Assembly: GCF_947487805.1 (NCBI RefSeq)
Contig: NZ_CANKXW010000001.1
Location: 999,580 to 1,063,579, forward strand
DNA: 64,000 nt
Direction of reading: 5' to 3'
DNA from: an uncultured Tateyamaria sp.
GTDB taxonomy: Bacteria; Pseudomonadota; Alphaproteobacteria; Rhodobacterales; Rhodobacteraceae
Shown in pieces: positions 1 to 64,000 of the stretch. A program made the translations under genes and the position numbers. Numbering within the stretch: the first letter of the stretch is position 1; every line of letters starts with the position of its first letter. The notes under the pieces are model-generated. The model did no database searches. It was given only the letters and a program-made list of their open reading frames with translations, and was not told where the DNA came from.

Positions 1-143
1 TGGCGGTGGCCGGTGACACAACCGTGTTGCGCCCTGACATTGCGGCGCTGATCCGCGCGGCCTATGATCCGGTGATGCCGGTGGCGGCGGAGGATGCGAG
101 CCACGCGCTGCGTCTGAGCGCCCGGATCACGCCCGCGCAGTGA
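1..143 (+). CDS. C-terminal end of an unidentified protein (5' end outside window)
   Basis: Only the last 46 codons and the TGA stop are inside the window, in the frame that begins at base 3. The tail is Ala/Leu rich (AALIRAAYDP, then DASHALRLSARI) and shows no motif I recognise. The codon choice is GC rich like the neighbouring genes, so a real gene running in from the left is likely. It ends just before the two palindromes that lead into the cytochrome c' gene. I assign no function. Confidence 0.55.
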   Translation, partial: AVAGDTTVLRPDIAALIRAAYDPVMPVAAEDASHALRLSARITPAQ

Positions 144-144
144 C

Positions 145-162
145 CTGTCCCCGCGGGGACAG
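145..162. repeat. 18-bp perfect palindrome, copy 1
   Basis: CTGTCCCCGCGGGGACAG is its own reverse complement. An identical copy lies 34 bp downstream (179-196), and 16 of the 18 bases recur inside topA at 40299-40314. It may be a dispersed palindromic repeat, a paired operator, or a terminator for the upstream gene; it has no T-run. Confidence 0.85.
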
Positions 163-178
163 AGCGCAAAAAACATGG

Positions 179-196
179 CTGTCCCCGCGGGGACAG
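179..196. repeat. 18-bp perfect palindrome, copy 2
   Basis: Identical to the copy at 145-162, with centres 34 bp apart (about three helical turns). It ends 33 bp before the cytochrome c' start codon, so it lies in the leader or promoter region of that gene. It is followed by GGACAGGAACGGAC, a partial continuation of the same motif. Confidence 0.85.
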
Positions 197-229
197 GGAC
201 AGGAACGGACAAACCGCAAGGATGCCACC

Positions 230-667
230 ATGCAAACGCTTCGCCTTTTGACAACCGCTCTTGCCCTGACCGCGACGGTCGCGGTGGCCCATCAGGGTGT
301 GTCGAACCCTGCCGTGATGGCGCGTATGAACGCGATGAGCGACATCAGTGAGAACGTGAAAACACTTGGCACCATGGCCAAGGGGCAACGCGACTTTGAC
401 CGGCAGCTGGCGCGCGCGGCGGCGGCCAACATCGCCGATCACGCGGCGCGGTCCGTGGATCTCTTCGAGGCGCCCGAGACGGATCCCAAATCCGAAGCGC
501 TGCCCGCGATCTGGGACAACTACGCCGACTTCACCGCGAAATCCATCGAGATGCAGCGCGTCGCGCAGGCGCTGGCGGGCTCTATCGAGACGCTGGCGGA
601 TGTGCAGGCGGGCATGGGGCCGTTGGGCCAGACCTGCACGGCCTGTCACAAGCTTTACCGCGAATAG
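230..667 (+). CDS. cytochrome c' (c-type, C-terminal heme)
   Basis: A periplasmic monoheme cytochrome of the class II (c') family. The 145-residue precursor has a signal peptide (residues 1-20, ending AVA), a four-helix-bundle-like body, and the heme motif CTACH at residues 136-140, six residues from the C-terminus, as is usual in this family. Relatives bind NO or CO and are linked to NO tolerance or electron transfer; no specific role can be read here. The frame is open upstream to 140, but the ATG at 230 starts a clean signal peptide, and the upstream part merely translates the two palindromes, so 230 is chosen. No denitrification genes are visible nearby. Confidence 0.9.
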   Translation: MQTLRLLTTALALTATVAVAHQGVSNPAVMARMNAMSDISENVKTLGTMAKGQRDFDRQLARAAAANIADHAARSVDLFEAPETDPKSEALPAIWDNYADFTAKSIEMQRVAQALAGSIETLADVQAGMGPLGQTCTACHKLYRE

Positions 668-728
668 CCGCGCGGCATCCCGTAGGGCACCGCGCGGCAG
701 GTGTCTCGCCGCACTTGGGCGGTGGAGA

Positions 729-1787
729 CTACGCGCCCTCTGACGGGACGCGCGATTGGGCGAGCGCGCGTGTTGCGGCTTGGAGCGCCACCCAATTCAG
801 CGGGCCGCGGCGGCAGGCGGAGCTGATGCCCCTGTCGCGACAGAACTCGGTAAATGCGTTGATCGTTTTGGACGTCAGGTAGCCGCTGGCCCGGCCCGGC
901 GCATATCCCAGTGCGCGCAGATCCTTTTGCAGCAGCCGGACATAGGCGTTCTTGTTGATCTTGTACGTGGTCAGAAGGCCACGCGCATAGAGATCAGCGG
1001 GCGCATCGTTCACGATATCTTCGGACACTGTCCAGAAGCGGCTGCCGTGTGTGCGGGCGGCAATATGAAGCCCTTCTTCGACCGCAGCCTTGGTCCGCAG
1101 GCCGGGCAATGCCAGAAGGCGTTGCCGCTGTGCCAGATCGTGCCGCGGATGGCCGCGTTTGCGCAGATACACCAGCAGGGTCTCGGCCGCGCGCATGTCC
1201 CCCGTCATGGCGCGCGCATCCAGTGCTGTCAGCACGGCATCCAGGCCCGCCACCTCAGCGCCGGTCTTGGCCACCAGAGCGACCAGCCGCAGTTGCGCGA
1301 TCCGGTCGCCGCCATGGGCCAGTGTGGTCAGCGTGGCCAAGCCCGCGCCCGCATCAGAGGTTGCGCCAAACGCGTGAGTTGCATGTGCCCATGCCAATGT
1401 TGCGGCAGCGCCGGGGATGTCAGCCGTTGTCGCCGCCTGCAGGGCCGCGCGCGCGCCGTCTGCGTCGCCCGCCCGCAGCAGGTTTGCGCCCAGCGGCAAC
1501 TGAGACCGCGTCCGCCCATGGGCCACCGCCCGGCGAAACTGGGTGATGGCCGCGTGCAGGTCAGGAGCAGTGCCGATGCCAGCCACATGGAAATGGCCCA
1601 GCCGGTCCATGGCGCGCGCATCGCCCTGCTGTGCCAGTGCCTCAATCATGCGGAATGCCGCTGCGGGATCTGTCGCGGCGAGATCCATTGCCGTGTCATA
1701 GCGCAGCCTGGCGGTGTCCGCCTGCAACATCGCCGGCAAACATACCGCAAAGGCCAACGCCATGAGCCATAAAACCAGTTTCATCAT
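729..1787 (-). CDS. SEL1-like repeat protein with peptidoglycan-binding-like C-terminus
   Basis: A 352-residue exported protein. The signal peptide is residues 1-23 (MMKLVLWLMALAFAV...). The middle is alpha-helical with SEL1/TPR-like units (for example DARAMDRLGHFHVAGIG). The C-terminal 80 residues (LLQKDLRALGYAPG, then SKTINAFTEFCRD) look like a PG_binding_1 domain. The start ATG-ATG at 1787 follows TGGAGG at 1795-1800. The reading frame is open far upstream, but that part is low-complexity Arg/Pro and overlaps ybgC antisense. The gene is divergent from ybgC. A cell-envelope role is likely from the signal peptide and the tol-pal neighbourhood; the exact function is unknown. Confidence 0.75.
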   Translation of the reverse strand: MMKLVLWLMALAFAVCLPAMLQADTARLRYDTAMDLAATDPAAAFRMIEALAQQGDARAMDRLGHFHVAGIGTAPDLHAAITQFRRAVAHGRTRSQLPLGANLLRAGDADGARAALQAATTADIPGAAATLAWAHATHAFGATSDAGAGLATLTTLAHGGDRIAQLRLVALVAKTGAEVAGLDAVLTALDARAMTGDMRAAETLLVYLRKRGHPRHDLAQRQRLLALPGLRTKAAVEEGLHIAARTHGSRFWTVSEDIVNDAPADLYARGLLTTYKINKNAYVRLLQKDLRALGYAPGRASGYLTSKTINAFTEFCRDRGISSACRRGPLNWVALQAATRALAQSRVPSEGA

Positions 1788-1945
1788 CACCGTACCTCCA
1801 CGCACCTGACGACCCCTTTGTAAGGTGAAGGGTCCGGGCCGCGCGACGGCTCGAAAGTATAGGTCAGGACGCATTCGGATAGGCGCGGCATTGCGGGGGC
1901 AGGGCGGGCCGGGTAACAACAGGGCAGCCGTCCAAAGGAGCGCAC

Positions 1946-2338
1946 ATGACCCCGCACCGCTTTGCCCTGACCGTCTATTACGAAGACACCGACATGGCGG
2001 GCATCGTCTATTACGCCAACTACCTGCGCTATATCGAACGCGCGCGGTCCGAGATTGTCGAAGAGGTGGGCGTGGACCAGAACGCCATGCGGGCAAACGG
2101 CATCGTGTTCGCCGTCACGCGGGTCGAGGCGGATTACATCGGGTCGGCCCGGTTGGGGGATCGGCTGGAGGTGGTGACCACCCACAGGGCGGCCAGCCCG
2201 GTACGCTGGACCTTTGATCAGGAGGTGCAGCGGGACGGCGTGGTGATTTTCCGCGCGCATGTGGTCGCCGTGGCCATGACCACGGCCGGAAAACCCACGC
2301 GGCTTCCTGCGGAAATCCGCGCAATGGGCATAAAATAA
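1946..2338 (+). CDS. ybgC: YbgC acyl-CoA thioesterase of the Tol-Pal system
   Basis: A 130-residue hotdog-fold thioesterase, usual family length. The N-terminal motif YYEDTDMAGIVYYANYLRYI carries the catalytic Asp (D16) of the 4-hydroxybenzoyl-CoA thioesterase/YbgC family. Members hydrolyse short-chain acyl-CoA or acyl-ACP, and ybgC heads the tol-pal cluster in most proteobacteria. The ATG follows AAAGGAG (1934-1940). About 100 bp separate it from tolQ, which has its own candidate promoter, so it may be only partly co-transcribed with tolQRAB-pal. Confidence 0.93.
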   Translation: MTPHRFALTVYYEDTDMAGIVYYANYLRYIERARSEIVEEVGVDQNAMRANGIVFAVTRVEADYIGSARLGDRLEVVTTHRAASPVRWTFDQEVQRDGVVIFRAHVVAVAMTTAGKPTRLPAEIRAMGIK

Positions 2339-2372
2339 GGCCGATCTGACGTCGAAGTGATAGCTTTCCCCT

Positions 2373-2401
2373 TTGCCGTGGCCTATGCTGACACACAATA
2401 A
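2373..2401 (+). promoter_or_regulatory. candidate sigma70-type promoter for the tol-pal operon
   Basis: TTGCCG (2373-2378), a 17-bp spacer, then CAATAA (2396-2401), about 39 bp before the tolQ ATG. Pattern match only. Confidence 0.4.
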
Positions 2402-2439
2402 GGGACGGAAAAACCGACCCGAGAGCAGAGAGCAGGCGG

Positions 2440-3135
2440 ATGGAAGCAGAGACCCTCGCCCTGGCGCAGGAGATTGATTTCTCACTGTGGGGGCTTTTCG
2501 CACGTGCAACGCTGACCGTGAAACTGGTGATGATCATGCTGATCGTCGCAAGCTTCTGGGCGTGGGGCATCATCATTCAGAAACTGATCCTTTACCGTCG
2601 CGCGCGGGTCGAGGCGGAGCGGTTTGATCGCGCGTTCTGGTCCGGTGAGCCGCTGGACGGCTTGTTCGAACAGATCGGGCCCGAGCCCAAGGGGGCGGCG
2701 GAGAAGGTATTTGCCGCCGGTATGATCGAGTGGCAGCGGTCGCACCGCGAGGATGGCGGGTTGATTGCCGGAGCCACCAGCCGGATCGACCGCAGCATGG
2801 ACGTGGCGATTACCAAGCAGGCGGAGACGTTGCAGGGCGGGTTGACCGTTTTGGCGACTGTCGGGTCGTCTGCGCCGTTCATCGGCCTTTTTGGTACGGT
2901 GATCGGGATCATGAACGCCTTTATCGAGATCGCAGAGCAGCAGAACACGAACCTTGCCGTTGTGGCGCCGGGCATTGCCGAGGCGTTGCTGGCGACGGGC
3001 TTGGGGCTGCTGGCCGCGATCCCGGCGGTGATTTTCTACAACAAGCTGAGTGCGGACAGTGATCGCATCGTGGCGGGCTATGAGGCCTTTGCCGACGAGT
3101 TTGCGACGATCCTGAGCCGTCAGCTGGACGGCTGA
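2440..3135 (+). CDS. tolQ: TolQ, inner-membrane proton-channel subunit of Tol-Pal
   Basis: A 231-residue ExbB/TolQ-family protein. Three membrane segments are visible at about residues 20-45, 131-160 (GSSAPFIGLFGTVIGIMNAF) and 176-202 (ALLATGLGLLAAIPAVIFYN), with the cytoplasmic loop between the first two. With TolR it forms the proton-motive-force-driven motor that energises TolA during outer-membrane constriction at division. It is the first gene of the tight tolQRAB-pal-cpoB cluster; tolR starts 3 bp after its stop. Confidence 0.96.
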   Translation: MEAETLALAQEIDFSLWGLFARATLTVKLVMIMLIVASFWAWGIIIQKLILYRRARVEAERFDRAFWSGEPLDGLFEQIGPEPKGAAEKVFAAGMIEWQRSHREDGGLIAGATSRIDRSMDVAITKQAETLQGGLTVLATVGSSAPFIGLFGTVIGIMNAFIEIAEQQNTNLAVVAPGIAEALLATGLGLLAAIPAVIFYNKLSADSDRIVAGYEAFADEFATILSRQLDG

Positions 3136-3138
3136 GCC

Positions 3139-3612
3139 ATGGGCGCGGGTGTGGTCCAGAAGGACGGTGGGGGCAAGCGGCGCAGGCGCGGCGGGGCGCG
3201 CACGCGTCCGATGTCCGAGATCAACGTGACGCCCTTTGTCGACGTGATGCTGGTGTTGCTGATCATCTTCATGGTGGCGGCGCCGCTGTTGACCGTAGGG
3301 GTGCCGGTGGAGTTGCCCAAGACGGCTGCGGGTGCTTTGCCCACCGATCAGGAGGAGCCGCTGACCGTGACGGTGACTGCCGCCGGTGCGGTGCAGATCC
3401 AGACCACGGATGTGGCGCGGGACGAGTTGGTGGCGCGGTTGCGCGGCATTGCGGCCGAGCGTGACAGCGACCGCGTGTTCCTGCGTGCGGATGGGGCGGT
3501 GCCCTATAGCGCGGTGATGGAGGTCATGGGGGCGCTGAACGCCGGGGGTTTTTCCAATATCGGGTTGGTCACGGATATCGGTGGCCCCACGCTGGACGGT
3601 GAGGGGCAGTAG
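3139..3612 (+). CDS. tolR: TolR, ExbD-type motor subunit of Tol-Pal
   Basis: A 157-residue protein with a basic N-terminus (GGKRRRRGGARTR), one membrane segment at about residues 33-52, and a periplasmic ExbD/TolR domain. MSEINVTPFVDVMLVLLIIF contains the conserved membrane Asp (D35) that takes part in proton flow. It works with TolQ in the inner membrane. It lies between tolQ (3 bp) and tolA (2 bp) and is surely co-transcribed with them. Confidence 0.95.
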   Translation: MGAGVVQKDGGGKRRRRGGARTRPMSEINVTPFVDVMLVLLIIFMVAAPLLTVGVPVELPKTAAGALPTDQEEPLTVTVTAAGAVQIQTTDVARDELVARLRGIAAERDSDRVFLRADGAVPYSAVMEVMGALNAGGFSNIGLVTDIGGPTLDGEGQ

Positions 3613-3614
3613 CC

Positions 3615-4700
3615 TTGAACACGGGGCAGGTCATATCGGGGATCGGCCATGCGGGTCTGATCGGCTGGATCCTGTTTGGCGGGACGTTCCAGTCCGAACC
3701 GCTGCCCTTTGAGGTGACCGAGGTGTCGGTGATCTCGACGGATGCGTTCGAGGCGTTGTTGACCAATGGGCCGACGCCGGATGCGGCGACCAATGCGGCG
3801 CTGCCTGTGCAGCCCGATGTGACGCCCGACCCGATCGAGACGCCCGTGCCGGATGAGGTCGTGGAGGTGCAGCCGCCTGCGCCCAGCCCCGCGCCGGATC
3901 CCGACCCTTTGCCCGAACCGCCCTTGCCCGAGCCCGAGCCCGAGGTGGCGGATGACGCGCCCGTGCAGCCCGCGCCGCAGGAGCAGGCGGTGCTGGCGCC
4001 CGAGATCGCGCCGCGCCCGGTGCCGCGTGCCGCCGAACGTGTGGCGCCCGAGCCCGTCGCCCCGCCCACGCCCGAGGCCGCACCCGCCGATGTGCAGCAG
4101 GACGCGGTGACACCGGACGCGGAGGCGGACACGCCAGCCCCGGTCGAGGAGCAGGACGCGACGGCGCCCGAGGAGGCCACGACCGAGATCGTGACCGAGG
4201 CCGAAGAGCCCAGCGGCGCGCCCACCGCATCGCTGCGCCCACCCGCCCGCCGCCCCAGCGCGCCTGCGCCCCCCACCGAAACCGCCGCTGCGCCCGCGCC
4301 CGCGCCCACGGCGGACGTGGACGACGCGGTGCGTCAGGCGCTGGAGGGGGGTGGCGAGACGGATGTGCCGCAGGGTCCGCCGCTGTCGGCGGGGGAAAAG
4401 GATGCGCTGCGCGTAGCGGTATCCAGTTGCTGGAACGTGGGCTCGCTGTCTTCGGCGGCGCTTTTGACCACTGTGGTGGTGGCCGTCGACATGACACAGG
4501 ACGCCAAGCCGGTCATCGCCTCGATCCGGATGCTGTCCAGTTCGGGAGGATCCGAACAGGCGGCCAGACAGGCATTCGAGGCCGCGCGCCGGGCGATTAT
4601 CCGCTGTACGCGGGACGGGTATGGCTTGCCCGTTGAAAAATACGGCCAATGGAAAGAAATCGAGATGACGTTCAATCCCGAAAGGATGCGTATCAAATGA
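3615..4700 (+). CDS. tolA: TolA-like envelope-spanning protein (TonB/TolA C-terminal domain)
   Basis: A 361-residue protein with the TolA layout: one N-terminal membrane anchor (residues about 5-25), a long Pro/Glu/Ala-rich periplasmic spacer (about 60-215), and a folded C-terminal domain (about 240-361) with a single VSSCWN cysteine region. It links the TolQR motor to TolB/Pal at the outer membrane. The start is TTG at 3615, two bases after the tolR stop, with GAGGGGCAG upstream. No ATG or GTG gives a complete anchor. The spacer has a very skewed composition, which creates long spurious open frames on both strands. Confidence 0.88.
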
Positions 4701-6028
4701 TGTGTCGCATAGTTTGCATGGTGGTCGCCCTGACGGTCGCACTGATCCAGATGCCCGCCGCGGTCACCGCCCAGAACGGGCCGCTGCGGATCGAAATCAC
4801 CGAAGGGGTGATCGAACCCTTGCCCGTTGCGATCCCCGATCTGGTGGCCGAAACGCCGGGCAGTGCCGAAATGGGCCAGCAGCTGAGCCGTGTTATCGCC
4901 GCCGATCTGGTGGGCACGGGCCTGTTCCGCGAGCTGCCCGCCAGCGCGTTTATCAGTCAGATCACCGATTTCGGCGCGCCGGTCCAATATGCCGACTGGA
5001 AGGCGATCAACGCACAGGCCCTGGTCACCGGGGCGGTGACGGTCTCGGGCAATCAGGTCACGGTCAAGTTCCGACTGCATGACGTGTTTTCGGGCGCGGA
5101 GCTGGGCGACGGGCTGCAATTTGCAGGCACCACGGACGGGTGGCGGCGCATCGCGCACAAAGTGGCCGATGTCGTCTATTCCCGGATCACCGGCGAGGGC
5201 GGTTATTTCGACAGCCGCGTCGTGTTCGTCAGCGAAAGTGGCCCCAAGGCGCAGCGGCGCAAGCGGCTGGCCGTCATGGACTATGACGGCGCGAATGTGC
5301 AGTACCTGACCGGCTCCGAAGCGATCGTGCTGGCCCCGCGGTTCTCGGCCACGGGCGACCGGGTGCTCTATACCAGTTATGAGACGGGATTTCCGCGCAT
5401 CTACGTGCTGGACGTGGGCAGCGTGCAGCGGCGGGTGCTGGAAAGCCAGCAGGGCGTGATGAGCTTTGCCCCGCGGTTTTCGCCCGATGGGCGGACGGTG
5501 GTCTATTCGCTCAGCCAGGGCAGCAACACTGACATATATGCCATGGACATTGCCAGCGGTGCAGCACGGCGCCTGACCAGCGGCCCGGCCATCGAGACCG
5601 CGCCCAGCTATAGCCCCGATGGGGCACAGATCGTGTTTGAAAGCGACCGGTCGGGCACGCAGCAGCTGTATGTCATGCCCAGCGGCGGTGGCGAGGCGCG
5701 GCGGATCTCGTTCGGGGAGGGCCGTTATGGCACGCCCGTATGGTCGCCGCGCGGCGACCTGATCGCCTTTACCAAACAGTCCAAGGGCCGTTTCCATATC
5801 GGCGTGATGCGCACGGACGGATCCGAAGAACGGCTGCTGACCGCGTCGTTCCTCGATGAGGGGCCGACATGGTCGCCCAATGGCCGGGTGATCATGTTCG
5901 CGCGTGAAACACAGGGGGCCGCGGGGCGGTCGACGCTGTATTCGGTGGACATCACGGGCCGCAACCTGCGCCCGGTGCGCACGCCCGACGGCGGGTCGGA
6001 CCCGTCGTGGGGGCCGTTGCAACGATAG
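4697..6028 (+). CDS. tolB: TolB, periplasmic beta-propeller of Tol-Pal
   Basis: A 443-residue periplasmic protein. The signal peptide [18 protein letters not shown] is followed by an N-terminal alpha/beta domain and then by WD40-like/TolB propeller blades with repeated FSPDG / YSPDG / WSPNG motifs. TolB shuttles between TolA and Pal. The ATG at 4697 overlaps the tolA TGA (ATGA), which argues for translational coupling. The frame is open further upstream to 4649, but that adds 16 charged residues before the signal peptide and lies inside tolA. Confidence 0.96.
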
Positions 6029-6118
6029 GCGCGCGTTTCCTTGGCGGGGCAGACGTGGTACAAATAGGTTAACGACCAGAAGAACTGGCGGAATTCGCGA
6101 AGCGAGAGGCACGAGCAC

Positions 6119-6646
6119 ATGAAACTGAAGACACCGATTTTGATATTCTGCGCGGCGCTGTCCGTTGCGGCCTGTACCAACCCCAGCCGGTTTGGATCGG
6201 ATGCGGGCGCGGGCACCGGGGCCGATGCGCTGGGTGGCGCGAATGCGGGCATCGTGCCCGGCAGCGCGTCGGATCCCACATCCGTGGCCTATTTCCAGCA
6301 GGCGGTGGGTGACCGGGTTCTGTTCGCGGTGGACCAGTCCACGCTGACGCCCGAAGGCCAACGCGTTCTGGACGGTCAGGCGGCATGGCTGCTGACCAAC
6401 ACGGATTTCACCGCCGTGATCGAGGGTCACGCGGACGAGCAGGGCACGCGGGAATACAACCTCGCGCTGGGCGCACGCCGGGCCGATGCGGCCCGCGCCT
6501 ATCTGCAAAGCAAGGGCGTGCCCGGCGGGCGGATGCAGGTTGTCAGCTATGGCAAGGAGCGCCCGATCGAGGTGTGCAGTGAAGAGGCCTGTTACGCCAA
6601 GAACCGCCGCGCGGTGACGGTGCTGGCAGGTGGGTTGACCGGCTAG
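6119..6646 (+). CDS. pal: Pal, peptidoglycan-associated lipoprotein
   Basis: A 175-residue outer-membrane lipoprotein. The signal peptide ends in the lipobox VAAC with lipid-accepting Cys19. A disordered Gly/Ala linker follows, then an OmpA-type peptidoglycan-binding domain with the diagnostic stretch GHADEQGTREYNLALGARRA. It anchors the outer membrane to peptidoglycan and partners TolB. It sits 90 bp after tolB, the longest internal gap of the cluster, so an extra promoter could lie there. Confidence 0.96.
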   Translation: MKLKTPILIFCAALSVAACTNPSRFGSDAGAGTGADALGGANAGIVPGSASDPTSVAYFQQAVGDRVLFAVDQSTLTPEGQRVLDGQAAWLLTNTDFTAVIEGHADEQGTREYNLALGARRADAARAYLQSKGVPGGRMQVVSYGKERPIEVCSEEACYAKNRRAVTVLAGGLTG

Positions 6647-6664
6647 GTCACAAGGACCGGGGGA

Positions 6665-7489
6665 GTGAAGATGGTGCGAGTGATTGTGGGTGTCGTCATG
6701 GCACTGGCCCTGATGGGGCCGCGTGCCGCCATGGCGCAGGACGGAACGCTGGCCGATATACGGCAGGAGCTGACCGTTCTTTATGTCGAGCTGCAAAAGC
6801 TCAAGCGCGAGCTGTCGACGACCGGTGCTGCGACCACGACCCAAGGGTCGGGGTCCATGCTGGACCGTGTGAACGCCATTGAGATCGAGTTGCAGCGCCT
6901 GACCGGCAAGACCGAGGAACTGGAGTTTCGCATCGGGCGCGTGGTGACCGATGGCACCAACCGTGTGGGCGATCTGGAGTTCCGGCTTTGCGAGCTTGAG
7001 GCGGGCTGTGACATCGGGGCGTTGGGCGACACGCCGACCCTTGGCGGTGGTACAACGCCGGATGTGCCGGCGGTTGCGCCCGCGCCGCAGCCCCAGACCC
7101 AGCTGGCCACGCAGGAAGAGGCCGATTTCAAGCGGGCGCAGGAGGCGCTCGCGGCCCGTGACTTTCGCGCCGCCGCAGACCAGTTTGCGGCCTTTAATCA
7201 GACCTATCCCGGCGGACCGCTCCAGGTAGCGGCAGAGTTGGGGCGCGGCGAGGCGTTGGAGGGATTGGGCGATGTGCGCGAGGGCGCGCGGGCCTATCTG
7301 GCCGCGTTCACGCTGAACCAGCAGGGGCCGGAGGCGGCGGAGGCGTTGTTCCGTCTGGGTGCGGCCCTGGGCCGGTTGGGCCAGACCAACGAGGCCTGCG
7401 TGACGCTGAGCGAGGTTGGCGTGCGGTTTCCGGGCGCTGACGCGGTGGCAAGCGCGCAGGATGCGATGCGCAATATCGGCTGCGGCTGA
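6665..7489 (+). CDS. cpoB: CpoB/YbgF, Tol-Pal-associated coiled-coil TPR protein
   Basis: A 274-residue periplasmic protein: signal peptide (ending AAMAQ), an N-terminal coiled coil (about residues 28-95), a Pro-rich linker, and a C-terminal TPR domain (about 155-274) with CpoB-type units such as KRAQEALAARDFRAAADQF. CpoB coordinates peptidoglycan synthesis with Tol-driven constriction. The GTG at 6665 has AAGGA 8 nt upstream; the ATG at 6671 has GGGGGAG 5 nt upstream, so either start is possible. It is followed 3 bp later by tilS. Confidence 0.92.
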   Translation: MKMVRVIVGVVMALALMGPRAAMAQDGTLADIRQELTVLYVELQKLKRELSTTGAATTTQGSGSMLDRVNAIEIELQRLTGKTEELEFRIGRVVTDGTNRVGDLEFRLCELEAGCDIGALGDTPTLGGGTTPDVPAVAPAPQPQTQLATQEEADFKRAQEALAARDFRAAADQFAAFNQTYPGGPLQVAAELGRGEALEGLGDVREGARAYLAAFTLNQQGPEAAEALFRLGAALGRLGQTNEACVTLSEVGVRFPGADAVASAQDAMRNIGCG

Positions 7490-7492
7490 GGC

Positions 7493-8740
7493 ATGATCGC
7501 GCCGCTGATTGCCGCGATCGAAGAACAGCTGACCGGGCAGGTGCCTGACCGTCTGGCCGTTGCGGTGTCGGGAGGCGGCGATTCGGTGGCTTTGCTGGCG
7601 GTGATGGTCGAATATGTGCGCCGCACCGGGGCTGAACTGCATGTCATCACGGTGGATCATGGCCTGCGCGAGAGTGCCAAGGAAGAGATCGCCCTTGTCA
7701 CGGACCTTTGTGCCAAGTGGGACCTGCCGCATCACGTGGAGTTCTGGAAGGGCTGGGCTGGCGAAGGCAACTTGCAAGCGCAGGCGCGGGACGCCCGGTA
7801 CGAGCTGATGGCCGACTGGGCCTATGCGCATGACATCTCGCATATCCTGCTGGGCCACACGGCGGATGACCAGGCAGAGACGTTCCTGATGCGGCTGGCG
7901 CGCGGGGCTGGCGTGGACGGGTTGAGCGCGATGGTGCCGCGCCGGGTGCGGCACGGCATCACCTGGGTGCGCCCGTTTCTGCGGATCGAGCGGTCGGCCC
8001 TGCGCAGTTTCCTGCGGGCCGCACGGCTCGACTGGTGCGAGGACCCCAGCAACGAGAACCGCGATTTCGAGCGGGTGCGCGTGCGCGACGCGCTGACCAT
8101 TCTGGGTACATTGGGCGTGCAGACCGAGACGCTGGTGCAGGTGGCGCACAACATGAGCAAGGCGCGCGAGGCGCTGGATTGGCAGACATTTCTGGCCGCG
8201 CGCGAGGTCGCGCAGCTGATCCGCGGGACGGTTGCGTTTGATCTGCGGCGGTTCCGGATGCAGCCCGAAGAGATCGGCCGCCGCCTGCTGCTGCACGCGC
8301 TGTCGTGGACGTCGAACGCAGCCTATCCGCCGCGACGTGAGGCGGTGGCCCGTACGCTTGGCGCGATACGTGCAGGCAAGGGCGCGACGCTGGATGGCTG
8401 CCAGATCATCGTGGAAAACAACGTCGTCTGGATCGCGCGCGAGTTGGAGGCGATCAAGGATGTCACCTGCGAAGTGGGGGACCTGTGGGACGAACGATGG
8501 GTCATCAGCGGCCCCGAAGACGACCCCGACCTGGAGGTGCGCGCACTGGGCTACGAGGCGCTTTCAGGCGTCGAGGGGTGGCGCGACACGGGCATACCGC
8601 GGGCCGTTTTGGCGGCCTCTCCGTCGGTGTGGTACGACGACCAACTGATCGCCGCCCCCATCGCCGGGGCGGACGCCGAATGGTCGGCGGAGTTGGAACA
8701 GGGGCAAGATGCCTTTTTCGCCGCACTTTTATCGCATTGA
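7493..8740 (+). CDS. tilS: tRNA(Ile)-lysidine synthase
   Basis: A 415-residue enzyme that ATP-dependently joins lysine to C34 of tRNA(Ile) CAU, switching it from Met to Ile decoding; essential in most bacteria. The PP-loop motif SGGGDS is at residues 26-31, followed by the N-type ATP pyrophosphatase fold, HTADDQAETFLMRLARGAG and RPFLRI. The C-terminal part is shorter and more divergent than in the E. coli enzyme, as in other alphaproteobacteria. It starts 3 bp after cpoB, so the tol operon probably reads into it. The tilS-ftsH order is widely conserved. Confidence 0.95.
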   Translation: MIAPLIAAIEEQLTGQVPDRLAVAVSGGGDSVALLAVMVEYVRRTGAELHVITVDHGLRESAKEEIALVTDLCAKWDLPHHVEFWKGWAGEGNLQAQARDARYELMADWAYAHDISHILLGHTADDQAETFLMRLARGAGVDGLSAMVPRRVRHGITWVRPFLRIERSALRSFLRAARLDWCEDPSNENRDFERVRVRDALTILGTLGVQTETLVQVAHNMSKAREALDWQTFLAAREVAQLIRGTVAFDLRRFRMQPEEIGRRLLLHALSWTSNAAYPPRREAVARTLGAIRAGKGATLDGCQIIVENNVVWIARELEAIKDVTCEVGDLWDERWVISGPEDDPDLEVRALGYEALSGVEGWRDTGIPRAVLAASPSVWYDDQLIAAPIAGADAEWSAELEQGQDAFFAALLSH

Positions 8741-8766
8741 ACAAACGGTAAGCATCTCTATCTTAG
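8737..8766 (+). promoter_or_regulatory. candidate heat-shock (RpoH-type) promoter of ftsH
   Basis: ATTG (8736-8739), 17 bases, then TCTATCTTAG (8757-8766). From memory, the alphaproteobacterial RpoH pattern is CTTG, about 17-18 bases, CYTATNTNNG. This site differs only in the first base of each box. It overlaps the tilS stop codon and lies about 50 bp upstream of the ftsH start. As a sigma70 site it would read TTGAAC-N16-TATCTT. Confidence 0.4.
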
Positions 8767-8818
8767 AGTAAACGCCTCGGGCCTCCGCCCGTCGGTGGCA
8801 CGTATCAGGAGATTTTCC

Positions 8819-10738
8819 TTGGGAAACGCACGTAATATTGCCTTTTGGGTGGTTCTGTTCCTGCTGATCTTGGCCTTGTTCAACCTGTTTGGCGGGTCGG
8901 GCAACACGCTGCAAAGCCGTGAGATCAGCTATTCCGAGTTTGTGGACGCCGTCGAAGACGGATCGGTCAGCAATGTGACGCTGGACGGCGAACAGGTCCG
9001 GTTCCGCCGCGGGACCGAGGATTTCGTCACGATCAAGCCCGAGGATGCCGAGGTCACAGACCTGTTGATCGCCAACGACATCCCAGTGCGTGCGGAGCAA
9101 CAACAGCAATCGGGCTTCCAGACATTCATCGTGTCGCTCTTGCCCTTCCTGCTGCTGATCGGTGTTTGGGTCTATTTCATGAACCGCATGCAGGGCGGCG
9201 GCAAAGGCGGCGCCATGGGCTTTGGCAAGTCCAAGGCCAAGATGCTGACCGAAAAGCATGGGCGCGTGACGTTCGACGACGTGGCGGGCATCGACGAAGC
9301 CAAGGACGAGCTGGACGAGATCGTGGAATTCCTGCGCAACCCGCAGAAATTCTCGCGCCTCGGCGGCAAGATCCCCAAGGGCGCGCTGTTGGTGGGCCCT
9401 CCGGGTACGGGTAAGACGCTGCTGGCGCGGGCCGTGGCCGGTGAAGCGGGTGTGCCGTTCTTTACCATCTCGGGCTCTGACTTTGTCGAGATGTTCGTGG
9501 GCGTGGGTGCATCCCGTGTGCGCGACATGTTCGAGCAGGCCAAGAAAAACGCGCCCTGCATCGTGTTCATCGACGAGATTGACGCCGTAGGTCGCCACCG
9601 GGGTGCCGGCTATGGCGGCGGCAACGACGAGCGCGAACAGACGTTGAACCAGCTGCTGGTTGAGATGGACGGTTTTGAGGCGAACGAAGGTGTGATCATC
9701 ATCGCCGCCACCAACCGTAAGGACGTTCTTGACCCCGCGCTGTTGCGCCCCGGTCGTTTTGACCGTCAGGTCACCGTGGGCAACCCGGACATTAAGGGCC
9801 GCGAGAAGATATTGGGCGTGCATGCGCGCAAGACACCGCTGGGCCCGGACGTTGATCTGCGCATCATTGCGCGCGGCACGCCCGGTTTTTCTGGCGCCGA
9901 TCTGGCCAACCTTGTGAACGAAGCGGCGTTGATGGCGGCACGGATCGGGCGGCGGTTTGTGACGATGCTGGATTTCGAGAGCGCCAAGGACAAGGTCATG
10001 ATGGGGCCCGAGCGCCGCAGCATGGTCATGACGGCCGAGCAGAAGGAAATGACCGCCTATCACGAGGCAGGGCACGCGTTGGTGGGGCATCTGCTGCCCA
10101 AATGTGACCCTGTCTACAAGGCGACAATCATTCCGCGTGGCGGTGCATTGGGCATGGTGATGAGCCTGCCCGAGATGGACCGGCTGAACATGTTCAAGGA
10201 TGAATGCCACCAGCGTCTGGCCATGACCATGGCGGGCAAGGCGGCGGAGATCCACAAATACGGACCCGATTCCGTGTCGAACGGCCCGGCGGGCGACATC
10301 CAGCAGGCCAGCGCGCTGGCCCGTGCGATGGTGCTGCAATGGGGCATGTCGGACAAGGTCGGCAATATCGACTATTCCGAAGCGGCGCAGGGCTATCAGG
10401 GCAACACCGGTGGTTTCTCGGTCTCGGCCAACACCAAGGAGTTGGTGGAGCAAGAGGTGCAGCGGTTCATTCAGGACGGCTATGAGTGGGCGCTGAAGAT
10501 CATTCAGGAGAACGAGGAACAGTTCGAGCGTCTGGCCCAGGGCCTGTTGGAATACGAAACGCTGACCGGCGAAGAGATCGCGCGGGTGATGAACGGCGAG
10601 CCGCCGCAAAGCCCCGATGACGAGGATGGCGGGTCCAAGGTTGAGGACAAGAAACCCAGCCTGACCGCGATCCCCAAGGCCAAGAAGAAATCCGGCCCCT
10701 CGGGCGATGGCGGGATGGAGCCTGAACCCACCGGCTGA
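8819..10738 (+). CDS. ftsH: FtsH, membrane AAA+ zinc metalloprotease
   Basis: A 639-residue quality-control protease. An N-terminal membrane segment (residues 8-27) and a second at about 102-122 flank a short periplasmic domain. The AAA module follows, with Walker A GPPGTGKT (193-200), Walker [12 protein letters not shown] and the second region of homology. The zinc site HEAGH is at 415-419. It degrades misfolded membrane proteins and unstable cytosolic regulators. The TTG at 8819 is chosen because CAGGAG (8806-8811) lies 7 nt upstream and it gives the usual N-terminus MGNARN. A GTG at 8795 in frame would add eight basic residues and lacks a ribosome site. Confidence 0.96.
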
Positions 10739-10760
10739 TCCGACGCCATAACCAACTCTG

Positions 10761-10789
10761 AAAGGCCCGCCCATGATGGCGGGCCTTTT
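10761..10789 (+). terminator. rho-independent terminator after ftsH
   Basis: Perfect 11-bp stem AAAGGCCCGCC / GGCGGGCCTTT around a CATGAT loop, ending in TTTT. It starts 22 bp after the ftsH stop. Confidence 0.85.
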
Positions 10790-10857
10790 GCGTCCGGGGT
10801 GTTCACGTCTGTGCCAGCGGGGTTGTGGCAGCGGGGTCGGTGCGGCAGATAGGAACC

Positions 10858-11463
10858 ATGCAGTTCCTTACCTTTCCCCTGCGGTCGCTGACATTGTTCT
10901 ATGCCCTGTTGCTGTGGCCCGGGCGCTATGCGTTCTGGGGCGTGGTCGATACCGCCGCCTATTACCCGGCGCTGATGTATGACAGCGGCGTCTGGAGCAT
11001 CCGCCTGCTGATCGCGGCGCTGGCGGTGACGCCCGTTCTGTTGGCGATCAATCGCATTGGGCGTGGGCAGACGCTGGGCCGTTGGTTGCTGCCGCGGCGC
11101 AGGCATCTGGGCATTGCGTCGGCGCTCTATGCCGGGGTGCACCTGTTTCATTACCTGCGTGCTGTTGGTGGGTTGGGCGCGGTGGTGTTCGACCTGCGCC
11201 TGCTGGCCTATCAGACTGGGTGGGCCAGCCTGATCATCCTCGGTGCTTTGGCTGCGACGTCCAACGCGCGTGCGGTCCGGGCGATGGGACGGGGGTGGAA
11301 GCGGCTGCATCTGTGGGTCTATCCGGCGGGGGCGTTGGCGCTGTGGCACTGGTATCTGCTGGATTGGTACACGGGCCGCGTTCTGTTCTGGTGCGCGATC
11401 TTTGCGGTGCCCATCATCGCCAAATGGGGTCTGCGACGGCTGCGCGGGCGGCTTTTTGCCTGA
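10858..11463 (+). CDS. MsrQ/YedZ-like heme-binding membrane protein
   Basis: A 201-residue integral membrane protein with about six membrane segments and the ferric-reductase-like transmembrane pattern. Histidines placed for b-heme binding are H83, H95 and H98 (RRRHLGIASALYAGVHLFHY) and H151 and H164 (KRLHLWVYPAGALALWHWYL). MsrQ passes quinol electrons to the periplasmic molybdoprotein MsrP, which repairs oxidised methionines. No msrP neighbour is present in the window, although a MOSC protein, a fold often linked to molybdenum cofactors, follows directly. The ATG at 10858 is preferred over an upstream in-frame GTG at 10825. The gene follows the ftsH terminator. Confidence 0.75.
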   Translation: MQFLTFPLRSLTLFYALLLWPGRYAFWGVVDTAAYYPALMYDSGVWSIRLLIAALAVTPVLLAINRIGRGQTLGRWLLPRRRHLGIASALYAGVHLFHYLRAVGGLGAVVFDLRLLAYQTGWASLIILGALAATSNARAVRAMGRGWKRLHLWVYPAGALALWHWYLLDWYTGRVLFWCAIFAVPIIAKWGLRRLRGRLFA

Positions 11464-11557
11464 CAGATCACGAAATGTGGGGCGGGGGTAAGGAAACGTC
11501 ATTGGCGTTGCGCGCATTGCGCTGCTAGCACATGGGCAGACCAGAAGGAGACCACCG

Positions 11558-12157
11558 ATGCCCGCGCTCAAACCCACGTTATTTCAGGCCCGTATCACCT
11601 GGTTGGGCTGTGTGGCCGACCGACAGGAGAGCCTGCGCGCCGTGTCGGTGGACGCGGTGGAGGCGACGCTTGACGGGTTTCCGGGCGAAGCGCACGGAGG
11701 GGCGACGCGCCCGGCCTGTGTGCGGGTCGCGACGCAATACCCCGAGGGCACACCGATCCGGAACGTGCGGCAATTGTCGATCCTGAGTGCGGAAGAATTG
11801 GCGCTAACGGCGGAGGCCATGGGTCTTGATGCGATTGATCCGGCTTGGGTCGGTGCGTCGATGGTGATCGAGGGTATCCCCGAGTTCACCAAGGTGCCGC
11901 CATCCTCGCGCCTGATGGCACCCAGCGGAGCGGGGATCGCGATCGACATGGAGAACCGCCCCTGCATCTTTCCGGGCAAGGAGATCGAGCGCGAGGCCAA
12001 GGGCTTTGGCAAGCTCTACAAGCCTGCCGCGAAGGACCGGCGCGGTGTGACGGGCTGGGTCGAATATGGCGGACGGCTGGCGGTGGGTGACGTGCTGACG
12101 CTGCATGTTCCGGATCAGCAGGTCTGGAGCCACCTGGAGGCGGCGCGCGCGGGCTGA
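11558..12157 (+). CDS. MOSC domain-containing protein
   Basis: A 199-residue single-domain protein resembling MOSC sulfurase-superfamily members. Recognisable pieces are GGATRPACVR near residue 48, RNVRQLSILSAEE, and LMAPSGAGIAIDMENRPC followed by an IE...KGF stretch. MOSC domains bind molybdenum cofactor or act as sulfur carriers in cofactor maturation; some confer resistance to base analogues. The ATG follows AGAAGGAG. Its position after an MsrQ-like gene is suggestive but not proof of a shared job. The substrate is unknown. Confidence 0.8.
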   Translation: MPALKPTLFQARITWLGCVADRQESLRAVSVDAVEATLDGFPGEAHGGATRPACVRVATQYPEGTPIRNVRQLSILSAEELALTAEAMGLDAIDPAWVGASMVIEGIPEFTKVPPSSRLMAPSGAGIAIDMENRPCIFPGKEIEREAKGFGKLYKPAAKDRRGVTGWVEYGGRLAVGDVLTLHVPDQQVWSHLEAARAG

Positions 12158-12225
12158 GGCGCGCAGACCACAGGCGCGGCAGATACCGCAGAGAAGCATT
12201 TGGCCGAGGCCTGCACGGACTTGAT

Positions 12226-12996
12226 TTGATCCGCCCCCATCGGGCAACGTTCGCGGCAATAGTTTTATTGCGGATTTTTGCCTTGATCGATCCATATCAA
12301 ATCGCCGGGTATTTTGGCGTTGCGTTTTATCTTGGAAGCTATGCGTTGCTGCAACTGGGCCTGCTCAAGGGTAGCAGTTACACCTACGCACTGATGAACC
12401 TTACGGCAGCGTCGCTTGTTCTGGTGTCGCTGGCCACGGGCTGGAACCTGTTTTCGGCGATCATCCAGATCAGCTGGATCACCCTGTCGATGGTGGGCAT
12501 GGTGCGGGTGTGGATCCTGACCAGCGGGTTGCGGTTCACGGATGAGGAACAGGCGCTGATCGATGCGCATTTCCCGACCATCCGCCGGATCGACGCGCGC
12601 ACGTTGATGCGGGCAGGCGTGTGGCAGGATCTGGAGCCCGGTGCGCCGCTGACCGTGCAGGGCGAGCCGGTGCAGCAGCTGAGCTATATCGCGCAAGGTG
12701 GTGTCGATATCGATCTGGGCGGTCAGTTCATCGCGGATGTGGGGGCGGGCGGCCTGATCGGAGAGATGGGCTGTATGCAGAGCGCGCCCGCCAGCGCGAG
12801 CGTGTCCACCAACCGGCCATCACGCATCTTTGTGCTGCGCTCGGACGTGCTGCGGCGTCTGGTCAAGCGCAATCCGGATTTGGGCGCGCATCTGGAGTTC
12901 GCATTTGCGGGCAACACGCGGGCCAAGCTGATGGCGACAAACGCGCGACTCGAAGAGCAGTTGAAAGCACGAAACCTTGTTGCCGCAGCGCCCTAG
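12226..12996 (+). CDS. membrane protein with cyclic-nucleotide-binding-like domain
   Basis: A 256-residue protein. The N-terminal half has three membrane helices (about residues 8-95, including YQIAGYFGVAFYLGSYALLQLG). The C-terminal half (about 115-235) is a cupin-like CNBD fold with SYIAQGGVDIDLGG and GGLIGEMGCMQSAPASASV. The phosphate-binding cassette lacks the usual P-R-x-A arginine (here PASA), so cAMP/cGMP binding is doubtful. The layout recalls bacterial Popeye-like proteins. The start is uncertain: TTG at 12226 is the first possible codon, and other TTGs follow. No clear ribosome site is seen. Confidence 0.7.
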   Translation: MIRPHRATFAAIVLLRIFALIDPYQIAGYFGVAFYLGSYALLQLGLLKGSSYTYALMNLTAASLVLVSLATGWNLFSAIIQISWITLSMVGMVRVWILTSGLRFTDEEQALIDAHFPTIRRIDARTLMRAGVWQDLEPGAPLTVQGEPVQQLSYIAQGGVDIDLGGQFIADVGAGGLIGEMGCMQSAPASASVSTNRPSRIFVLRSDVLRRLVKRNPDLGAHLEFAFAGNTRAKLMATNARLEEQLKARNLVAAAP

Positions 12997-13063
12997 CCGT
13001 TTCCGAAATGAAACTTGCGCACGTCTGCGCGGCGCAACATCGCGTTGAAATGTCGGAATTGCA

Positions 13064-13084
13064 CGCATGCCCCCTAGGCATGCG
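13064..13084. promoter_or_regulatory. palindrome in the fhs leader
   Basis: CGCATGCC, a 5-nt loop CCCTA, then GGCATGCG, an 8-bp perfect stem 52 bp upstream of the fhs start. It could be a regulator site or a weak terminator of the upstream gene (no T-run). Confidence 0.4.
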
Positions 13085-13135
13085 CCTGTATGCAGGCCAC
13101 GACAGACGGACCCAATTCACACGGCGGGGAGCACC

Positions 13136-14812
13136 ATGGCCTATAAATCCGACATCGAAATCGCACGCGAGGCGAACAAGAAACCGATCCAGGAGATCGG
13201 CGCCAAGCTGGGGATTTCCAGCGATGATCTGCTGCCCTACGGCCACGACAAGGCCAAGGTCAGCCAGTCGTTCATCAACGGCGTGCAGGACCGCGAAAAC
13301 GGCAAACTGATCCTTGTCACCGCGATCAACCCCACGCCTGCGGGCGAGGGCAAGACCACGACGACCGTGGGTCTTGGCGACGGTCTGAACCGCATCGGCA
13401 AGAACGCCTGCGTCTGTATCCGCGAGGCATCGCTTGGCCCGAACTTTGGCATGAAGGGCGGGGCTGCTGGTGGCGGTTATGCACAGATCGTGCCGATGGA
13501 AGAAATGAACCTGCACTTTACCGGGGACTTCCACGCCATCACATCGGCGCACTCGCTGCTGTCCGCCATGATCGACAACCACATCTATTGGGGCAATGCC
13601 CTCGAGATCGACACGCGCCGCGTGGTGTGGCGCCGTGTGGTCGACATGAACGACCGCGCGCTGCGCCAGATCACGGCCAGCCTGGGCGGGGTCGCCAATG
13701 GCTTCCCACGCGAGGCGGGCTTCGACATCACCGTGGCGTCCGAGGTCATGGCGATCCTGTGTCTGGCCAAGGATCTCAAGGACCTGCAAAAGCGTCTGGG
13801 TGACATGATCGTGGCCTATCGCCGCGACCGTTCGCCGGTCTTTGCGCGCGACATCAAGGCCGATGGCGCGATGACCGTCCTGCTCAAGGACGCGATGCAG
13901 CCGAACCTGGTGCAGACGCTGGAAAACAACCCGGCCTTTGTGCATGGCGGCCCGTTTGCCAACATCGCGCATGGCTGTAACTCGGTCATCGCGACGACGA
14001 CAGCGTTGAAACTGGCCGACTATGTTGTGACCGAAGCCGGGTTTGGTGCCGATCTGGGTGCTGAGAAGTTCATGAACATCAAGTGCCGCAAGGCGGGGCT
14101 AGCCCCGTCGGTGGTGGTCTGTGTGGCCACGGTGCGTGCGATGAAGATGAACGGCGGCGTGGCCAAGGCGGATCTGGGCGCAGAGAACGTGGATGCAGTC
14201 AAGGCCGGGTGCCCGAACCTGGGTCGTCACATCGAGAACCTCAAATCCTTTGGCGTGCCGGTTGTGGTTGCGATCAACCACTTTGTTACGGACACTGACG
14301 CCGAAGTGCAGGCGGTCAAGGATTTCGTCGCCGCACAAGGTGCCGAAGCCATCCTGTCGCGCCACTGGGAGCTGGGGTCCGAAGGATCCGCGGATCTTGC
14401 GACCAAGGTGGCCGAACTGGCCGATGCGGACACCGCAAACTTTGCGCCGATCTATCCCGACGAGATGCCGCTGGCCGAAAAGATCCAGACCATCGCCAAG
14501 CGCATTTACCGTGCGGACGAGGCCTTGATGGATCAGAAGATCCGCGATCAGCTGAAGCTGTGGGAAGAACAGGGATACGGCCATCTGCCGGTCTGTATGG
14601 CAAAAACGCAGTACTCGTTCTCGACCGATCCGAACCTGCGCGGTGCGCCCACGGGCCATTCGGTGCCGGTGCGCGAAGTGCGCCTGTCGGCTGGTGCCGG
14701 ATTCATCGTCGCGGTCTGTGGTGAGATCATGACCATGCCGGGCCTGCCGCGTGTGCCGTCTGCTGAAAACATCATGCTGAACGACGCAGGCCAGATCGAA
14801 GGACTGTTCTGA
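13136..14812 (+). CDS. fhs: formate--tetrahydrofolate ligase
   Basis: A 558-residue enzyme that makes 10-formyl-tetrahydrofolate from formate, ATP and THF. The ATP-binding loop [19 protein letters not shown] is at about residues 66-84. Other family signatures are [20 protein letters not shown] and a C-terminal [12 protein letters not shown]. The ATG at 13136 has GGGGAG upstream and gives the usual [10 protein letters not shown] start; the frame is open upstream to 13067 without family similarity. With folD 650 bp downstream it forms the C1-folate interconversion module that lets marine Rhodobacterales oxidise or assimilate one-carbon units. Confidence 0.97.
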
Positions 14813-14825
14813 AGCAGAGACGTGC

Positions 14826-14846
14826 GGTGCGCGCCAAGCGCGCACC
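14826..14846. repeat. GGTGCGCG / CGCGCACC hairpin after fhs
   Basis: A 9-bp stem with a CAA loop, followed by CTACG, 14 bp after the fhs stop. The form resembles GTAGGGTGCGCG-type intergenic palindromes that I associate with Rhodobacterales. It has no T-run, so it is either a repeat element or an mRNA 3'-end stabiliser. Confidence 0.5.
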
Positions 14847-14962
14847 CTACGCCTGCGTGATGTTTCCGTGCACTCACGATGTGGGTAGAGCGGTGTAATG
14901 CGATTGACCCGGGGGCCTCTGACCGTCCAGCCTGTTGTGCAGTGACCGAAGGAGGAAAGACC

Positions 14963-15439
14963 ATGACCAGACTGTTCGCCCTGATCCTCAGCCTGATGGC
15001 TGTGACCGTAACGCCCGCCGCGGCGAGTGATCGGTATGAAGGGTATTATTACCCCGAGATCACATCGACCGAAACGTTTACCCGCGTGATCCGCGAAGCG
15101 CCGCAATCCAGCAAAGGTGTTCGCGTGGAGTTCGTGACCAACCTGACCGTGGCGCAGCTGGCCGCCCCCGAAAGCCCGCGTTTCGTGTTCTTTGCCAAGG
15201 GGGATGACGCGCGGCACCTGACGGTCATTGCCCTTGATGACGACGTGTTTTCGACCCTGTTCCGGGCCCGTGCGGTGCTGGCGCAGATGACGTCGAACAT
15301 GCGCAACAACGAGTTTTTCCGCCAGCAGAACCTCCAGTTCGTGGCGACGTTTTTCGACCTTTTGCAGTTCATGGAATTCGACACGCTGGTGATCAGTGAC
15401 GGCGAGACATGGGCGCATGAGGTGACTTTCACGCGATGA
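14963..15439 (+). CDS. secreted protein of unknown function
   Basis: A 158-residue protein with a clear signal peptide (residues 1-22, MTRLFALILSLMAVTVTPAA) and a mature part of about 136 residues without Cys. Visible pieces are YEGYYYPEITSTETFTRV, LDDDVFSTLFRARAVLAQM and a C-terminal LVISDGETWAHEVTFTR. The ATG follows GGAGGAAAG at good spacing. It lies between fhs and folD, ending 17 bp before folD, and is probably co-transcribed with folD. I do not recognise the family; a periplasmic location is the only inference. Confidence 0.75.
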   Translation: MTRLFALILSLMAVTVTPAAASDRYEGYYYPEITSTETFTRVIREAPQSSKGVRVEFVTNLTVAQLAAPESPRFVFFAKGDDARHLTVIALDDDVFSTLFRARAVLAQMTSNMRNNEFFRQQNLQFVATFFDLLQFMEFDTLVISDGETWAHEVTFTR

Positions 15440-15456
15440 ACTGAGAAGGAACGGCG

Positions 15457-16356
15457 ATGACCGCGACGACCATTGATGGCAAGGCCTTTGCGGCCAAGGT
15501 ACGCAGCGATGTGGCAGCCCATGTCACACGGCTGAAGGAGGACCACGGGATCACGCCCGGTCTGGCGGTCATTCTGGTGGGCGAGAACCCCGCGAGCGAG
15601 GTTTATGTCGCGGCCAAGCACAAGCAGACCGTCGAGGTCGGCATGGCGTCGTTCGAGCACAAGTTGCCGGCAGACGTGTCCGAGGCGGATCTGTTTGCGC
15701 TGATTGATCAGTTGAATGCGGACCCGACCGTGCATGGCATCCTGTGCCAGTTCCCGGTGCCGGATCATCTGGACGAACGTGCCGTGGTGGCGCGGATCGA
15801 TCCGTCGAAAGATGTGGATGGTTTGAGTGTCGTGAATGCGGGCCTTTTGGCCAGTGGCGAGACCGGTCTGGTGTCGTGCACGCCCTTGGGGTGTTTGATG
15901 CTGCTGCGCGATCAGTTGGGCAATATGTCGGGGATGGAGGCGGTGGTGATTGGCCGCTCGAACCTCTTTGGCAAGCCGATGGGGCAGCTGTTGCTGCGCG
16001 AGAACTGCACCGTGACGATTGCGCATTCGCGCACCAAGGATCTGGCCGAGGTGTGCGCCCGTGCGGATATTCTGGTGGCGGCTGTTGGTCGCGCCGAGAT
16101 GGTCGAGGCCGACTGGATCAAGCCGGGTGCCACGGTCATCGATGTGGGCATCACCCGCGTTCCGCATCCTGAGAAACCCGGCAAGACCAAGCTGCTGGGC
16201 GATGTGAATTTCGCGCAGGCCGTGACCGTCGCCAAGGCCGTGACGCCTGTGCCGGGTGGTGTGGGGCCAATGACCATTGCCTGCTTGCTGGCCAACACGA
16301 TCACCGCTTGTTGCCGCGCGCATGGGCTGGAGGCGCCCGAAGGCCTCACGGCCTAG
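15457..16356 (+). CDS. folD: bifunctional methylene-THF dehydrogenase / methenyl-THF cyclohydrolase
   Basis: A 299-residue enzyme that interconverts 5,10-methylene- and 10-formyl-THF with NADP. The active-site pattern Y50-x3-K54 ([10 protein letters not shown]) and the signature [18 protein letters not shown] are present, with a Rossmann segment [21 protein letters not shown] follows GAGAAGGAACGG. It works with fhs upstream. Its TAG stop overlaps by 4 bp the stop of the convergent thioesterase gene within the palindrome CTAG. Confidence 0.97.
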
Positions 16357-16760
16357 GCTCTGACCGGCACCATGGTGCCTTGCAGCACTGCGACGAGGGT
16401 TTCGCGGCCATCCGTGACGGCGAACACCTCGGATGTGACCACGATAAGGCGACGGCCGGGTTTGATGACCCGGCCTTTTGCTATGAGGCGGTCGCCTGTG
16501 GCAGGGGCGGTGAGGTTGATCTTGATCTCTGCGGTGACGACTTCCTGATCGTCCGGCAGGGTGGTGAGCGCGGCGTAGCCCGCGGCACTGTCGCCCAAAC
16601 CAAAGGTCAGCGCGGCATGGGCAAAGCCCTGTTGCTGGCGGCAACCGGGCAGGATCGGGGCGGAGATCGTAACCAGCCCCGGTTCGACTGCGTCCAGCGT
16701 GGCCCCGAAAGTTGTCATCATGCTTTGCCGGGCAAAGCTGGCGGCGATCCGGTTGGTCAT
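16353..16760 (-). CDS. PaaI-family hotdog thioesterase
   Basis: A 135-residue single hotdog domain with the PaaI-type core [20 protein letters not shown], where the canonical G-G-x-x-x-x-L-x-D-x region is altered to Q-G-F-A-H. A C-terminal beta segment ALLQGT-like ending ([11 protein letters not shown]) fits the family. It likely hydrolyses aryl- or acyl-CoA thioesters; the substrate cannot be told. Its start overlaps the end of pdeM by 4 bp (ATGG...TGA arrangement at 16757-16760), so it is probably translated from the pdeM message. Confidence 0.8.
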
Positions 16761-17428
16761 GGTCCACCGCGCGGCATGGGCACCTGCACGGGGCGCGCGC
16801 CGGTCATGATGGCAGAGGCGTCGGGGCGCATGAGGCGCGACAGGGTGCTGTCATGGCTACGCAAACCGCCGGTATAGGTGCCATAGGCGGGCATCACCAA
16901 CCGGTCGCTGTCGATCAGGAAGGCGGGGCGCGTGATTGCGCGACCACGCGTTGGCAACGTGGCTTTGGGGTGGTAGTGGCCCGAAACTTCGCCGCTGGCA
17001 CCCGGTTTTGCGATGTGGCGGAAGGTGACGGACCCGATGGGCAGTTCGGCCAGATGGGTGCCACCAAATTCGAGAGGGCCGGGATCGTGGTTGCCTTCGA
17101 TCCAGACCCAGCGGCGACCGGCTTGCAGGCGTGTGATCCAGAGGCGTTCGTCTTCGGGCAGGCTGCGGGCGGCGGAGAGATCGTCAAAGCTGTCGCCAAG
17201 ACAGACGACTGTGCGTGCGTCGGTGGTCTCCAGATCGGAGGCAAGGCGGGTGAGGGTGTCGCGTGTCTCGTAAGGGGGCAGTTGCAGCCCGGACCGGCGG
17301 GCGATGCGTTCGGCCTTGCCCAGATGCAGGTCGGAGACGCAGAGCAGGTTTTGGTCGGGCCAAAAGAGTGCGCCGGAGCCAAGCGCTTTAAGCGCTGCAC
17401 CGGCCAGTGAGAGATCGCACGTGTTCAT
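16757..17428 (-). CDS. pdeM: PdeM, ligase-associated DNA damage response metallophosphoesterase
   Basis: A 223-residue calcineurin-like phosphoesterase. The metal-binding motifs are in order: VSDLHLGK, CLGDSFDD, EGNHD and GHYHPK. This family is found with a DEXH helicase, an exonuclease and an ATP-dependent DNA ligase as a repair module; here only the helicase (97 bp upstream) accompanies it. It sits between the helicase and a thioesterase that overlaps its 3' end. The likely activity is an endonuclease or phosphatase acting on damaged DNA ends. Confidence 0.9.
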   Translation of the reverse strand: MNTCDLSLAGAALKALGSGALFWPDQNLLCVSDLHLGKAERIARRSGLQLPPYETRDTLTRLASDLETTDARTVVCLGDSFDDLSAARSLPEDERLWITRLQAGRRWVWIEGNHDPGPLEFGGTHLAELPIGSVTFRHIAKPGASGEVSGHYHPKATLPTRGRAITRPAFLIDSDRLVMPAYGTYTGGLRSHDSTLSRLMRPDASAIMTGARPVQVPMPRGGP

Positions 17429-17472
17429 ACTTTGTTCATATATGTACGATGTGTTTGCTTCAAGGCTGCCGT

Positions 17473-17520
17473 GGATTGGGGCTCTGCCCCAAACCCCGGA
17501 GTTTCTTTGGCAAGATGAAA
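17473..17520 (-). repeat. Rhodobacterales-type GGGGCTCTGCCCC intergenic repeat
   Basis: TTGGGGC TCT GCCCCAA (17476-17492) is followed by ACCCCGGAGTTTCTTTGGC and AAGATGAAAGAG. I recall near-identical strings scattered between genes in many Rhodobacteraceae genomes. Here it lies right after the helicase stop and before pdeM on the minus strand, where it could act as a terminator or RNA-stabilising hairpin. Confidence 0.6.
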
Positions 17521-17525
17521 GAGCT

Positions 17526-19964
17526 TTAGAACGGGACGCGCCAGTCCTTGCGTTTGGGTTCGGGGGGCAGTCCGGCTGTGGTCATCAGGCGTTCGGCCTC
17601 TTCGGCGAGGAGCTTTTCCTCGGCCAGTCCTTTGATGGGCACGCGGCCCACTTCGAGCATCAGGGGGGCCGCGAGAGGGGTGATGCGGTCGTGTTCGATG
17701 AGGTCGATACGGGTGCCGATGCGGGCGCACATTTCCTCGATCCGGCCAAAGTCGACGAGGCCGCGCATGGCCTCTTGGCGGGTGATTTGCAACATCAGGT
17801 GATCGGGGTCGTATTTGGCGAGGGTGTCGTAAAGGATGTCGGAGCTGAACGTGGCCTGGCGTCCGGTTTTGCGGTTCGACGGCAGATTGCGTTCAATGAG
17901 GCCCGCGATGGTGGCCGAGGCGCGGAAGGTGCGTTTCATCACGGCGTTGCCCGCAAGCCAGGTGTCCAGGCCATCGCGCAGGGCGTCGATGTCGAAGAGG
18001 GGGGCGGGATCGGTGATCTTGTCGAGGCCCCAGATCAGGGTGGCGTAGTCCGTCGCGAGGAAACCCAGCGGGTTGAGACCGGTTTCCTCCATCCGCTTGG
18101 TCAGGAGAAGGCCCAGTGTCTGCATCGCGTTGCGCCCGGCAAATCCGTAGACGGCGGTGTGGATACGGTTGTCGTGTGGGAAACTTTCTATGAGCAGGCG
18201 GCCCGGTTCGGGCAGGCGGCTGACCTTGCGTTGCAAACTGAGCCATTCGGCGGTGTGTGGTGGCAGGGCGGGCCATGTGTCTTGCTGGAACATCTCGATG
18301 ATGCGGTGGCTGAGTTGCGTTGAGGTGGCGAATTTCGTGCCGAGGAAGGTGGCGATTTTGGGTTTCTTGGCGGCGTCGCGGGTCACCTGGACGGTCATTT
18401 CGCGCAATGAATCATAGCGCACGATCTGGCCGCCGATCAGGAACGTGTCACCGGGGGTGAGGGTGGCGGCAAAACCTTCTTCGATCTCGCCCAGAGGTTT
18501 GCCGCCGCGGCCCTTGAAGCGCACCTTGAGTGTGTCGGTGTCCTGAATCGTGCCGATGTTCATGCGGATACGTTGCGTGCTGCGCGGGTCGCGGAGTTGC
18601 CAGTGGCCGTCAGGACGTTGTTGCAGGCGTTTCCATTGGTCATAGGCGCGCAAGGCGTAGCCACCTGTGGCGCAGAAATCGAGGCAGGCGTCGAAATCGG
18701 GGCGGGTGAGGGTGCTGTAGGCACCTGTGCTGGTCACCTCGTTATAAAGCGCATCGGCGCAGAAGGGGCCAGCGCAGGCGACGATCAGAATGTGCTGGCA
18801 GAGCACGTCGCGCGGGCCGGGGCCGCGTGGGTCGCCGTCCAGCGCGCCCGCCTTGACCGCATCGAGGGCGGCCACGCATTCCACCACCTCGAACCGGTTG
18901 GCGGGGACCAGCAAAGCCTTGGATGGCGCATTGTAGCGGTGGTTGGCGCGGCCGATCCGTTGCACCAGCCGTTTGACGTTCTTGGGCGCACCGACCTGAA
19001 TGATCAGGTCCACGTCGCCCCAGTCGATGCCAAGATCGAGCGTTCCGGTGCAGACGATGGCCTTGAGTTGGCCGTCAACCATGGCTTGTTCGACCTTTTC
19101 GCGCTGTTGGCGGTCGAGCGATCCGTGATGAATGCCGATGGGCAGCCCTTCGTCATTGGCGAGCCAGATGTTGTGGAAATAGAGCTCGGCCTGAGCGCGT
19201 GTGTTGTGAAAGATGAGCGTGGTTTTGTGTTTCCTGACCTGCTCCAGCACCGCCGGGATCGCGTATTTGCCGCCCGAGCCGGACCATGGCGGGGCCTCTT
19301 CGGTCACCAGCATCTGGATGTCGGGGGCGGGGCCGGGATCGGCGTGCAGGATATCGCAGGGGTCGGGGTGCCGGGCCAGCAGGTGCGCGATGGCGGCGGG
19401 ATCCTCGACCGTGGCAGACAGGCCCACGCGTTTGAGGCCGGGCCGCAGGCCCTGCAACCGGCTGAGGGCGAGGAACATCTGGTCGCCCCGTTTGCTTTCG
19501 GCCAGAGCGTGGATTTCATCGATGATCACCCGTTTGAGGCCCGCGAACATGCGTGGCGCGTCCTCGTAACTGGTGAGCAGGGCGAGGCTTTCCGGTGTGG
19601 TGAGCAGGATATGCGGCGGGTCGGCGCGTTGGCGTTTCTTTTGCGTGGCCGAGGTGTCGCCGGTGCGGTCCTCGATCCGGATGTCGAGGCCCATCTCTTC
19701 GACCGGCGTGCGCAGGTTGCGCTTGATGTCGGCAGCGAGCGCCTTGAGGGGCGAGATGTAGAGCGTGTGCAAGCCCTCGTGATCGCCTTGGGCCAGTTCG
19801 GCCAGTGTCGGCAGGAACCCCGCCAGCGTCTTGCCCCCTCCGGTGGGTGCGATCAGCAGGAGGGCCGGGTCGTCCGCACGGTCCAGCATCTGTTGCTGGT
19901 GCGGGTGGATCGTCCAGCCCTTGGCGGCGAACCAGTCGGTAAACATCGGGGGGAGCGGCGTCAT
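17526..19964 (-). CDS. ligase-associated DNA damage response DEXH-box helicase (Lhr-like)
   Basis: An 812-residue superfamily 2 helicase. The Walker A motif APTGGGKT is at residues 39-46, Walker B/DEXH reads IIDEIHALAESK, motif III is GLSATVEDP, and the second RecA domain ends in QRIGRANHRYN. A C-terminal Lhr-type winged-helix and DUF-like region follows. The 3'-5' helicase family acts in DNA repair with PdeM, encoded next. The ATG at 19964 is preferred; an in-frame TTG at 19973 adds three residues. No strong ribosome site is seen. The partner exonuclease and ATP-dependent ligase genes are not in the window. Confidence 0.93.
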   Translation of the reverse strand: MTPLPPMFTDWFAAKGWTIHPHQQQMLDRADDPALLLIAPTGGGKTLAGFLPTLAELAQGDHEGLHTLYISPLKALAADIKRNLRTPVEEMGLDIRIEDRTGDTSATQKKRQRADPPHILLTTPESLALLTSYEDAPRMFAGLKRVIIDEIHALAESKRGDQMFLALSRLQGLRPGLKRVGLSATVEDPAAIAHLLARHPDPCDILHADPGPAPDIQMLVTEEAPPWSGSGGKYAIPAVLEQVRKHKTTLIFHNTRAQAELYFHNIWLANDEGLPIGIHHGSLDRQQREKVEQAMVDGQLKAIVCTGTLDLGIDWGDVDLIIQVGAPKNVKRLVQRIGRANHRYNAPSKALLVPANRFEVVECVAALDAVKAGALDGDPRGPGPRDVLCQHILIVACAGPFCADALYNEVTSTGAYSTLTRPDFDACLDFCATGGYALRAYDQWKRLQQRPDGHWQLRDPRSTQRIRMNIGTIQDTDTLKVRFKGRGGKPLGEIEEGFAATLTPGDTFLIGGQIVRYDSLREMTVQVTRDAAKKPKIATFLGTKFATSTQLSHRIIEMFQQDTWPALPPHTAEWLSLQRKVSRLPEPGRLLIESFPHDNRIHTAVYGFAGRNAMQTLGLLLTKRMEETGLNPLGFLATDYATLIWGLDKITDPAPLFDIDALRDGLDTWLAGNAVMKRTFRASATIAGLIERNLPSNRKTGRQATFSSDILYDTLAKYDPDHLMLQITRQEAMRGLVDFGRIEEMCARIGTRIDLIEHDRITPLAAPLMLEVGRVPIKGLAEEKLLAEEAERLMTTAGLPPEPKRKDWRVPF

Positions 19965-20038
19965 GCGCGTCAATGTAGCGGCTGGCGCGCCGGGGGGAAG
20001 TGGGCGCCTGCATCTTTCGGCACGCGCGGCGCCAGTGC

Positions 20039-20827
20039 CTAGCGGTGCGGTTTGAGGGCGCGGATCGTGGCCTGAACTTGTTTGGGCAGGGCGGTGTCCA
20101 TGCCGTCAGGGGCCGCGTCGAGGGCCGCGGCGACATCCTTGACCAGAATGCCGATGGAATTGTCGGGGGCGTAACCGTCGCGCGCGAATTCGATCGTGTC
20201 GAAGCCGGAGGCGAGCCAGTTCTGTCCCGAGGATGTGCCGATCAGCGTCAAGAGCCGTTCGGTGTCGAGCCCGGAGGCCCCGGCCCAGTCCAGCACCAAA
20301 CGCGTCATCGCGGTGTGAGAGGCGGCGAGCAGATTGTTGAGCACCTTGGCCTGCATACCGGTGCCAAAGGGGCCCATGTGGTGGAAATACTTGCCCATGC
20401 AGGCGAGCAGGGGCAGCGCCTCGTCGATGTCATCCTGCACGCCGCCCATCATGAAGGACAGGGTGCGGTTTTCCGCGGCCACCTGTGCGCCGGACATCGG
20501 CGCGTCAATGAGGGTGATGTGATCCGGCACCCGTTCGCGCAGGCCCTGCACATAGCGCGGCGACAGGGTCGAGCAGATAAAGATGCGGCGCAGGTTGGGC
20601 GCGGTGCCCATCAGGTTCTGGGTGTCAAAGAGCAGCGCGTTGGTTTCCGCCTCGTCCCGGACCACGGAAAACAGGGTTTCCAGCCGGGGCGCAAAGGCCA
20701 TAATGTTGGTCGTGATGTGATCCACATCCTTGTCCACCACATCGAACCCGATGGCATTGGTGCCGCCGTCACGCAAGGCATCAAGCATGGGACGCCCCAT
20801 GCGGCCGCATCCCGCAAGCCCGATCAT
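20039..20827 (-). CDS. NAD(P)-dependent beta-hydroxyacid dehydrogenase-like oxidoreductase
   Basis: A 262-residue enzyme of the 3-hydroxyisobutyrate dehydrogenase superfamily: the Rossmann start GLAGCGRMGRPML, the substrate loop DAPMSGAQVAAENRTLSFMM, and the catalytic-lysine motif GTGMQAKVLNNLLAA (K in GMQAK). It is slightly short for the family (usually 285-300). The NAD/NADP choice is not obvious. Its ATG overlaps the stop of the upstream AAA ATPase gene (ATGA at 20824-20827), so it is the last, translationally coupled gene of the Tad-pilus cluster. A metabolic enzyme there is odd. Confidence 0.85.
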   Translation of the reverse strand: MIGLAGCGRMGRPMLDALRDGGTNAIGFDVVDKDVDHITTNIMAFAPRLETLFSVVRDEAETNALLFDTQNLMGTAPNLRRIFICSTLSPRYVQGLRERVPDHITLIDAPMSGAQVAAENRTLSFMMGGVQDDIDEALPLLACMGKYFHHMGPFGTGMQAKVLNNLLAASHTAMTRLVLDWAGASGLDTERLLTLIGTSSGQNWLASGFDTIEFARDGYAPDNSIGILVKDVAAALDAAPDGMDTALPKQVQATIRALKPHR

Positions 20828-22131
20828 TTGACGATCAGTTCGTCCTTGACGAACATATTGGCCCAGGCGCGGTCGATCAGGTCGGGGCGCATTTGCAGGG
20901 GGATGCCCTCGAAATTGCAGATCGCAACCATCTGATCGACAAGGAAATTCGGCTGATAGTTGGCGTAGATGTTGTCGATAGTCGGGTATTTGACCTTGAG
21001 CAGGTGGATCAGCGCCTCTTCGTTCAGGGCCATCCCCTTCTTCTTGGCGACCATGGCAAAGATCTTGAGGAAGTTCGCCTGGTTCGGCCCGTCGATCTTG
21101 ATCTTGAAGAAGATCCGGCGCAGGGCGGCCTGGTCAAAGATCTCGTTGGGGTGGAAGTTGGTCGAGAAGACGACCAGCGTGTCAAAGGGCACTTCGAATT
21201 TCTCGCCTGATTGCAGGGCGAGGATGTCTTTGGATTCCTCGAGCGGCACGATCCAGCGGTTGACCAGCGCCTGCGGCGGTTCGGCCTGACGGCCAAGGTC
21301 GTCGACGATAAAGATACCGCCGGTGGATTTCAGTTGCAGCGGCGCCTGATAGGTCCGCGCGGTGGGGTTGTAGACGAGGTCCAGCATGTCCAGCGACAGC
21401 TCGCCCCCCGTGATCACCGTGGGCCGTTCGCATTTCACATAGCGCAGGTCATAGGGCGTGCGGCGGCGCAGGGAATTCGGATCCTGGCCCGCATCGGGGG
21501 CAAGGATGTGCACGATCGGGTCATAGACGGTGATAACCTGACCCGCATATTCGATGGCCCGCGGCACATAGACCTGATCCCCCAGCGCGTCCCGGATGCC
21601 GTTGGAGATCGAGGATTTGCCGTTGCCGGGGGGGCCGTACATCAGGATGGAGCGGCCCGCCGAGACGGCGGGGCCAAGCTGGTCCAGCAGGTCATCGGGC
21701 AGCACGAGGTGCCCCATGGCACCGGTCAATTGCTGGCGCGTCACCATGATGTTGCGGATCGACTGGCGTTTGACCTGCTCGCGGTAAACATCCAGCGGCA
21801 CGGGCATGGCGCCGAAATATTCCGACTGCGCCAGCGCATCAAGCGCGCGCGCCTTGCCGCCATCGGTCAGCTGATAGCCCATTTCATTTCCATTGTTGGC
21901 ATTCAGCGTGCCCGTCGCCTCCATCAGGCGCTGGTCGCGGCACATGTCGATCAGTTCCTGCACCACTGGGATAGGCAGGCACATGGCCTCGCTGAGATCC
22001 GACACCATGTCGAGATTCTTGCGGAACATGGTCTTGAGCAGGATGTCCCGCATCATCACCACGGGCAATTTCATGTCCTGGATCCGCTTGGGCGCGGGAG
22101 GCGCAATCACGTCTGCGACTTGCATATTCAT
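20824..22131 (-). CDS. AAA ATPase linked to the Tad pilus cluster
   Basis: A 435-residue ATPase. The N-terminal 110 residues look like a winged-helix or helical domain (MCLPIPVVQELIDMCRDQRL, then GYQLTDGGKARALDAL). The AAA core carries Walker A GPPGNGKSS (166-174), Walker B IFIVDDLGRQ and a sensor segment LVVFSTNFHPNEIFD. The sequence is MoxR-like in feel. In Rhodobacterales this type of ATPase often lies beside tad genes; its job is unknown to me, perhaps a chaperone or regulator of pilus assembly. It is separated from cpaA by 77 bp. Confidence 0.8.
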   Translation of the reverse strand: MNMQVADVIAPPAPKRIQDMKLPVVMMRDILLKTMFRKNLDMVSDLSEAMCLPIPVVQELIDMCRDQRLMEATGTLNANNGNEMGYQLTDGGKARALDALAQSEYFGAMPVPLDVYREQVKRQSIRNIMVTRQQLTGAMGHLVLPDDLLDQLGPAVSAGRSILMYGPPGNGKSSISNGIRDALGDQVYVPRAIEYAGQVITVYDPIVHILAPDAGQDPNSLRRRTPYDLRYVKCERPTVITGGELSLDMLDLVYNPTARTYQAPLQLKSTGGIFIVDDLGRQAEPPQALVNRWIVPLEESKDILALQSGEKFEVPFDTLVVFSTNFHPNEIFDQAALRRIFFKIKIDGPNQANFLKIFAMVAKKKGMALNEEALIHLLKVKYPTIDNIYANYQPNFLVDQMVAICNFEGIPLQMRPDLIDRAWANMFVKDELIVK

Positions 22132-22208
22132 GGGAAAACGGCCTGCTGCTGCTTGTGCTTGAGTTCAGAAGTAGCAGGGTATTGGGTCCAAAATATGACC
22201 CAAACGGG

Positions 22209-22706
22209 TCAAGACCCGTGCACTGTCGCCAAAACGAGGTAAATCGCCAGCGTTGGCCCCAGGGCAAAGCCCATCGGGAATTTCTTGGCGTCCTGGCTCC
22301 AGCTGTCCCAGTTCGGGGCCATGCGGCGCAGGGGGCTGTGTTTTGCGATGCGGTGCGCGGCATAAGAGGCGAGCAGTACGGCGGCAAAAAGCGCCATCAG
22401 CAGGCGTACGTCACCCAAGGCCACGTAAGGAGCCGCCGCGGCGAGGAATTTGGCGTCGCCTGCGCCCATTGCACCGGCGGCGTTCAGGATCATGCAGACC
22501 ACCAGCACGATGCCAAGTTGTGCCATTTGCCAGCCAAAGACGGGCAGGGGCATCAGGAACGGGCCCAGCACGACGAACACGGTCACCATGGCCAGCACGG
22601 TCCAGTTCGTGATCCGCATGGACGCCAGATCAGTGTAGGCGACGTAGAGACAGAGTGGCACCAGAAACGGCAGAAACCACAGCGCAATCTGCGCAGAGAG
22701 CGCCAT
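22209..22706 (-). CDS. cpaA: CpaA/TadV-type prepilin peptidase
   Basis: A 165-residue polytopic membrane protease of the A24 family that removes the leader of Flp prepilins. The two catalytic aspartates are visible in YTDLASMRITNW and in the GxGD motif GAGDAKFLAAAAPY. It is the short form without an N-methylase domain, as in other Tad systems. The ATG at 22706 lies 4 bp after the stop of the TPR lipoprotein gene; upstream in-frame codons lie inside that gene. Confidence 0.92.
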   Translation of the reverse strand: MALSAQIALWFLPFLVPLCLYVAYTDLASMRITNWTVLAMVTVFVVLGPFLMPLPVFGWQMAQLGIVLVVCMILNAAGAMGAGDAKFLAAAAPYVALGDVRLLMALFAAVLLASYAAHRIAKHSPLRRMAPNWDSWSQDAKKFPMGFALGPTLAIYLVLATVHGS

Positions 22707-22710
22707 CAGA

Positions 22711-23568
22711 TCACCCGGCGTTTTCGAGTGCGCGCAGCGAACGCACCGCGGCTTCGAAATGTTGGGGATGCGTTTCAATCGCCTCGCGCAACAGCGCCTT
22801 GCCGGTCTGCACGTCGCCTTGTTTCACCGCCGTCAGGCCCAGCGTGTGCAGCAGCTGCGCGCGCTCGGTCTGGTCCATGGGAACGACGGGCAGTTGATAG
22901 TTGCGCTGCGCCCCACGGGCGAGGATCAGGTTGTTCTTGGCCGTGAAAAGAGACGGATCCTGTCGGATGGCGTCGCCAAACAGGCGCTCGGCCTCTTGGT
23001 AGTCGCCGCGCGTGAGCTTGGAATAACCCCAGTTGTTCAGAACGCCCGAGGGGCGGGTGGTCAGACCCGCCGCGGTTTCATAGAAACTGTCGGCCTTTTT
23101 CCATTCCTTGTTGCTGTCGGCGATCAGCGCCTCGAGCCGGTAACGTTTGAACGTCTCGAAGGTGGGGGGCACCTTGTCCAGTTCCTGTTCCGCGCGCGCC
23201 CAGTCTCCAGACCGCAACAGCGCATCCGCATAATCGACCCGGTCATCATTGGTGGACCCTTCCAGCTTGACCACGCGGGCATAGGCCGGGGCGGCCTCGG
23301 TATAGCGTTTCGCGCGCACGAGGCTGGTGGCCAGCCCGCGCTGGACGTCGATGCGGTCGGGGCTTTCGGCCGCAGTGCGCTGGAAATAGCTGACGGCCTC
23401 GTTCGGATCGGCCACAGTCAGCATCACGTCGTTCAGATCGCTTTCATCGACGACGTTCACGTCCTGAAAGGCGCGTTCGACGGTGTCATCTGCGGCTTTT
23501 TGTTCACCACAGGCCGACACGGCGAGGGCGCCCGCCAAGGAGACGGCCAAAAAAACGGTGTGGCGCAT
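22711..23568 (-). CDS. tadD: TadD-like TPR lipoprotein
   Basis: A 285-residue lipoprotein. The lipobox is VSAC (Cys20), followed by five or more TPR units (YFQRTAAESPDRIDVQRGLA, YTEAAPAYARVVKLEG, YQEAERLFGDAIRQDPSLF, and others). TadD proteins act as pilotins or assembly factors for the Tad secretin and sit at the outer membrane. ATG at 23568 follows AAAAGGACGC; the frame is open upstream but without a leader sequence. A second TadD-like gene lies just upstream. Confidence 0.85.
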   Translation of the reverse strand: MRHTVFLAVSLAGALAVSACGEQKAADDTVERAFQDVNVVDESDLNDVMLTVADPNEAVSYFQRTAAESPDRIDVQRGLATSLVRAKRYTEAAPAYARVVKLEGSTNDDRVDYADALLRSGDWARAEQELDKVPPTFETFKRYRLEALIADSNKEWKKADSFYETAAGLTTRPSGVLNNWGYSKLTRGDYQEAERLFGDAIRQDPSLFTAKNNLILARGAQRNYQLPVVPMDQTERAQLLHTLGLTAVKQGDVQTGKALLREAIETHPQHFEAAVRSLRALENAG

Positions 23569-23674
23569 ATTTGCGTCCTTTTCCTGCTCGTTCACGCCGT
23601 GCTTTTTGCTGCCCGGTCGCATCCAAACGCGCCTTGCGGCGCACCTCAATATTTGCACGCATATCGCGTGTCTT

Positions 23675-24244
23675 TTATCCGGCAGACCGTATCAAGAAAT
23701 CACTGCTGCCTCGTCGGACCAGCTTGTACTGGCTCTCATTGGGTTCCACGGTAGCAGAATTTTCAGATTTTGCGAGTGCCAAGCGTAAATTATCGCGGAT
23801 AAGTGTGCTTTCTCCGTCATCAAGGGCAAAGGCCCGGCGCAAGGTCTGGACGGCCTCGCCGGTTTCGCCCTGTTCCATCAGCACAACGCCGAGGTTGTTG
23901 AGGTCCTCGGGGTAGGGATCGTATTCGGTGGTGGCGCGGCGCAAGAGACGTTCGGCCTGTCCCAGCCGACCCAATCCCAGATTGGCCGTGCCGAGGCCCG
24001 ACAGGATCTCGGCATCGAACCCACCCCGGTCCAGTGCGGCGCGGTTGAAGGATTTGATGGCCAGTTCAAACTCTCCTGCCGCAATCAGCCGGTGGCCGAC
24101 CTCGACCCCGTCGACGCCGGTGGCGCGCAGATCAACACCGGGAGCAAAGGGCCCGGTCTGTGACGTGTCGATACCCGGCGGCCCGCATGCCGCGACGAAA
24201 ACTGCGAAGAAAAGGGCGATACCGCCCCGCATGCCTGTGATCAT
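23675..24244 (-). CDS. second, shorter TadD-like TPR lipoprotein
   Basis: A 189-residue lipoprotein with lipobox VAAC (Cys20) and about three TPR units, for example FELAIKSFNRAALDRGGFDA and EDLNNLGVVLMEQGETGEAV. It ends with a basic and hydrophobic tail FLIRSAG. Two TadD-like genes in tandem suggest an ancient duplication; the second may have a partner-specific role in secretin assembly. The start is uncertain between ATG 24244 and ATG 24232. It lies 106 bp from tadD and 104 bp from tadC. Confidence 0.8.
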   Translation of the reverse strand: MITGMRGGIALFFAVFVAACGPPGIDTSQTGPFAPGVDLRATGVDGVEVGHRLIAAGEFELAIKSFNRAALDRGGFDAEILSGLGTANLGLGRLGQAERLLRRATTEYDPYPEDLNNLGVVLMEQGETGEAVQTLRRAFALDDGESTLIRDNLRLALAKSENSATVEPNESQYKLVRRGSSDFLIRSAG

Positions 24245-24348
24245 CTGCTGTCTTTGCGACCAATTCAGAACGAAACGCAACGCGCACCTGGAATGGTGTG
24301 CGATGCGCCTGTCTTATATCAACGGGGCCCGTCCTGCTAGGGCCGCGC

Positions 24349-25326
24349 CTAGTTGCCGCCGCTCATGTTGCCCAATTGCGTGATGCCGTGCACGGACGGA
24401 CCCACAAGGATGATCAGCAGGGGTGGCACGGTCAGCATCATGGTGGCCAGCGTCATCTTGGTCGGCAGCTTGTTGGCGGCCTCTTCGGCACGCATCACGC
24501 GCTTGTCGCGCATCTCGCCTGCATAGACCCGCAGGGCTTCGGCGATGGAGGTACCAAAGCTTGCCGATTGCACCAGCACGGTCACGAAAGACGCCACATC
24601 CTGCACACCACAGCGTTCGCCCATGTCGTTCAGCACGGTAGTCTTGTCCTTGCCGGCCTTCATTTCATAGCTGACGACCATGAATTCGTCGGCCAGCGCG
24701 GGAAAGGACGCGGTCAGCTCGTTGGCCACACGGGTGATCGCCTGATCCAGCGACTGCCCGGCCTCGACGCAGACCAGCAGCATGTCGAGCGCATCCGGGA
24801 AGCCCTGGGTGATCTCTTCCTTGCGCTTTTCGACCCGCTTGGTGATCCAGTATTGCGGAATGTAGTAGCCCGCACCGCCCGGCCCGAGGGTCCACATGAT
24901 GATCTTTTGCGTATCCATGTTGTCGGTGCCAACAACAAAGTTGGTGTAGATTACGCCGGCAATCAGGCCAAGCACACCCAGAATGAACTGGGCCGCATGG
25001 AACATCCGCACCGCATCACGGGACTGGTAGCCCGCCTGGCGCAGCATCAGTTGCCGTTTGCTGAGTTCGGCCACGTCCTCCGGTTCGAGAAACTTCGAAA
25101 ACCGCTCGAGCTGTTCGTTGCGCGCGCCTTGGCGCAGACGCTCTTTTTGCGGTGCGCCCGACACGTTCCCGTGGGTGGAGCGCTTGAGCTTGGTCAGCGG
25201 GTCTTCGGGTTGGCGCATTATCATGATGACCACGATGACCACCATCATCACCCCCAGAACACCCGCAAGAATGATGGGACCAAGCGGGCCGAGGATGTCT
25301 GTTATGGGTTGCAGCAGGGCGTCCAT
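24349..25326 (-). CDS. tadC: TadC, inner-membrane platform protein
   Basis: A 325-residue type II secretion F-family protein. An N-terminal membrane helix (about residues 15-38) is followed by a cytoplasmic region, then two central helices (FILGVLGLIAGVIYTNFVVG) and the T2SSF domain (about 180-300) with a last membrane helix TLATMMLTVPPLLIILVGPS. With TadB it forms the platform that couples the ATPase CpaF/TadA to pilin extrusion. It begins 10 bp after tadB. Confidence 0.92.
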   Translation of the reverse strand: MDALLQPITDILGPLGPIILAGVLGVMMVVIVVIMIMRQPEDPLTKLKRSTHGNVSGAPQKERLRQGARNEQLERFSKFLEPEDVAELSKRQLMLRQAGYQSRDAVRMFHAAQFILGVLGLIAGVIYTNFVVGTDNMDTQKIIMWTLGPGGAGYYIPQYWITKRVEKRKEEITQGFPDALDMLLVCVEAGQSLDQAITRVANELTASFPALADEFMVVSYEMKAGKDKTTVLNDMGERCGVQDVASFVTVLVQSASFGTSIAEALRVYAGEMRDKRVMRAEEAANKLPTKMTLATMMLTVPPLLIILVGPSVHGITQLGNMSGGN

Positions 25327-25336
25327 GTCAGCCTCC

Positions 25337-26302
25337 TTACACTTTGATGTTGGTCAGCACGCGCATGACCCACAGGTTCACACACAGAAAGATACCGACG
25401 ACGAAACAGGCAGGGATGAAATACGCGTGGTCGCGCACTTCGTCATAGTAATGCGGGTCGCCGACGTTGATCACGACCAATGCCACCAAAGGGAAGGCGG
25501 ACAGGAACTTGCCCGACCACTTTGCCTCGGCCGTAATCGCCTTGACCCGGCGGAACAGGCGGAACCGCGCGCGGATCACCTTGGCCAGACCCGCGAGGAT
25601 CTCGGCCAGGTTACCACCCGACTGCTGCTGGATCGTCACCGCAACGGCGAGAAAGCGCAAATCCTGCATATCGAGACGTTCGGCCATGTCCTTGAGGCTT
25701 TCGCCCACATCGCGGCCAAAGGCGCTTTCGTCCGCGATCAGTCCAAATTCCGAAGCCAGGGGGTCAGCGACCTCCTTGGACACAACCTGGATGGTCGACG
25801 TAAAGGGGTGACCGACGCGCAGGCTGCGCACCATCAGTTCCACCGCGTCGGGCAACTGTTCCTCGATCATGGAAAGGCGCTTGCTGGCCTTGGACGACAC
25901 CCAGAAGAACACCGCACCGATGCCGATGCCCACCGACAACAGGATCCGCACGGGCGTATCCGTTTCGGTGCCCACGCTGAGGCCGACGAAGGCTACGACG
26001 CTGAGGCCTGCCATGACCAAGATCAACTGTTGCGGGGTAAAGGCGATGGCGGCCTTTTGTGCCCGGTCCGCGAGCAGGGAATAAAGCGGGATCGACCGCG
26101 CGCCCATGTGCTGCTGCATCTCCTTGCGGAGCTGGTCCAGCACCTCTTCGCGGCGGCCGCCGGATTTGTTCAGCATCTCGAGGCGGCGGTTGACGCGACT
26201 GTTGAGGCTGATCGATTTGCCGAAGGCCACGAGGTAGAGACCTTCGACGAGAACGAGGACGCCCACGAAGATCAGGCCGTAAATGATTGGTTCTGCGCTC
26301 AT
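25337..26302 (-). CDS. tadB: TadB, inner-membrane platform protein
   Basis: A 321-residue protein with the TadB layout: a leading membrane helix (IYGLIFVGVLVLVEGLYLVA), a cytoplasmic stretch, paired central helices (about residues 90-135) and the T2SSF domain (VELMVRSLRVGHPFTSTIQV through DLRFLAVAVTIQQQSGGNLA), closed by C-terminal membrane helices. It is the partner of TadC. It is preceded by CpaF with a 48-bp gap and followed by tadC after 10 bp. Confidence 0.92.
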   Translation of the reverse strand: MSAEPIIYGLIFVGVLVLVEGLYLVAFGKSISLNSRVNRRLEMLNKSGGRREEVLDQLRKEMQQHMGARSIPLYSLLADRAQKAAIAFTPQQLILVMAGLSVVAFVGLSVGTETDTPVRILLSVGIGIGAVFFWVSSKASKRLSMIEEQLPDAVELMVRSLRVGHPFTSTIQVVSKEVADPLASEFGLIADESAFGRDVGESLKDMAERLDMQDLRFLAVAVTIQQQSGGNLAEILAGLAKVIRARFRLFRRVKAITAEAKWSGKFLSAFPLVALVVINVGDPHYYDEVRDHAYFIPACFVVGIFLCVNLWVMRVLTNIKV

Positions 26303-26350
26303 GGTTCAGGTCCTTGGATAACGAATGTGGTCGGACATTTCTTGGTGTCC

Positions 26351-27781
26351 TTACTCGGCCGCGATGGGTTCATAGATGGACGCGGGCAGGTCATAGCCCC
26401 ACATCCGGAAGCGTTCGGAGTAGTGCGACCGCACGCCCGTCGCGGTGAAGTGGCCGATGATCTTGTTCTCGGGGGTCAGGCCAACCCGCTGGAACCGAAA
26501 GATTTCCTGCATGGAGATCACGTCGCCTTCCATGCCGGTGATTTCGGTGATCGATGTCATGCGGCGCGAGCCGTCTTGCAGGCGGCTGGCCTGTACGATC
26601 AGGTTCACAGCCGAGGAAATCTGGCTGCGGACGGCTTTGAGCGGCATCTCGATGCCGGCCATCGCAATCATGTTTTCCAGACGGCTGACCCCGTCGCGCG
26701 CCGAGTTGGCGTGGATCGTGGTCATGGATCCGTCGTGGCCGGTGTTCATGGCCTGAAGCATGTCGATCACCTCCTCGCCGCGGGTCTCGCCCACGATGAT
26801 CCGGTCAGGGCGCATCCGCAGGGCGTTTTTCAGACAGTCGCGGGGGGAGACTTCGCCCTTGCCCTCGACGTTGGGCGGGCGGCTTTCCATCCGGCCCACA
26901 TGGGTCTGTTGCAGCTGGAGTTCCGCGGTGTCCTCGATGGTCAGGATGCGTTCGGCGTTGTCGATAAAGGACGACAGAGCGTTGAGCGTGGTCGTTTTAC
27001 CCGAGCCTGTACCGCCCGACACGATCACGTTGAGGCGTGTGGCCACAGCGGCCTGCAGATATGCGGCCATTTCTTCGGTAAAGGCGCCGAACTGCACCAG
27101 GTCATCGATGCCCAGTTTGTCCTTTTTGAATTTCCGGATCGAAACGAGCGACCCGTCCACCGCAATCGGCGGCACCATGGCGTTGAAACGCGACCCGTCC
27201 TGCAAACGGGCGTCCACGTAGGGGTTCGATTCGTCGACGCGCCGGCCCACGGCGCTCACGATCTTGTCGATGATCCGCAGAAGGTGGCGTTCGTCCTTGA
27301 AGGTAATGTCGGTCAGCTGCAGCTTGCCCGCCCGTTCCACAAAGATCTGTTGCGGGCCGTTCACCAGAATATCGTTGACCGACTCGTCCTTGAGAAGGGT
27401 TTCCAGCGGGCCAAGACCGGTGACCTCATCGAACAGTTCCTGGTTCAGGGTCAGCCGGTCCTCACGGTTGAGGATGATGTTCTTTTCTTCGAGCACCTCG
27501 CTGGCAATCGCGCTGATTTCCTGGCGCAGGTCCTTTTCCGAGGCCGTTTCCAACGCGGACAGGTTCAGGTTGTCCAGAAGGGCGCGGTGCAGCTCGAGCT
27601 TGATCTCGCCCATGCGCTCCTTTTTCTTGCGTTCCTTGTCCAGCGGGGCGACGGACGCGGCCGAAGGGTTGGCTTTGCGCGCAATCTTGGGCGCGGCGTC
27701 CGCCTTGGGCAGTTCCGTGACCTTGGCCGCCTTCGGAGTGGCTTGTGGCGCTGGTGCTGCTTTTTTGTACTTCGAAAACAT
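26351..27781 (-). CDS. cpaF: CpaF/TadA, pilus secretion ATPase
   Basis: A 476-residue hexameric motor ATPase. After a Lys/Ala-rich disordered N-terminus (residues 1-60) comes the CpaF N-domain, then Walker A GGTGSGKT (256-263), the Asp box [12 protein letters not shown], and Walker [18 protein letters not shown] with the His box [19 protein letters not shown]. In the Tad system the same ATPase drives extension and retraction. The neighbours are cpaE upstream (23 bp) and tadB downstream, so it is central in the operon. Confidence 0.96.
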
Positions 27782-27804
27782 CGAGGGTCCCCCGGGTTGT
27801 CAGA

Positions 27805-29043
27805 TCAGGCCGCTTTGGCCTGATCCGCATTGAGTTCGTGAATGGAGGCTGCAAGCTTCGCGATTTCGCGGCGCAGCGGGTTCTTGGCGGCCGACGTGGC
27901 CAGCGGCAGGCCATGATCGGCCCCTTGCGTGATCGGCTTGCCTCCGTCGGGAAGCTGAATTTCAATCGCGATATCAAGGCTTTCTGCCAGCCGTTTGACG
28001 CGCGCCTTGCCCCCCAGATCGGTGAACTTTGGCGCGCGGTTCAGCACATAGCGGAGCTTGTCGATGGGCAATTCTTCGGATTGCAGCGCGCGTTTGAACC
28101 GCACGGTGTTCTGCGCCGACCGCATGTCCAGCTCGAGCGTGGTGAAGTAGATATGCGATGCGTTCAGAACGGTTTCGGTCCACTGCACCAGCGTCGATGG
28201 CATGTCGATGACCACATAGTCGAAATGCGCCCGCGCCATGTCGATCACGCGGCCGATATCCTCGGGCGTGACCAGATCCAACGGGATCATGTCCGACGGC
28301 GCGGTCAACACCTGCAGCTTGTCCTCAAAGGTCAGCAGGGATTGGCCGAAACTGTCGTCATCCATGCTTTCGGTATCGGACAGCATCTCGAACACAGCCT
28401 CACGGCGCGGCAGGTCCAGGTAGGTCGAGGCCGAGCCAAATTGCAGATCCAGATCCAGCAGGCAAACGCTTGGTGTCTCCGTTTCACTCAAGAGCGCCAG
28501 TTCCCACGCCAGGTTCACAGCCAGCGTCGTGGCACCGGTGCCACCGGCAATGCCGTGGCTGACGAAAACCGCGCCCTGCTTGTCGGACCCGGATTTGAGC
28601 TGTGCGGTTTGCTCGGGCGCTGCGGGTTGCGGATGGGATGCCGCGCGCAGACGGTCGATCGCCTGTTGCAATTCGCCTTCGGGCAGCGGGTAGGGCACAA
28701 ATTCGTCGGCCCCCTGGCGCAAAAGCTGGTGCAGGGCGGCCGGGGTCACGTCCTCGGCGATCAGGATCACCTTGATCTCGCGCGACTTCGCTTGGGTGAT
28801 GATTTCACCCATCAGAACAAGGTTGTCTTCGTCCTCGTCATCGAGCGCAAGTGCGACGAATTCCATCGCTGCGGCCTCTGGCTGGCTGAAGAACGCGAGC
28901 GCTTCGGCAAAACCCAGATCACCCCAAGCCTCGCCAAGGGCCTGTTCCATATCCTCGATCAACAGATCGAAGTTCTGTACATCCCGGCTGACTGTGCACG
29001 CCAGGATGGGTGCGGTTTCTGGTTGTGGCATTACGCTGCTCAT
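27805..29043 (-). CDS. cpaE: CpaE/TadZ, ParA-like localisation ATPase
   Basis: A 412-residue protein. An N-terminal atypical receiver-like domain (about residues 10-130) precedes a ParA/MinD ATPase domain (about 155-400), whose deviant P-loop reads HGIAGGTGATTLAVNLAWEL with Thr in place of the usual K-T lysine pair, as is common in TadZ. A later signature is VVIDMPSTLVQWTETVLNAS. CpaE/TadZ places the Tad machine at the cell pole. It opens the second half of the cluster, 238 bp downstream of the OmpA gene. Confidence 0.9.
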   Translation of the reverse strand: MSSVMPQPETAPILACTVSRDVQNFDLLIEDMEQALGEAWGDLGFAEALAFFSQPEAAAMEFVALALDDEDEDNLVLMGEIITQAKSREIKVILIAEDVTPAALHQLLRQGADEFVPYPLPEGELQQAIDRLRAASHPQPAAPEQTAQLKSGSDKQGAVFVSHGIAGGTGATTLAVNLAWELALLSETETPSVCLLDLDLQFGSASTYLDLPRREAVFEMLSDTESMDDDSFGQSLLTFEDKLQVLTAPSDMIPLDLVTPEDIGRVIDMARAHFDYVVIDMPSTLVQWTETVLNASHIYFTTLELDMRSAQNTVRFKRALQSEELPIDKLRYVLNRAPKFTDLGGKARVKRLAESLDIAIEIQLPDGGKPITQGADHGLPLATSAAKNPLRREIAKLAASIHELNADQAKAA

Positions 29044-29224
29044 TACCCACTCGTCCTTTATTCAAGGGCATCCAGTCAGGCGTGGCATTGGCCATCTGTG
29101 CGACTGTGATCCCCAAACCCGGTCATAGACGTCCGGGCGTACGTATCCTCACCGTCCGTTGTCGCAGCGAATTCAGGCGAGATTTGGGCCAAAAAACTCC
29201 AATTGTTGGGTATCTGTGAACGGT

Positions 29225-29260
29225 ATAGGGCGCGCAGACACAATTGTCTGCACGCCCTAT
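29225..29260 (-). terminator. 16-bp-stem hairpin after the OmpA lipoprotein gene
   Basis: The stem 29225-29240 / 29245-29260 pairs over 16 positions (one G-U) around a 4-nt CAAT loop, 21 bp past the stop of the OmpA gene. No T-run follows on the minus strand, so it may be a partial terminator or RNA-processing site between the secretin part and the motor part of the cluster. The rest of 29044-29281 shows nothing else clear. Confidence 0.5.
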
Positions 29261-29281
29261 CCTTCAGATTTTATTCGGTTT

Positions 29282-29947
29282 TTACTGTTCTGTCCGCAGA
29301 TCGGCGCCGGTGATGCCGGACAATTGCGTTTCGGCCCGTGCCGATGCCACATAGTCGCGATAGATGATCTGGGCATATTTGCCGTCGAGAACGGTGGGGT
29401 GCGATTTCACGAAACCGCTCACCTCTGTGACCGTGCGCCGGTTGCGCCGCTCGCGGCCTTGGGTAACGATCAAGGGTTGGGTTTCGCCAAAGGACGCGAC
29501 GGCTTCGAGCCGCGACCGGCTGATGCCACGTGTCGTCAGATAGTGCACAACCGCCTGCGCGCGTGCGAGGCCCAGACGCTTGTTGTAGGTGTTGGACCCC
29601 ACCGCATCGGTGTGACCATAGACCCGGAAACGGATTTCGGGGAACTGACGGATCCACTGCGCCTGCTGGTTCAGGGCGTCGCGCGCCCCGGCGTCCAGCG
29701 TCGACGAATTGAATGCGAAATTGACCGTCGTGATCACCTCGGATGCAAAGCGGTTCGCAAGATCAAAGGTATATTGCCGCTCGCCCGTCAGGATCAGCGT
29801 GTTGTTGGCCGTCGCGTTGCCGAATTGGCCGGTGTCTACCAGCGATCCAGCCTCGCGGTAGAATTGGGTGTAGACCGGGTCGCTGGACGGCGCGCACGCG
29901 CCAAGCGCGATGCTGCTTGCCAATGCGACTGAGATGATCGGTTTCAT
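29282..29947 (-). CDS. OmpA-family lipoprotein in the Tad cluster
   Basis: A 221-residue lipoprotein with lipobox LGAC (Cys18) and an OmpA peptidoglycan-binding domain: VNFAFNSSTLDAGARDALN, then RVYGHTDAVGSNTYNKRLGL ending at RNRRTVTEVSGFV. It sits between the secretin gene cpaC (10 bp upstream) and cpaE, where Caulobacter-type clusters carry cpaD. It probably tethers the secretin to peptidoglycan. The ATG at 29947 gives a proper lipoprotein leader. Confidence 0.88.
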   Translation of the reverse strand: MKPIISVALASSIALGACAPSSDPVYTQFYREAGSLVDTGQFGNATANNTLILTGERQYTFDLANRFASEVITTVNFAFNSSTLDAGARDALNQQAQWIRQFPEIRFRVYGHTDAVGSNTYNKRLGLARAQAVVHYLTTRGISRSRLEAVASFGETQPLIVTQGRERRNRRTVTEVSGFVKSHPTVLDGKYAQIIYRDYVASARAETQLSGITGADLRTEQ

Positions 29948-29957
29948 GACCCTGTCC

Positions 29958-31388
29958 TTAATCCAACACGTAACCATATGAGCCGGAGAAGTCCTGTTTG
30001 GCAACCTCGCCCGCAGCCCCGGTTCTGGGCGCGCGCGTTCCGGCGGCTGTTCGACCGTACAGGAACAAATCCTTTTCGGTCGGTGGCTTGATACGGTCGG
30101 TGGGCAGCGCCAGCACGTCGCCGCGCACCGGCGACACCAGATGTGCGGTGATGATGATCACCAGTTCGGTCTGATTCCGTTGGTAAGACGCGGAACGGAA
30201 CAGGGCGCCCAGTACAGGCACGTCACCCAACCAAGGCAACTGGCTGGAATTGTCGTCAAAGTTGTCTTCAAGCAGGCCCGCAATCGCAAAGCTCTCGCCG
30301 TCGCGCATTTCCACGGTGGTCGAGGTCTCGCGCCGCGAGAAGGCGTCGATCTCAAAACCATTCACGGCAAACCCGTTGGTCGGATCGATCGCCGACACGG
30401 CCGCTTCGAGTTCGAGGTTGATCAGGTCCTTGTCCACCACGCGGGGGATAAAGTTGAGTTCGATCCCGAATGGCTTGAATTCGATGGTGATGACGCCGTT
30501 GTCCTGGCTGACCGGGACGGGATATTCACCGCCTGCGAGGAACTTGGCCTCTTGCCCGGACAGGGCAACGAGGTTGGGTTCGGCCAAGGTGCGAACAACG
30601 CCTTTGGTTTCAAGGGCTTCCAACAGAAGGCCCACTTGCGTGTTGCCCGCGCTGAAGCCAAAAAGGATGGCGCCGGTGTTCTCATTGGTCGCCGGGACGT
30701 TGCCGCTCAGGCTGTTTGCGACGCTGCCGGATGCGTTCGTGGTGCCGGTACCGCCGTTCACGCCCACATCTCCCGAGAAGATCGAGCCATTCAAGGACAG
30801 CGAAGAGCTGAGGGACTTGGACACCGTGCGGTTCATTTCGGCAAACCGCACCTTGAGCATGACCTGCTGCACGCCGCCGACGCTCATCAGGTTGGACACC
30901 CGCCCTTCGGCGTAGCGTTCGGCCAGATCCAGGGCGCGTTGCAACCGTGCCGCAGAAGAGACAACCCCCGACAGCACAATGCCGTCATTGGCGGTGCGGA
31001 CTTCGATCTTTTCGCCGGGCAGGATCTGGCGCAGACGTTCCTTGAATTCGGAAATGTCCGCTGCAACGCGTACGTTGACGTTCGTAATCAAACGTCCGTT
31101 CGCATCCAGCAGGGTCAGTGTTGTCAACCCCGGCGACTTGCCCAGAACATAGATCGTCCGGTCACTCAGCGACGAGATGTCTGCAATGGCCGGGTTTGCG
31201 ATGCTGAGTTCCGCAAAGGGCGTATCGCTTTCGACAACGACCGCGCGGTTCATCGGAACGCTGAGCGTCGATTCGGTTGCCTTTCTCACCACGCGCAGGT
31301 TGTTTGCCTCGGCAGAGGTCAACGCGAGCGGGCTTACGGCAAGAGACAACCCAAGCAGGGCTGCTTTGAAAATACCATCAATGTTCAT
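29958..31388 (-). CDS. cpaC: CpaC/RcpA, outer-membrane secretin of the Tad pilus
   Basis: A 476-residue secretin. The signal peptide (residues 1-29) is followed by a pilus-assembly N-domain (SDTPFAELSIANPAIADISS), a BON-like domain (VRTANDGIVLSGVVSSAARL) and the secretin core (GVQQVMLKVRFAEMNRTVSK, then the gate and LPWLGDVPVLGALFRS). It forms the outer-membrane channel for the Flp fibre. ATG at 31388 has GGCAGGT upstream; a GTG at 31409 in frame is less likely. It lies 197 bp from cpaB. Confidence 0.94.
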   Translation of the reverse strand: MNIDGIFKAALLGLSLAVSPLALTSAEANNLRVVRKATESTLSVPMNRAVVVESDTPFAELSIANPAIADISSLSDRTIYVLGKSPGLTTLTLLDANGRLITNVNVRVAADISEFKERLRQILPGEKIEVRTANDGIVLSGVVSSAARLQRALDLAERYAEGRVSNLMSVGGVQQVMLKVRFAEMNRTVSKSLSSSLSLNGSIFSGDVGVNGGTGTTNASGSVANSLSGNVPATNENTGAILFGFSAGNTQVGLLLEALETKGVVRTLAEPNLVALSGQEAKFLAGGEYPVPVSQDNGVITIEFKPFGIELNFIPRVVDKDLINLELEAAVSAIDPTNGFAVNGFEIDAFSRRETSTTVEMRDGESFAIAGLLEDNFDDNSSQLPWLGDVPVLGALFRSASYQRNQTELVIIITAHLVSPVRGDVLALPTDRIKPPTEKDLFLYGRTAAGTRAPRTGAAGEVAKQDFSGSYGYVLD

Positions 31389-31534
31389 GTGACCTGCCTT
31401 TTTGATCACGCCTCGGGGGCGGGTCTACGTGCCCGCAATTGTCACCACTGTGGGGCAGTTTCGATTTTTTTGCAAGAATCAATGACTTCAGGCGATTCGT
31501 TTATGTGGATAACCAGCAACAGGTCACGACGAAA

Positions 31535-31562
31535 CCGGCGCCACCTTGGGGGGTGACGCCGG
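31535..31562 (-). terminator. possible hairpin terminator after cpaB
   Basis: CCGGCGTCACC and GGTGGCGCCGG arms with one mismatch around a C-rich loop, followed on the minus strand by TTTCG. It lies 23 bp past the cpaB stop. The T-run is weak, so read-through into cpaC is likely. Confidence 0.4.
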
Positions 31563-31585
31563 GGTAAGCCGTTGAATTGCAGGGA

Positions 31586-32443
31586 TCAGTTGGTGCAGGG
31601 GATCGGGATTTCGACCACCTCGGCACCGCGCCGTGTGCGGATGGAACAGATTTGTTCCTTTTGCACTTCGGCTTTGATCTCTTCGCGTTCGATGCCCAGA
31701 AGCGAGCGTTGGTCAACCTCGATGGATCCGGCAATCGTGTCATCCTCGGCACCCACCAGGGCCAGGGACAGACGGCCCGTCGACTGCGCCTGCGCCAAGG
31801 CAGCCACTTGCGCGGGTTGCACGGCCACGGTGACGGTCTGCGCAATGCGCGTTCCATCCAGATCACCGGCGGCATTCTGGTCGATGGCGATCAGCTTGAT
31901 ACCGGGCTGGATCAGCTTGGTCACTTCGCCGCGGTCCTGGCTCAGTGACTGGTCCACACGACCAGTCCAATAGACGTCCACGCGGTCACCGGGACGCAGG
32001 AAGCCCGACACGCCGGTGGCGACATCAACCTTGATCGCAAAGGCGCGCATGCCGCGTTCAAGACGCGACGTCAGGCCCGCTTCCTCGCCGGGCGCGGTCA
32101 CCTTGACCAGCAGCACGGCCTCGTCCTTTTCCATGGTACGCAGAACAACACGCGGGTCTGTCACACCTTCGGCAAAGAGGGGATTGTCTTCGGTAAAGGC
32201 GCCCTCGGGAATGGCGTTTTCAGGCCAGTCCACGGTGCGGACATCTTCCATCGTCAGCTCTTCGCCGTATTTCAGCAGACGATCAGCAACGTAGACCGGG
32301 ATCGTCGGCACAATCTTTTCGCGCTGCGCACGTTCCTTTGCCAGCGCCGTCTGATACTGCCCAATGTAGTTTTTCGCCATGTAAACGGCACCACCGGCCA
32401 GGGCGATCCCGGCAAGTAAAACCAATCCAAATACCATACGCAT
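31586..32443 (-). CDS. cpaB: CpaB/RcpC, Flp pilus assembly protein
   Basis: A 285-residue protein with an N-terminal membrane anchor (MRMVFGLVLLAGIALAGGAV) and an SAF domain (about residues 45-125, with VPTIPVYVADRLLKYGEELT), followed by the RcpC-type C-terminal domain (RAFAIKVDVATGVSGFLRPG, DRVDVYWTG). CpaB is a periplasmic stabiliser of the secretin. ATG at 32443 follows AGAGGTGCTGA. The frame is open upstream for 47 codons but the composition there is that of non-coding sequence. Confidence 0.93.
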   Translation of the reverse strand: MRMVFGLVLLAGIALAGGAVYMAKNYIGQYQTALAKERAQREKIVPTIPVYVADRLLKYGEELTMEDVRTVDWPENAIPEGAFTEDNPLFAEGVTDPRVVLRTMEKDEAVLLVKVTAPGEEAGLTSRLERGMRAFAIKVDVATGVSGFLRPGDRVDVYWTGRVDQSLSQDRGEVTKLIQPGIKLIAIDQNAAGDLDGTRIAQTVTVAVQPAQVAALAQAQSTGRLSLALVGAEDDTIAGSIEVDQRSLLGIEREEIKAEVQKEQICSIRTRRGAEVVEIPIPCTN

Positions 32444-32582
32444 TTCAGCACCTCTTTGTTGGGCCCTTGCACCGGAAGGGTGGGAGCCTCTCGCGATCCT
32501 TGTGACCGCAGATTGTGGCGAATTCAGGGAGCGGGTGGGGTCGTACCGGGGCAACGGCGCCCGCGCAGAGCCCGCAAATGCC

Positions 32583-32604
32583 AAAACCCCGGCAGGACCG
32601 GGGT
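32583..32604 (-). terminator. rho-independent terminator after the first-listed flp gene
   Basis: On the minus strand ACCCCGG, TCCTG, CCGGGGTTTTGG: a 7-bp GC stem and a short T-run, 40 bp past the stop of the pilin gene at 32644. It would separate abundant pilin mRNA from the assembly genes. Confidence 0.65.
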
Positions 32605-32643
32605 GTTCGCGTTGTCACACGTGTCTTATGAACCCTGTCCGTA

Positions 32644-32820
32644 TCAGAAGGACCAGTTCTTCATGAAGGATTCGACACCGGCAGAGACGCCAGCGGATCC
32701 GTTGGTCAGCGCCACAACCAGGGCCACGGCAAGGCCCACAACTGCTGCGGTCAGCACAACCCAATCAACGGTGACAGCACCATCATCGTCGCGCAACAAT
32801 TTGTTCAAATACTCTTTCAT
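32644..32820 (-). CDS. flp: Flp-family type IVb pilin (distal copy)
   Basis: A 58-residue prepilin: short basic leader to G14, then GAVTVDWVVLTAAVVGLAVA as the hydrophobic N-helix of the mature pilin (about 44 residues). CpaA should cut after the Gly. The classical Flp motif has Glu-Tyr at mature positions 5-6, whereas here Asp-Trp is present. ATG at 32820 follows AGAGGTTGAAG; a TTG two codons earlier is less likely. It is the second pilin gene, 109 bp downstream of the first, with a terminator between them. Confidence 0.9.
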   Translation of the reverse strand: MKEYLNKLLRDDDGAVTVDWVVLTAAVVGLAVALVVALTNGSAGVSAGVESFMKNWSF

Positions 32821-32865
32821 CTTCAACCTCTACTCAAATGTCTCGTGACGATTGCTGTTCAGAAC

Positions 32866-32898
32866 AAAGGGCCGCGTCCGGGATCGGTCGCGGCCCTC
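32866..32898 (-). terminator. terminator or attenuator between the two pilin genes
   Basis: On the minus strand AGGGCCGCG, 14-nt loop, CGCGGCCCTTTG: a 9-bp GC-rich stem with a short T-run, 31 bp after the stop of the upstream pilin. It probably lowers expression of the downstream genes relative to that pilin. Confidence 0.65.
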
Positions 32899-32929
32899 AA
32901 GCGTTGTTACACTGTCAAGTCAGACCAAC

Positions 32930-33109
32930 TTAGTTGGGGTCTTGAGCCTGCAGGAACTTGTCTGTGTCGGCTGTCAGCTCTTTGGAACCTGTTTCGATCG
33001 AGGTGTAAGCTGCAACGGCCAGACCAACAACAGCGGCTGTCAGCACAACCCAGTCAACAGTCACGGCGCCGTTTTCGTCTTTGCGGAAGTTTTTGATAAA
33101 TTTCATCAT
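32930..33109 (-). CDS. flp: Flp-family type IVb pilin (promoter-proximal copy)
   Basis: A 59-residue prepilin found by translating 33109 down to the TAA at 32930. The leader MMKFIKNFRKDENG ends in Gly14; the mature part starts AVTVDWVVLTAAVVGLAVAA and ends LTADTDKFLQAQDPN. It shares the GAVTVDWVVLTAAVVGLAVA core with the other pilin but has a longer, more acidic tail. A GGAGG ribosome site (33119-33123) lies 9 nt before the ATG-ATG. Being nearest the likely promoter and ahead of a terminator, it is probably the major pilin. Confidence 0.93.
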   Translation of the reverse strand: MMKFIKNFRKDENGAVTVDWVVLTAAVVGLAVAAYTSIETGSKELTADTDKFLQAQDPN

Positions 33110-33481
33110 GGTAGTGTCCCTCCAAAGGATCAGTAGATTTTGCGTTTCAACCTTGTCGTCCGTAGTGTGGGCCGCTCTCTCTCTTTGGCCCGTGTCCGAC
33201 TTGGTATGACGCTATATAGCCGTCTGATTGGGGCACGAATTTGGCGGCAAATTGGGCTTTTCACGTCCGATCCGCTTTTTTACCGCCGAAGTATCTAAGT
33301 TACTGATTTTGCATGTTAATAAATCCTAACTTTTTCTTCATCCGATGAAATCCTGGTAAACGCAGGGTTAAATAAGGCGAAAATGCCATGTTTGAGGGGG
33401 CAATACTGGATTTGAGACCGGTTTTTTGCGATAGTCCAAGGATCAGCAGTCACAGAACCGCAGCCAAAAACGAGCAGTCTT
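33110..33481. other. intergenic divergent control region of flp and the transglycosylase
   Basis: This 372-bp stretch has no gene. It is more AT-rich than its surroundings and holds the leader of the Tad cluster (minus strand) and of the transglycosylase (plus strand). A TATATAG box at 33211-33218 on the minus strand could be a -10 element of the pilin promoter, about 100 bp before the first pilin ATG; I see no convincing -35. A run CTCTCTCTCTTT lies at 33175-33186. Confidence 0.5.
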
Positions 33482-34282
33482 ATGAAATCCCTTTGTCTGG
33501 CCGGTTTTCTGGCCGCATGTATATGTGTGGGCCCGGTCGCGGCGCAGGATCCGCCCCCGTTCAAGGATTTTTCGGCCAAGCGTGTCAAACCCCCCAAGGC
33601 AGGCACAAGCAAACGCATCACCGTGCAGATTGATCCCGCAGCGCCCGCCACCGCTCCGGCCGCGCCAGCAGCCGAGACGACGGCCGCAGCACCCGGCACG
33701 CGGTATGATTGGTTTTGGTCGGATGTCTCGCCGGAACTGGCGGATGCAGGGCCGGGGCGGCTGGATCTGGCAATGCGGGCGCTGGCGCGGGCCGAAACGC
33801 CGGTGGCCGTCCCAAGGTTGCAACAGATGCAAACGCTGGCCAAGGCCCATGGCATCGACATTCTCAAGGCAACCATCGGCACGGACGTCTCGCCCGCACT
33901 TGTGTTGGCGGTCATCATGGTGGAATCCGGTGGCCGGGTCGATGCGCAAAGCGGGGCAGGGGCGCAGGGGTTGATGCAGTTGATCCCCGACACCGCGACC
34001 CGTTTTGGTGTGACGGACAGCTTTGAGCCCGCGCAGAACATCGCGGGCGGGGTGAAATATCTCGATTGGCTGATGAACAGTTTTGACCGGGACCCGGTGA
34101 TGGTTCTGGCAGGCTATAACGCGGGCGAGGGCGCGGTGCGCAAACATCAGGGCGTGCCACCTTTTGCCGAAACGCGTGATTATGTGCCCAAGGTGCTAGC
34201 CACGTTCCAACTGGCGCGCGGCCTGTGCATCACGCCGCCGCAGCTGGTGACGGATGGATGCGTGTTCGCTGCCCTGAACTGA
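33482..34282 (+). CDS. lytic transglycosylase (SLT domain)
   Basis: A 266-residue periplasmic enzyme that cleaves peptidoglycan glycan strands. The signal peptide ends at AAQ (residues 1-22), a Pro/Ala linker runs to about 72, and the SLT domain follows (about 115-250) with catalytic Glu148 in VIMVESGGR, then GAQGLMQLIPDTA and AGYNAGEGAV. It is divergent from the pilin genes and may open the wall for the Tad machine, but that is inference from position. It converges with the GNAT gene 10 bp away. Confidence 0.92.
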   Translation: MKSLCLAGFLAACICVGPVAAQDPPPFKDFSAKRVKPPKAGTSKRITVQIDPAAPATAPAAPAAETTAAAPGTRYDWFWSDVSPELADAGPGRLDLAMRALARAETPVAVPRLQQMQTLAKAHGIDILKATIGTDVSPALVLAVIMVESGGRVDAQSGAGAQGLMQLIPDTATRFGVTDSFEPAQNIAGGVKYLDWLMNSFDRDPVMVLAGYNAGEGAVRKHQGVPPFAETRDYVPKVLATFQLARGLCITPPQLVTDGCVFAALN

Positions 34283-34292
34283 TGCGCGGCGA

Positions 34293-34583
34293 TCAGACGT
34301 TGAATGCGTCCGCCCATTCCGGATGGCGCCTGCGCTGTGCATTCACAAAGGGGCAGAGCGGCACAATCTTCCAGCCTTCGGCGCGCGCATCCTCGACCAG
34401 ACGCGTGACCAGTGCCAGACCGGCGCCCGTGCCACGCAGCGCGTCGGGCACCCCGGTGTGATCCGCGATGCGGGTCCGGGGTGACAAGATGGAATAGGTC
34501 AGTTCTGCCTCGACCCCGTCGGAGGTCAGCACATAGCGCCCCTTGGTGTCCCCGTCCTCGCGCGAGATGTCGAAGCCGGGCAT
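34293..34583 (-). CDS. small GNAT-type N-acetyltransferase (YidJ/COG2388-like)
   Basis: A 96-residue single-domain protein with the acetyl-CoA loop VPDALRGTGAGLALVTRLVE and the C-terminal PLCPFVNAQRRRHPEW, the hallmark of the short COG2388 acetyltransferase group. It starts 4 bp after the scoB stop and is the last gene of the scoA-LOV-scoB operon. Its substrate is unknown. Confidence 0.85.
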   Translation of the reverse strand: MPGFDISREDGDTKGRYVLTSDGVEAELTYSILSPRTRIADHTGVPDALRGTGAGLALVTRLVEDARAEGWKIVPLCPFVNAQRRRHPEWADAFNV

Positions 34584-34587
34584 GAGG

Positions 34588-35214
34588 TTAAACCAGCGTT
34601 GCCTGCGTGGCCGCGCGCAATTCGTCTTCGGTCACGCCATCGGCGGTTTCGACGATCTTGAGACCGCCCTCAACCACGTCCAGAACACCCAGATTGGTGA
34701 TGATGCGATCCACGACGCCCTGACCGGTCAGCGGCAGGGTGCATTCCTTGAGCACCTTGCTGTCGCCGTGCTTGTTGGTGTGGTCCATGACCACGACCAC
34801 CCGGCCCACACCGGCGACCAGATCCATCGCGCCGCCCATGCCCTTGACCAGCTTGCCCGGGATCATCCAGTTCGCCAGATCACCGTTCTCGGCCACTTCC
34901 ATCGCGCCGAGGATCGCCATCGCGATCTTGCCGCCACGGATCATGCCAAAGCTTTGCGCGCTGTCGAAATAGGCTGTCTGCGGCAATTCGGTAATAGTCT
35001 GCTTGCCGGCATTGATCAGATCGGCGTCTTCGGTGCCCTCAACCGGAAACGGACCCATGCCCAACATGCCGTTTTCGGATTGCAGCGTCACCTCGATCCC
35101 CTCGGGGATATAGTTCGACACCAGCGTCGGAATCCCGATGCCGAGGTTCACGTACCAGCCGTCTTCGAGTTCCTGTGCGGCCCGCGCGGCCATTTGATTG
35201 CGATCCCAAGGCAT
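34588..35214 (-). CDS. scoB: 3-oxoacid CoA-transferase subunit B
   Basis: A 208-residue beta subunit of the SCOT/AtoA family, transferring CoA between succinyl-CoA and 3-oxoacids such as acetoacetate. The catalytic Glu47 lies in [12 protein letters not shown], and the family start [17 protein letters not shown] is clear. It needs ScoA, whose gene is 1.05 kb upstream, separated by a LOV-kinase gene. A strong AAGGAAG ribosome site overlaps the end of the LOV gene (9 bp gap). Confidence 0.94.
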
Positions 35215-35223
35215 CGGTCTTCC

Positions 35224-36252
35224 TTATTCGTCTACAAGTGTCGCGCCCGCAGGCACGTCGATGGTGATAAAACTGCCAGCGGCACCCCGGCCCAGATGCA
35301 AGGTGCCTTCCAGCCCCTCGATCAACCCGGACACGATGCGGCCACCCATGGTGCGCGGATCGGGCCAATCCATGTCCTGCGGCACGCCAACGCCGTCATC
35401 CGACACGATCAGGCGCAAACCGCCCGCGCTCAGGCGGCTCATCCGAACCTCGACCAGCCCGTTTTCGATGCGGTCGAACGCATGTTGGAACGCGTTTGTC
35501 AAAAGTTCCGACAGGACCAGACCCACACGCGTCGCGGTCTCGATCGGCACTTCGAGCGGTTCGACCTGAAGCGACAGGCGGATACCCGAGCGCCCTTCAA
35601 CATGGGCAATGGCCGCAGCAAGGCGTGACAGGTAGCTGCCCATCTGGATGCTGTCTCGGTTGGACTGCTGATCCGACAGCTTCATTTCCTCATAAAGCAG
35701 TTGCAGCGTCTCGATCCGGCGGCTCAGTGCGGCAAAATCTTCCGGCACGGATGTCGCGCCGGTCTGCTGGCGGATCATGCCGATGATCATCGACAGGTCC
35801 GAGGCCACACGATTCTGGATCTCGATCAGTTGCGAATGCACCTCTTCGGTGCTGGTCGACATCTCGCCGTGGCGCAGCTCTTTCTGAATGCCCACGAAAT
35901 ACCGGGTGTGGCCGCTGTCGTCCGCCACCGGTGCCACGATCAGCCGATTCACGAACGGCTCGCCATTGGCGCGGTAGTTCAGGATGTCGACGCTCACGCT
36001 CTCTTCGGCTTCGATACCGGCGCGCAACTTGTCCACATCGGATTTCTTTGTGCCTTCGCCTTGCAGGAACCGACAATTTCGCCCGATGGACGCCGACCGG
36101 GCATAGCCGGTGGACCGCGTGAACGCCTGGTTCACGTAGACAATCGGATTGTCATCCAGATGCGGGTTCGTGACGATCATCGCGATCTGCGCCCGAGAGA
36201 ACCCCTCAAAGCTTTTGTCGTCGTCCAGCAGTTGTTCGATGGTGTCAGGCAT
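35224..36252 (-). CDS. LOV-domain sensor protein with HisKA_2/HWE-type kinase module
   Basis: A 342-residue cytosolic photoreceptor-like protein. The LOV domain (about residues 14-126) has the photoactive Cys60 in GRNCRFLQGEGT plus the flavin-contacting Asn92, Asn102 and Gln123 (FVGIQ). A linker and H-box region follow (about 136-165), then a HATPase domain (about 225-335) with N-box ELLTNAFQHAF, G1 VSDDGVGVP and G2 SGLIEGLEG. In the usual H-box the motif is HRVKN; here it is QNRVASDL, so the phospho-acceptor is Asn147. It lies between scoA (11 bp) and scoB (9 bp), with AAGGAG upstream of its ATG, and is surely co-transcribed with both. Confidence 0.93.
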   Translation of the reverse strand: MPDTIEQLLDDDKSFEGFSRAQIAMIVTNPHLDDNPIVYVNQAFTRSTGYARSASIGRNCRFLQGEGTKKSDVDKLRAGIEAEESVSVDILNYRANGEPFVNRLIVAPVADDSGHTRYFVGIQKELRHGEMSTSTEEVHSQLIEIQNRVASDLSMIIGMIRQQTGATSVPEDFAALSRRIETLQLLYEEMKLSDQQSNRDSIQMGSYLSRLAAAIAHVEGRSGIRLSLQVEPLEVPIETATRVGLVLSELLTNAFQHAFDRIENGLVEVRMSRLSAGGLRLIVSDDGVGVPQDMDWPDPRTMGGRIVSGLIEGLEGTLHLGRGAAGSFITIDVPAGATLVDE

Positions 36253-36263
36253 GGCCTGGCTCC

Positions 36264-36959
36264 TTACGCGGCGCGGGTTGTTCTCTGTTCGATGCGCTTT
36301 TCATGTTCGCCCTTGATCAGGCGATGGACATAGATACCGGGCAGGTGGATGTGGTCGGGGTCCAGGCTGCCGGTTGGAACGATTTCTTCGACTTCGACAA
36401 CACAGACCTTACCACACATCGCCGCAGGCGGGTTGAAATTTCGCGCAGTCTTGCGGAAAATCAGGTTGCCGGTCTCGTCGGCCTTCCACGCCTTGACAAT
36501 GGACAGATCGGCAAAGATGCCTTCTTCCATGATATACGTCTCGCCGTTGAATTCCTTGTGCTCCTTGCCGTCGGCAATGACCGTGCCAACGCCCGTCTTG
36601 GTGTAAAAGCCAGGGATGCCGCAGCCGCCCGCACGCATCCGTTCTGCCAGCGTGCCCTGCGGGTTGAACTCCAGTTCAAGCTCGCCCGACAGGTACTGAC
36701 GCATGAACTCGGCATTCTCACCGACATAGGACGAGATCATCTTCTTGACCTGACGGGTCTGCAACAGGATGCCAATGCCGAAATCATCCACGCCCGCATT
36801 GTTAGACGCAAAGGTCAGGTCCTTTGTGCCCGCGTCCTTGATCGCGTCCAGCAACAGTTCGGGGATACCACACAGGCCAAAGCCACCCGCAGCAATAAAC
36901 ATTCCGTCAAACAGCAAACCGTCCAGCGCCTCAGCGGCGGACCCATAGATCTTTTTCAT
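36264..36959 (-). CDS. scoA: 3-oxoacid CoA-transferase subunit A
   Basis: A 231-residue alpha subunit of the SCOT family ([20 protein letters not shown], then [19 protein letters not shown] and [17 protein letters not shown]). With ScoB it activates acetoacetate or similar 3-oxoacids. ATG at 36959 follows GAGGGTGCGC; a GTG at 36971 adds four residues without family similarity. It is the first gene of the four-gene operon scoA / LOV / scoB / GNAT. Confidence 0.94.
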
Positions 36960-37155
36960 GCGCACCCTCAAGCAACCTGCGAACAGGTAATCTCACTTCT
37001 GGTAAAATATGTGACGCCAACCGGGTGCAAAGTCAACGCAAGCGCCCGCGCCGACGCCAGTTAACGCCTGTCTAACAGCGCTTTGGGGATATAGTGCAAA
37101 CTGGCCCATGATGCGGGTCAAACAGCCCGGCAAACGCGGGCTGTTCCAAGGGGCA

Positions 37156-37776
37156 TCACTGCTGATAGGCGGCGACAACACCGGTCAGACCGGCCTCCAT
37201 GAACGGGCCGAAATCGTCGCGCAGAAATCCGCGAATGGCAGGGCGCGCGACAAAGATACTGGGCTTGATGTTATAGTCCCACGTCACCGTGACCTCGTCG
37301 CCGCTCTGGTCATAGTGGAACTGCCCCATGATATGGCTGATCGCGCGCCCCGAAGGCGCGGTGATGTTCCAGATCTGGTAGGCAAACGTGTCGTCCGTGT
37401 TTGTCAGGACGCGTTCGTGCACACTGTGCCCGCCGGCCAGGTCCACACGCCGCAACGCGCCGACCTCGGGCCATGTCCCCGACAGATAGGTGATGCCCTC
37501 GATCGCAGGGATCGCATCCGTGGCCACGACAAAATCGGTGATCGGGTTGGCATCCAGAAAGGCGCGGAACCCTGCGACCGTTCCGGTGAACGTCGCCGTC
37601 TCCGTATTGGTCAAGTAACTCTTCTGCGCCGCCAGTTCCGGCGGGGCAGGGATGTCGGAGGTTTGCGAGGCATAGGTCAGATAGGGGATCGGCGGGCTGA
37701 TCCCGGTGCCTGCGGCGGCGGCTCCGGCCAAAGGCACAACAAGCAGGGCGGCAACGAAAGCTGAACGGACGGACAT
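37156..37776 (-). CDS. exported SRPBCC-family protein
   Basis: A 206-residue secreted protein: signal peptide (residues 1-22) ending AAAAG, then a START/polyketide-cyclase-like fold (GTVAGFRAFLDANPITDFVV, GTWPEVGALRRVDLAGGHSV, YQIWNITAPSGRAISHIMGQ). SRPBCC proteins bind hydrophobic ligands. It is divergent from the marR gene, 103 bp apart, and is a likely target of that regulator. The start follows AAAGGAG at good spacing. Confidence 0.8.
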   Translation of the reverse strand: MSVRSAFVAALLVVPLAGAAAAGTGISPPIPYLTYASQTSDIPAPPELAAQKSYLTNTETATFTGTVAGFRAFLDANPITDFVVATDAIPAIEGITYLSGTWPEVGALRRVDLAGGHSVHERVLTNTDDTFAYQIWNITAPSGRAISHIMGQFHYDQSGDEVTVTWDYNIKPSIFVARPAIRGFLRDDFGPFMEAGLTGVVAAYQQ

Positions 37777-37794
37777 GACAAAAACTCCTTTTGT

Positions 37795-37807
37795 TGCGAA
37801 GTTCGCA
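37795..37807. promoter_or_regulatory. candidate operator between the SRPBCC and MarR genes
   Basis: TGCGAA-G-TTCGCA, a 6-bp perfect inverted repeat with a 1-bp spacer, 18 bp upstream of the SRPBCC start. A degenerate copy TCGTAGTAA of the flanking TCGCAGTAA follows about 20 bp on. Confidence 0.4.
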
Positions 37808-37879
37808 GTAATTGGTGCGAGTATCGTAGTAAATGGGATTGCCCCTTGCCACTTCAAGTGCGTTTGGCGAAAAACTGTT

Positions 37880-38350
37880 ATGACCAAGGCGTGCAAATTG
37901 CTGGAATACGTTCACGTGCTGATGCGCGTGATGCTGGTCAGCGAACGGACCGGGCCGGAACATCAGCATGTGATCAAGTTCAACCCCTTGGATTTCCACA
38001 CGCTTTCCATGTTGCGCACGGCGCCTAGCCTGCGGGCGTCAGATATGGCGGACGGGTTGGGGGTGGCCGCGACCACGGCCAGCAGCGTGATCGCGCGGCT
38101 GGTCAAGCGTGGCTATGTCGCGCGCACGCAGAACAAAACCGACCGCCGCGCCTATGATCTGACGCTCACGACGCAGGGCCGCCAGATCGCCGAGGCAATC
38201 CACAGCCAAGACATCCGCAACATGGAGCTGTTTCTGTCCGCTCTGTCAGGCGGTGATCAGGACAACCTGCTGGACCTGCTCGGGCAGGTCGCGGGCCGCG
38301 TCGAGGCGCTCGAGACGGACGGTGCGGCCGCTACTCGGACTTCGACTTAG
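37880..38350 (+). CDS. MarR-family transcriptional regulator
   Basis: A 156-residue winged-helix repressor-like protein. DNA-binding segment LRASDMADGLGVAATTASSV, wing GYVARTQNKTDRRAYDLTLT, then a C-terminal dimerisation helix. MarR proteins respond to small hydrophobic ligands and often repress a divergent neighbour, here the SRPBCC gene. ATG at 37880 is chosen; the frame is open much further upstream into the neighbour. Its 3' end overlaps the topA 3' end by 20 bp. Confidence 0.88.
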   Translation: MTKACKLLEYVHVLMRVMLVSERTGPEHQHVIKFNPLDFHTLSMLRTAPSLRASDMADGLGVAATTASSVIARLVKRGYVARTQNKTDRRAYDLTLTTQGRQIAEAIHSQDIRNMELFLSALSGGDQDNLLDLLGQVAGRVEALETDGAAATRTST

Positions 38351-40916
38351 CGGCCTTTTTCTTGGCAGCGGGTTTCTTGGCCGGTGCCTTCTTGCGCGTC
38401 GTTTTCTTTTTCGGCGCTTTCTCGGCGATCAGCTGCACGGCCATCTCCATGGTCACCGCCTCGGGTTCGGTGCCCTTGGGGATCGTGGCGTTGACCTTGC
38501 CCCACTTCACATAGGGCCCGTACTTGCCCTTCATCACATTGACTGGCCCGCCCTCATCGGGGTGCTCGCCAAGTTCGTGCAGCGGTTTGGCCGCTACGCC
38601 GCGGCCACCACGGCTCGCCACCTTTTCAGCGAGCAACTGAACCGCGCGGTTCATGCCCACGGTAAACACCTCCTCGATGCTTTCCAGATTGGCATTGGTG
38701 CCGCCGCGATCCGACGTCGATTCCGCGTGTTTCAGATAAGGCCCGTAGCGCCCGATATTCGACCAAACCATGATCCCGTCCTCGGGGTGGGGGCCGATCT
38801 GGCGCGGCAGGGACAACAGTCGCACGGCCTGTTCCAGATCCACTTCGGTGGGTGGCCACTCCTTGGGGATGGACTGGCGCGGTGGTTTCTTGTTGTCATC
38901 CGTCACTTCGCCGCGCTGGACATAGGGCCCGAACCGGCCCTTGAAGGCATAGATCTTGTCGCCTTCGTCCTCGCCCAGCAACTTGCCCTCTGGGGGAATG
39001 CCGCTGTCATCCTCCGCGCCGGGCGGGCCAAAGGCGCGGGTATAGCGGCACTCGGGATAGTTTGAACATCCGATGAACGCACCGCCCGACCGGGCCGTGC
39101 GCATCGACAGCCGGCCCGCGCCGCAATTGGGGCAGAGACGCGGATCGGTGCCGTCTTCGTTGGCCGGGAACAGGTGCGGCTCCAGCACCTCGTTGATCTT
39201 TTCCAGCACTTCCGTAATGCGCAATTCGGACGTCTCGGCGATGGCCGCGCTGAAATCCTGCCAGAACCGGCCCAGCACGTCCTTGTAGTCGCGGTCGCCC
39301 GCGCTCACGTCATCCAGCTCTTCTTCGAGGCTGGCGGTAAAATTGTACCCTACGTATTTGCGGAAATAATTCTCCAGAAACGCGATCACCAACCGCCCCT
39401 TGTCCTCGGGGATCAGGCGGTTGCGGTCCTTGCGTACATAGCCGCGGTCCTGGATCGTCGTCACGATGCTGGCATAGGTCGAGGGGCGCCCGATGCCCAG
39501 TTCTTCCATCCGCTTGACCAGCGTGGCCTCGGTATAGCGGGGGGGCGGCTGCGTGAAGTGCTGCTCGGGCGTGACCGAGCGCTTGTCGGCGGCATCGCCC
39601 TGGCTCAACTGCGGCAGGCGCTTGTCGTCATCGTCCACCACATCGTCATCGCGGCCTTCCTCGTAGACCCGCAGAAAGCCATCGAAAAGCACAACCTGAC
39701 CGGTGGCGCGCAGGCCCACCTGGCCATCGTCGCTGCCGATCTCGACCGTGGTCCGTTCGAGGCGCGCGCCCTCCATCTGGCAGGCCAGCGTCCGTTTCCA
39801 GATCAGATCATAAAGCTTGCGCTGATCGTCATCCGTGATCTTCAGGCTGGCGGCATCGCGCGCCATGTCCGTGGGGCGGATGCACTCGTGTGCCTCTTGG
39901 GCGTTCTTGGCCTTGTTCTTGTACATGCGCGGCTGGGCCGGCACGTATTCGGCGCCATAGCGGTCCTTGATCGCGTCACGTGCCATGGTCACGGCCTCGG
40001 GCGCCATGTCGATCCCATCGGTCCGCATATAAGTAATATAGCCCGCCTCATAGAGACGCTGCGCGCTCGACATGGTCTGGCGTGCGCCCATGCCGAACTT
40101 GCGGCTGGCTTCCTGTTGCAGGGTCGAAGTCATGAACGGGGCAGATGGGTTGCGCGACGCCGGTTTCGCCTCAACCGACTGGACCTTCAGATCGCGGCTG
40201 GTGATGGCCTGCTGGGCCATCTCTGCCTGTGTCTGGTTCTCGAGGTCGTATTTCTCGAGCTTCTTTCCGGCAAGGTTGACCAGCCGCGCCTCGTATTCCT
40301 GTCCCCGCGGGGACGCCAGCAGGGCCTTGACCGACCAGTACTCGCGATTGCGGAACGCTTCGATCTCCATCTCGCGTTCGGTCAGGATGCGCAGACATAC
40401 GGATTGCACCCGCCCGGCGGATTTCGCACCCGGCAGCTTGCGCCAAAGCACGGGCGACAGGTTGAACCCGACAAGGTAATCCAGCGCACGGCGCGCCAGA
40501 TAGGCCTCGACCAGTGGCATGTCGACCTGGCGGGCATTCGCCATGGCTTCGGTCACGGCGGCCTTGGTGATGGCGTTGAAGGTGACGCGGCTGACTGGCG
40601 TGTCCTTCTTGATCGACTTGCGCTTGGTCAGCGCCTCTTGCAGGTGCCAGCTGATCGCCTCGCCCTCGCGGTCGGGGTCGGTTGCGAGGATCAGCGCGTT
40701 GTCTTCCTTGAGGGCGTCGGCGATGGCCTTGACGTGCTTTTTGCTGTCGCTGGCGACTTCCCAAAGCATGTCGAATTCGTTCTCGGGATCGACTGATCCG
40801 TCCTTGGGCGGCAGATCCCGGACGTGACCATAACTGGCCAGAACGGTATATTCGTCGCCCAGATATTTGTTGATTGTCTTGGCTTTAGCTGGGGATTCGA
40901 CAACGACGACAGGCAT
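38331..40916 (-). CDS. topA: DNA topoisomerase I
   Basis: An 861-residue type IA topoisomerase that relaxes negative supercoils. Toprim start VVVESPAKAKTINKYLGDEY, the active-site Tyr region AGYITYMRTDGIDM, KSAGRVQSVCLRILTEREME, then a C4 zinc ribbon (CPNCGAGRL ... CSNYPECRY at about 595-625), three Topo_C-type repeats (GRFGPYVQRGE, GRYGPYLKHAE, GKYGPYVKWGK) and a Lys/Ala-rich tail KKKTTRKKAPAKKPAAKKKA. It carries one copy of the palindrome seen before the cytochrome gene (encoding SPRGQ). dprA lies 98 bp upstream in the same direction. Confidence 0.97.
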   Translation of the reverse strand: MPVVVVESPAKAKTINKYLGDEYTVLASYGHVRDLPPKDGSVDPENEFDMLWEVASDSKKHVKAIADALKEDNALILATDPDREGEAISWHLQEALTKRKSIKKDTPVSRVTFNAITKAAVTEAMANARQVDMPLVEAYLARRALDYLVGFNLSPVLWRKLPGAKSAGRVQSVCLRILTEREMEIEAFRNREYWSVKALLASPRGQEYEARLVNLAGKKLEKYDLENQTQAEMAQQAITSRDLKVQSVEAKPASRNPSAPFMTSTLQQEASRKFGMGARQTMSSAQRLYEAGYITYMRTDGIDMAPEAVTMARDAIKDRYGAEYVPAQPRMYKNKAKNAQEAHECIRPTDMARDAASLKITDDDQRKLYDLIWKRTLACQMEGARLERTTVEIGSDDGQVGLRATGQVVLFDGFLRVYEEGRDDDVVDDDDKRLPQLSQGDAADKRSVTPEQHFTQPPPRYTEATLVKRMEELGIGRPSTYASIVTTIQDRGYVRKDRNRLIPEDKGRLVIAFLENYFRKYVGYNFTASLEEELDDVSAGDRDYKDVLGRFWQDFSAAIAETSELRITEVLEKINEVLEPHLFPANEDGTDPRLCPNCGAGRLSMRTARSGGAFIGCSNYPECRYTRAFGPPGAEDDSGIPPEGKLLGEDEGDKIYAFKGRFGPYVQRGEVTDDNKKPPRQSIPKEWPPTEVDLEQAVRLLSLPRQIGPHPEDGIMVWSNIGRYGPYLKHAESTSDRGGTNANLESIEEVFTVGMNRAVQLLAEKVASRGGRGVAAKPLHELGEHPDEGGPVNVMKGKYGPYVKWGKVNATIPKGTEPEAVTMEMAVQLIAEKAPKKKTTRKKAPAKKPAAKKKAAKSKSE
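40299..40314. repeat. 16-bp partial copy of the CTGTCCCCGCGGGGACAG palindrome inside topA
   Basis: CTGTCCCCGCGGGGAC lies within topA and is translated as SPRGQ in LLASPRGQEYEA, a part of the enzyme that is variable between species. It is the same motif found twice before the cytochrome c' gene, 40 kb away. Confidence 0.75.
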
Positions 40917-41014
40917 TTAAGGGGCGTACCTCGAACGGGAAATGTGCGTGCTCTATGGCGGCGCAAGATGTGGGGTGCAAGCCCGGAATGTCAACTGGCG
41001 CGGACAGGGTGCGC

Positions 41015-42154
41015 CTAACTGGCGCGGGTCAGCAGGCCACCCGGGGCCCGATCGATCGCGCCGTCAAGCTCCAGTTCCACCAGCACGGGCGCGACTTTGG
41101 CGGTGGGTGCGCCGAGGTCACGGATAAGCTGGTCTTCGGCCACGGGGGACGGGCCAAGCCGCGACAGGATCTGTTGGTGCAGCTGCGCCATCGTGCGCAA
41201 ATCGCGGGCCGGTTGCGGCGCAGGCTCGAGCGGCAGTTCGGGCGCGCGCGGCGCAATGGGGGCCAGCGCCTCAAGCACGTCATGGGCACTGCGCACCAGC
41301 GTGGCACCGTCACGGATCAACATGTTGCAGCCAGACGCACGCGCATCCATCGGGTGCCCCGGCACGGCCAGTACGTCGCGACCCAGATCCAGCGCGTCGC
41401 GTGCGGTGATCAGGCTGCCTGACTTGGCCGCAGCCTCGACCACGACGGTGGCCTGGGCAAGGCCGGAGATGATGCGGTTGCGCGCGGGAAAGTGCCGCGC
41501 CATCGGTTGCAGGCCCATAGGCTGTTCGCTGAGCCGGGCGCCCTGCTTGGCGATATTTTCCGCCAGTTCCGCGTTTTCGGCCGGATAGATCGTGTCGACC
41601 CCGCCCGCCTGCACGGCGACGGTGCCGGTCTCAAGCGCCGCGAGATGGGCGGCGGCATCAACACCGCGGGCAAGGCCCGATACCACGACATAGCCTGCGG
41701 CCCCCAGATCATGGGCCAGACGACGCGCCATACGGGTGCCGAGGGAGGATGCGTTGCGGGCGCCGACCATCGCAATTATCGGTCGTTGCAGGATGGCCGG
41801 ATCGCCCAGCACCCACAGGAAAGGCGGCGCATCGGGCAGCGCGTCAAGCGCCGCAGGGTAGGCGGGCGTGCCTTGCGCGACAAGCGTGGCACCCGCGAGG
41901 CGGGCGGCTTTCAGCTCTGCATGGATGACGCCCTCGGGGCAGATTTCATAGCGCGCAACGCCGGCGGCGCGCGCTACCTCAGGTAGCGCGGCCAGCGCGT
42001 TTTGCGCGGTGCCGTGTTCAATCAGCAGTCGTTTATACGTTGAAATGCCGACCCGGCGGGATCGCAACAGACGAAGACGCAAGAACTGGTCATCTTCCGA
42101 GGTGGGTGGGAGTGGGGGGTGAGTGGAAGAAGGATGGGTATCCTTGTCAGTCAT
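41015..42154 (-). CDS. dprA: DprA, DNA-processing protein
   Basis: A 379-residue protein that loads RecA on incoming single-stranded DNA in natural transformation. The Rossmann core is at about residues 100-300: VGARNASSLGTRMARRLAHD, SGLARGVDAAAHLAALETGT, GGVDTIYPAEN, FPARNRIISGLAQATVVVEA and KSGSLITARDALDLGRDVLA. A C-terminal winged helix (DprA_WH) follows. A Ser/Pro-rich N-tail (residues 1-25) precedes the SAM-like domain. ATG at 42154 follows ACGGAG. It is paired with topA downstream, a common order in alphaproteobacteria. Confidence 0.94.
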   Translation of the reverse strand: MTDKDTHPSSTHPPLPPTSEDDQFLRLRLLRSRRVGISTYKRLLIEHGTAQNALAALPEVARAAGVARYEICPEGVIHAELKAARLAGATLVAQGTPAYPAALDALPDAPPFLWVLGDPAILQRPIIAMVGARNASSLGTRMARRLAHDLGAAGYVVVSGLARGVDAAAHLAALETGTVAVQAGGVDTIYPAENAELAENIAKQGARLSEQPMGLQPMARHFPARNRIISGLAQATVVVEAAAKSGSLITARDALDLGRDVLAVPGHPMDARASGCNMLIRDGATLVRSAHDVLEALAPIAPRAPELPLEPAPQPARDLRTMAQLHQQILSRLGPSPVAEDQLIRDLGAPTAKVAPVLVELELDGAIDRAPGGLLTRAS

Positions 42155-42386
42155 CCGCGGCTCCGTCCGTTGCTGGGAATGTTGTAGGTTTGGCAAGGTT
42201 AACAACGCATGAACGCTGACGCGCAAATTCGATTTAATGCCCGTCATGGTTGATTTCTCAAGGAAAAATTCGTTCGATTTTATCGAATTGGAACAAAAGC
42301 GAAACACGCCCGGCGGGCCGCGCCTCCTCATTTATAGCGAGGTTTGCACCGCCAACAGGGACAGCGGCGCAGAATCGGCTCCAGAA

Positions 42387-43808
42387 TCAGGCGGCCGATC
42401 CGCCCACGGTAAGTCCGCCGATCATCAGTGTCGGCTGGCCGACACCGACGGGCACCCATTGCCCGGCCTTTCCGCAATTGCCCATGCCGGGGTCCAACGC
42501 CATGTCGTTGCCGATCGCGCGGATATGTTTCAGCGCCGTTGCCCCGTCGCCGATCAGCGTGGCGCCTTTGACCGGCGCACCCACCTTGCCGTTCTCGACA
42601 CGGTAGGCCTCGGTGCAGCTGAACACGAATTTGCCATTGGTGATGTCGACCTGCCCGCCGCCAAAGCCCACCGCATAGATCCCGTCACGCAGATCCGCCA
42701 CGATATCGCCTGGTGCTGTGTCACCGCCCAGCATGTAGGTGTTGGTCATGCGCGGCATCGGCGCATGGGCATAGCTCTGCCGCCGTCCGTTCCCGGTGGC
42801 GGGCACGCCCATCAGGCGCGCATTCTGGCGGTCCTGCATGTAACCCACCAGCACACCGTCCTCGATCAGGACGTTTTTTGCTGACGGTGTGCCTTCATCA
42901 TCGACGGTGATCGATCCGCGCCGGTCGGGCAGGGTGCCATCGTCCAGCACGGTCACGCCGGGGGCTGCGATCTGCTGGCCCATCAACCCGGCAAAGGCCG
43001 AGCTGCCCTTGCGGTTGAAATCGCCCTCGAGCCCGTGGCCAATCGCCTCGTGCAGCAGGATACCTGGCCATCCGGGGCCTAGCACCACGTCCATCACACC
43101 CGCTGGTGCCGGCACCGCATCAAGGTTCACGACCGCCACGCGCAGCGCCTCGCGCGCCTTGGCCTGCCAGTCGGCGGGCAGGAGCAGACCATCAAGCCCA
43201 ACGCGCCCTCCGCCACCCGCGGACCCGCTTTCGCGGCGGCCGTTCTGTTCGACGATGACCGATACGTTCAGGCGGGTCATGGGGCGGGTGTCACGCACGC
43301 TGTGCCCGTCCGGGCGCAGGATCTCGACCTCTTGCAGGGACGCGGCCAGCGAGGCCGACACCTGCACGACCCGCGAATCAAGGTCGCGGACAAAGGCGTC
43401 GATCTCCTTGAGCGTGTCGAGTTTTACCGGAAATGACGCACCGGCAATCGGATTGTCAGCCGTGTAGAGCCGCCGGTTCGTCGGCTGCGGCGCATCCGCC
43501 AGCGTCCCGCCACCGTCCCCCACCGCAAGGCGCGCGGTCTCGGACGCACGGCGCAGCGCGGCCTCAGAGATCTCGGTGGAATGGGCGTAGCCTGCGACCT
43601 CGCCGCGCACCGCGCGCAGGCCAAACCCCTGTGCCGCATCATAGCTGGCTGTCTTGAGCCGCCCATCGTCATAAACCAGTGCCTCGGACGTGCGCCGTTC
43701 GAAAAACAATTCGCCGTCATCCGCCCCGGCGGTGGCGGCGCGCAGGATGTCGAGGGCCGCGGCGCGGTCCACATCGGTGTCCAGCGGGGCAAAGGGGGTG
43801 TCGGTCAT
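42387..43808 (-). CDS. tldD: TldD metalloprotease
   Basis: A 473-residue protease subunit, usual family length. The zinc site [16 protein letters not shown] is present, with the TldD start [18 protein letters not shown] and ending [19 protein letters not shown]. TldD pairs with TldE/PmbA to degrade unfolded peptides and to process microcins; the partner gene is not in the window. It is divergent from the cytochrome oxidase operon. The 232 bp between it and dprA hold an AT-rich stretch with the small palindrome TTCGAT-TTT-ATCGAA (42273-42287). Confidence 0.95.
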
Positions 43809-43845
43809 CGCATTCTCCTGACGGGGGGCGGGGTGAAGCGTCCGT

Positions 43846-43884
43846 TTGACGCGCCTGTAAACTCTTTATCTTGGAAGCAAGATA
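43846..43884 (+). promoter_or_regulatory. candidate ctaC promoter with overlapping inverted repeat
   Basis: TTGACG (43846-43851), a 15-bp spacer, then TATCTT (43867-43872). The -10 box is the left arm of a perfect repeat TATCTTG-GAAG-CAAGATA (43867-43884), a possible operator. It is about 100 bp upstream of the ctaC start. Confidence 0.35.
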
Positions 43885-43982
43885 TGATTGTAAGTCGCGA
43901 CAATACAACGGGCGGGGATGCAGTGCGTGCATTGGCCCTCCGCGACAATGCAAGATCGATCCAACAAGATCAGGACGACCAG

Positions 43983-44864
43983 ATGAAAAAGTTTCTCTCG
44001 ATTTCGGGCGTGCTCGGCGCCTTTGGCGCAGCGCCTGCCTGGGCACAGGACGGTTTGGAAGTGATTGGCCGTCCCATCGACGCCGGCATCGGCTTTCAAC
44101 CTGCCGCCACCGAAGTGGCGCGCCGCCTGCAATGGCTGGATGGCATGATCCTCGTCATCATCACGCTGATCACGCTGTTTGTCGTGGCGCTGCTGGCCTG
44201 GGTGGTGATCCGTTACAACGCCAAACGGAACCCCGAGCCTGCCAGCTTTACCCACCACACGCCCATCGAAATTGCCTGGACGGTGATTCCGATTGTCATC
44301 CTGGTCTTCATCGGTGCCTTCTCACTGCCGACGCTGTTCCACCAGCAGGAGATCCCGGAGGCGGACGTGACCATCAAAGCGACCGGCTATCAGTGGTTCT
44401 GGGGCTATGAATATGTCGACGAAGGGTTCGCATTCGACAGCTACATGATCGGTGCCCCGGCCACGGGCGGCAACAACGCCCTGACGCCGGAAACCGAAGA
44501 GGCGCTCGTCGCGGCAGGCTACAGTCGTGAAGATTTCCTGCTGGCCACCGACAATGCCGTCGTGATCCCCGTCAACAAGACCGTCGTGATCCAGGTCACC
44601 GGCGCGGACGTGATCCACGCCTGGACCATCCCTGCTTTCGGCGTGAAACAGGATGCCGTGCCGGGCCGCCTGGCCGAACTGTGGTTCGAGGCGGAGAAGG
44701 AGGGCATCTACTTTGGTCAGTGTTCCGAGCTGTGCGGCATCGCCCACGCCTACATGCCGATCACCGTCAAAGTGGTCAGCGAAGAGGCCTATGCCGAATG
44801 GCTGGCGGGCGCGCGTGAAGAGTTCGCGGGCACACCGCGCACCCTTCAGGTCGCCTCCAACTGA
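43983..44864 (+). CDS. ctaC: cytochrome c oxidase subunit II
   Basis: A 293-residue aa3-type oxidase subunit. Signal-like leader ([20 protein letters not shown]), two membrane helices (about residues 50-75 and 93-115), and the periplasmic CuA domain with [15 protein letters not shown] and [14 protein letters not shown] (Cys-x3-Cys-x3-His). It accepts electrons from cytochrome c. ATG at 43983 starts the signal peptide; the frame is open upstream into the tldD antisense region. The catalytic subunit I gene (ctaD) is not in this cluster, which is typical for Rhodobacterales. Confidence 0.96.
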
Positions 44865-44922
44865 ACCCTTTGAGGGCGGGGGCGACCCCGCCTGACGCCC
44901 GCGATAACGGACAACAGTGCAC

Positions 44923-45861
44923 ATGACCGACGTCAGCTATCAGAACCAGACCCACGAGGCCGAGGCGAGCCTGGGCGATTATTTCGCCTTGATGAAGCCG
45001 CGCGTGATGCAATTGGTTGTGTTCACGGCGTTGGTCGGCTTGCTGGCGGCCCCGGTATCGGTGCACCCGGTGATCGGCTTTGCCTCTATCCTGTTCATCG
45101 CCATCGGTGCGGGTGCGTCCGGCGCGTTGAACATGTGGTGGGACGCGGATATCGATGGCGTCATGCGCCGCACGGCCAAGCGGCCGATCCCTGCGGGCAA
45201 GGTCACTCCGGACGAGGCCAAGGTGCTTGGTTTTGCCCTGTCGGGCATGTCCGTGATGATGCTGGGCCTTGCGGCAAACCTGATGGCGGCCGCATTGCTC
45301 GCCTTCACCATCTTTTTCTACATCGTGATCTATTCCATGTGGCTCAAGCGCGCCACGCCGCAGAACATCGTGATCGGGGGTGCCGCCGGTGCCTTTCCGC
45401 CCGTCATTGGCTGGGTGGTCGCAACGGGCACAATGTCGATCGAGCCGTGGCTGATGTTCGCGCTGATCTTCATGTGGACTCCGCCGCATTTCTGGGCGTT
45501 GGCCCTGTTCATGAAGTCGGATTACGACGATGCGGGCGTGCCGATGCTGACCGTGACGCATGGGCGCAAGTCCACCCGCGTGCACATTCTGGTCTACACC
45601 GTCCTGCTGGTCGCTTTGGCCGTCGGCACGGCGTTCACCGCGATTGGCGGGCCCGTCTATCTTGCCGCCGCGCTGATCCTGAACGCGCTGTTCCTCAAGG
45701 GCGCCTATGACATCTGGCGGCGCGATGAGGCGCAGGCCGAGGCGGATGACTACAAGGTGGAAAAATCCTTCTTCCGCCTGTCGCTGTGGTACCTGTTCCT
45801 GCACTTCGGTGCGATCCTGGCAGAGGCGGTTCTGCCCGCAGCATGGGGGATCTGGGCATGA
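44923..45861 (+). CDS. ctaB: protoheme IX farnesyltransferase (heme O synthase)
   Basis: A 312-residue UbiA-family prenyltransferase with about nine membrane helices. The two Asp-rich metal sites are NMWWDADIDGVMRRTAKRPI and FMKSDYDDAGVPML. It farnesylates heme B to heme O for the oxidase. ATG at 44923 (MTDVSYQNQ) is preferred; a GTG at 44917 is in frame. Its TGA overlaps the ATG of the small coxF-like gene. Confidence 0.95.
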   Translation: MTDVSYQNQTHEAEASLGDYFALMKPRVMQLVVFTALVGLLAAPVSVHPVIGFASILFIAIGAGASGALNMWWDADIDGVMRRTAKRPIPAGKVTPDEAKVLGFALSGMSVMMLGLAANLMAAALLAFTIFFYIVIYSMWLKRATPQNIVIGGAAGAFPPVIGWVVATGTMSIEPWLMFALIFMWTPPHFWALALFMKSDYDDAGVPMLTVTHGRKSTRVHILVYTVLLVALAVGTAFTAIGGPVYLAAALILNALFLKGAYDIWRRDEAQAEADDYKVEKSFFRLSLWYLFLHFGAILAEAVLPAAWGIWA

Positions 45862-46019
45862 CGATCAAAGCCGAACACGAACTGCACCAGCGCCGCAAGG
45901 GCCGCAATGTGGGCGTGGGCCTTATGCTGGCCGGTTTCGTCGTGCTGGTTCTGGCGCTGACATTCGTCAAGATCACCAGCGGTGATTTCGAATTGCCACG
46001 GGCGGAGGCCACACAATGA
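45858..46019 (+). CDS. small membrane protein of the cytochrome oxidase operon (CoxF-like)
   Basis: A 53-residue protein with one membrane helix (about residues 20-39, LMLAGFVVLVLALTFVKI) and a basic N-terminus (HQRRKGRNVG). It overlaps ctaB by ATGA and ctaG by ATGA, so its translation is coupled on both sides. Small single-helix genes at this place are known from Rhodobacterales cta operons; the role in oxidase assembly is unproven. Confidence 0.85.
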   Translation: MTIKAEHELHQRRKGRNVGVGLMLAGFVVLVLALTFVKITSGDFELPRAEATQ

Positions 46020-46594
46020 CAAGATTGAGCGGACCGCAGAAAACAGTGGCCCAGACCGTGGGTTTGGTTGTCGTCATGGGCGGCCTCGCGTGGGCGTCGG
46101 TGCCCTTCTACGACTGGTTCTGCCGCGTCACCGGCTTTGGCGGCACCACCGGCGTCAGCGAAGTGGCCAGCGACGACATCCTGGACCAGACCATCAAAGT
46201 CCGCTTTGATGCGTCCCTCGAACGCAACATGCCGTGGCAATTCACGCCCACGGTCCGCGAGATGGAGTTGCGCATCGGCGAAACCGGGCTGGCCTTTTAC
46301 GAGGCCTACAACCCGACCGACAAACCGGTCGCCGGATCGGCCAGCTACAACGTGGCCCCCTACGAGGCGGGCGGCTTCTTCTCCAAAATCGACTGCTTCT
46401 GCTTTGAAGAGCAGGTGCTGGCACCGGGCGAGCGTGTCCAGATGCCCGTGACCTTCTATGTCGACCCTGAAATCGTGACGGATCGCGATGCGCAATACGT
46501 GCACACGATCACGCTCAGCTACACTTTTTACCAAATTGACTTGCCCGAAGGATATGCTTCGTTAGAGCAGGCAACAGACACTAACCTGAACTGA
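46016..46594 (+). CDS. ctaG: CtaG/Cox11, copper delivery factor for CuB
   Basis: A 192-residue assembly factor that inserts copper into the CuB site of oxidase subunit I. One N-terminal membrane helix (about residues 12-28) anchors a periplasmic immunoglobulin-like domain holding the copper motif IDCFCFEEQ (C127, C129), preceded by [13 protein letters not shown]. It starts inside the end of the coxF-like gene and is followed 10 bp later by ctaE. Confidence 0.95.
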
Positions 46595-46604
46595 GGGACG
46601 GACC

Positions 46605-47459
46605 ATGGCCCACGCAAAAAATCACGACTACCACATTCTTGCGCCATCGACTTGGCCCCTGCTGGGTGCGCTTGCTGGCTTTTTCATGCTGTTCGGCGCC
46701 GTTGCGTGGATGTCCGGTGGCATGACCATCCTGTTCAAAACCGTCGAGCTAAGCGGCCCTTGGATGTTCCTGATGGGCTTTGTCGCGGTGCTTTACGTGA
46801 TGTTCGGCTGGTGGGCTGACGTCGTCAGCGAAAGCCGGATCGGCGATCACACGCCGGTCGTGCGCATCGGCCTGCGCTATGGCTTCATCCTGTTCATCAT
46901 GTCCGAGGTCATGTTCTTTGCCGCGTGGTTCTGGGCCTTCTTCAAAGACGGCATCTACCCGATGAGCGAATATGTCGGCACGACATATGTCCGCCCCGAG
47001 ATCTACCACGTGGATGCCTTCCACCTGCCGCTGATCAACACGCTGATCCTGCTGCTGTCGGGCTGTGCCGTAACATGGGCGCACCACGCGCTGGTGCACG
47101 GCGGTGAGCGCAAGGACGTGATCAACGGTCTGGCCATTGCGGTTGTGCTGGGCGTGTTCTTTACGATCCTTCAGGGCTATGAATATTCCTATCTGCTCTA
47201 CAAGGGCTGGGAGTTCGGCAATGACACGTTCTTCTCCGCCTTCTTCATGGCGACCGGGTTCCACGGCGCGCATGTGATCATCGGCACGATCTTCCTGTTC
47301 GTCTGCCTGCTGCGCGCGATGAAGGGGCACTTCTCTGCCGAGAAACACATCGGGTTCGAGGCCGCTGCCTGGTACTGGCACTTTGTGGACGTTGTCTGGC
47401 TGTTCCTCTTCTTTGCCGTCTACATCTGGGGCGTGGCACAAATGCCCGGCGCGCACTGA
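46605..47459 (+). CDS. ctaE: cytochrome c oxidase subunit III
   Basis: A 284-residue seven-helix subunit that binds lipids and supports proton uptake in the aa3 oxidase. Signatures are the start [20 protein letters not shown], the pair [13 protein letters not shown] and [16 protein letters not shown], and a C-terminal [21 protein letters not shown] strong terminator follows, closing the ctaC-ctaB-coxF-ctaG-ctaE unit. Confidence 0.96.
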
Positions 47460-47483
47460 TCGCGCAGGATCTCTCAAGGCTTC

Positions 47484-47519
47484 AAAGCGCGCGGGCCTGG
47501 CCTGCGCGCTTTTTCTTTT
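47484..47519 (+). terminator. rho-independent terminator after ctaE
   Basis: AAAGCGCGC / GCGCGCTTT 9-bp stem around an 11-nt partly paired loop, followed by TTTTCTTTT. It starts 25 bp after the ctaE stop. Confidence 0.85.
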
Positions 47520-47537
47520 GCACAGGGTGAGGGCGCG

Positions 47538-48209
47538 ATGCGGCTTTGGTTTCTTCTGATCGTCGGCGTGGCCGGGGTGGCGACGCTGTTGTCCCTTGGC
47601 AACTGGCAGGTGCAGCGGCTGGCCTGGAAACAGGACCTGCTGGCGCGCATCGAAACCGAGATCAGCGCCGCCCCCATCAGCCTGAAGGCGGCCACCACGC
47701 CCGCGTTCACCCGCTATGCCCCGGTCGAGATCACCGGGCAGTTCGGCACGGGCCATATCCGCATGCTGGCCTCGCGCAAGACGACCGGTGCCGTGCACCG
47801 CATCATCCGTCCCTTCGAGGCCGAGGGCTATGGCCGCATCCTCGTCGACACCGGCTGGGCGCCTGCCGCCCGCGCGGTGGACCCGGTCCCGCAAACGCCC
47901 GTCACGCTGACCGGCAACCTTGACGCCCCGAACGAGGCCGACAGCTACACGCCCGCCCCCGATATCGACGGCAACCTGTGGTTTGCCCGCGATGTGCCTG
48001 CCATGGCCGACACCCTGTCGACCGCGCCGATCATGGTCGTGCTGCGCGATGCGCCGGAAATGGACCTTGGCGTGACGCCTTGGCCCGTAGACACGGCTGG
48101 TATTTCCAACGATCACCTGCAATACGCCATCACATGGTTTTCGCTGGCCGCCATCTGGGGGGCCATGACCGCATATTTCCTGCTGCGCCATCGCCGCAGC
48201 CCGCGCTGA
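47538..48209 (+). CDS. SURF1-family oxidase assembly protein
   Basis: A 223-residue protein with two membrane helices: one N-terminal (MRLWFLLIVGVAGVATLLSL followed by GNWQVQRLAWK) and one at the C-terminus (LQYAITWFSLAAIWGAMTAY). The family signature G-x-W-Q-x-x-R-x-x-W-K is visible. SURF1 helps heme a insertion into the oxidase. It starts 19 bp past the terminator T-run, so it probably depends on read-through. Confidence 0.93.
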   Translation: MRLWFLLIVGVAGVATLLSLGNWQVQRLAWKQDLLARIETEISAAPISLKAATTPAFTRYAPVEITGQFGTGHIRMLASRKTTGAVHRIIRPFEAEGYGRILVDTGWAPAARAVDPVPQTPVTLTGNLDAPNEADSYTPAPDIDGNLWFARDVPAMADTLSTAPIMVVLRDAPEMDLGVTPWPVDTAGISNDHLQYAITWFSLAAIWGAMTAYFLLRHRRSPR

Positions 48210-48221
48210 GAAAGACGACAC

Positions 48222-49610
48222 ATGCGCTATGTATCCACGCGGGGACAGGCCCCGGTGCTGACCTTCGAAGACACGATGCTGACCGGGCTCGCGCGGGACG
48301 GGGGGCTTTATGTGCCCGAGACGATCCCGCAGATTGACGCCGCCGACATCGCCGCGATGGAGGGCCAATCCTATGAGCAGATCGCCTATACGGTAATGCG
48401 CCCCTTTGTCGGCGACACGTTCACGGACGACGAATTCCGCGGCTGTATCGACCGCGCCTATGCCGGGTTCGGCCACGCCGCCCGCGCGCCGATGGTGCAG
48501 TTGGATCAGGGGCATTTCCTGCTTGAGCTGTTCCACGGACCGACGCTCGCCTTCAAAGACTTTGCAATGCAGCTGATTGGCCAGCTGTTCCAGACCGCGC
48601 TGGCCCGTCGTGGCGACCGTGTGACCATCGTGGGCGCGACGTCCGGCGACACCGGCTCTGCCGCGATCGAGGCGTTCCGGGGGCTGAGCAACGTGGATGT
48701 GTTCATCCTCTATCCCCATGGCCGCGTCAGCGAAGTGCAGCGCCGCCAGATGACCACCCCGGTCGAGGACAACGTACATGCGCTGGCGCTGGATGGCGAC
48801 TTTGACGACTGCCAGGCGCGGCTCAAGGACATGTTCAACGACTTCGACTTCCGCGACGGCGTTGGGCTGGCGGGCGTGAACTCGATCAACTGGGCGCGCG
48901 TGCTGGCGCAGGTTGTCTACTATTTCTCCTCCGCCGTGGCGCTTGGTGCGCCTGCGCGGCAGGTCAGCTTTACCGTGCCCACGGGGAATTTCGGCGACAT
49001 CTTTGCGGGGTACATCGCCAAGCGTATGGGCCTGCCCATCGACCGTCTGGTCGTGGCCACCAACCAGAACGACATTCTGCACCGCTGTCTGGCGGGGCAG
49101 GGGTATCACAAAGGCGACACGATCCCCTCGATCAGCCCGTCGATGGACATCCAGGTCAGCTCGAATTTCGAACGTGCGCTCTTTGATGCCTACGGGCGTG
49201 ACGGCGGCGCGGTTGCGCAGCTGATGGACGAATTGAAATCGGGCGGCTTTGACGTCAGCCAGGGCGCGATGCAGGCCTTGCAGGAACACTATGCCTCGGG
49301 CCGCGTGTCCGAAGACGACACCAGCGCCCAGATCGCCGCGACCTTGGCCGCGACCACCGAACTGCTGTGCCCGCACTCTGCCGTGGGCGTGCATGTCGCC
49401 GAAGAGCAGCGCGTCGCAGGCACGCCGATGGTCACGCTGGCCACCGCGCATCCGGCGAAATTCCCGGCTGCGGTCGAGGCGGCCACGGGCGTGCATCCGC
49501 CCCTTCCCCCGCGCATGGCGGACCTGTATGAACGGCCCGAACGCCTGACACGGGTGCCCAACGACCTCGACGCCCTCAAGGCCCACATCATCGCGCACCG
49601 CGCCCAGTGA
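48222..49610 (+). CDS. thrC: threonine synthase
   Basis: A 462-residue PLP enzyme making threonine from O-phosphohomoserine, of the long ThrC class. The PLP lysine is K112 in FHGPTLAFKDFAMQL; other signatures are GATSGDTGSAAIEAFRG and SFTVPTGNFGDIFAGYIAKR. It starts 12 bp after the SURF1 stop. The order cta genes, SURF1, thrC, M16 peptidase is conserved in this group. Confidence 0.96.
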   Translation: MRYVSTRGQAPVLTFEDTMLTGLARDGGLYVPETIPQIDAADIAAMEGQSYEQIAYTVMRPFVGDTFTDDEFRGCIDRAYAGFGHAARAPMVQLDQGHFLLELFHGPTLAFKDFAMQLIGQLFQTALARRGDRVTIVGATSGDTGSAAIEAFRGLSNVDVFILYPHGRVSEVQRRQMTTPVEDNVHALALDGDFDDCQARLKDMFNDFDFRDGVGLAGVNSINWARVLAQVVYYFSSAVALGAPARQVSFTVPTGNFGDIFAGYIAKRMGLPIDRLVVATNQNDILHRCLAGQGYHKGDTIPSISPSMDIQVSSNFERALFDAYGRDGGAVAQLMDELKSGGFDVSQGAMQALQEHYASGRVSEDDTSAQIAATLAATTELLCPHSAVGVHVAEEQRVAGTPMVTLATAHPAKFPAAVEAATGVHPPLPPRMADLYERPERLTRVPNDLDALKAHIIAHRAQ

Positions 49611-49617
49611 GACCGAA

Positions 49618-50880
49618 TTGACCACACGCACACATCAACTGAGCAACGGCTTCCGTATCGTGACCGAAAACATGCCGGGGCTTGCCTCTGCCTCGATCGG
49701 GATCTGGGTGGGGGCCGGTGCCCGCCACGAGATGGCCGACCAGAACGGCATCGCGCATTTCCTCGAACATATGGCGTTCAAGGGAACGCAACGGCGCAGC
49801 GCGCTCGAGATTGCCGAGGCGATCGAGGACGTGGGCGGCTATATCAACGCCTATACCAGCCGCGAGGTGACGGCCTATTACGCCCGGGTGTTGCAGAACG
49901 ATGTGCCGCTGGCGCTGGACGTGCTGGCCGATATCCTGCTGAACCCGGTCTTTGACCCCAGCGAGATCGAAACCGAACGCGGCGTGATCCTGCAAGAGAT
50001 CGGGCAGGCGCTCGATACGCCGGACGATGTGATCTTTGACTGGTTGCAGGAACAGGCCTATCCTGAACAGCCCCTCGGGCGGACCATCCTTGGCCCCTCC
50101 GAACGGGTCTCGGCCTTTGGGCGCGAGGACCTGTCGCGGTTCATCAATCAGCATTACGGCCCGCACCAGATAATCCTGTCGGCGGCCGGTGCGGTGGATC
50201 ACGACGCCATCGTGCGCCTGGCCGAAGAGCTGTTTGGCGATCTCGCCCCGCGCCCGCAACTTGTGGCCGATGTGGCGCGCTTCGCGGGCGGCGAGACGCG
50301 TCAGGTCAAGGCGCTGGAGCAGGCGCATTTCGCGCTGGCCTTTGAATCGCCCGGCTACCGCGATCCCGACATCTATACCGCGCAGATCTATGCCAGCGCG
50401 CTGGGCGGCGGCATGTCCAGCCGCCTGTTCCAGGAAATCCGCGAAAGCCGCGGCCTGTGCTATACGATCTTTGCCCAGGCCGGGGCCTATGCCGACACCG
50501 GCATGACGACGATCTATGCGGGCACCGCCGCCGACCAGATCGCGGATCTGGCCCACATCACCGTGGACGAGATGAAGCGCGCGGCCTCTGACATGTCCGA
50601 GGCCGAGGTCGAACGCGCCCGCGTCCAGATGAAGGCAGGGCTGCTTATGGGGCTCGAAAGCCCGTCGAACCGGGCCGAACGTCTGGCGCGGCTGGTCCAG
50701 ATCTGGGACCGCGTGCCGCCGCTGGAGGAAACCGTGGCGATGATCGACGCGGTCACCGTCGCTGACGTGCAGGCCTTTGCCGAACATATCGCGGGTGCGG
50801 CACCCATGGCGATGGCGCTTTACGGCCCCATCGACCACGCGCCCAGCCGTGACGCCTTGCAGGAGCACCGCGCCGCCTGA
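49618..50880 (+). CDS. M16-family zinc peptidase (processing-peptidase-like)
   Basis: A 420-residue single-unit M16B peptidase resembling the beta subunit of mitochondrial processing peptidase. The inverted zinc motif HFLEH is at residues 47-51, with the third ligand E127 in GVILQEIGQ. GGYINAYTSREVTAYYARVL and GGGMSSRLFQEIRESRGLCY are family hallmarks. The start is TTG at 49618, 7 bp after thrC. The natural substrate is unknown. The next gene overlaps its stop by 1 bp. Confidence 0.93.
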   Translation: MTTRTHQLSNGFRIVTENMPGLASASIGIWVGAGARHEMADQNGIAHFLEHMAFKGTQRRSALEIAEAIEDVGGYINAYTSREVTAYYARVLQNDVPLALDVLADILLNPVFDPSEIETERGVILQEIGQALDTPDDVIFDWLQEQAYPEQPLGRTILGPSERVSAFGREDLSRFINQHYGPHQIILSAAGAVDHDAIVRLAEELFGDLAPRPQLVADVARFAGGETRQVKALEQAHFALAFESPGYRDPDIYTAQIYASALGGGMSSRLFQEIRESRGLCYTIFAQAGAYADTGMTTIYAGTAADQIADLAHITVDEMKRAASDMSEAEVERARVQMKAGLLMGLESPSNRAERLARLVQIWDRVPPLEETVAMIDAVTVADVQAFAEHIAGAAPMAMALYGPIDHAPSRDALQEHRAA

Positions 50881-51464
50881 TGCTCTTGGCCAAACGGAAA
50901 TTGCGGATCGAAACCGAGCGCATGACCCTGCGCCCGCCGACGCATTCGGATTTTCGCGACTGGGCCGCCCTGCGCAGCGCCAGCATGGATCATCTCACCC
51001 CGTGGGAGCCGAGCTGGGCCACCGATCACCTGACGCGCAAGGCCTTTACCAACCGTGTCTACTGGGCGCAGCGCTCCGTGGGCTCGGGGTCGGCGCTGCC
51101 TCTGTTCCTGATCCGCCGCAAGGACGAGGCGCTGATGGGGGCGATCACGCTGGACAACATCCGGCGCGGGCCCGCACAGGCGGGTACGCTCGGCTATTGG
51201 ACGGGCGAGGCCTACGCGCGTCAGGGCTATATGCGCGAGGCGATCCTGTCGGTTGTGCATTTCGCCTTTACGCGGCTGGACCTCAGCCGGATCGAAGCGG
51301 CCTGCCTGCCGGAAAACGTGGCCTCGCGCGGGCTGCTGGAGACCTGCGGGTTCAAGTACGAAGGCGTTGCGCAGAGCTATTTGCAGATTGATGGCCGCTG
51401 GCGGACGCACGTTCTTTATGCAGCATTGCGCATGGATCGGCGCGGGCGCACCGACGCGGGCTGA
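50880..51464 (+). CDS. RimJ-like GNAT N-acetyltransferase
   Basis: A 194-residue acetyltransferase of the RimJ/RimL group: RKLRIETERMTLRPPTHSDF at the start, GTLGYWTGEAYARQGYMREA at the acetyl-CoA site, and LSRIEAACLPENVASRGLLE near the end. It probably acetylates a protein N-terminus or an amino-sugar. Its ATG overlaps the stop of the M16 peptidase gene (TGATG), indicating co-translation. Confidence 0.9.
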   Translation: MLLAKRKLRIETERMTLRPPTHSDFRDWAALRSASMDHLTPWEPSWATDHLTRKAFTNRVYWAQRSVGSGSALPLFLIRRKDEALMGAITLDNIRRGPAQAGTLGYWTGEAYARQGYMREAILSVVHFAFTRLDLSRIEAACLPENVASRGLLETCGFKYEGVAQSYLQIDGRWRTHVLYAALRMDRRGRTDAG

Positions 51465-51517
51465 ATTCGCGGTTTCGTGTTTCTGGATTTTTGCGGGCGC
51501 GTGCTATCATCTCTTGC

Positions 51518-52348
51518 ATGCGAATGTTCTTTGCCTGCCTTGCCCTGATCGCGGCGCCGCTGACCGCCGCGGCGCAGTCCCGAACGCCCAGCCACTGCAT
51601 TGCCCTTGCCGCGGATATCGACGGCGCGCAGTACGTGCACCGGGCCAGCTTTGACGTCACCGTGCCGGACGAGACGGTGCGCATCCACTACGTGGCACAT
51701 GCGTCCTTTCTTCTGAGCACGGCGGGCGGGCTCAACATGGTAACGGATTTTACCGGGTTTCTCGGCGGGTCGGACATGATCCCTGACGTGGTGACGATGA
51801 ACCATGCCCATGGCACCCACTGGACGGCCAATCCGGACCCGGCCATCCCGCACGTGCTGCCCGGCTGGGGTGAGTTCGGCGAGGGCATCGATCACCGGCT
51901 CGAACTGGGCGAGGTGCTGGTGCGCAATGTGTCCACCGACATCCGGTCGCAGTGGTCGGGCACCGAGAAAAACGGCAATTCCATCTTTATCTTCGAGGTT
52001 GCGGGCCTCTGCATCGGCCATCTGGGGCACCTGCACCACGAACCCAATGCCGAGCAATACGCAGCCATCGGACGGCTGGATGTGGTGATGGCGGCGGTGG
52101 ATGGCGGATCAACGGTCGATCTGCCGACGATGATCCGCATCCTGCAACGGCTGCGGTCGTCCATCGTGATCCCGATGCACTGGTTCGGGGAATACACGCT
52201 GGACCTGTTCCTGACAGGTATGCGCGACGACTTTGCCATTGTCGATGTGCAGGGGCCGTCGCTGGATGTGTCGCTGGACCGCTTGCCGGGCCGTCCGACG
52301 ATCATGGTGCTGCGGCCCCGGTACCTGATCGACAATGGGGACGACTGA
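51518..52348 (+). CDS. exported MBL-fold protein with altered metal motif
   Basis: A 276-residue protein with a signal peptide (MRMFFACLALIAAPLTAAAQ) and a metallo-beta-lactamase fold similar to the UlaG group: HYVAHASFLLSTAGG, GHLGHLHH and SIVIPMHWFGEYT. The metal motif HxHxDH reads HAHGTH (residues 96-101), so the usual zinc-binding Asp is Thr. Two later His positions are kept. It may bind one metal or act on a different substrate. The ATG at 51518 is chosen; 51524 would also work. Confidence 0.82.
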   Translation: MRMFFACLALIAAPLTAAAQSRTPSHCIALAADIDGAQYVHRASFDVTVPDETVRIHYVAHASFLLSTAGGLNMVTDFTGFLGGSDMIPDVVTMNHAHGTHWTANPDPAIPHVLPGWGEFGEGIDHRLELGEVLVRNVSTDIRSQWSGTEKNGNSIFIFEVAGLCIGHLGHLHHEPNAEQYAAIGRLDVVMAAVDGGSTVDLPTMIRILQRLRSSIVIPMHWFGEYTLDLFLTGMRDDFAIVDVQGPSLDVSLDRLPGRPTIMVLRPRYLIDNGDD

Positions 52349-52419
52349 CTGGCCATTGCTGTGCGGCGCGGTTTGGTGGCAAAAGGGGCAAATGTTCCAA
52401 AGGATGTGACGGCTTCCCC

Positions 52420-53832
52420 GTGTTGAATTCCCTGACCCCCGCGCGTGCAGATGCGTTGCGCGCCACCCTGCCTGCGGACCGCTTTGACGCGCCGCAAACC
52501 CACCATCTTGAGGAACCGCGTGGCCGCTATGCCGGGCAGGCGGGGCTGATCGCCTATCCGCGCAGCACGGAAGAGGTGGCCGCGCTGGTGCGCGCGGCGG
52601 CGTCGGCGCGTGTGCCGGTGGTGCCCTATGGCGGTGGCACCGGGCTGGTGGGCGGGCAGGTGGCACCCGACGGACCGGTGCCGCTGGTCTTGTCGCTGTC
52701 GCGGATGACGGCGATCCGCGCGGTCCATCCAGAGGAAAATGTGATGGTGGCCGAGGCGGGCGCCATTCTGGCGGATGTGCAGGCCGCGGCAGAGGCGGCG
52801 GGCCGCCTGTTCCCGCTGTCGCTGGCCGCCGAAGGGTCCGCGCGCATCGGCGGGAATCTTTCGACCAACGCAGGTGGCACGGGCGTGCTGCGCTATGGCA
52901 ATGCGCGGGATCTGTGTCTGGGGATTGAGGCGGTGCTGCCCTCCGGCGAGGTGCTGCACGGGCTGCGGCGGCTGCGCAAGGACAATACGGGCTATGATCT
53001 GCGCCATCTGTTGATCGGGGCCGAGGGCACGCTGGGCGTGATCACGGCGGCGTCGCTCAAGCTTTTTGCGCGGCCTGCATCCGTGGGCACGGCGCTCTTT
53101 CAGGTGGCCTCGCCCGCCGCGGCGCTGTCGCTGTTGTCATTGGCGCGCGATCAGGTGGGCGAGGGGGTCAGCGCCTTTGAACTGATCGGCCGGCAGGGCT
53201 TTGATTTCCTCGCCGAAACCGTGCCCGAGATCCGCAACCCGTGGGACCAGACGCCGGACTGGTGCGTGCTGGTGGAACTGGGCCTTTCCGCTGCGGCATC
53301 GCCGTCGGACGCGCTCGAGGCGCTCTTTGCCGCCGGGGTCGAAGCCGGGTTGATGGAGGACGGCATGATCGCGCAGAACGAGGCACAGCGCGCGGCCTTC
53401 TGGGCCATCCGAGAGACCATCCCCGAGGCCAACCGCCGGGTCGGTTCCATCAGTTCCCATGACATCTCGGTGCCCCTCGGCGCGCTGGCCGATTTCATCG
53501 CCGAAGGGGGCCGCCGGATTGCCACGCTGGGCACGTTCCGCATCAATTGCTTTGGGCATGTGGGCGACGGTAATCTACATTACAACGTCTTTCCAATGCC
53601 CGGAAAAACGCGCGCCGATCACATGGCCGAACGGGACGAGATCAAGCGCATCGTCCATGATCTGGTGCACGAGATGGACGGGTCGGTAAGTGCCGAACAC
53701 GGTGTGGGGCGGCTCAAGGTCGGGGATCTGGAACGCTATGCCGATCCGGCGAAACTGGCGGCGATGCGGAGCATCAAGGCGGCCCTTGATCCGCTGGGCA
53801 TCATGAACCCCGGTGCCGTGCTGCGCGGCTGA
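52420..53832 (+). CDS. FAD-linked 2-hydroxyacid dehydrogenase (GlcD/D-2HGDH family)
   Basis: A 470-residue flavoprotein of the PCMH/vanillyl-alcohol oxidase group. FAD-binding half: YPRSTEEVAALVRAAASARV, VPYGGGTGLVGGQVAP, NLSTNAGGTGVLRYGNARDL and GAEGTLGVITAASLKLF. Substrate half ends with FGHVGDGNLHYNVFPM and SAEHGVGRLKVGDL. Related enzymes oxidise D-lactate, glycolate or D-2-hydroxyglutarate; the exact acid is not determined. The start is GTG 52420 or TTG 52423, with AAAGGA about 15 nt upstream; the frame is open further back but overlaps the MBL gene. Confidence 0.9.
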   Translation: MLNSLTPARADALRATLPADRFDAPQTHHLEEPRGRYAGQAGLIAYPRSTEEVAALVRAAASARVPVVPYGGGTGLVGGQVAPDGPVPLVLSLSRMTAIRAVHPEENVMVAEAGAILADVQAAAEAAGRLFPLSLAAEGSARIGGNLSTNAGGTGVLRYGNARDLCLGIEAVLPSGEVLHGLRRLRKDNTGYDLRHLLIGAEGTLGVITAASLKLFARPASVGTALFQVASPAAALSLLSLARDQVGEGVSAFELIGRQGFDFLAETVPEIRNPWDQTPDWCVLVELGLSAAASPSDALEALFAAGVEAGLMEDGMIAQNEAQRAAFWAIRETIPEANRRVGSISSHDISVPLGALADFIAEGGRRIATLGTFRINCFGHVGDGNLHYNVFPMPGKTRADHMAERDEIKRIVHDLVHEMDGSVSAEHGVGRLKVGDLERYADPAKLAAMRSIKAALDPLGIMNPGAVLRG

Positions 53833-53914
53833 AGCCGCAACGCGCAGGTCAACAAAACCTGTTGGCTTGCGCGCGATATTGGGCCAACCTTCCCGCCATA
53901 GATGAAACGCCCAT

Positions 53915-55054
53915 TTGCGAACGGATGCCCCTTTGAAATCCCGGGTCAAACCCAAACGATCGACCGCACCGGATGCGCCAGTGTTCGACCTTGTCGGGTT
54001 CTTTGCCAAAATCCTGGGCTCGCTCGCGGCCGTCGCCCTGATCCTTATTCTGGTGGATCAAAGCCGGTATGTCCTGGACCCCGATTACAAGACCACGCAG
54101 AAACTCAAACACAGCTTTGCCTGCTTCCAGCACACGCGCACCATCGATGTACCCGATGGCGCCGACGCCATCAGTATCGAAAGCGTGCGGACGGAACGTG
54201 CAGTGTATCAGTTGATGGACGAGGCCCGGCAGGAAATGCTGCCAACGGATTTCTGGGGCAAGCTCCGGCTGTTTGCCCTGTGTTCGAACTTTTCCAAGGT
54301 CGGGTTCAGCGGGTTCGAAGTGTCCGGCCAGGCATCGCAAGCCCGGTCGGTGCAGCGCATCGATTCAGGTAAGGCGGACACGATGATCTCGCGTGTGCGC
54401 GAATGGGCGCGCCTGTTCCCGGCGATCGAAAAAGATACAGCCAGGAAACTCACCTGCGAGCTGGCACGGCTCAAGGAAATTTCTGTCTATCTCAATACAC
54501 CCTGCGAAAGCGATGGCGGTCTGGTGGAGCGCCAAAGCCCTGATGTCCCGACACCTGCGCCAACAGCTTTGGCGCAATGTGCGGTGGACGCGACAAAGGG
54601 TATTTGCGTACAGCCCTCTGCGGGCGATGGACCATGTGTGTGCACGTCGCAACCCGAACAAGCCGACCCGCCCACTGAACCTGAAGCATGGAAAGACCGG
54701 TGGCTCCTGGTCACGGGTGCCGACCAGACCTATGCCGCAGCGGTCGATCAGATCAACGCGGTGAAAAAGGCCCTGACCAACGCAGGCATCCCCGCCAGCA
54801 CATACTCGGTCGAGCTTCGCTTGATCCGGTCATGGAAACGCACGGTGGCTGTCTTTGCATCCGAGGGCGCGGCGGACGCTGCCTTGTCCCGCGCGCGTAC
54901 GCAGCTGCCCTATGGGGGATATGTGCGCAATCAGGGGGCGTGGTGCCCGGCCTATTCACCCGAGACACCGCCAGCGGCAACCAAAGCAATCGCGGATGAA
55001 GGCGTCACGGATTTTGACACGCCCGTGCGGCAATGCGTTTTGTCCGAGCAGTGA
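53915..55054 (+). CDS. membrane-anchored protein of unknown function
   Basis: A 379-residue protein with one membrane helix (about residues 28-47, FFAKILGSLAAVALILILVD), an alpha-helical middle, a Cys-rich segment (CAVDATKGICVQPSAGDGPC at about 233-252), and a C-terminal domain (about 272-350) with DRWLLVTGADQTYAAAVDQI and SWKRTVAVFASEGAADAALS. The last domain has the beta-alpha-beta look of a SPOR-like module, though I cannot confirm it. The start is TTG at 53915 or 53933. I do not recognise the family. Confidence 0.7.
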   Translation: MRTDAPLKSRVKPKRSTAPDAPVFDLVGFFAKILGSLAAVALILILVDQSRYVLDPDYKTTQKLKHSFACFQHTRTIDVPDGADAISIESVRTERAVYQLMDEARQEMLPTDFWGKLRLFALCSNFSKVGFSGFEVSGQASQARSVQRIDSGKADTMISRVREWARLFPAIEKDTARKLTCELARLKEISVYLNTPCESDGGLVERQSPDVPTPAPTALAQCAVDATKGICVQPSAGDGPCVCTSQPEQADPPTEPEAWKDRWLLVTGADQTYAAAVDQINAVKKALTNAGIPASTYSVELRLIRSWKRTVAVFASEGAADAALSRARTQLPYGGYVRNQGAWCPAYSPETPPAATKAIADEGVTDFDTPVRQCVLSEQ

Positions 55055-55055
55055 C

Positions 55056-55586
55056 CTAGAGCCCCTCGAAGGCGCAAAGCGCCGTGACATCCATGCCCAT
55101 CGCCTCGAGCTTGGCCCGCCCACCCAGATCGGGCAGGTCGATCACAAAGGCACAGGACAGGATCTCGCCGCCCAGCCGTTCCACCAGCTTGATGCCCGCC
55201 TCTGCGGTGCCGCCCGTGGCCAGCAGGTCATCAACCAGCAGGATCTTTTCGCCTGCCGTGATGGCGTCGTCGTGCAATTCGACAATCGCCTCGCCGTATT
55301 CCAGCGTGTAAGCTTGGCTGATCGTGGCACCTGGCAGTTTGCCTTTCTTGCGGATCGGTACGAAGCCCACGGACAGCTGGTGCGCGATGGCACCGCCAAG
55401 GATGAAACCGCGCGCCTCAAGGCCCACGACCTTGTCGATCTGGAGGCCCGCATAGGGGTGCAGCATCTGGTCAATCGCCATGCGGAACCCGCGCGGGTCG
55501 GCAAAGAGCGTGGTCACGTCGCGGAACATGATCCCTTCGTGCGGGAAGTCGACGATGGTGCGGATATAGTCCTGAACCTGTTTCAT
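55056..55586 (-). CDS. apt: adenine phosphoribosyltransferase
   Basis: A 176-residue purine-salvage enzyme that makes AMP from adenine and PRPP. The PRPP motif [17 protein letters not shown] is complete, and the N-terminal [20 protein letters not shown] is typical of Apt. The gene lies next to mtnP, with which it cooperates: MtnP releases adenine from methylthioadenosine and Apt recycles it. Its ATG overlaps the stop of the LysE gene (ATGA), so the unit mtnP-lysE-apt is probably one operon. Confidence 0.96.
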
Positions 55587-56218
55587 GTGGATCTCCGGAG
55601 GGTGGCGGTAAGCAGGCCCATGCCGATCAGCGTAGCCCCGCCTGCGCGGGTCATCCACATTTGCACGGCAGGCCGCGTGATGCGGGTGCGCATGGCGTTT
55701 GCGGCCAGCGCAAAGATCAGGGCGTTGAGGCAGGCGATGGTCACGAAGGTTGCAATCAGGATCGCGGCTTGCGGGGCAAAGGCGGCGTCGGGCTGGATGA
55801 ATTGCGGCACGAAGGCCACAAAGAACGTGTTGGACTTCGGGTTCAGCGCCGTGACCGTCGCCAGATCGCGAAACACCTTGCCGGGGGTTTGGCCCGCGGG
55901 CCGGTCCGTCAGGGCGGAGGGGGGGCTGGCAGATGTCGCGCTGCGCAGCATTCGGATCCCCAGATAGATCAGGTAGGCGGCCCCGATCCATTTGAGCACG
56001 CTGAACGCCAGTGCCGAGGTCAGGAAGAGCGCGCCAAGGCCGATCACCGACAGGGTCATGGCGATCAGGTCACCGGCCGCCACGCCAAGGGCCGAGGCCA
56101 CGGCCACGCGGCGCCCTTGGGTCATCGCATAGCTCAGCACCATCATCAGCGTGGGCCCAGGCAGGACGAGGAGGGCGGTCGAGGCGGCGGCAAAGGTCAG
56201 CCAGAGGTCGAGAGGCAT
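55583..56218 (-). CDS. LysE/RhtB-family amino-acid exporter
   Basis: A 211-residue membrane protein with about six helices. The LysE signature [20 protein letters not shown] near the start and [18 protein letters not shown] in the middle are present. It exports small amino-acid-like solutes such as homoserine or threonine; the substrate is not known here. It sits between mtnP (25 bp) and apt (4-bp overlap). Confidence 0.9.
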
Positions 56219-56243
56219 GGGTAAGGTATCCTTGGAGGAGAGG

Positions 56244-57116
56244 TCAGAGCACGCGGCCCGCCACCGCGTCCAGTTTGGCCATCAGAGCCGCGTCGCGGGC
56301 TTCGGGTGCGGTGATGATGGCAAATTCCAGCGCGCGGTCGCAGCCATGCGGGCAGGGCGCGCGGTCGGCCCCCAGCAGGGCGGGCAGGCGGCGCACCATG
56401 TCGCGCCCCTTGTCGGCATTGCCCATGAGGGTCTGGATAATCTGGGTCACGTCCACCTCGCCATGGTCCGGGTGCCAGCTGTCGTAATCCGTGATCATCG
56501 CGACCGAGGCATAGCAGAGTTCGGCCTCTCGCGCGAGTTTGGCCTCGGGCATGTTGGTCATACCGATCACATCCGCGCCCCAGCTTTCGCGGTACATCTT
56601 CGATTCGGCGAGGGTCGAGAACTGCGGCCCCTCCATCGCCAGATAGGTGCCGCCGTCATGCACCGTGACGCCTGCGTCCGTCGCGGCGGTGACACAAGCC
56701 GCCGACAGGCGCGGGCAGGTCGGGTGCGCCACGCTCACATGCGCAACACAGCCGGTGCCAAAAAAGGATTTCTCGCGCGCAAACGTCCGGTCGATGAACT
56801 GGTCCACCACCACGAAGTCTCCCGGCGCCATGGCGTCGCGAAAGCTGCCGCAGGCCGAAACCGAAATCACATCCGTCACGCCCAGCCGTTTGAGCGCATC
56901 GATATTGGCGCGGTAGGGCACGGTGGTCGGGCTGTGTACATGGCCGCGCCCGTGGCGGGGCAGGAACGCCATGTCGACACCGTCCAGCGTGCCGGTCAGG
57001 ATCTGATCGGACGGCGCGCCCCATGGCGTGTCGACCTGCACCCAGTCCGCGCCCTCCAGCCCGTCGATGTCATAGATGCCGGAGCCGCCGATCACGGCAA
57101 TTTTTGTGCGGGTCAT
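56244..57116 (-). CDS. mtnP: S-methyl-5'-thioadenosine phosphorylase
   Basis: A 290-residue enzyme that splits methylthioadenosine into adenine and methylthioribose-1-phosphate in methionine salvage. The start IAVIGGSGIYDIDGLE, the phosphate site PRHGRGHVHSPTTVPYRANI and the purine-site stretch AMEGPQFSTLAESKMYRESW with IGMTNMPEAKLAREAELCYA all fit. apt two genes downstream re-uses the adenine. Confidence 0.95.
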   Translation of the reverse strand: MTRTKIAVIGGSGIYDIDGLEGADWVQVDTPWGAPSDQILTGTLDGVDMAFLPRHGRGHVHSPTTVPYRANIDALKRLGVTDVISVSACGSFRDAMAPGDFVVVDQFIDRTFAREKSFFGTGCVAHVSVAHPTCPRLSAACVTAATDAGVTVHDGGTYLAMEGPQFSTLAESKMYRESWGADVIGMTNMPEAKLAREAELCYASVAMITDYDSWHPDHGEVDVTQIIQTLMGNADKGRDMVRRLPALLGADRAPCPHGCDRALEFAIITAPEARDAALMAKLDAVAGRVL

Positions 57117-57249
57117 CGGGGTCTCCCCATGTCGTCAGAACCAGGATGCGGCATGCGCGGGCGCGCACCGTTCTCTACGGGTACAAACAGCGGCGGCGGC
57201 TGTACACCCCCACCGGGCGCAAGTTCACCATCATGTGCAACAGGTGGGA

Positions 57250-58989
57250 TCATTCGCGGCGAATGATGCCTGTGATCGCCGCAGCCCCCAGCGCGGTGAC
57301 GATCCAGCCCATGGCGCTCAGCACCCAGCGCGCCCACCACAGGTGCCAGCCCCAGACGTCGCGCGTGGTCGACGGGGCCCAGGCATCCGTCTGGCCGAAA
57401 TCGATGATCGGGATCACCACGTCAAATCCGTAGGCATAGCGGTTGAACGTCTCCCAATCGCGCCCGGGTGCGGCGGCTTTCCACGCGGCGGCGGTAAAGG
57501 TGCTGTCCGCCGGGATTTCGTCGCCCGACCAAATGGCCGCAGGGTTGGGTTCCGTGGCTGCGATGTCTTTCCATCCATCCGAGACCAGAATGGGCGCTGC
57601 ATTGGGGGCGAAACTGCCCTCCTCCCACGCGAAATGGGCGGGGATGATCGTGAAACAGATCAGAACGGCCAACGCCGCCACACTACGGAACGGATAGTGG
57701 CCATAACCCACCACAAAACGCAGCATCGTATCCCAGAACCGCGACCACAGGTTGATCGGCATGGCGAGGCTGTGGCCGGATGCGCTCAGTTGCGCGCGGG
57801 TGCTGGCCCGGCGCTTGCGCTCACGGGTGTACAATACCCGTCGCGCGTCCTCATCATGGCCGGTGTCGCGCAGGAACTTGGCGTATTGCGAATAGGGCTG
57901 CGGGCGGAACTCAACCCCGAAATAGCTGCCATCCCGCAGCCAATCCATCCGCGCAGGCGAGGTCGACACGGTCCCCTTGATCCGGTCATAGGTGAACCCG
58001 TCCAGAAACAGCTGGTCGCAGGGTGGCCAGTTGTCGGGCTGGTCGTCCAGCTCTGCCACATGCGCGCCATTCAGGCTCACGCCGCCGGAACGGTGCTCGA
58101 CCTTTTTCCAGACGAACGCGTGTTCCACCCGCATGGCCTGCCCGTTGAACGCATGCCCGCTGTCGTTGCGCAGCTTGATCCGCTCGCAGGTCAGCCGCCC
58201 CGAGATGCGCGACCCGGCGAGCAGGATCTCACCTGTGCTGTCGCAACCATCAAGGCGCACCGCGCCATTCACCGTCGCCCCGCCCAGCGACAGCGATTGG
58301 CCGGTCGAGGTCGCGGCAAAGGTGCATTGCTGCGCATAAAGCCCGCCCATGGTGGCCCCGTTCAGGCGGATTTCGCCTGTGGAATGGAACGGTGTTTCTA
58401 TGTCCTCCCGGTCGAGCGCGGTGCGCGGATGGAAAAAGACGCCGCCTTCAATGCGCGCGTCCGGGGCCGAGATCGCATAGGCACCATCGCACGCCATCTG
58501 CGTGCCTTCAAACCCGAGTTGCCCGTCGATCGTTGCGCTGTTCAGGTCAATTTCTTGCGAGGATCTGATCCGGCGCAGGAATACGCCTCCGTCAATGTGC
58601 GCTTTCTGTGCCCGCAATCCGTGCAGGCGGCTACCGCTCAGATCCAGCCTCGACATACTCGTCTGCAGGCACTCGATTGCCTCTTCGAAGTAGCAGTTTC
58701 TCAACTGCATCGTTCCGTGAACCTGTGCAAAGTTGACGTCCAGAGTTCCGGTGACTGCGCCGCCTTCCATCATTGTACCTTGCGCGTCGACCAGGCAGTC
58801 GGCGCAGCCACCCAGCAAAAGGAAACGCAGAATTTCGGCCCTTATGGACACTTGCGGATCAAGCGTTTCCGGGCAAGTACCGTCTCCCAGAACACACCAC
58901 TCGCCAGCTTTGCACGCTTCGATCAGCTTGCGCTCGGCGCCTGTAGGGTTGAGGGCCAAAACCTCTTCATACGTCCGAATGATCGCCAT
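57250..58989 (-). CDS. beta-helix-like repeat protein with C-terminal membrane helices
   Basis: A 579-residue protein. Residues about 60-330 form irregular short repeats of the polymer-forming/pentapeptide-like type (LDLSGSRLHGLRAQKAHIDG, EIDLNSATIDGQLGFEGTQM, IRLNGATMGGLYAQQ), predicted to stack as a right-handed beta-helix. The N-terminal 55 residues carry four Cys in a short span (CKAGEWCVLGDGTC, then GGCADC). A helical region (about 350-410) follows, then two membrane helices (RSVAALAVLICFTIIPAHF and the last 30 residues). I know similar proteins only as uncharacterised. It is divergent from the sulP gene. Confidence 0.8.
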   Translation of the reverse strand: MAIIRTYEEVLALNPTGAERKLIEACKAGEWCVLGDGTCPETLDPQVSIRAEILRFLLLGGCADCLVDAQGTMMEGGAVTGTLDVNFAQVHGTMQLRNCYFEEAIECLQTSMSRLDLSGSRLHGLRAQKAHIDGGVFLRRIRSSQEIDLNSATIDGQLGFEGTQMACDGAYAISAPDARIEGGVFFHPRTALDREDIETPFHSTGEIRLNGATMGGLYAQQCTFAATSTGQSLSLGGATVNGAVRLDGCDSTGEILLAGSRISGRLTCERIKLRNDSGHAFNGQAMRVEHAFVWKKVEHRSGGVSLNGAHVAELDDQPDNWPPCDQLFLDGFTYDRIKGTVSTSPARMDWLRDGSYFGVEFRPQPYSQYAKFLRDTGHDEDARRVLYTRERKRRASTRAQLSASGHSLAMPINLWSRFWDTMLRFVVGYGHYPFRSVAALAVLICFTIIPAHFAWEEGSFAPNAAPILVSDGWKDIAATEPNPAAIWSGDEIPADSTFTAAAWKAAAPGRDWETFNRYAYGFDVVIPIIDFGQTDAWAPSTTRDVWGWHLWWARWVLSAMGWIVTALGAAAITGIIRRE

Positions 58990-59194
58990 GACTGCCCCAG
59001 GGTGATGCGCCTGCGCGTCAGCCTAGCGGAAGTTGTCCAATTGTTAACCCTGATATGTGATCTGCTCCCCCATCCGTGGTGACATTTTCGGCGCGGTAGG
59101 CGCGCAGATCGGCGGCGGGCGCTCTAGCCATGGTCATTCGGCGCCCCGTGCGATAGAGGGCGCGCAAAGCGGCATCAATGCAGGTGGAGCCTTT

Positions 59195-60820
59195 ATGGCC
59201 TTTTTCGACAATCTGAACAGAAAAACCCGGTTTGGCGATTTCTCCATCGCGCCCGGTGACACCAAACTGACCCCCGCGCAGATCCGGACGGACCTGCTGT
59301 CGGGGCTGACGGTGGCGCTGGCGCTGGTACCCGAGGCGGTGGCCTTTGCCTTTGTGGCGGGCGTGCACCCGCTGGTGGGGCTTTATGCGGCGTTCATGGT
59401 GGGGCTGATCACTGCGCTCTTTGGCGGGCGTCCGGGTATGATCTCGGGGGCCACAGGTGCTTTGGCGGTCGTGATGGTGGCGCTGGTGGCGCAACACGGG
59501 GTGGAATACCTCTTTGCCACCGTGGTGCTGATGGGGCTGATCCAGATTTTTGCCGGTGTGATGCAATGGGGCAAGTTCATCCGGCTGGTGCCGCATCCCG
59601 TGATGCTGGGCTTTGTGAACGGGCTGGCCATCGTGATTTTTCTCGCCCAGCTCACGCAGTTCAAGGTGCCCGGCACGGCCGAAGCCTCGGGGCACGGCAT
59701 GGCGGGCGGTGACTGGCTGTCGGGCATGCCGCTTTACCTGATGCTGGGGCTTGTGGGCCTGACCATGGCGATCATCTGGCTTGCCCCGCGCGTGACCCGG
59801 ATCATCCCGGCACCGCTGGCGGGCATCGGCATTGTGGCGGCCATCGTGATCGGCTTTGGGCTGGACGTGCCGCGTGTGGGCGATCTGGCCAGCATCGAAG
59901 GCGGGCTGCCGCCGTTCCACATTCCTGCCGTGCCGCTGAATTGGGAGACGTTCCAGATCATCTTGCCTTATGCGGTGATCCTTGCGGCCATTGGCCTGAT
60001 CGAGAGCCTTTTGACGCTGAACCTTGTCGGTGATCTGACCGGCCAGCGCGGTGGTGCAAGCCAGGAATGTATCGCCCAAGGTGTGGCCAATACGGCCACC
60101 GGGTTCTTTGGCGGCATGGGCGGCTGCGCCATGATCGGCCAATCGATGATCAACGTGAAATCAGGCGGGCGCACGCGCATCGCAGGTGTTGCGGCGGCGC
60201 TGTTCCTGCTGATGTTCATCCTTGTCGGGTCGAGCGTGATCGAGCTGATCCCGCTGGCCGCCCTCGTGGGGGTCATGTTCATGGTGGTGATCGGCACATT
60301 CGCGTGGAACAGCCTCAAGATCCTGCGCAAGGTGCCGTTGACGGATGCCTTTGTGATCGTGCTGGTGACGGTCGTGACGGTGATGGAAGACCTCGCCGTG
60401 GCGGTGGTTGTGGGTGTGATCGTGAGCGCGCTGGCCTATGCGTGGAACAACGCGCGCCGCATTCACGCCAAGGCATATGAGACACCCGAAGGCGCGCGTG
60501 TGTATCAGGTACAGGGCCCGCTGTTTTTCGGCTCGGCCACCGGCTTTGTCGAGATGTTCGACATCGACAATGACCCGTCCGAGGTGATCGTGGATTTCGC
60601 CGACAGCCGGGTTGTGGACCAGTCGGCCTTGCAGGCGATCGAGGCGATTGCGGGCAAGTACGAGGCGGTGGGCAAGCGGGTCCAGTTGCGTCACTTGACC
60701 CGTGATTGCCACCGTTTGCTGACAAATGCGGGCCACCTTGTCGTGGATAGCGACGACGACCCGGATTACGGCGTCGCGGTGAACTATGGCGTGCGCACGG
60801 GGATCCTTGGCGGTCACTGA
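59195..60820 (+). CDS. SulP-family anion transporter with STAS domain
   Basis: A 541-residue transporter: about 10-14 membrane helices, SulP start LLSGLTVALALVPEAVAFAF, AGVHPLVGLYAAFMVGLITA, then the conserved region GQRGGASQECIAQGVANTAT and GGCAMIGQSMINVKSGGRTR, and a C-terminal STAS domain (about 430-520, with EVIVDFADSRVVDQSALQAI). The substrate may be sulfate, bicarbonate or another anion; the QECIAQG form is frequent in alphaproteobacterial bicarbonate/sulfate-type members. ATG at 59195 follows GGTGGAG. Confidence 0.92.
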   Translation: MAFFDNLNRKTRFGDFSIAPGDTKLTPAQIRTDLLSGLTVALALVPEAVAFAFVAGVHPLVGLYAAFMVGLITALFGGRPGMISGATGALAVVMVALVAQHGVEYLFATVVLMGLIQIFAGVMQWGKFIRLVPHPVMLGFVNGLAIVIFLAQLTQFKVPGTAEASGHGMAGGDWLSGMPLYLMLGLVGLTMAIIWLAPRVTRIIPAPLAGIGIVAAIVIGFGLDVPRVGDLASIEGGLPPFHIPAVPLNWETFQIILPYAVILAAIGLIESLLTLNLVGDLTGQRGGASQECIAQGVANTATGFFGGMGGCAMIGQSMINVKSGGRTRIAGVAAALFLLMFILVGSSVIELIPLAALVGVMFMVVIGTFAWNSLKILRKVPLTDAFVIVLVTVVTVMEDLAVAVVVGVIVSALAYAWNNARRIHAKAYETPEGARVYQVQGPLFFGSATGFVEMFDIDNDPSEVIVDFADSRVVDQSALQAIEAIAGKYEAVGKRVQLRHLTRDCHRLLTNAGHLVVDSDDDPDYGVAVNYGVRTGILGGH

Positions 60821-60835
60821 CCGGGCGGCTTGTCG

Positions 60836-62398
60836 CTAGCCGTCCAGCAGGTCCACCACGACCAGATTGCCCGGTTGCAGGTCGACAAAGGCCACGTTCT
60901 CGATCAGGATTTCTTCGCCTGCGCCATAGGTCAGGCGCAGGTCCGACCCGACTTCGGTAAAGACGGCGTTGTCCACGCTCAGCAACAGGCGGATGACGTC
61001 CTCGTCGACATCGAAATCGGTGAGGGTGTCACTGCCACCCAGAGTTTCGGAAAACACGAATACGTCCGCGCCCGTGCCGCCGGTCAGTGTGTCATTGCCT
61101 GCGCCACCGACCACCACGTCATCGCCGCCAGAGGCTGAAATCACGTCATTGCCATCATTGCCGAACAGGGTGTCGGACACGCCGCCGCCAATTATGGAAT
61201 CGTCGCCCGCCCCGCCATAAAGCCGGCCCTCGCCGGCGGCGCCGATCAGCGTGTCGTTGCCTGCCCCGCCAATCAGCGTGTCCACGCCCGCACCTCCGTG
61301 CAGCCGGTCACTGCTGCCTCCGCCGCGCAGGATGTCATCCCCGTCACCGCCGTTCAGCGTCTCGGCATCGGCACTGCCAAGCAGGCTGTCATTGCCCGTT
61401 CCGCCAAAAAGGGTGTCGTTGCCCAGATTGGCATAAAGCGTGTCATTGCCCGCGTCGCCATAGATCCCGTCAGCACCGTCGCCACCGCGCAGGATGTCGT
61501 TGTCGTCGCCGCCATAAAGGCTGTCATTGCCACTGTCGCCCAGCAGGCTGTCCGCGCCCGCGTCGCCGCGCATGGTGTCATTTCCGCCGCCGCCCTTGAG
61601 CGTGTCACTGCCAGTGCCGCCCTCCAGAACGTCCGCGCCGGCGCCGCCTGCAACCAGATCGTTGCCCGCGCCGCCGGTCAGCGAGTCGTTGCCGATGCTG
61701 CCCTCGACCGTATCATCGCCGTCACCCCCGTGGGCCGCATCGTTGCCACCGCCGCCCTTGATCGTGTCACTGCCAAGTCCGCCTTCGATGCTGTCGGCAC
61801 CTGAATCCCCGCTCAGCCAGTCGTTGCCCGACCCGCCGATCAGCGTGTCGTTCTGTTCGCCACCAAACACGGTGTCATTGCCCGCGCCCGCATCCACAAA
61901 ATCATAGCCGTAATGCGTGGAAATCCGGTTGTCGCCGGTCAACTCGGCCGAGTGGCCGTCATTGGTGACATCGCTGCTGCGGATGAAATCCGAGATCGAG
62001 TTGCCCTCGTATTCCCAGTCCAGACCGAACAGAAGGGTCTCCAGCGCGCTGTCGTCGCTTCCCGTTTCTTCGGCAGTGGCCGCCGTGAACAGGTCCGCGC
62101 CGGACAGGGACAGGTTTTCGAAATTCACGAAATATCCCGCACGGTAGGTGAACAGGATCCCGGTTACCGTGCCACCTGTCAAAACCGGACCATCAGATCC
62201 CGCCCGGTAGGTCAGCCCCACCCCGGTCAGGGTCACCACCGGTGCCGGCAGTGCAAAGCCGGTGGTCGTCAGCGTCGCACCTGTCGGTGAACTCGTATCG
62301 ATGGTGGTGCGCAGCATCACGACCTCAAACAGGAAATCGATCAGCGTGTGATTTGCAAAAAGACCTTCGGAAACAGTAATCTTGGGACGTGGTGGCAT
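60836..62398 (-). CDS. RTX calcium-binding repeat protein
   Basis: A 520-residue secreted-type protein. The N-terminal 170 residues form a beta-rich region of unknown function. Residues about 171-449 hold 31 glycine-rich RTX nonapeptides (GGxGxDxLx, for example GAGNDTLTG), which fold into a calcium beta-roll. The C-terminal 70 residues (VFVFSETLGGSDTLTDFDVD and on) resemble the type I secretion signal region. No Sec leader is present. No ABC exporter, MFP or TolC gene is adjacent. The ATG at 62398 follows GAGGGGGG; an in-frame ATG ten codons upstream is less likely. Confidence 0.88.
   Translation of the reverse strand: MPPRPKITVSEGLFANHTLIDFLFEVVMLRTTIDTSSPTGATLTTTGFALPAPVVTLTGVGLTYRAGSDGPVLTGGTVTGILFTYRAGYFVNFENLSLSGADLFTAATAEETGSDDSALETLLFGLDWEYEGNSISDFIRSSDVTNDGHSAELTGDNRISTHYGYDFVDAGAGNDTVFGGEQNDTLIGGSGNDWLSGDSGADSIEGGLGSDTIKGGGGNDAAHGGDGDDTVEGSIGNDSLTGGAGNDLVAGGAGADVLEGGTGSDTLKGGGGNDTMRGDAGADSLLGDSGNDSLYGGDDNDILRGGDGADGIYGDAGNDTLYANLGNDTLFGGTGNDSLLGSADAETLNGGDGDDILRGGGSSDRLHGGAGVDTLIGGAGNDTLIGAAGEGRLYGGAGDDSIIGGGVSDTLFGNDGNDVISASGGDDVVVGGAGNDTLTGGTGADVFVFSETLGGSDTLTDFDVDEDVIRLLLSVDNAVFTEVGSDLRLTYGAGEEILIENVAFVDLQPGNLVVVDLLDG
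61052..61888 (-). repeat. 31 imperfect 27-bp RTX-coding repeats
   Basis: Tandem nonapeptide codons rich in GGC/GAC/GAT. The units differ at many positions and are not identical enough for recent expansion, but the region could still slip or recombine. Confidence 0.85.
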
Positions 62399-62515
62399 CA
62401 GTGATCCCCCCTCAAACAACATCAACATTAGTTAATTTTGAAATTCTTCCCGCAGTCTGCCGCCCGAAACCGGTCTTGGCCAGCGAAAAAGAAGTCCGCG
62501 CAGATGTATCAGAGG

Positions 62516-62530
62516 GCGCGCATGGCGCGC
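62516..62530 (-). terminator. GCGCGC-CAT-GCGCGC hairpin at the end of the flavin reductase gene
   Basis: A 6-bp perfect stem with a 3-nt loop that begins at the last base of the stop codon on the minus strand. It has no T-run, so it is a weak candidate. Confidence 0.35.
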
Positions 62531-63135
62531 TACTCTCCGGGGCGGGCCAATGCGAACTTGTCCCGCACCACCGAATAATCGCGGTAACCCAACCGCGTCA
62601 GCGGGTTGTAGCGCAGCACATCAAAGATCCCGTCCACGATGCAGTCGTCACGCAGGTGCACGCCGACAACCTCGCCGAACACCACGTAGTTGGACGCCCC
62701 TTCGATCTGCACGATCTGGGTCATCCGGCATTCCATCGACGCAGGTGCGGCACCCACACGGGCACAGTCGATCTCGGAACAGGGGGCCTTTTCGATGCGG
62801 GCCAGGTCGAATTCATCGGTCGTGGCCTCCCACGGCCCCGATGTCTGGTTCATCGCGTCCTTCATCGCATATTCCACCACGTTGACGCAGAACACGCCGG
62901 TCTCGCGGATATTGGCCACGCTGTCCTTGGTGCCGTCGCGGTCGTCCTTGGTGCCGGTCGAGGCGAACATCACCTGCGGCGGCACATAGGCCACCCCGTT
63001 GAAAAAGGAATAGGGCGCCAGATTGTCCGCGCCATCCGCGCTGCGGGTCGAAATCCAGCCGATGGGGCGGGGGGTGACCACGGCGTTGAACGGGTTGTGG
63101 GGCAGGCCGTGGCCATCGGCAGGACGGTAGAACAT
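62530..63135 (-). CDS. flavin reductase-like FMN-binding protein
   Basis: A 201-residue protein of the flavin_reduct split-barrel family: VVTPRPIGWISTRSADGADN and LAPYSFFNGVAYVPPQVMFA are the FMN-site signatures, then NIRETGVFCVNVVEYAMKDA and VFGEVVGVHL. It probably uses FMN to reduce flavin or a quinone for a partner oxygenase, which is not seen here. It is divergent from a GNAT gene, 97 bp apart. Confidence 0.92.
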   Translation of the reverse strand: MFYRPADGHGLPHNPFNAVVTPRPIGWISTRSADGADNLAPYSFFNGVAYVPPQVMFASTGTKDDRDGTKDSVANIRETGVFCVNVVEYAMKDAMNQTSGPWEATTDEFDLARIEKAPCSEIDCARVGAAPASMECRMTQIVQIEGASNYVVFGEVVGVHLRDDCIVDGIFDVLRYNPLTRLGYRDYSVVRDKFALARPGE

Positions 63136-63232
63136 GGGGGCTCCGATCTAGGGCGTTTGCGCAAGACCTAACCCCATGCTAGGGCGGGTTCCAGCCCTGA
63201 CGCCGCCAAAGCCCGCCACACGACCTGATCCG

Positions 63233-63718
63233 ATGTACACCCTCATCCAAGAAACGGCCCCTGACTGGTGGGAGGTCGAGGCGCTCTATGACCTGTGTTT
63301 TGCACCCGGACGCGAAGCGCTGTCGTCCTACCGGTTGCGTGACGATGTCCCGCCCGTGGCCGGGCTCAGCCATGTGGCGCGCGATCCGGATGGCATTCTT
63401 GCCGGGGCCATCCGCTATTGGCCGGTGCAGATCGGCGCGGTGCAGGCGTTGCTGCTGGGCCCCGTGGCCGTGCACCCGACGCGGCAGGGCGAGGGGTTGG
63501 GCGGGCAGTTGATCGAAACCTCGCTGGACGTGGCCGCCGGATCGGGCTGGGCGCGGGTGATGCTGGTGGGCGACGCGCCCTATTACAGCCGCTTTGGCTT
63601 TGCCCGTCTGGGCGATGTGACCATGCCGCCCCCCACCAACCCCGACCGTGTGCTGGGCCGGGCCCTTATGCCCGGCGCGTGGGACGGAATTGCCGGAGAG
63701 GTCACGCGCGCACATTGA
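63233..63718 (+). CDS. GNAT N-acetyltransferase (YhbS-like)
   Basis: A 161-residue acetyltransferase of the YhbS type: YDLCFAPGREALSSYRLRDD at the start, then GPVAVHPTRQGEGLGGQLIE as the acetyl-CoA loop, and VMLVGDAPYYSRFGFARLGD. The substrate is unknown. The ATG at 63233 is chosen; the frame is open upstream but without family similarity. It is followed 31 bp later by the EcsC gene. Confidence 0.9.
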   Translation: MYTLIQETAPDWWEVEALYDLCFAPGREALSSYRLRDDVPPVAGLSHVARDPDGILAGAIRYWPVQIGAVQALLLGPVAVHPTRQGEGLGGQLIETSLDVAAGSGWARVMLVGDAPYYSRFGFARLGDVTMPPPTNPDRVLGRALMPGAWDGIAGEVTRAH

Positions 63719-63749
63719 AACCGGCGCGCCGCGTCCCAACATTGGGGTC

Positions 63750-64000
63750 ATGACGGATATTATCCTGGCCGACCCGCCGCTTGACCTTGACGCTGAACTG
63801 GACCGCCTCGCGCGCCGCTACAAGGGGGCCGGGGGCTTGGGCATCCAGCTTCTCAACACGCTTGGCACCGGGGCGGACGGGTTGCTCGACCGGTTGCCCG
63901 CGTCTGTGCGCGACCAGTTGAACAACGCCACCCAGCGCGCGCTGGAACAGGCGTTGGCCGCGGCCAGCACCTCGCGGCGCGTGGTCCCGGACCAATCGGA
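63750..64000 (+). CDS. EcsC-family protein, N-terminal part (runs off the window)
   Basis: The first 83 codons are present: MTDIILADPPLDLDAELDRL, then YKGAGGLGIQLLNTLGTGAD and LNNATQRALEQALAAASTSR, ending in VVPDQS. This alternation of helices before VVPDQ matches the start of EcsC-type proteins as I remember them. Role unknown. The gene continues past the right edge. Confidence 0.7.
   Translation, partial: MTDIILADPPLDLDAELDRLARRYKGAGGLGIQLLNTLGTGADGLLDRLPASVRDQLNNATQRALEQALAAASTSRRVVPDQS

Follow-up and report, generated by a model that had tools for sequence, protein, structure and literature searches.

A LOV histidine kinase homologue lacking the acceptor histidine is a probable LdaP orthologue in a relative of Tateyamaria

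Introduction

What does a homologue of a light-sensing histidine kinase do once the histidine that accepts the phosphate has gone? The question is raised by a gene in a 64,000-nucleotide stretch of DNA from an uncultured Tateyamaria sp. (contig NZ_CANKXW010000001.1), hereafter called the window. A first-pass annotation, made from the letters alone, noted that the LOV-domain protein encoded there carries Asn147 at the acceptor position, and suggested that it might be a pseudokinase that regulates partners by binding, or might use the nearby His139 instead. The comparisons described below indicate that the protein is most probably an orthologue of LdaP, belongs to an aerobic anoxygenic phototroph near Tateyamaria, and acts by protein contact.

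Gene and domain architecture

The open reading frame runs on the minus strand from 36252 to 35224, from ATG to TAA, and specifies 342 amino acids; the strand was absent from the first-pass annotation. Pfam recognizes PAS_9 (1e-16), HATPase_c_2 (7.5e-8), HATPase_c (3.4e-7), and HisKA_2 (4.9e-5) in the protein. All four scores exceed the gathering score, HisKA_2 barely so (23.8 vs 22.3 bits), and the NCBIfam blue-light histidine kinase models match the protein only below their cut-offs.

Among proteins of solved structure the closest is EL346 (PDB 4r3a; phmmer E = 4.6e-88), a monomeric LOV histidine kinase from Erythrobacter litoralis, with homology over nearly the whole length (residues 16-336). 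A predicted structure of middling confidence (mean pLDDT 75.6), which served for fold identity and for the helix around residues 139-147 only, likewise resembles EL346 best in fold (E 2.1e-32; TM over the query 0.68). However, EL346 is an active light-driven kinase with H142 as acceptor, and the window protein lacks that histidine.

The LOV cysteine and the N, G1, and G2 boxes had been read as intact, and they are: the codon for Cys60 is TGT, and the residues typical of EL346-type boxes (E249, N253, D286, G287, G289, G303, and G304) are all present (Table 1). Two neighbouring arginines are candidates for the R-box: across 34 aligned sequences R179 never varies and R178 hardly does. An R-box arginine, and a Glu that replaces the first Asn of the N-box, have been named as features of HWE/HisKA2 kinases (PMC12148442).

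Table 1. Positions of the ldaP-like gene, its key codons, and adjoining genes in the window
Feature	Position	Strand	Basis
scoA-like, 3-oxoacid CoA-transferase subunit A, first in nest	36264..36971	-	Pfam CoA_trans 3.6e-73, TIGR02429
ldaP-like gene, LOV + HisKA_2 (DHp-like) + HATPase (CA), without acceptor His	35224..36252	-	Pfam, EL346 alignment, probable LdaP orthology
LOV photo-adduct Cys60 codon TGT (GRNCRFLQ)	36073..36075	-	Cys in 60/60 distinct His-less rows
His139 codon, proposed alternative acceptor	35836..35838	-	His in 2/60 distinct His-less rows
Asn147 codon AAT at phospho-acceptor position	35812..35814	-	EL346 alignment; 60 His-less rows N30 S15 D10 R2 A1 G1 E1
Asp152 codon, typical of His-less clade	35797..35799	-	Asp in 58/60 His-less rows; His in 23/23 near His-kept
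N-box ELLTNAFQHAF, residues 249-259	35476..35508	-	His-less rows: E249 60/60, N253 59/60, H257 59/60
G1 box DDGVG, residues 285-289	35386..35400	-	D285, D286, G287 60/60 each; G289 59/60
G2 box GGRI, residues 303-306	35335..35346	-	G303 59/60, G304 60/60
scoB-like, 3-oxoacid CoA-transferase subunit B	34588..35214	-	Pfam CoA_trans 1.8e-45, TIGR02428
Small GNAT-type acetyltransferase, fourth gene of run	34293..34583	-	Pfam Acetyltransf_CG 7.5e-24

The acceptor position in the protein and its relatives

In the phmmer alignment to EL346 (4r3a), EIQNRVASDLSMIIGMIR lies over EVQHRVKNHLAMIVSMIR. Thus, N147 falls on the histidine of the EL346 H-box (EVQHRVKN), H142 being the verified acceptor of that kinase (PMC10890935). 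Alignment with a known LOV histidine kinase therefore bears out the claim that asparagine (AAT) stands in place of the acceptor, a feature in which the window protein departs from active EL346-type kinases.

Relatives were collected in two sets. The family sample comprises 394 genomes from 393 genera (about one genome per genus), 42 of which have a match at E<=1e-30. The second set consists of 48 loci from named genomes, found by means of peptides of the window protein. Two loci were left out before counting, L002 (a 26% match elsewhere in the window's own genome) and L080 (a PpsR), and the 94 homologues, the window's own counted, became 87 distinct ones once seven identical proteins had been dropped. 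Up to five first-look candidates per genome were scored for the homologue, up to four for PpsR, and up to five for PufM; "absent" means no match among those. Beyond the family, a sample of 289 genomes from the class (E<=1e-40, up to seven candidates scored in each) gave the window's own protein as the sole match. EL346 itself comes from Erythrobacter, which is outside the family, and the class sample leaves room for other relatives.

The first-pass annotation had proposed inspecting relatives for N versus H at this position. The acceptor column is without His in 60 of the 87 distinct relatives (the window's own included) and has His in 27, a ratio that is no population frequency because the way in which the named loci were found favours close relatives. 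The family sample is without this lean, and 19 of its 46 matches are His-less. Loss extends to the rest of the HRVKN motif: K150 and N151 are each present in 23/23 near His-kept relatives and are unconstrained in the His-less set. This and the other residue contrasts, like the entropies given below, use the 23 near His-kept relatives that remain once the four most distant ones (L093-L096) are set aside.

Asparagine can serve in phosphatases. A phosphatase-type role for Asn147 was considered and set aside because the residue at the acceptor is so variable (N, S, D, R, A, G, or E).

With the H-box columns omitted, a tree of the 46 rows from the family sample places the 19 His-less ones in one clade (support 93/98), and a single change accounts for the state of the histidine on it. 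Support becomes 99/98 when six long or divergent rows are left out, one of them His-less (L082). The acceptor histidine was thus lost once, and the site then drifted freely. The earliest-branching pair within the clade, itself weakly joined (84/62), consists of L012 (R at the acceptor) and L030 (S). Because both still have His152, the acceptor seems to have gone before the rest of the H-box motif.

The nearest named relatives of the window protein are from Tateyamaria, and records in the His-less clade also come from Roseobacter, Sulfitobacter, Marivita, and other Rhodobacteraceae.

Relationship to LdaP of Dinoroseobacter shibae

One member of this clade has a described function. LdaP (Dshi_1135) of D. 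shibae is a LOV protein of 338 residues, 42% identical to EL346, that was reported in 2024 (PMC10890935). It has Arg148 at the acceptor position, and autophosphorylation was not found in the reported 32P or Phos-tag assays. A photocycle with a C61 adduct was described; LdaP was also found to contact the repressor PpsR and, in the dark only, to relieve repression of a bchF-lacZ reporter (PMC10890935). The same report notes that PpsR peptides co-purified in the light too, and that one two-hybrid fusion pairing with PpsR, and only that one, was positive (PMC10890935).

Locus L013 is D. shibae ldaP: it contains the published start primer and reverse mutagenesis primer without mismatch, and the last 20 bases of the C61A primer match with two mismatches, at the changed codon. 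In agreement with the published LdaP, its product has 338 amino acids, Cys61, and Arg148, the last in the column of N147. Its identity with the window protein is 57%, and that with its own closest His-kept relative 51%. Window protein and LdaP lie in the one clade apart from the His-kept kinases. They also share their domains, the LOV photo-adduct cysteine (Cys60 in the window protein), a non-His acceptor residue, the place of the gene between scoA and scoB, and a genome with PpsR and photosynthesis genes. The differences are the acceptor residue, Arg in LdaP and Asn here, the 57% identity, and the fact that function is known for D. shibae only.

This orthology strongly supports the proposal of a pseudokinase that regulates partners by binding, as LdaP does in D. 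shibae. The novelty implied by the first-pass annotation did not survive. A subgroup of EL346-like LOV histidine kinases without the acceptor His was noted in 2023 in a study of HWE kinases (PMC10359499), and the function is published for one species (PMC10890935), so both are known in kind. The available text of a 2025 review mentions LdaP for D. shibae alone (PMC12654162), and no study of LdaP in other genera was found by title or abstract among the open-licence matches listed. Within that literature, the new points are the assignment of the window protein to LdaP, the single loss of His with drift across genera, the conserved gene nest, and the contrast between H-box and ATP site. LdaP is thus no oddity of D. 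shibae but part of a pseudokinase clade of Rhodobacteraceae, nearly all members of which occur with photosynthesis genes where these were sought.

The scoA-scoB nest

The ldaP-like gene is nested between the genes for both subunits of a CoA-transferase, at 34293-36971 counting the GNAT gene. The run of scoA, ldaP, scoB, and GNAT is tight, with gaps of 11, 9, and 4 bp; the scoA-like reading frame is listed from a TTG, with a later ATG at 36959. The order scoA - gene - scoB is common to the window (L001) and the ldaP locus of D. shibae. It is also found in His-kept relatives, for example L014, L017, L019, L025, L026, L027, L031, and L081, and therefore probably predates the loss of His.

In a comparison limited to genes that adjoin ldaP in the window itself, those recognized in the conserved neighbourhood were topA, scoA, scoB, GNAT, SLT, dprA, and a MarR-like gene. 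At seven loci (L011, L051, L056, L057, L061, L063, and L078) the LOV gene is kept with no adjoining scoA or scoB match, and at L062 it is kept beside only a piece of scoA. Thus, retention of the photoreceptor seems independent of the adjoining CoA-transferase genes. Farther along the minus strand, at 29282-32584, are OmpA-like, secretin-like, and CpaB-like reading frames that look by eye like a Tad/Cpa-type pilus cluster.

Photosynthesis genes and PpsR

The window's genome encodes a PpsR (426 bits, over the curated cut-off) and has pufM. The ppsR gene is adjoined by a gene for a B12-binding, PpaA-like protein in the PpaA/AerR place, and bchG, bchP, and bchH are near. BLUF domains, which have a fold different from that of LOV, gave no match in the window's genome, so there is no sign there of AppA.

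The PpsR box TGT-N12-ACA, a pattern taken from PMC10890935, is overrepresented in each of two 18-kb stretches of the photosynthesis cluster (11 vs 2.4 expected and 10 vs 2.2 expected), counts that 0/200 shuffles of each stretch reached. In the window the same pattern occurs 10 times vs 8.1 expected, and the sites closest to the gene are at 31504 and 40989. There is thus no sign that PpsR controls the ldaP operon, a possibility that was considered.

Across the family sample, genomes with His-less forms have PufM in 19/19 cases and PpsR in 18/19, the one PpsR miss being a genome (G264) that is 77% complete. Genomes with only His-kept forms have PufM in 11/23 cases and PpsR in 13/23. Fisher tests of this difference give p = 1.3e-4 for PufM and p = 0.006 for PpsR, but because the His-less rows form one clade, the association amounts to a single event. 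PufM itself needs eight changes on the tree, and the independent-pairs comparison of His loss with PufM has one pair and thus no power. In the named set, at least seven of whose 48 proteins are identical to ones in the family sample, PpsR is present in 46/48 His-less genomes. PufM was sought in the two PpsR-miss genomes only, one of which has it and one of which has neither; at the cut-offs used, the L072 MAG shows neither PpsR nor PufM.

For a within-genus comparison of co-loss, the genus of G251 offers a single genome here, which leaves nothing to compare. Genome G240 belongs to the genus of the window's genome and has PpsR and PufM, yet none of the five scored candidates (of eight from the first look) matches the window protein at E<=1e-30. 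Its PpsR-type genes number two, and one of these is interrupted by an in-frame TAG; pufM is present as well.

A proposed mechanism and its alternatives

We propose that LdaP had as its ancestor a LOV histidine kinase of the EL346 type, in which the acceptor was lost once, and that it came to work through protein-protein contact instead. To judge from the intact motif, the window protein would bind FMN, and blue light would form an adduct between FMN and Cys60, as reported for LdaP (PMC10890935). The kinase-derived part may then relay the change without phosphotransfer, which would fit both the missing acceptor and the lack of autophosphorylation by LdaP. In the dark the protein would hold PpsR and so lift repression of the photosynthesis gene cluster, a step reported for LdaP; blue light would rearrange the kinase-like part and end this effect on PpsR. 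For this account the comparisons supply the sequence, the loss of His, the clade, the locus, and the PpsR and PufM genes of the window's genome. That the orthologue acts like LdaP, by PpsR contact and dark antirepression, we infer from this kinship.

Several other readings of a kinase without its acceptor were weighed. The gene could be a decaying pseudogene or the product of an assembly error, in that one catalytic residue is gone. However, the same loss in 60/87 distinct relatives, conserved across genera, a mean dN / mean dS of 0.063 (residues 5-337 in 13 close sequences; 74/78 pairs usable, dS near saturation), and retention of the LOV gene at the seven loci without adjoining scoA or scoB make this exceedingly improbable. 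Activity through another acceptor is hardly more credible. His139 is eight residues ahead of the acceptor and would be carried by the same predicted helix (H134-161), but position 139 is mostly N or R in His-less relatives, K150 and N151 are gone too, and LdaP is reported without autophosphorylation (PMC10890935). The proposal of His139 as a substitute acceptor was accordingly rejected.

Profile matches of the spIIAB and HATPase_c_2 type are common across the GHKL fold. The window protein has weak ones (spIIAB 24.7 bits, cut-off 135; HATPase_c_2), and these, with its intact ATP boxes, would suit a protein that binds ATP and phosphorylates another one, either the HisKA_2 His of a partner or a Ser/Thr target in the manner of SpoIIAB. 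But no two-component partner is among the genes recognized in the conserved neighbourhood, where the window's own neighbours were sought, and in the available text of the LdaP report no response regulator co-purified with LdaP (PMC10890935). We consider such phosphorylation in trans improbable. An LdaP orthologue that works by contact accounts for the observations best.

The ATP site after loss of the histidine

The H-box and the ATP site have fared differently. Positional entropy of the H-box is 1.29 bits in the His-less rows vs 0.23 in the near His-kept rows. Entropies of the His-less rows vs the near kinases are 0.54 vs 0.76 for the N-box, 0.35 vs 0.63 for G1, and 0.51 vs 0.70 for G2, values to be read against the fact that the His-less set consists of closer relatives (1.02 vs 1.67 for the whole CA domain). 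Key ATP-box residues are present in 59-60 of the 60 His-less rows. Thus, after loss of His the H-box is free and the ATP site fixed.

The contact mechanism might therefore be refined. The protein may be an antirepressor tuned by adenine nucleotides as well as light: as in NifL, the GHKL pocket would bind ATP or ADP and set the grip on the partner, so that PpsR would be switched by light and energy state together. We regard this as a tentative possibility. It would fit ATP boxes that are no looser than in kinases while the H-box is loose, and the presence of their key residues in nearly all His-less rows. In the NifL of Azotobacter vinelandii, GHKL-bound ADP stabilizes the NifL-NifA complex (PMC9866876), and the predicted model resembles that complex weakly in fold (9qq6; rank 25, TM 0.29). 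However, conservation of the boxes may serve folding alone, and the main text of the LdaP report has "ATP binding" or "ATP-binding" once, about ClpX (PMC10890935). Klebsiella NifL is without those nucleotide features (PMC9866876).

Locus L082 (genome G230) is His-less and has also lost the N-box Asn and one Gly each of G1 and G2, yet its genome keeps PpsR and PufM. With the boxes altered in this way, the nucleotide may be dispensable at least there.

By a bolder analogy, and with slightly less confidence, the whole LdaP family could be a light-gated counterpart of NifL, in which a nearly invariant ATP pocket would sense ATP/ADP and place PpsR under both blue light and energy charge. If so, aerobic anoxygenic photosynthesis would be set by one stoichiometric switch free of phosphotransfer.

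Comparison with other systems

NifL of A. vinelandii resembles the proposed system in that it has a flavin PAS sensor and a GHKL part and controls a DNA-binding partner by contact. It belongs to another family, has NifA as partner, retains the conserved H-domain His (PMC9866876), and responds to redox rather than through LOV; the likeness is one of analogy, not membership. DivL, a pseudo-histidine kinase of Caulobacter, has its acceptor His replaced and its kinase motifs kept and acts by binding (PMC4211667). However, its acceptor residue is Tyr, its partner is DivK~P, its ATP binding is weak, and no LOV domain is described for it in the available text (PMC4211667). AppA also places PpsR under blue-light control by contact (PMC10890935), but does so with a BLUF domain. 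D. shibae is stated to be without AppA (PMC10890935), as the window's genome is without a BLUF match.

From domain content alone, such proteins are easily annotated as histidine kinases. This happened to Dshi_1135 (PMC10890935), which a 2015 paper lists as a LOV histidine kinase (PMC4335406). As natural variants of a histidine kinase fold without phosphotransfer, the clade offers proteins whose acceptor residue is N, S, D, R, A, G, or E, as well as a member whose ATP boxes are altered.

Residues that mark the His-less clade

Shortly past the N-box, codon 262 (35467-35469) encodes Arg in 21/23 near kinases and L, I, or M in 58/60 His-less rows, a change that is perhaps tied to the loss of catalysis. 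Other residues that mark the clade include G17, F18, E125, D152, L192, D194, A324, and A325, and these may be regarded as candidates for contact with PpsR.
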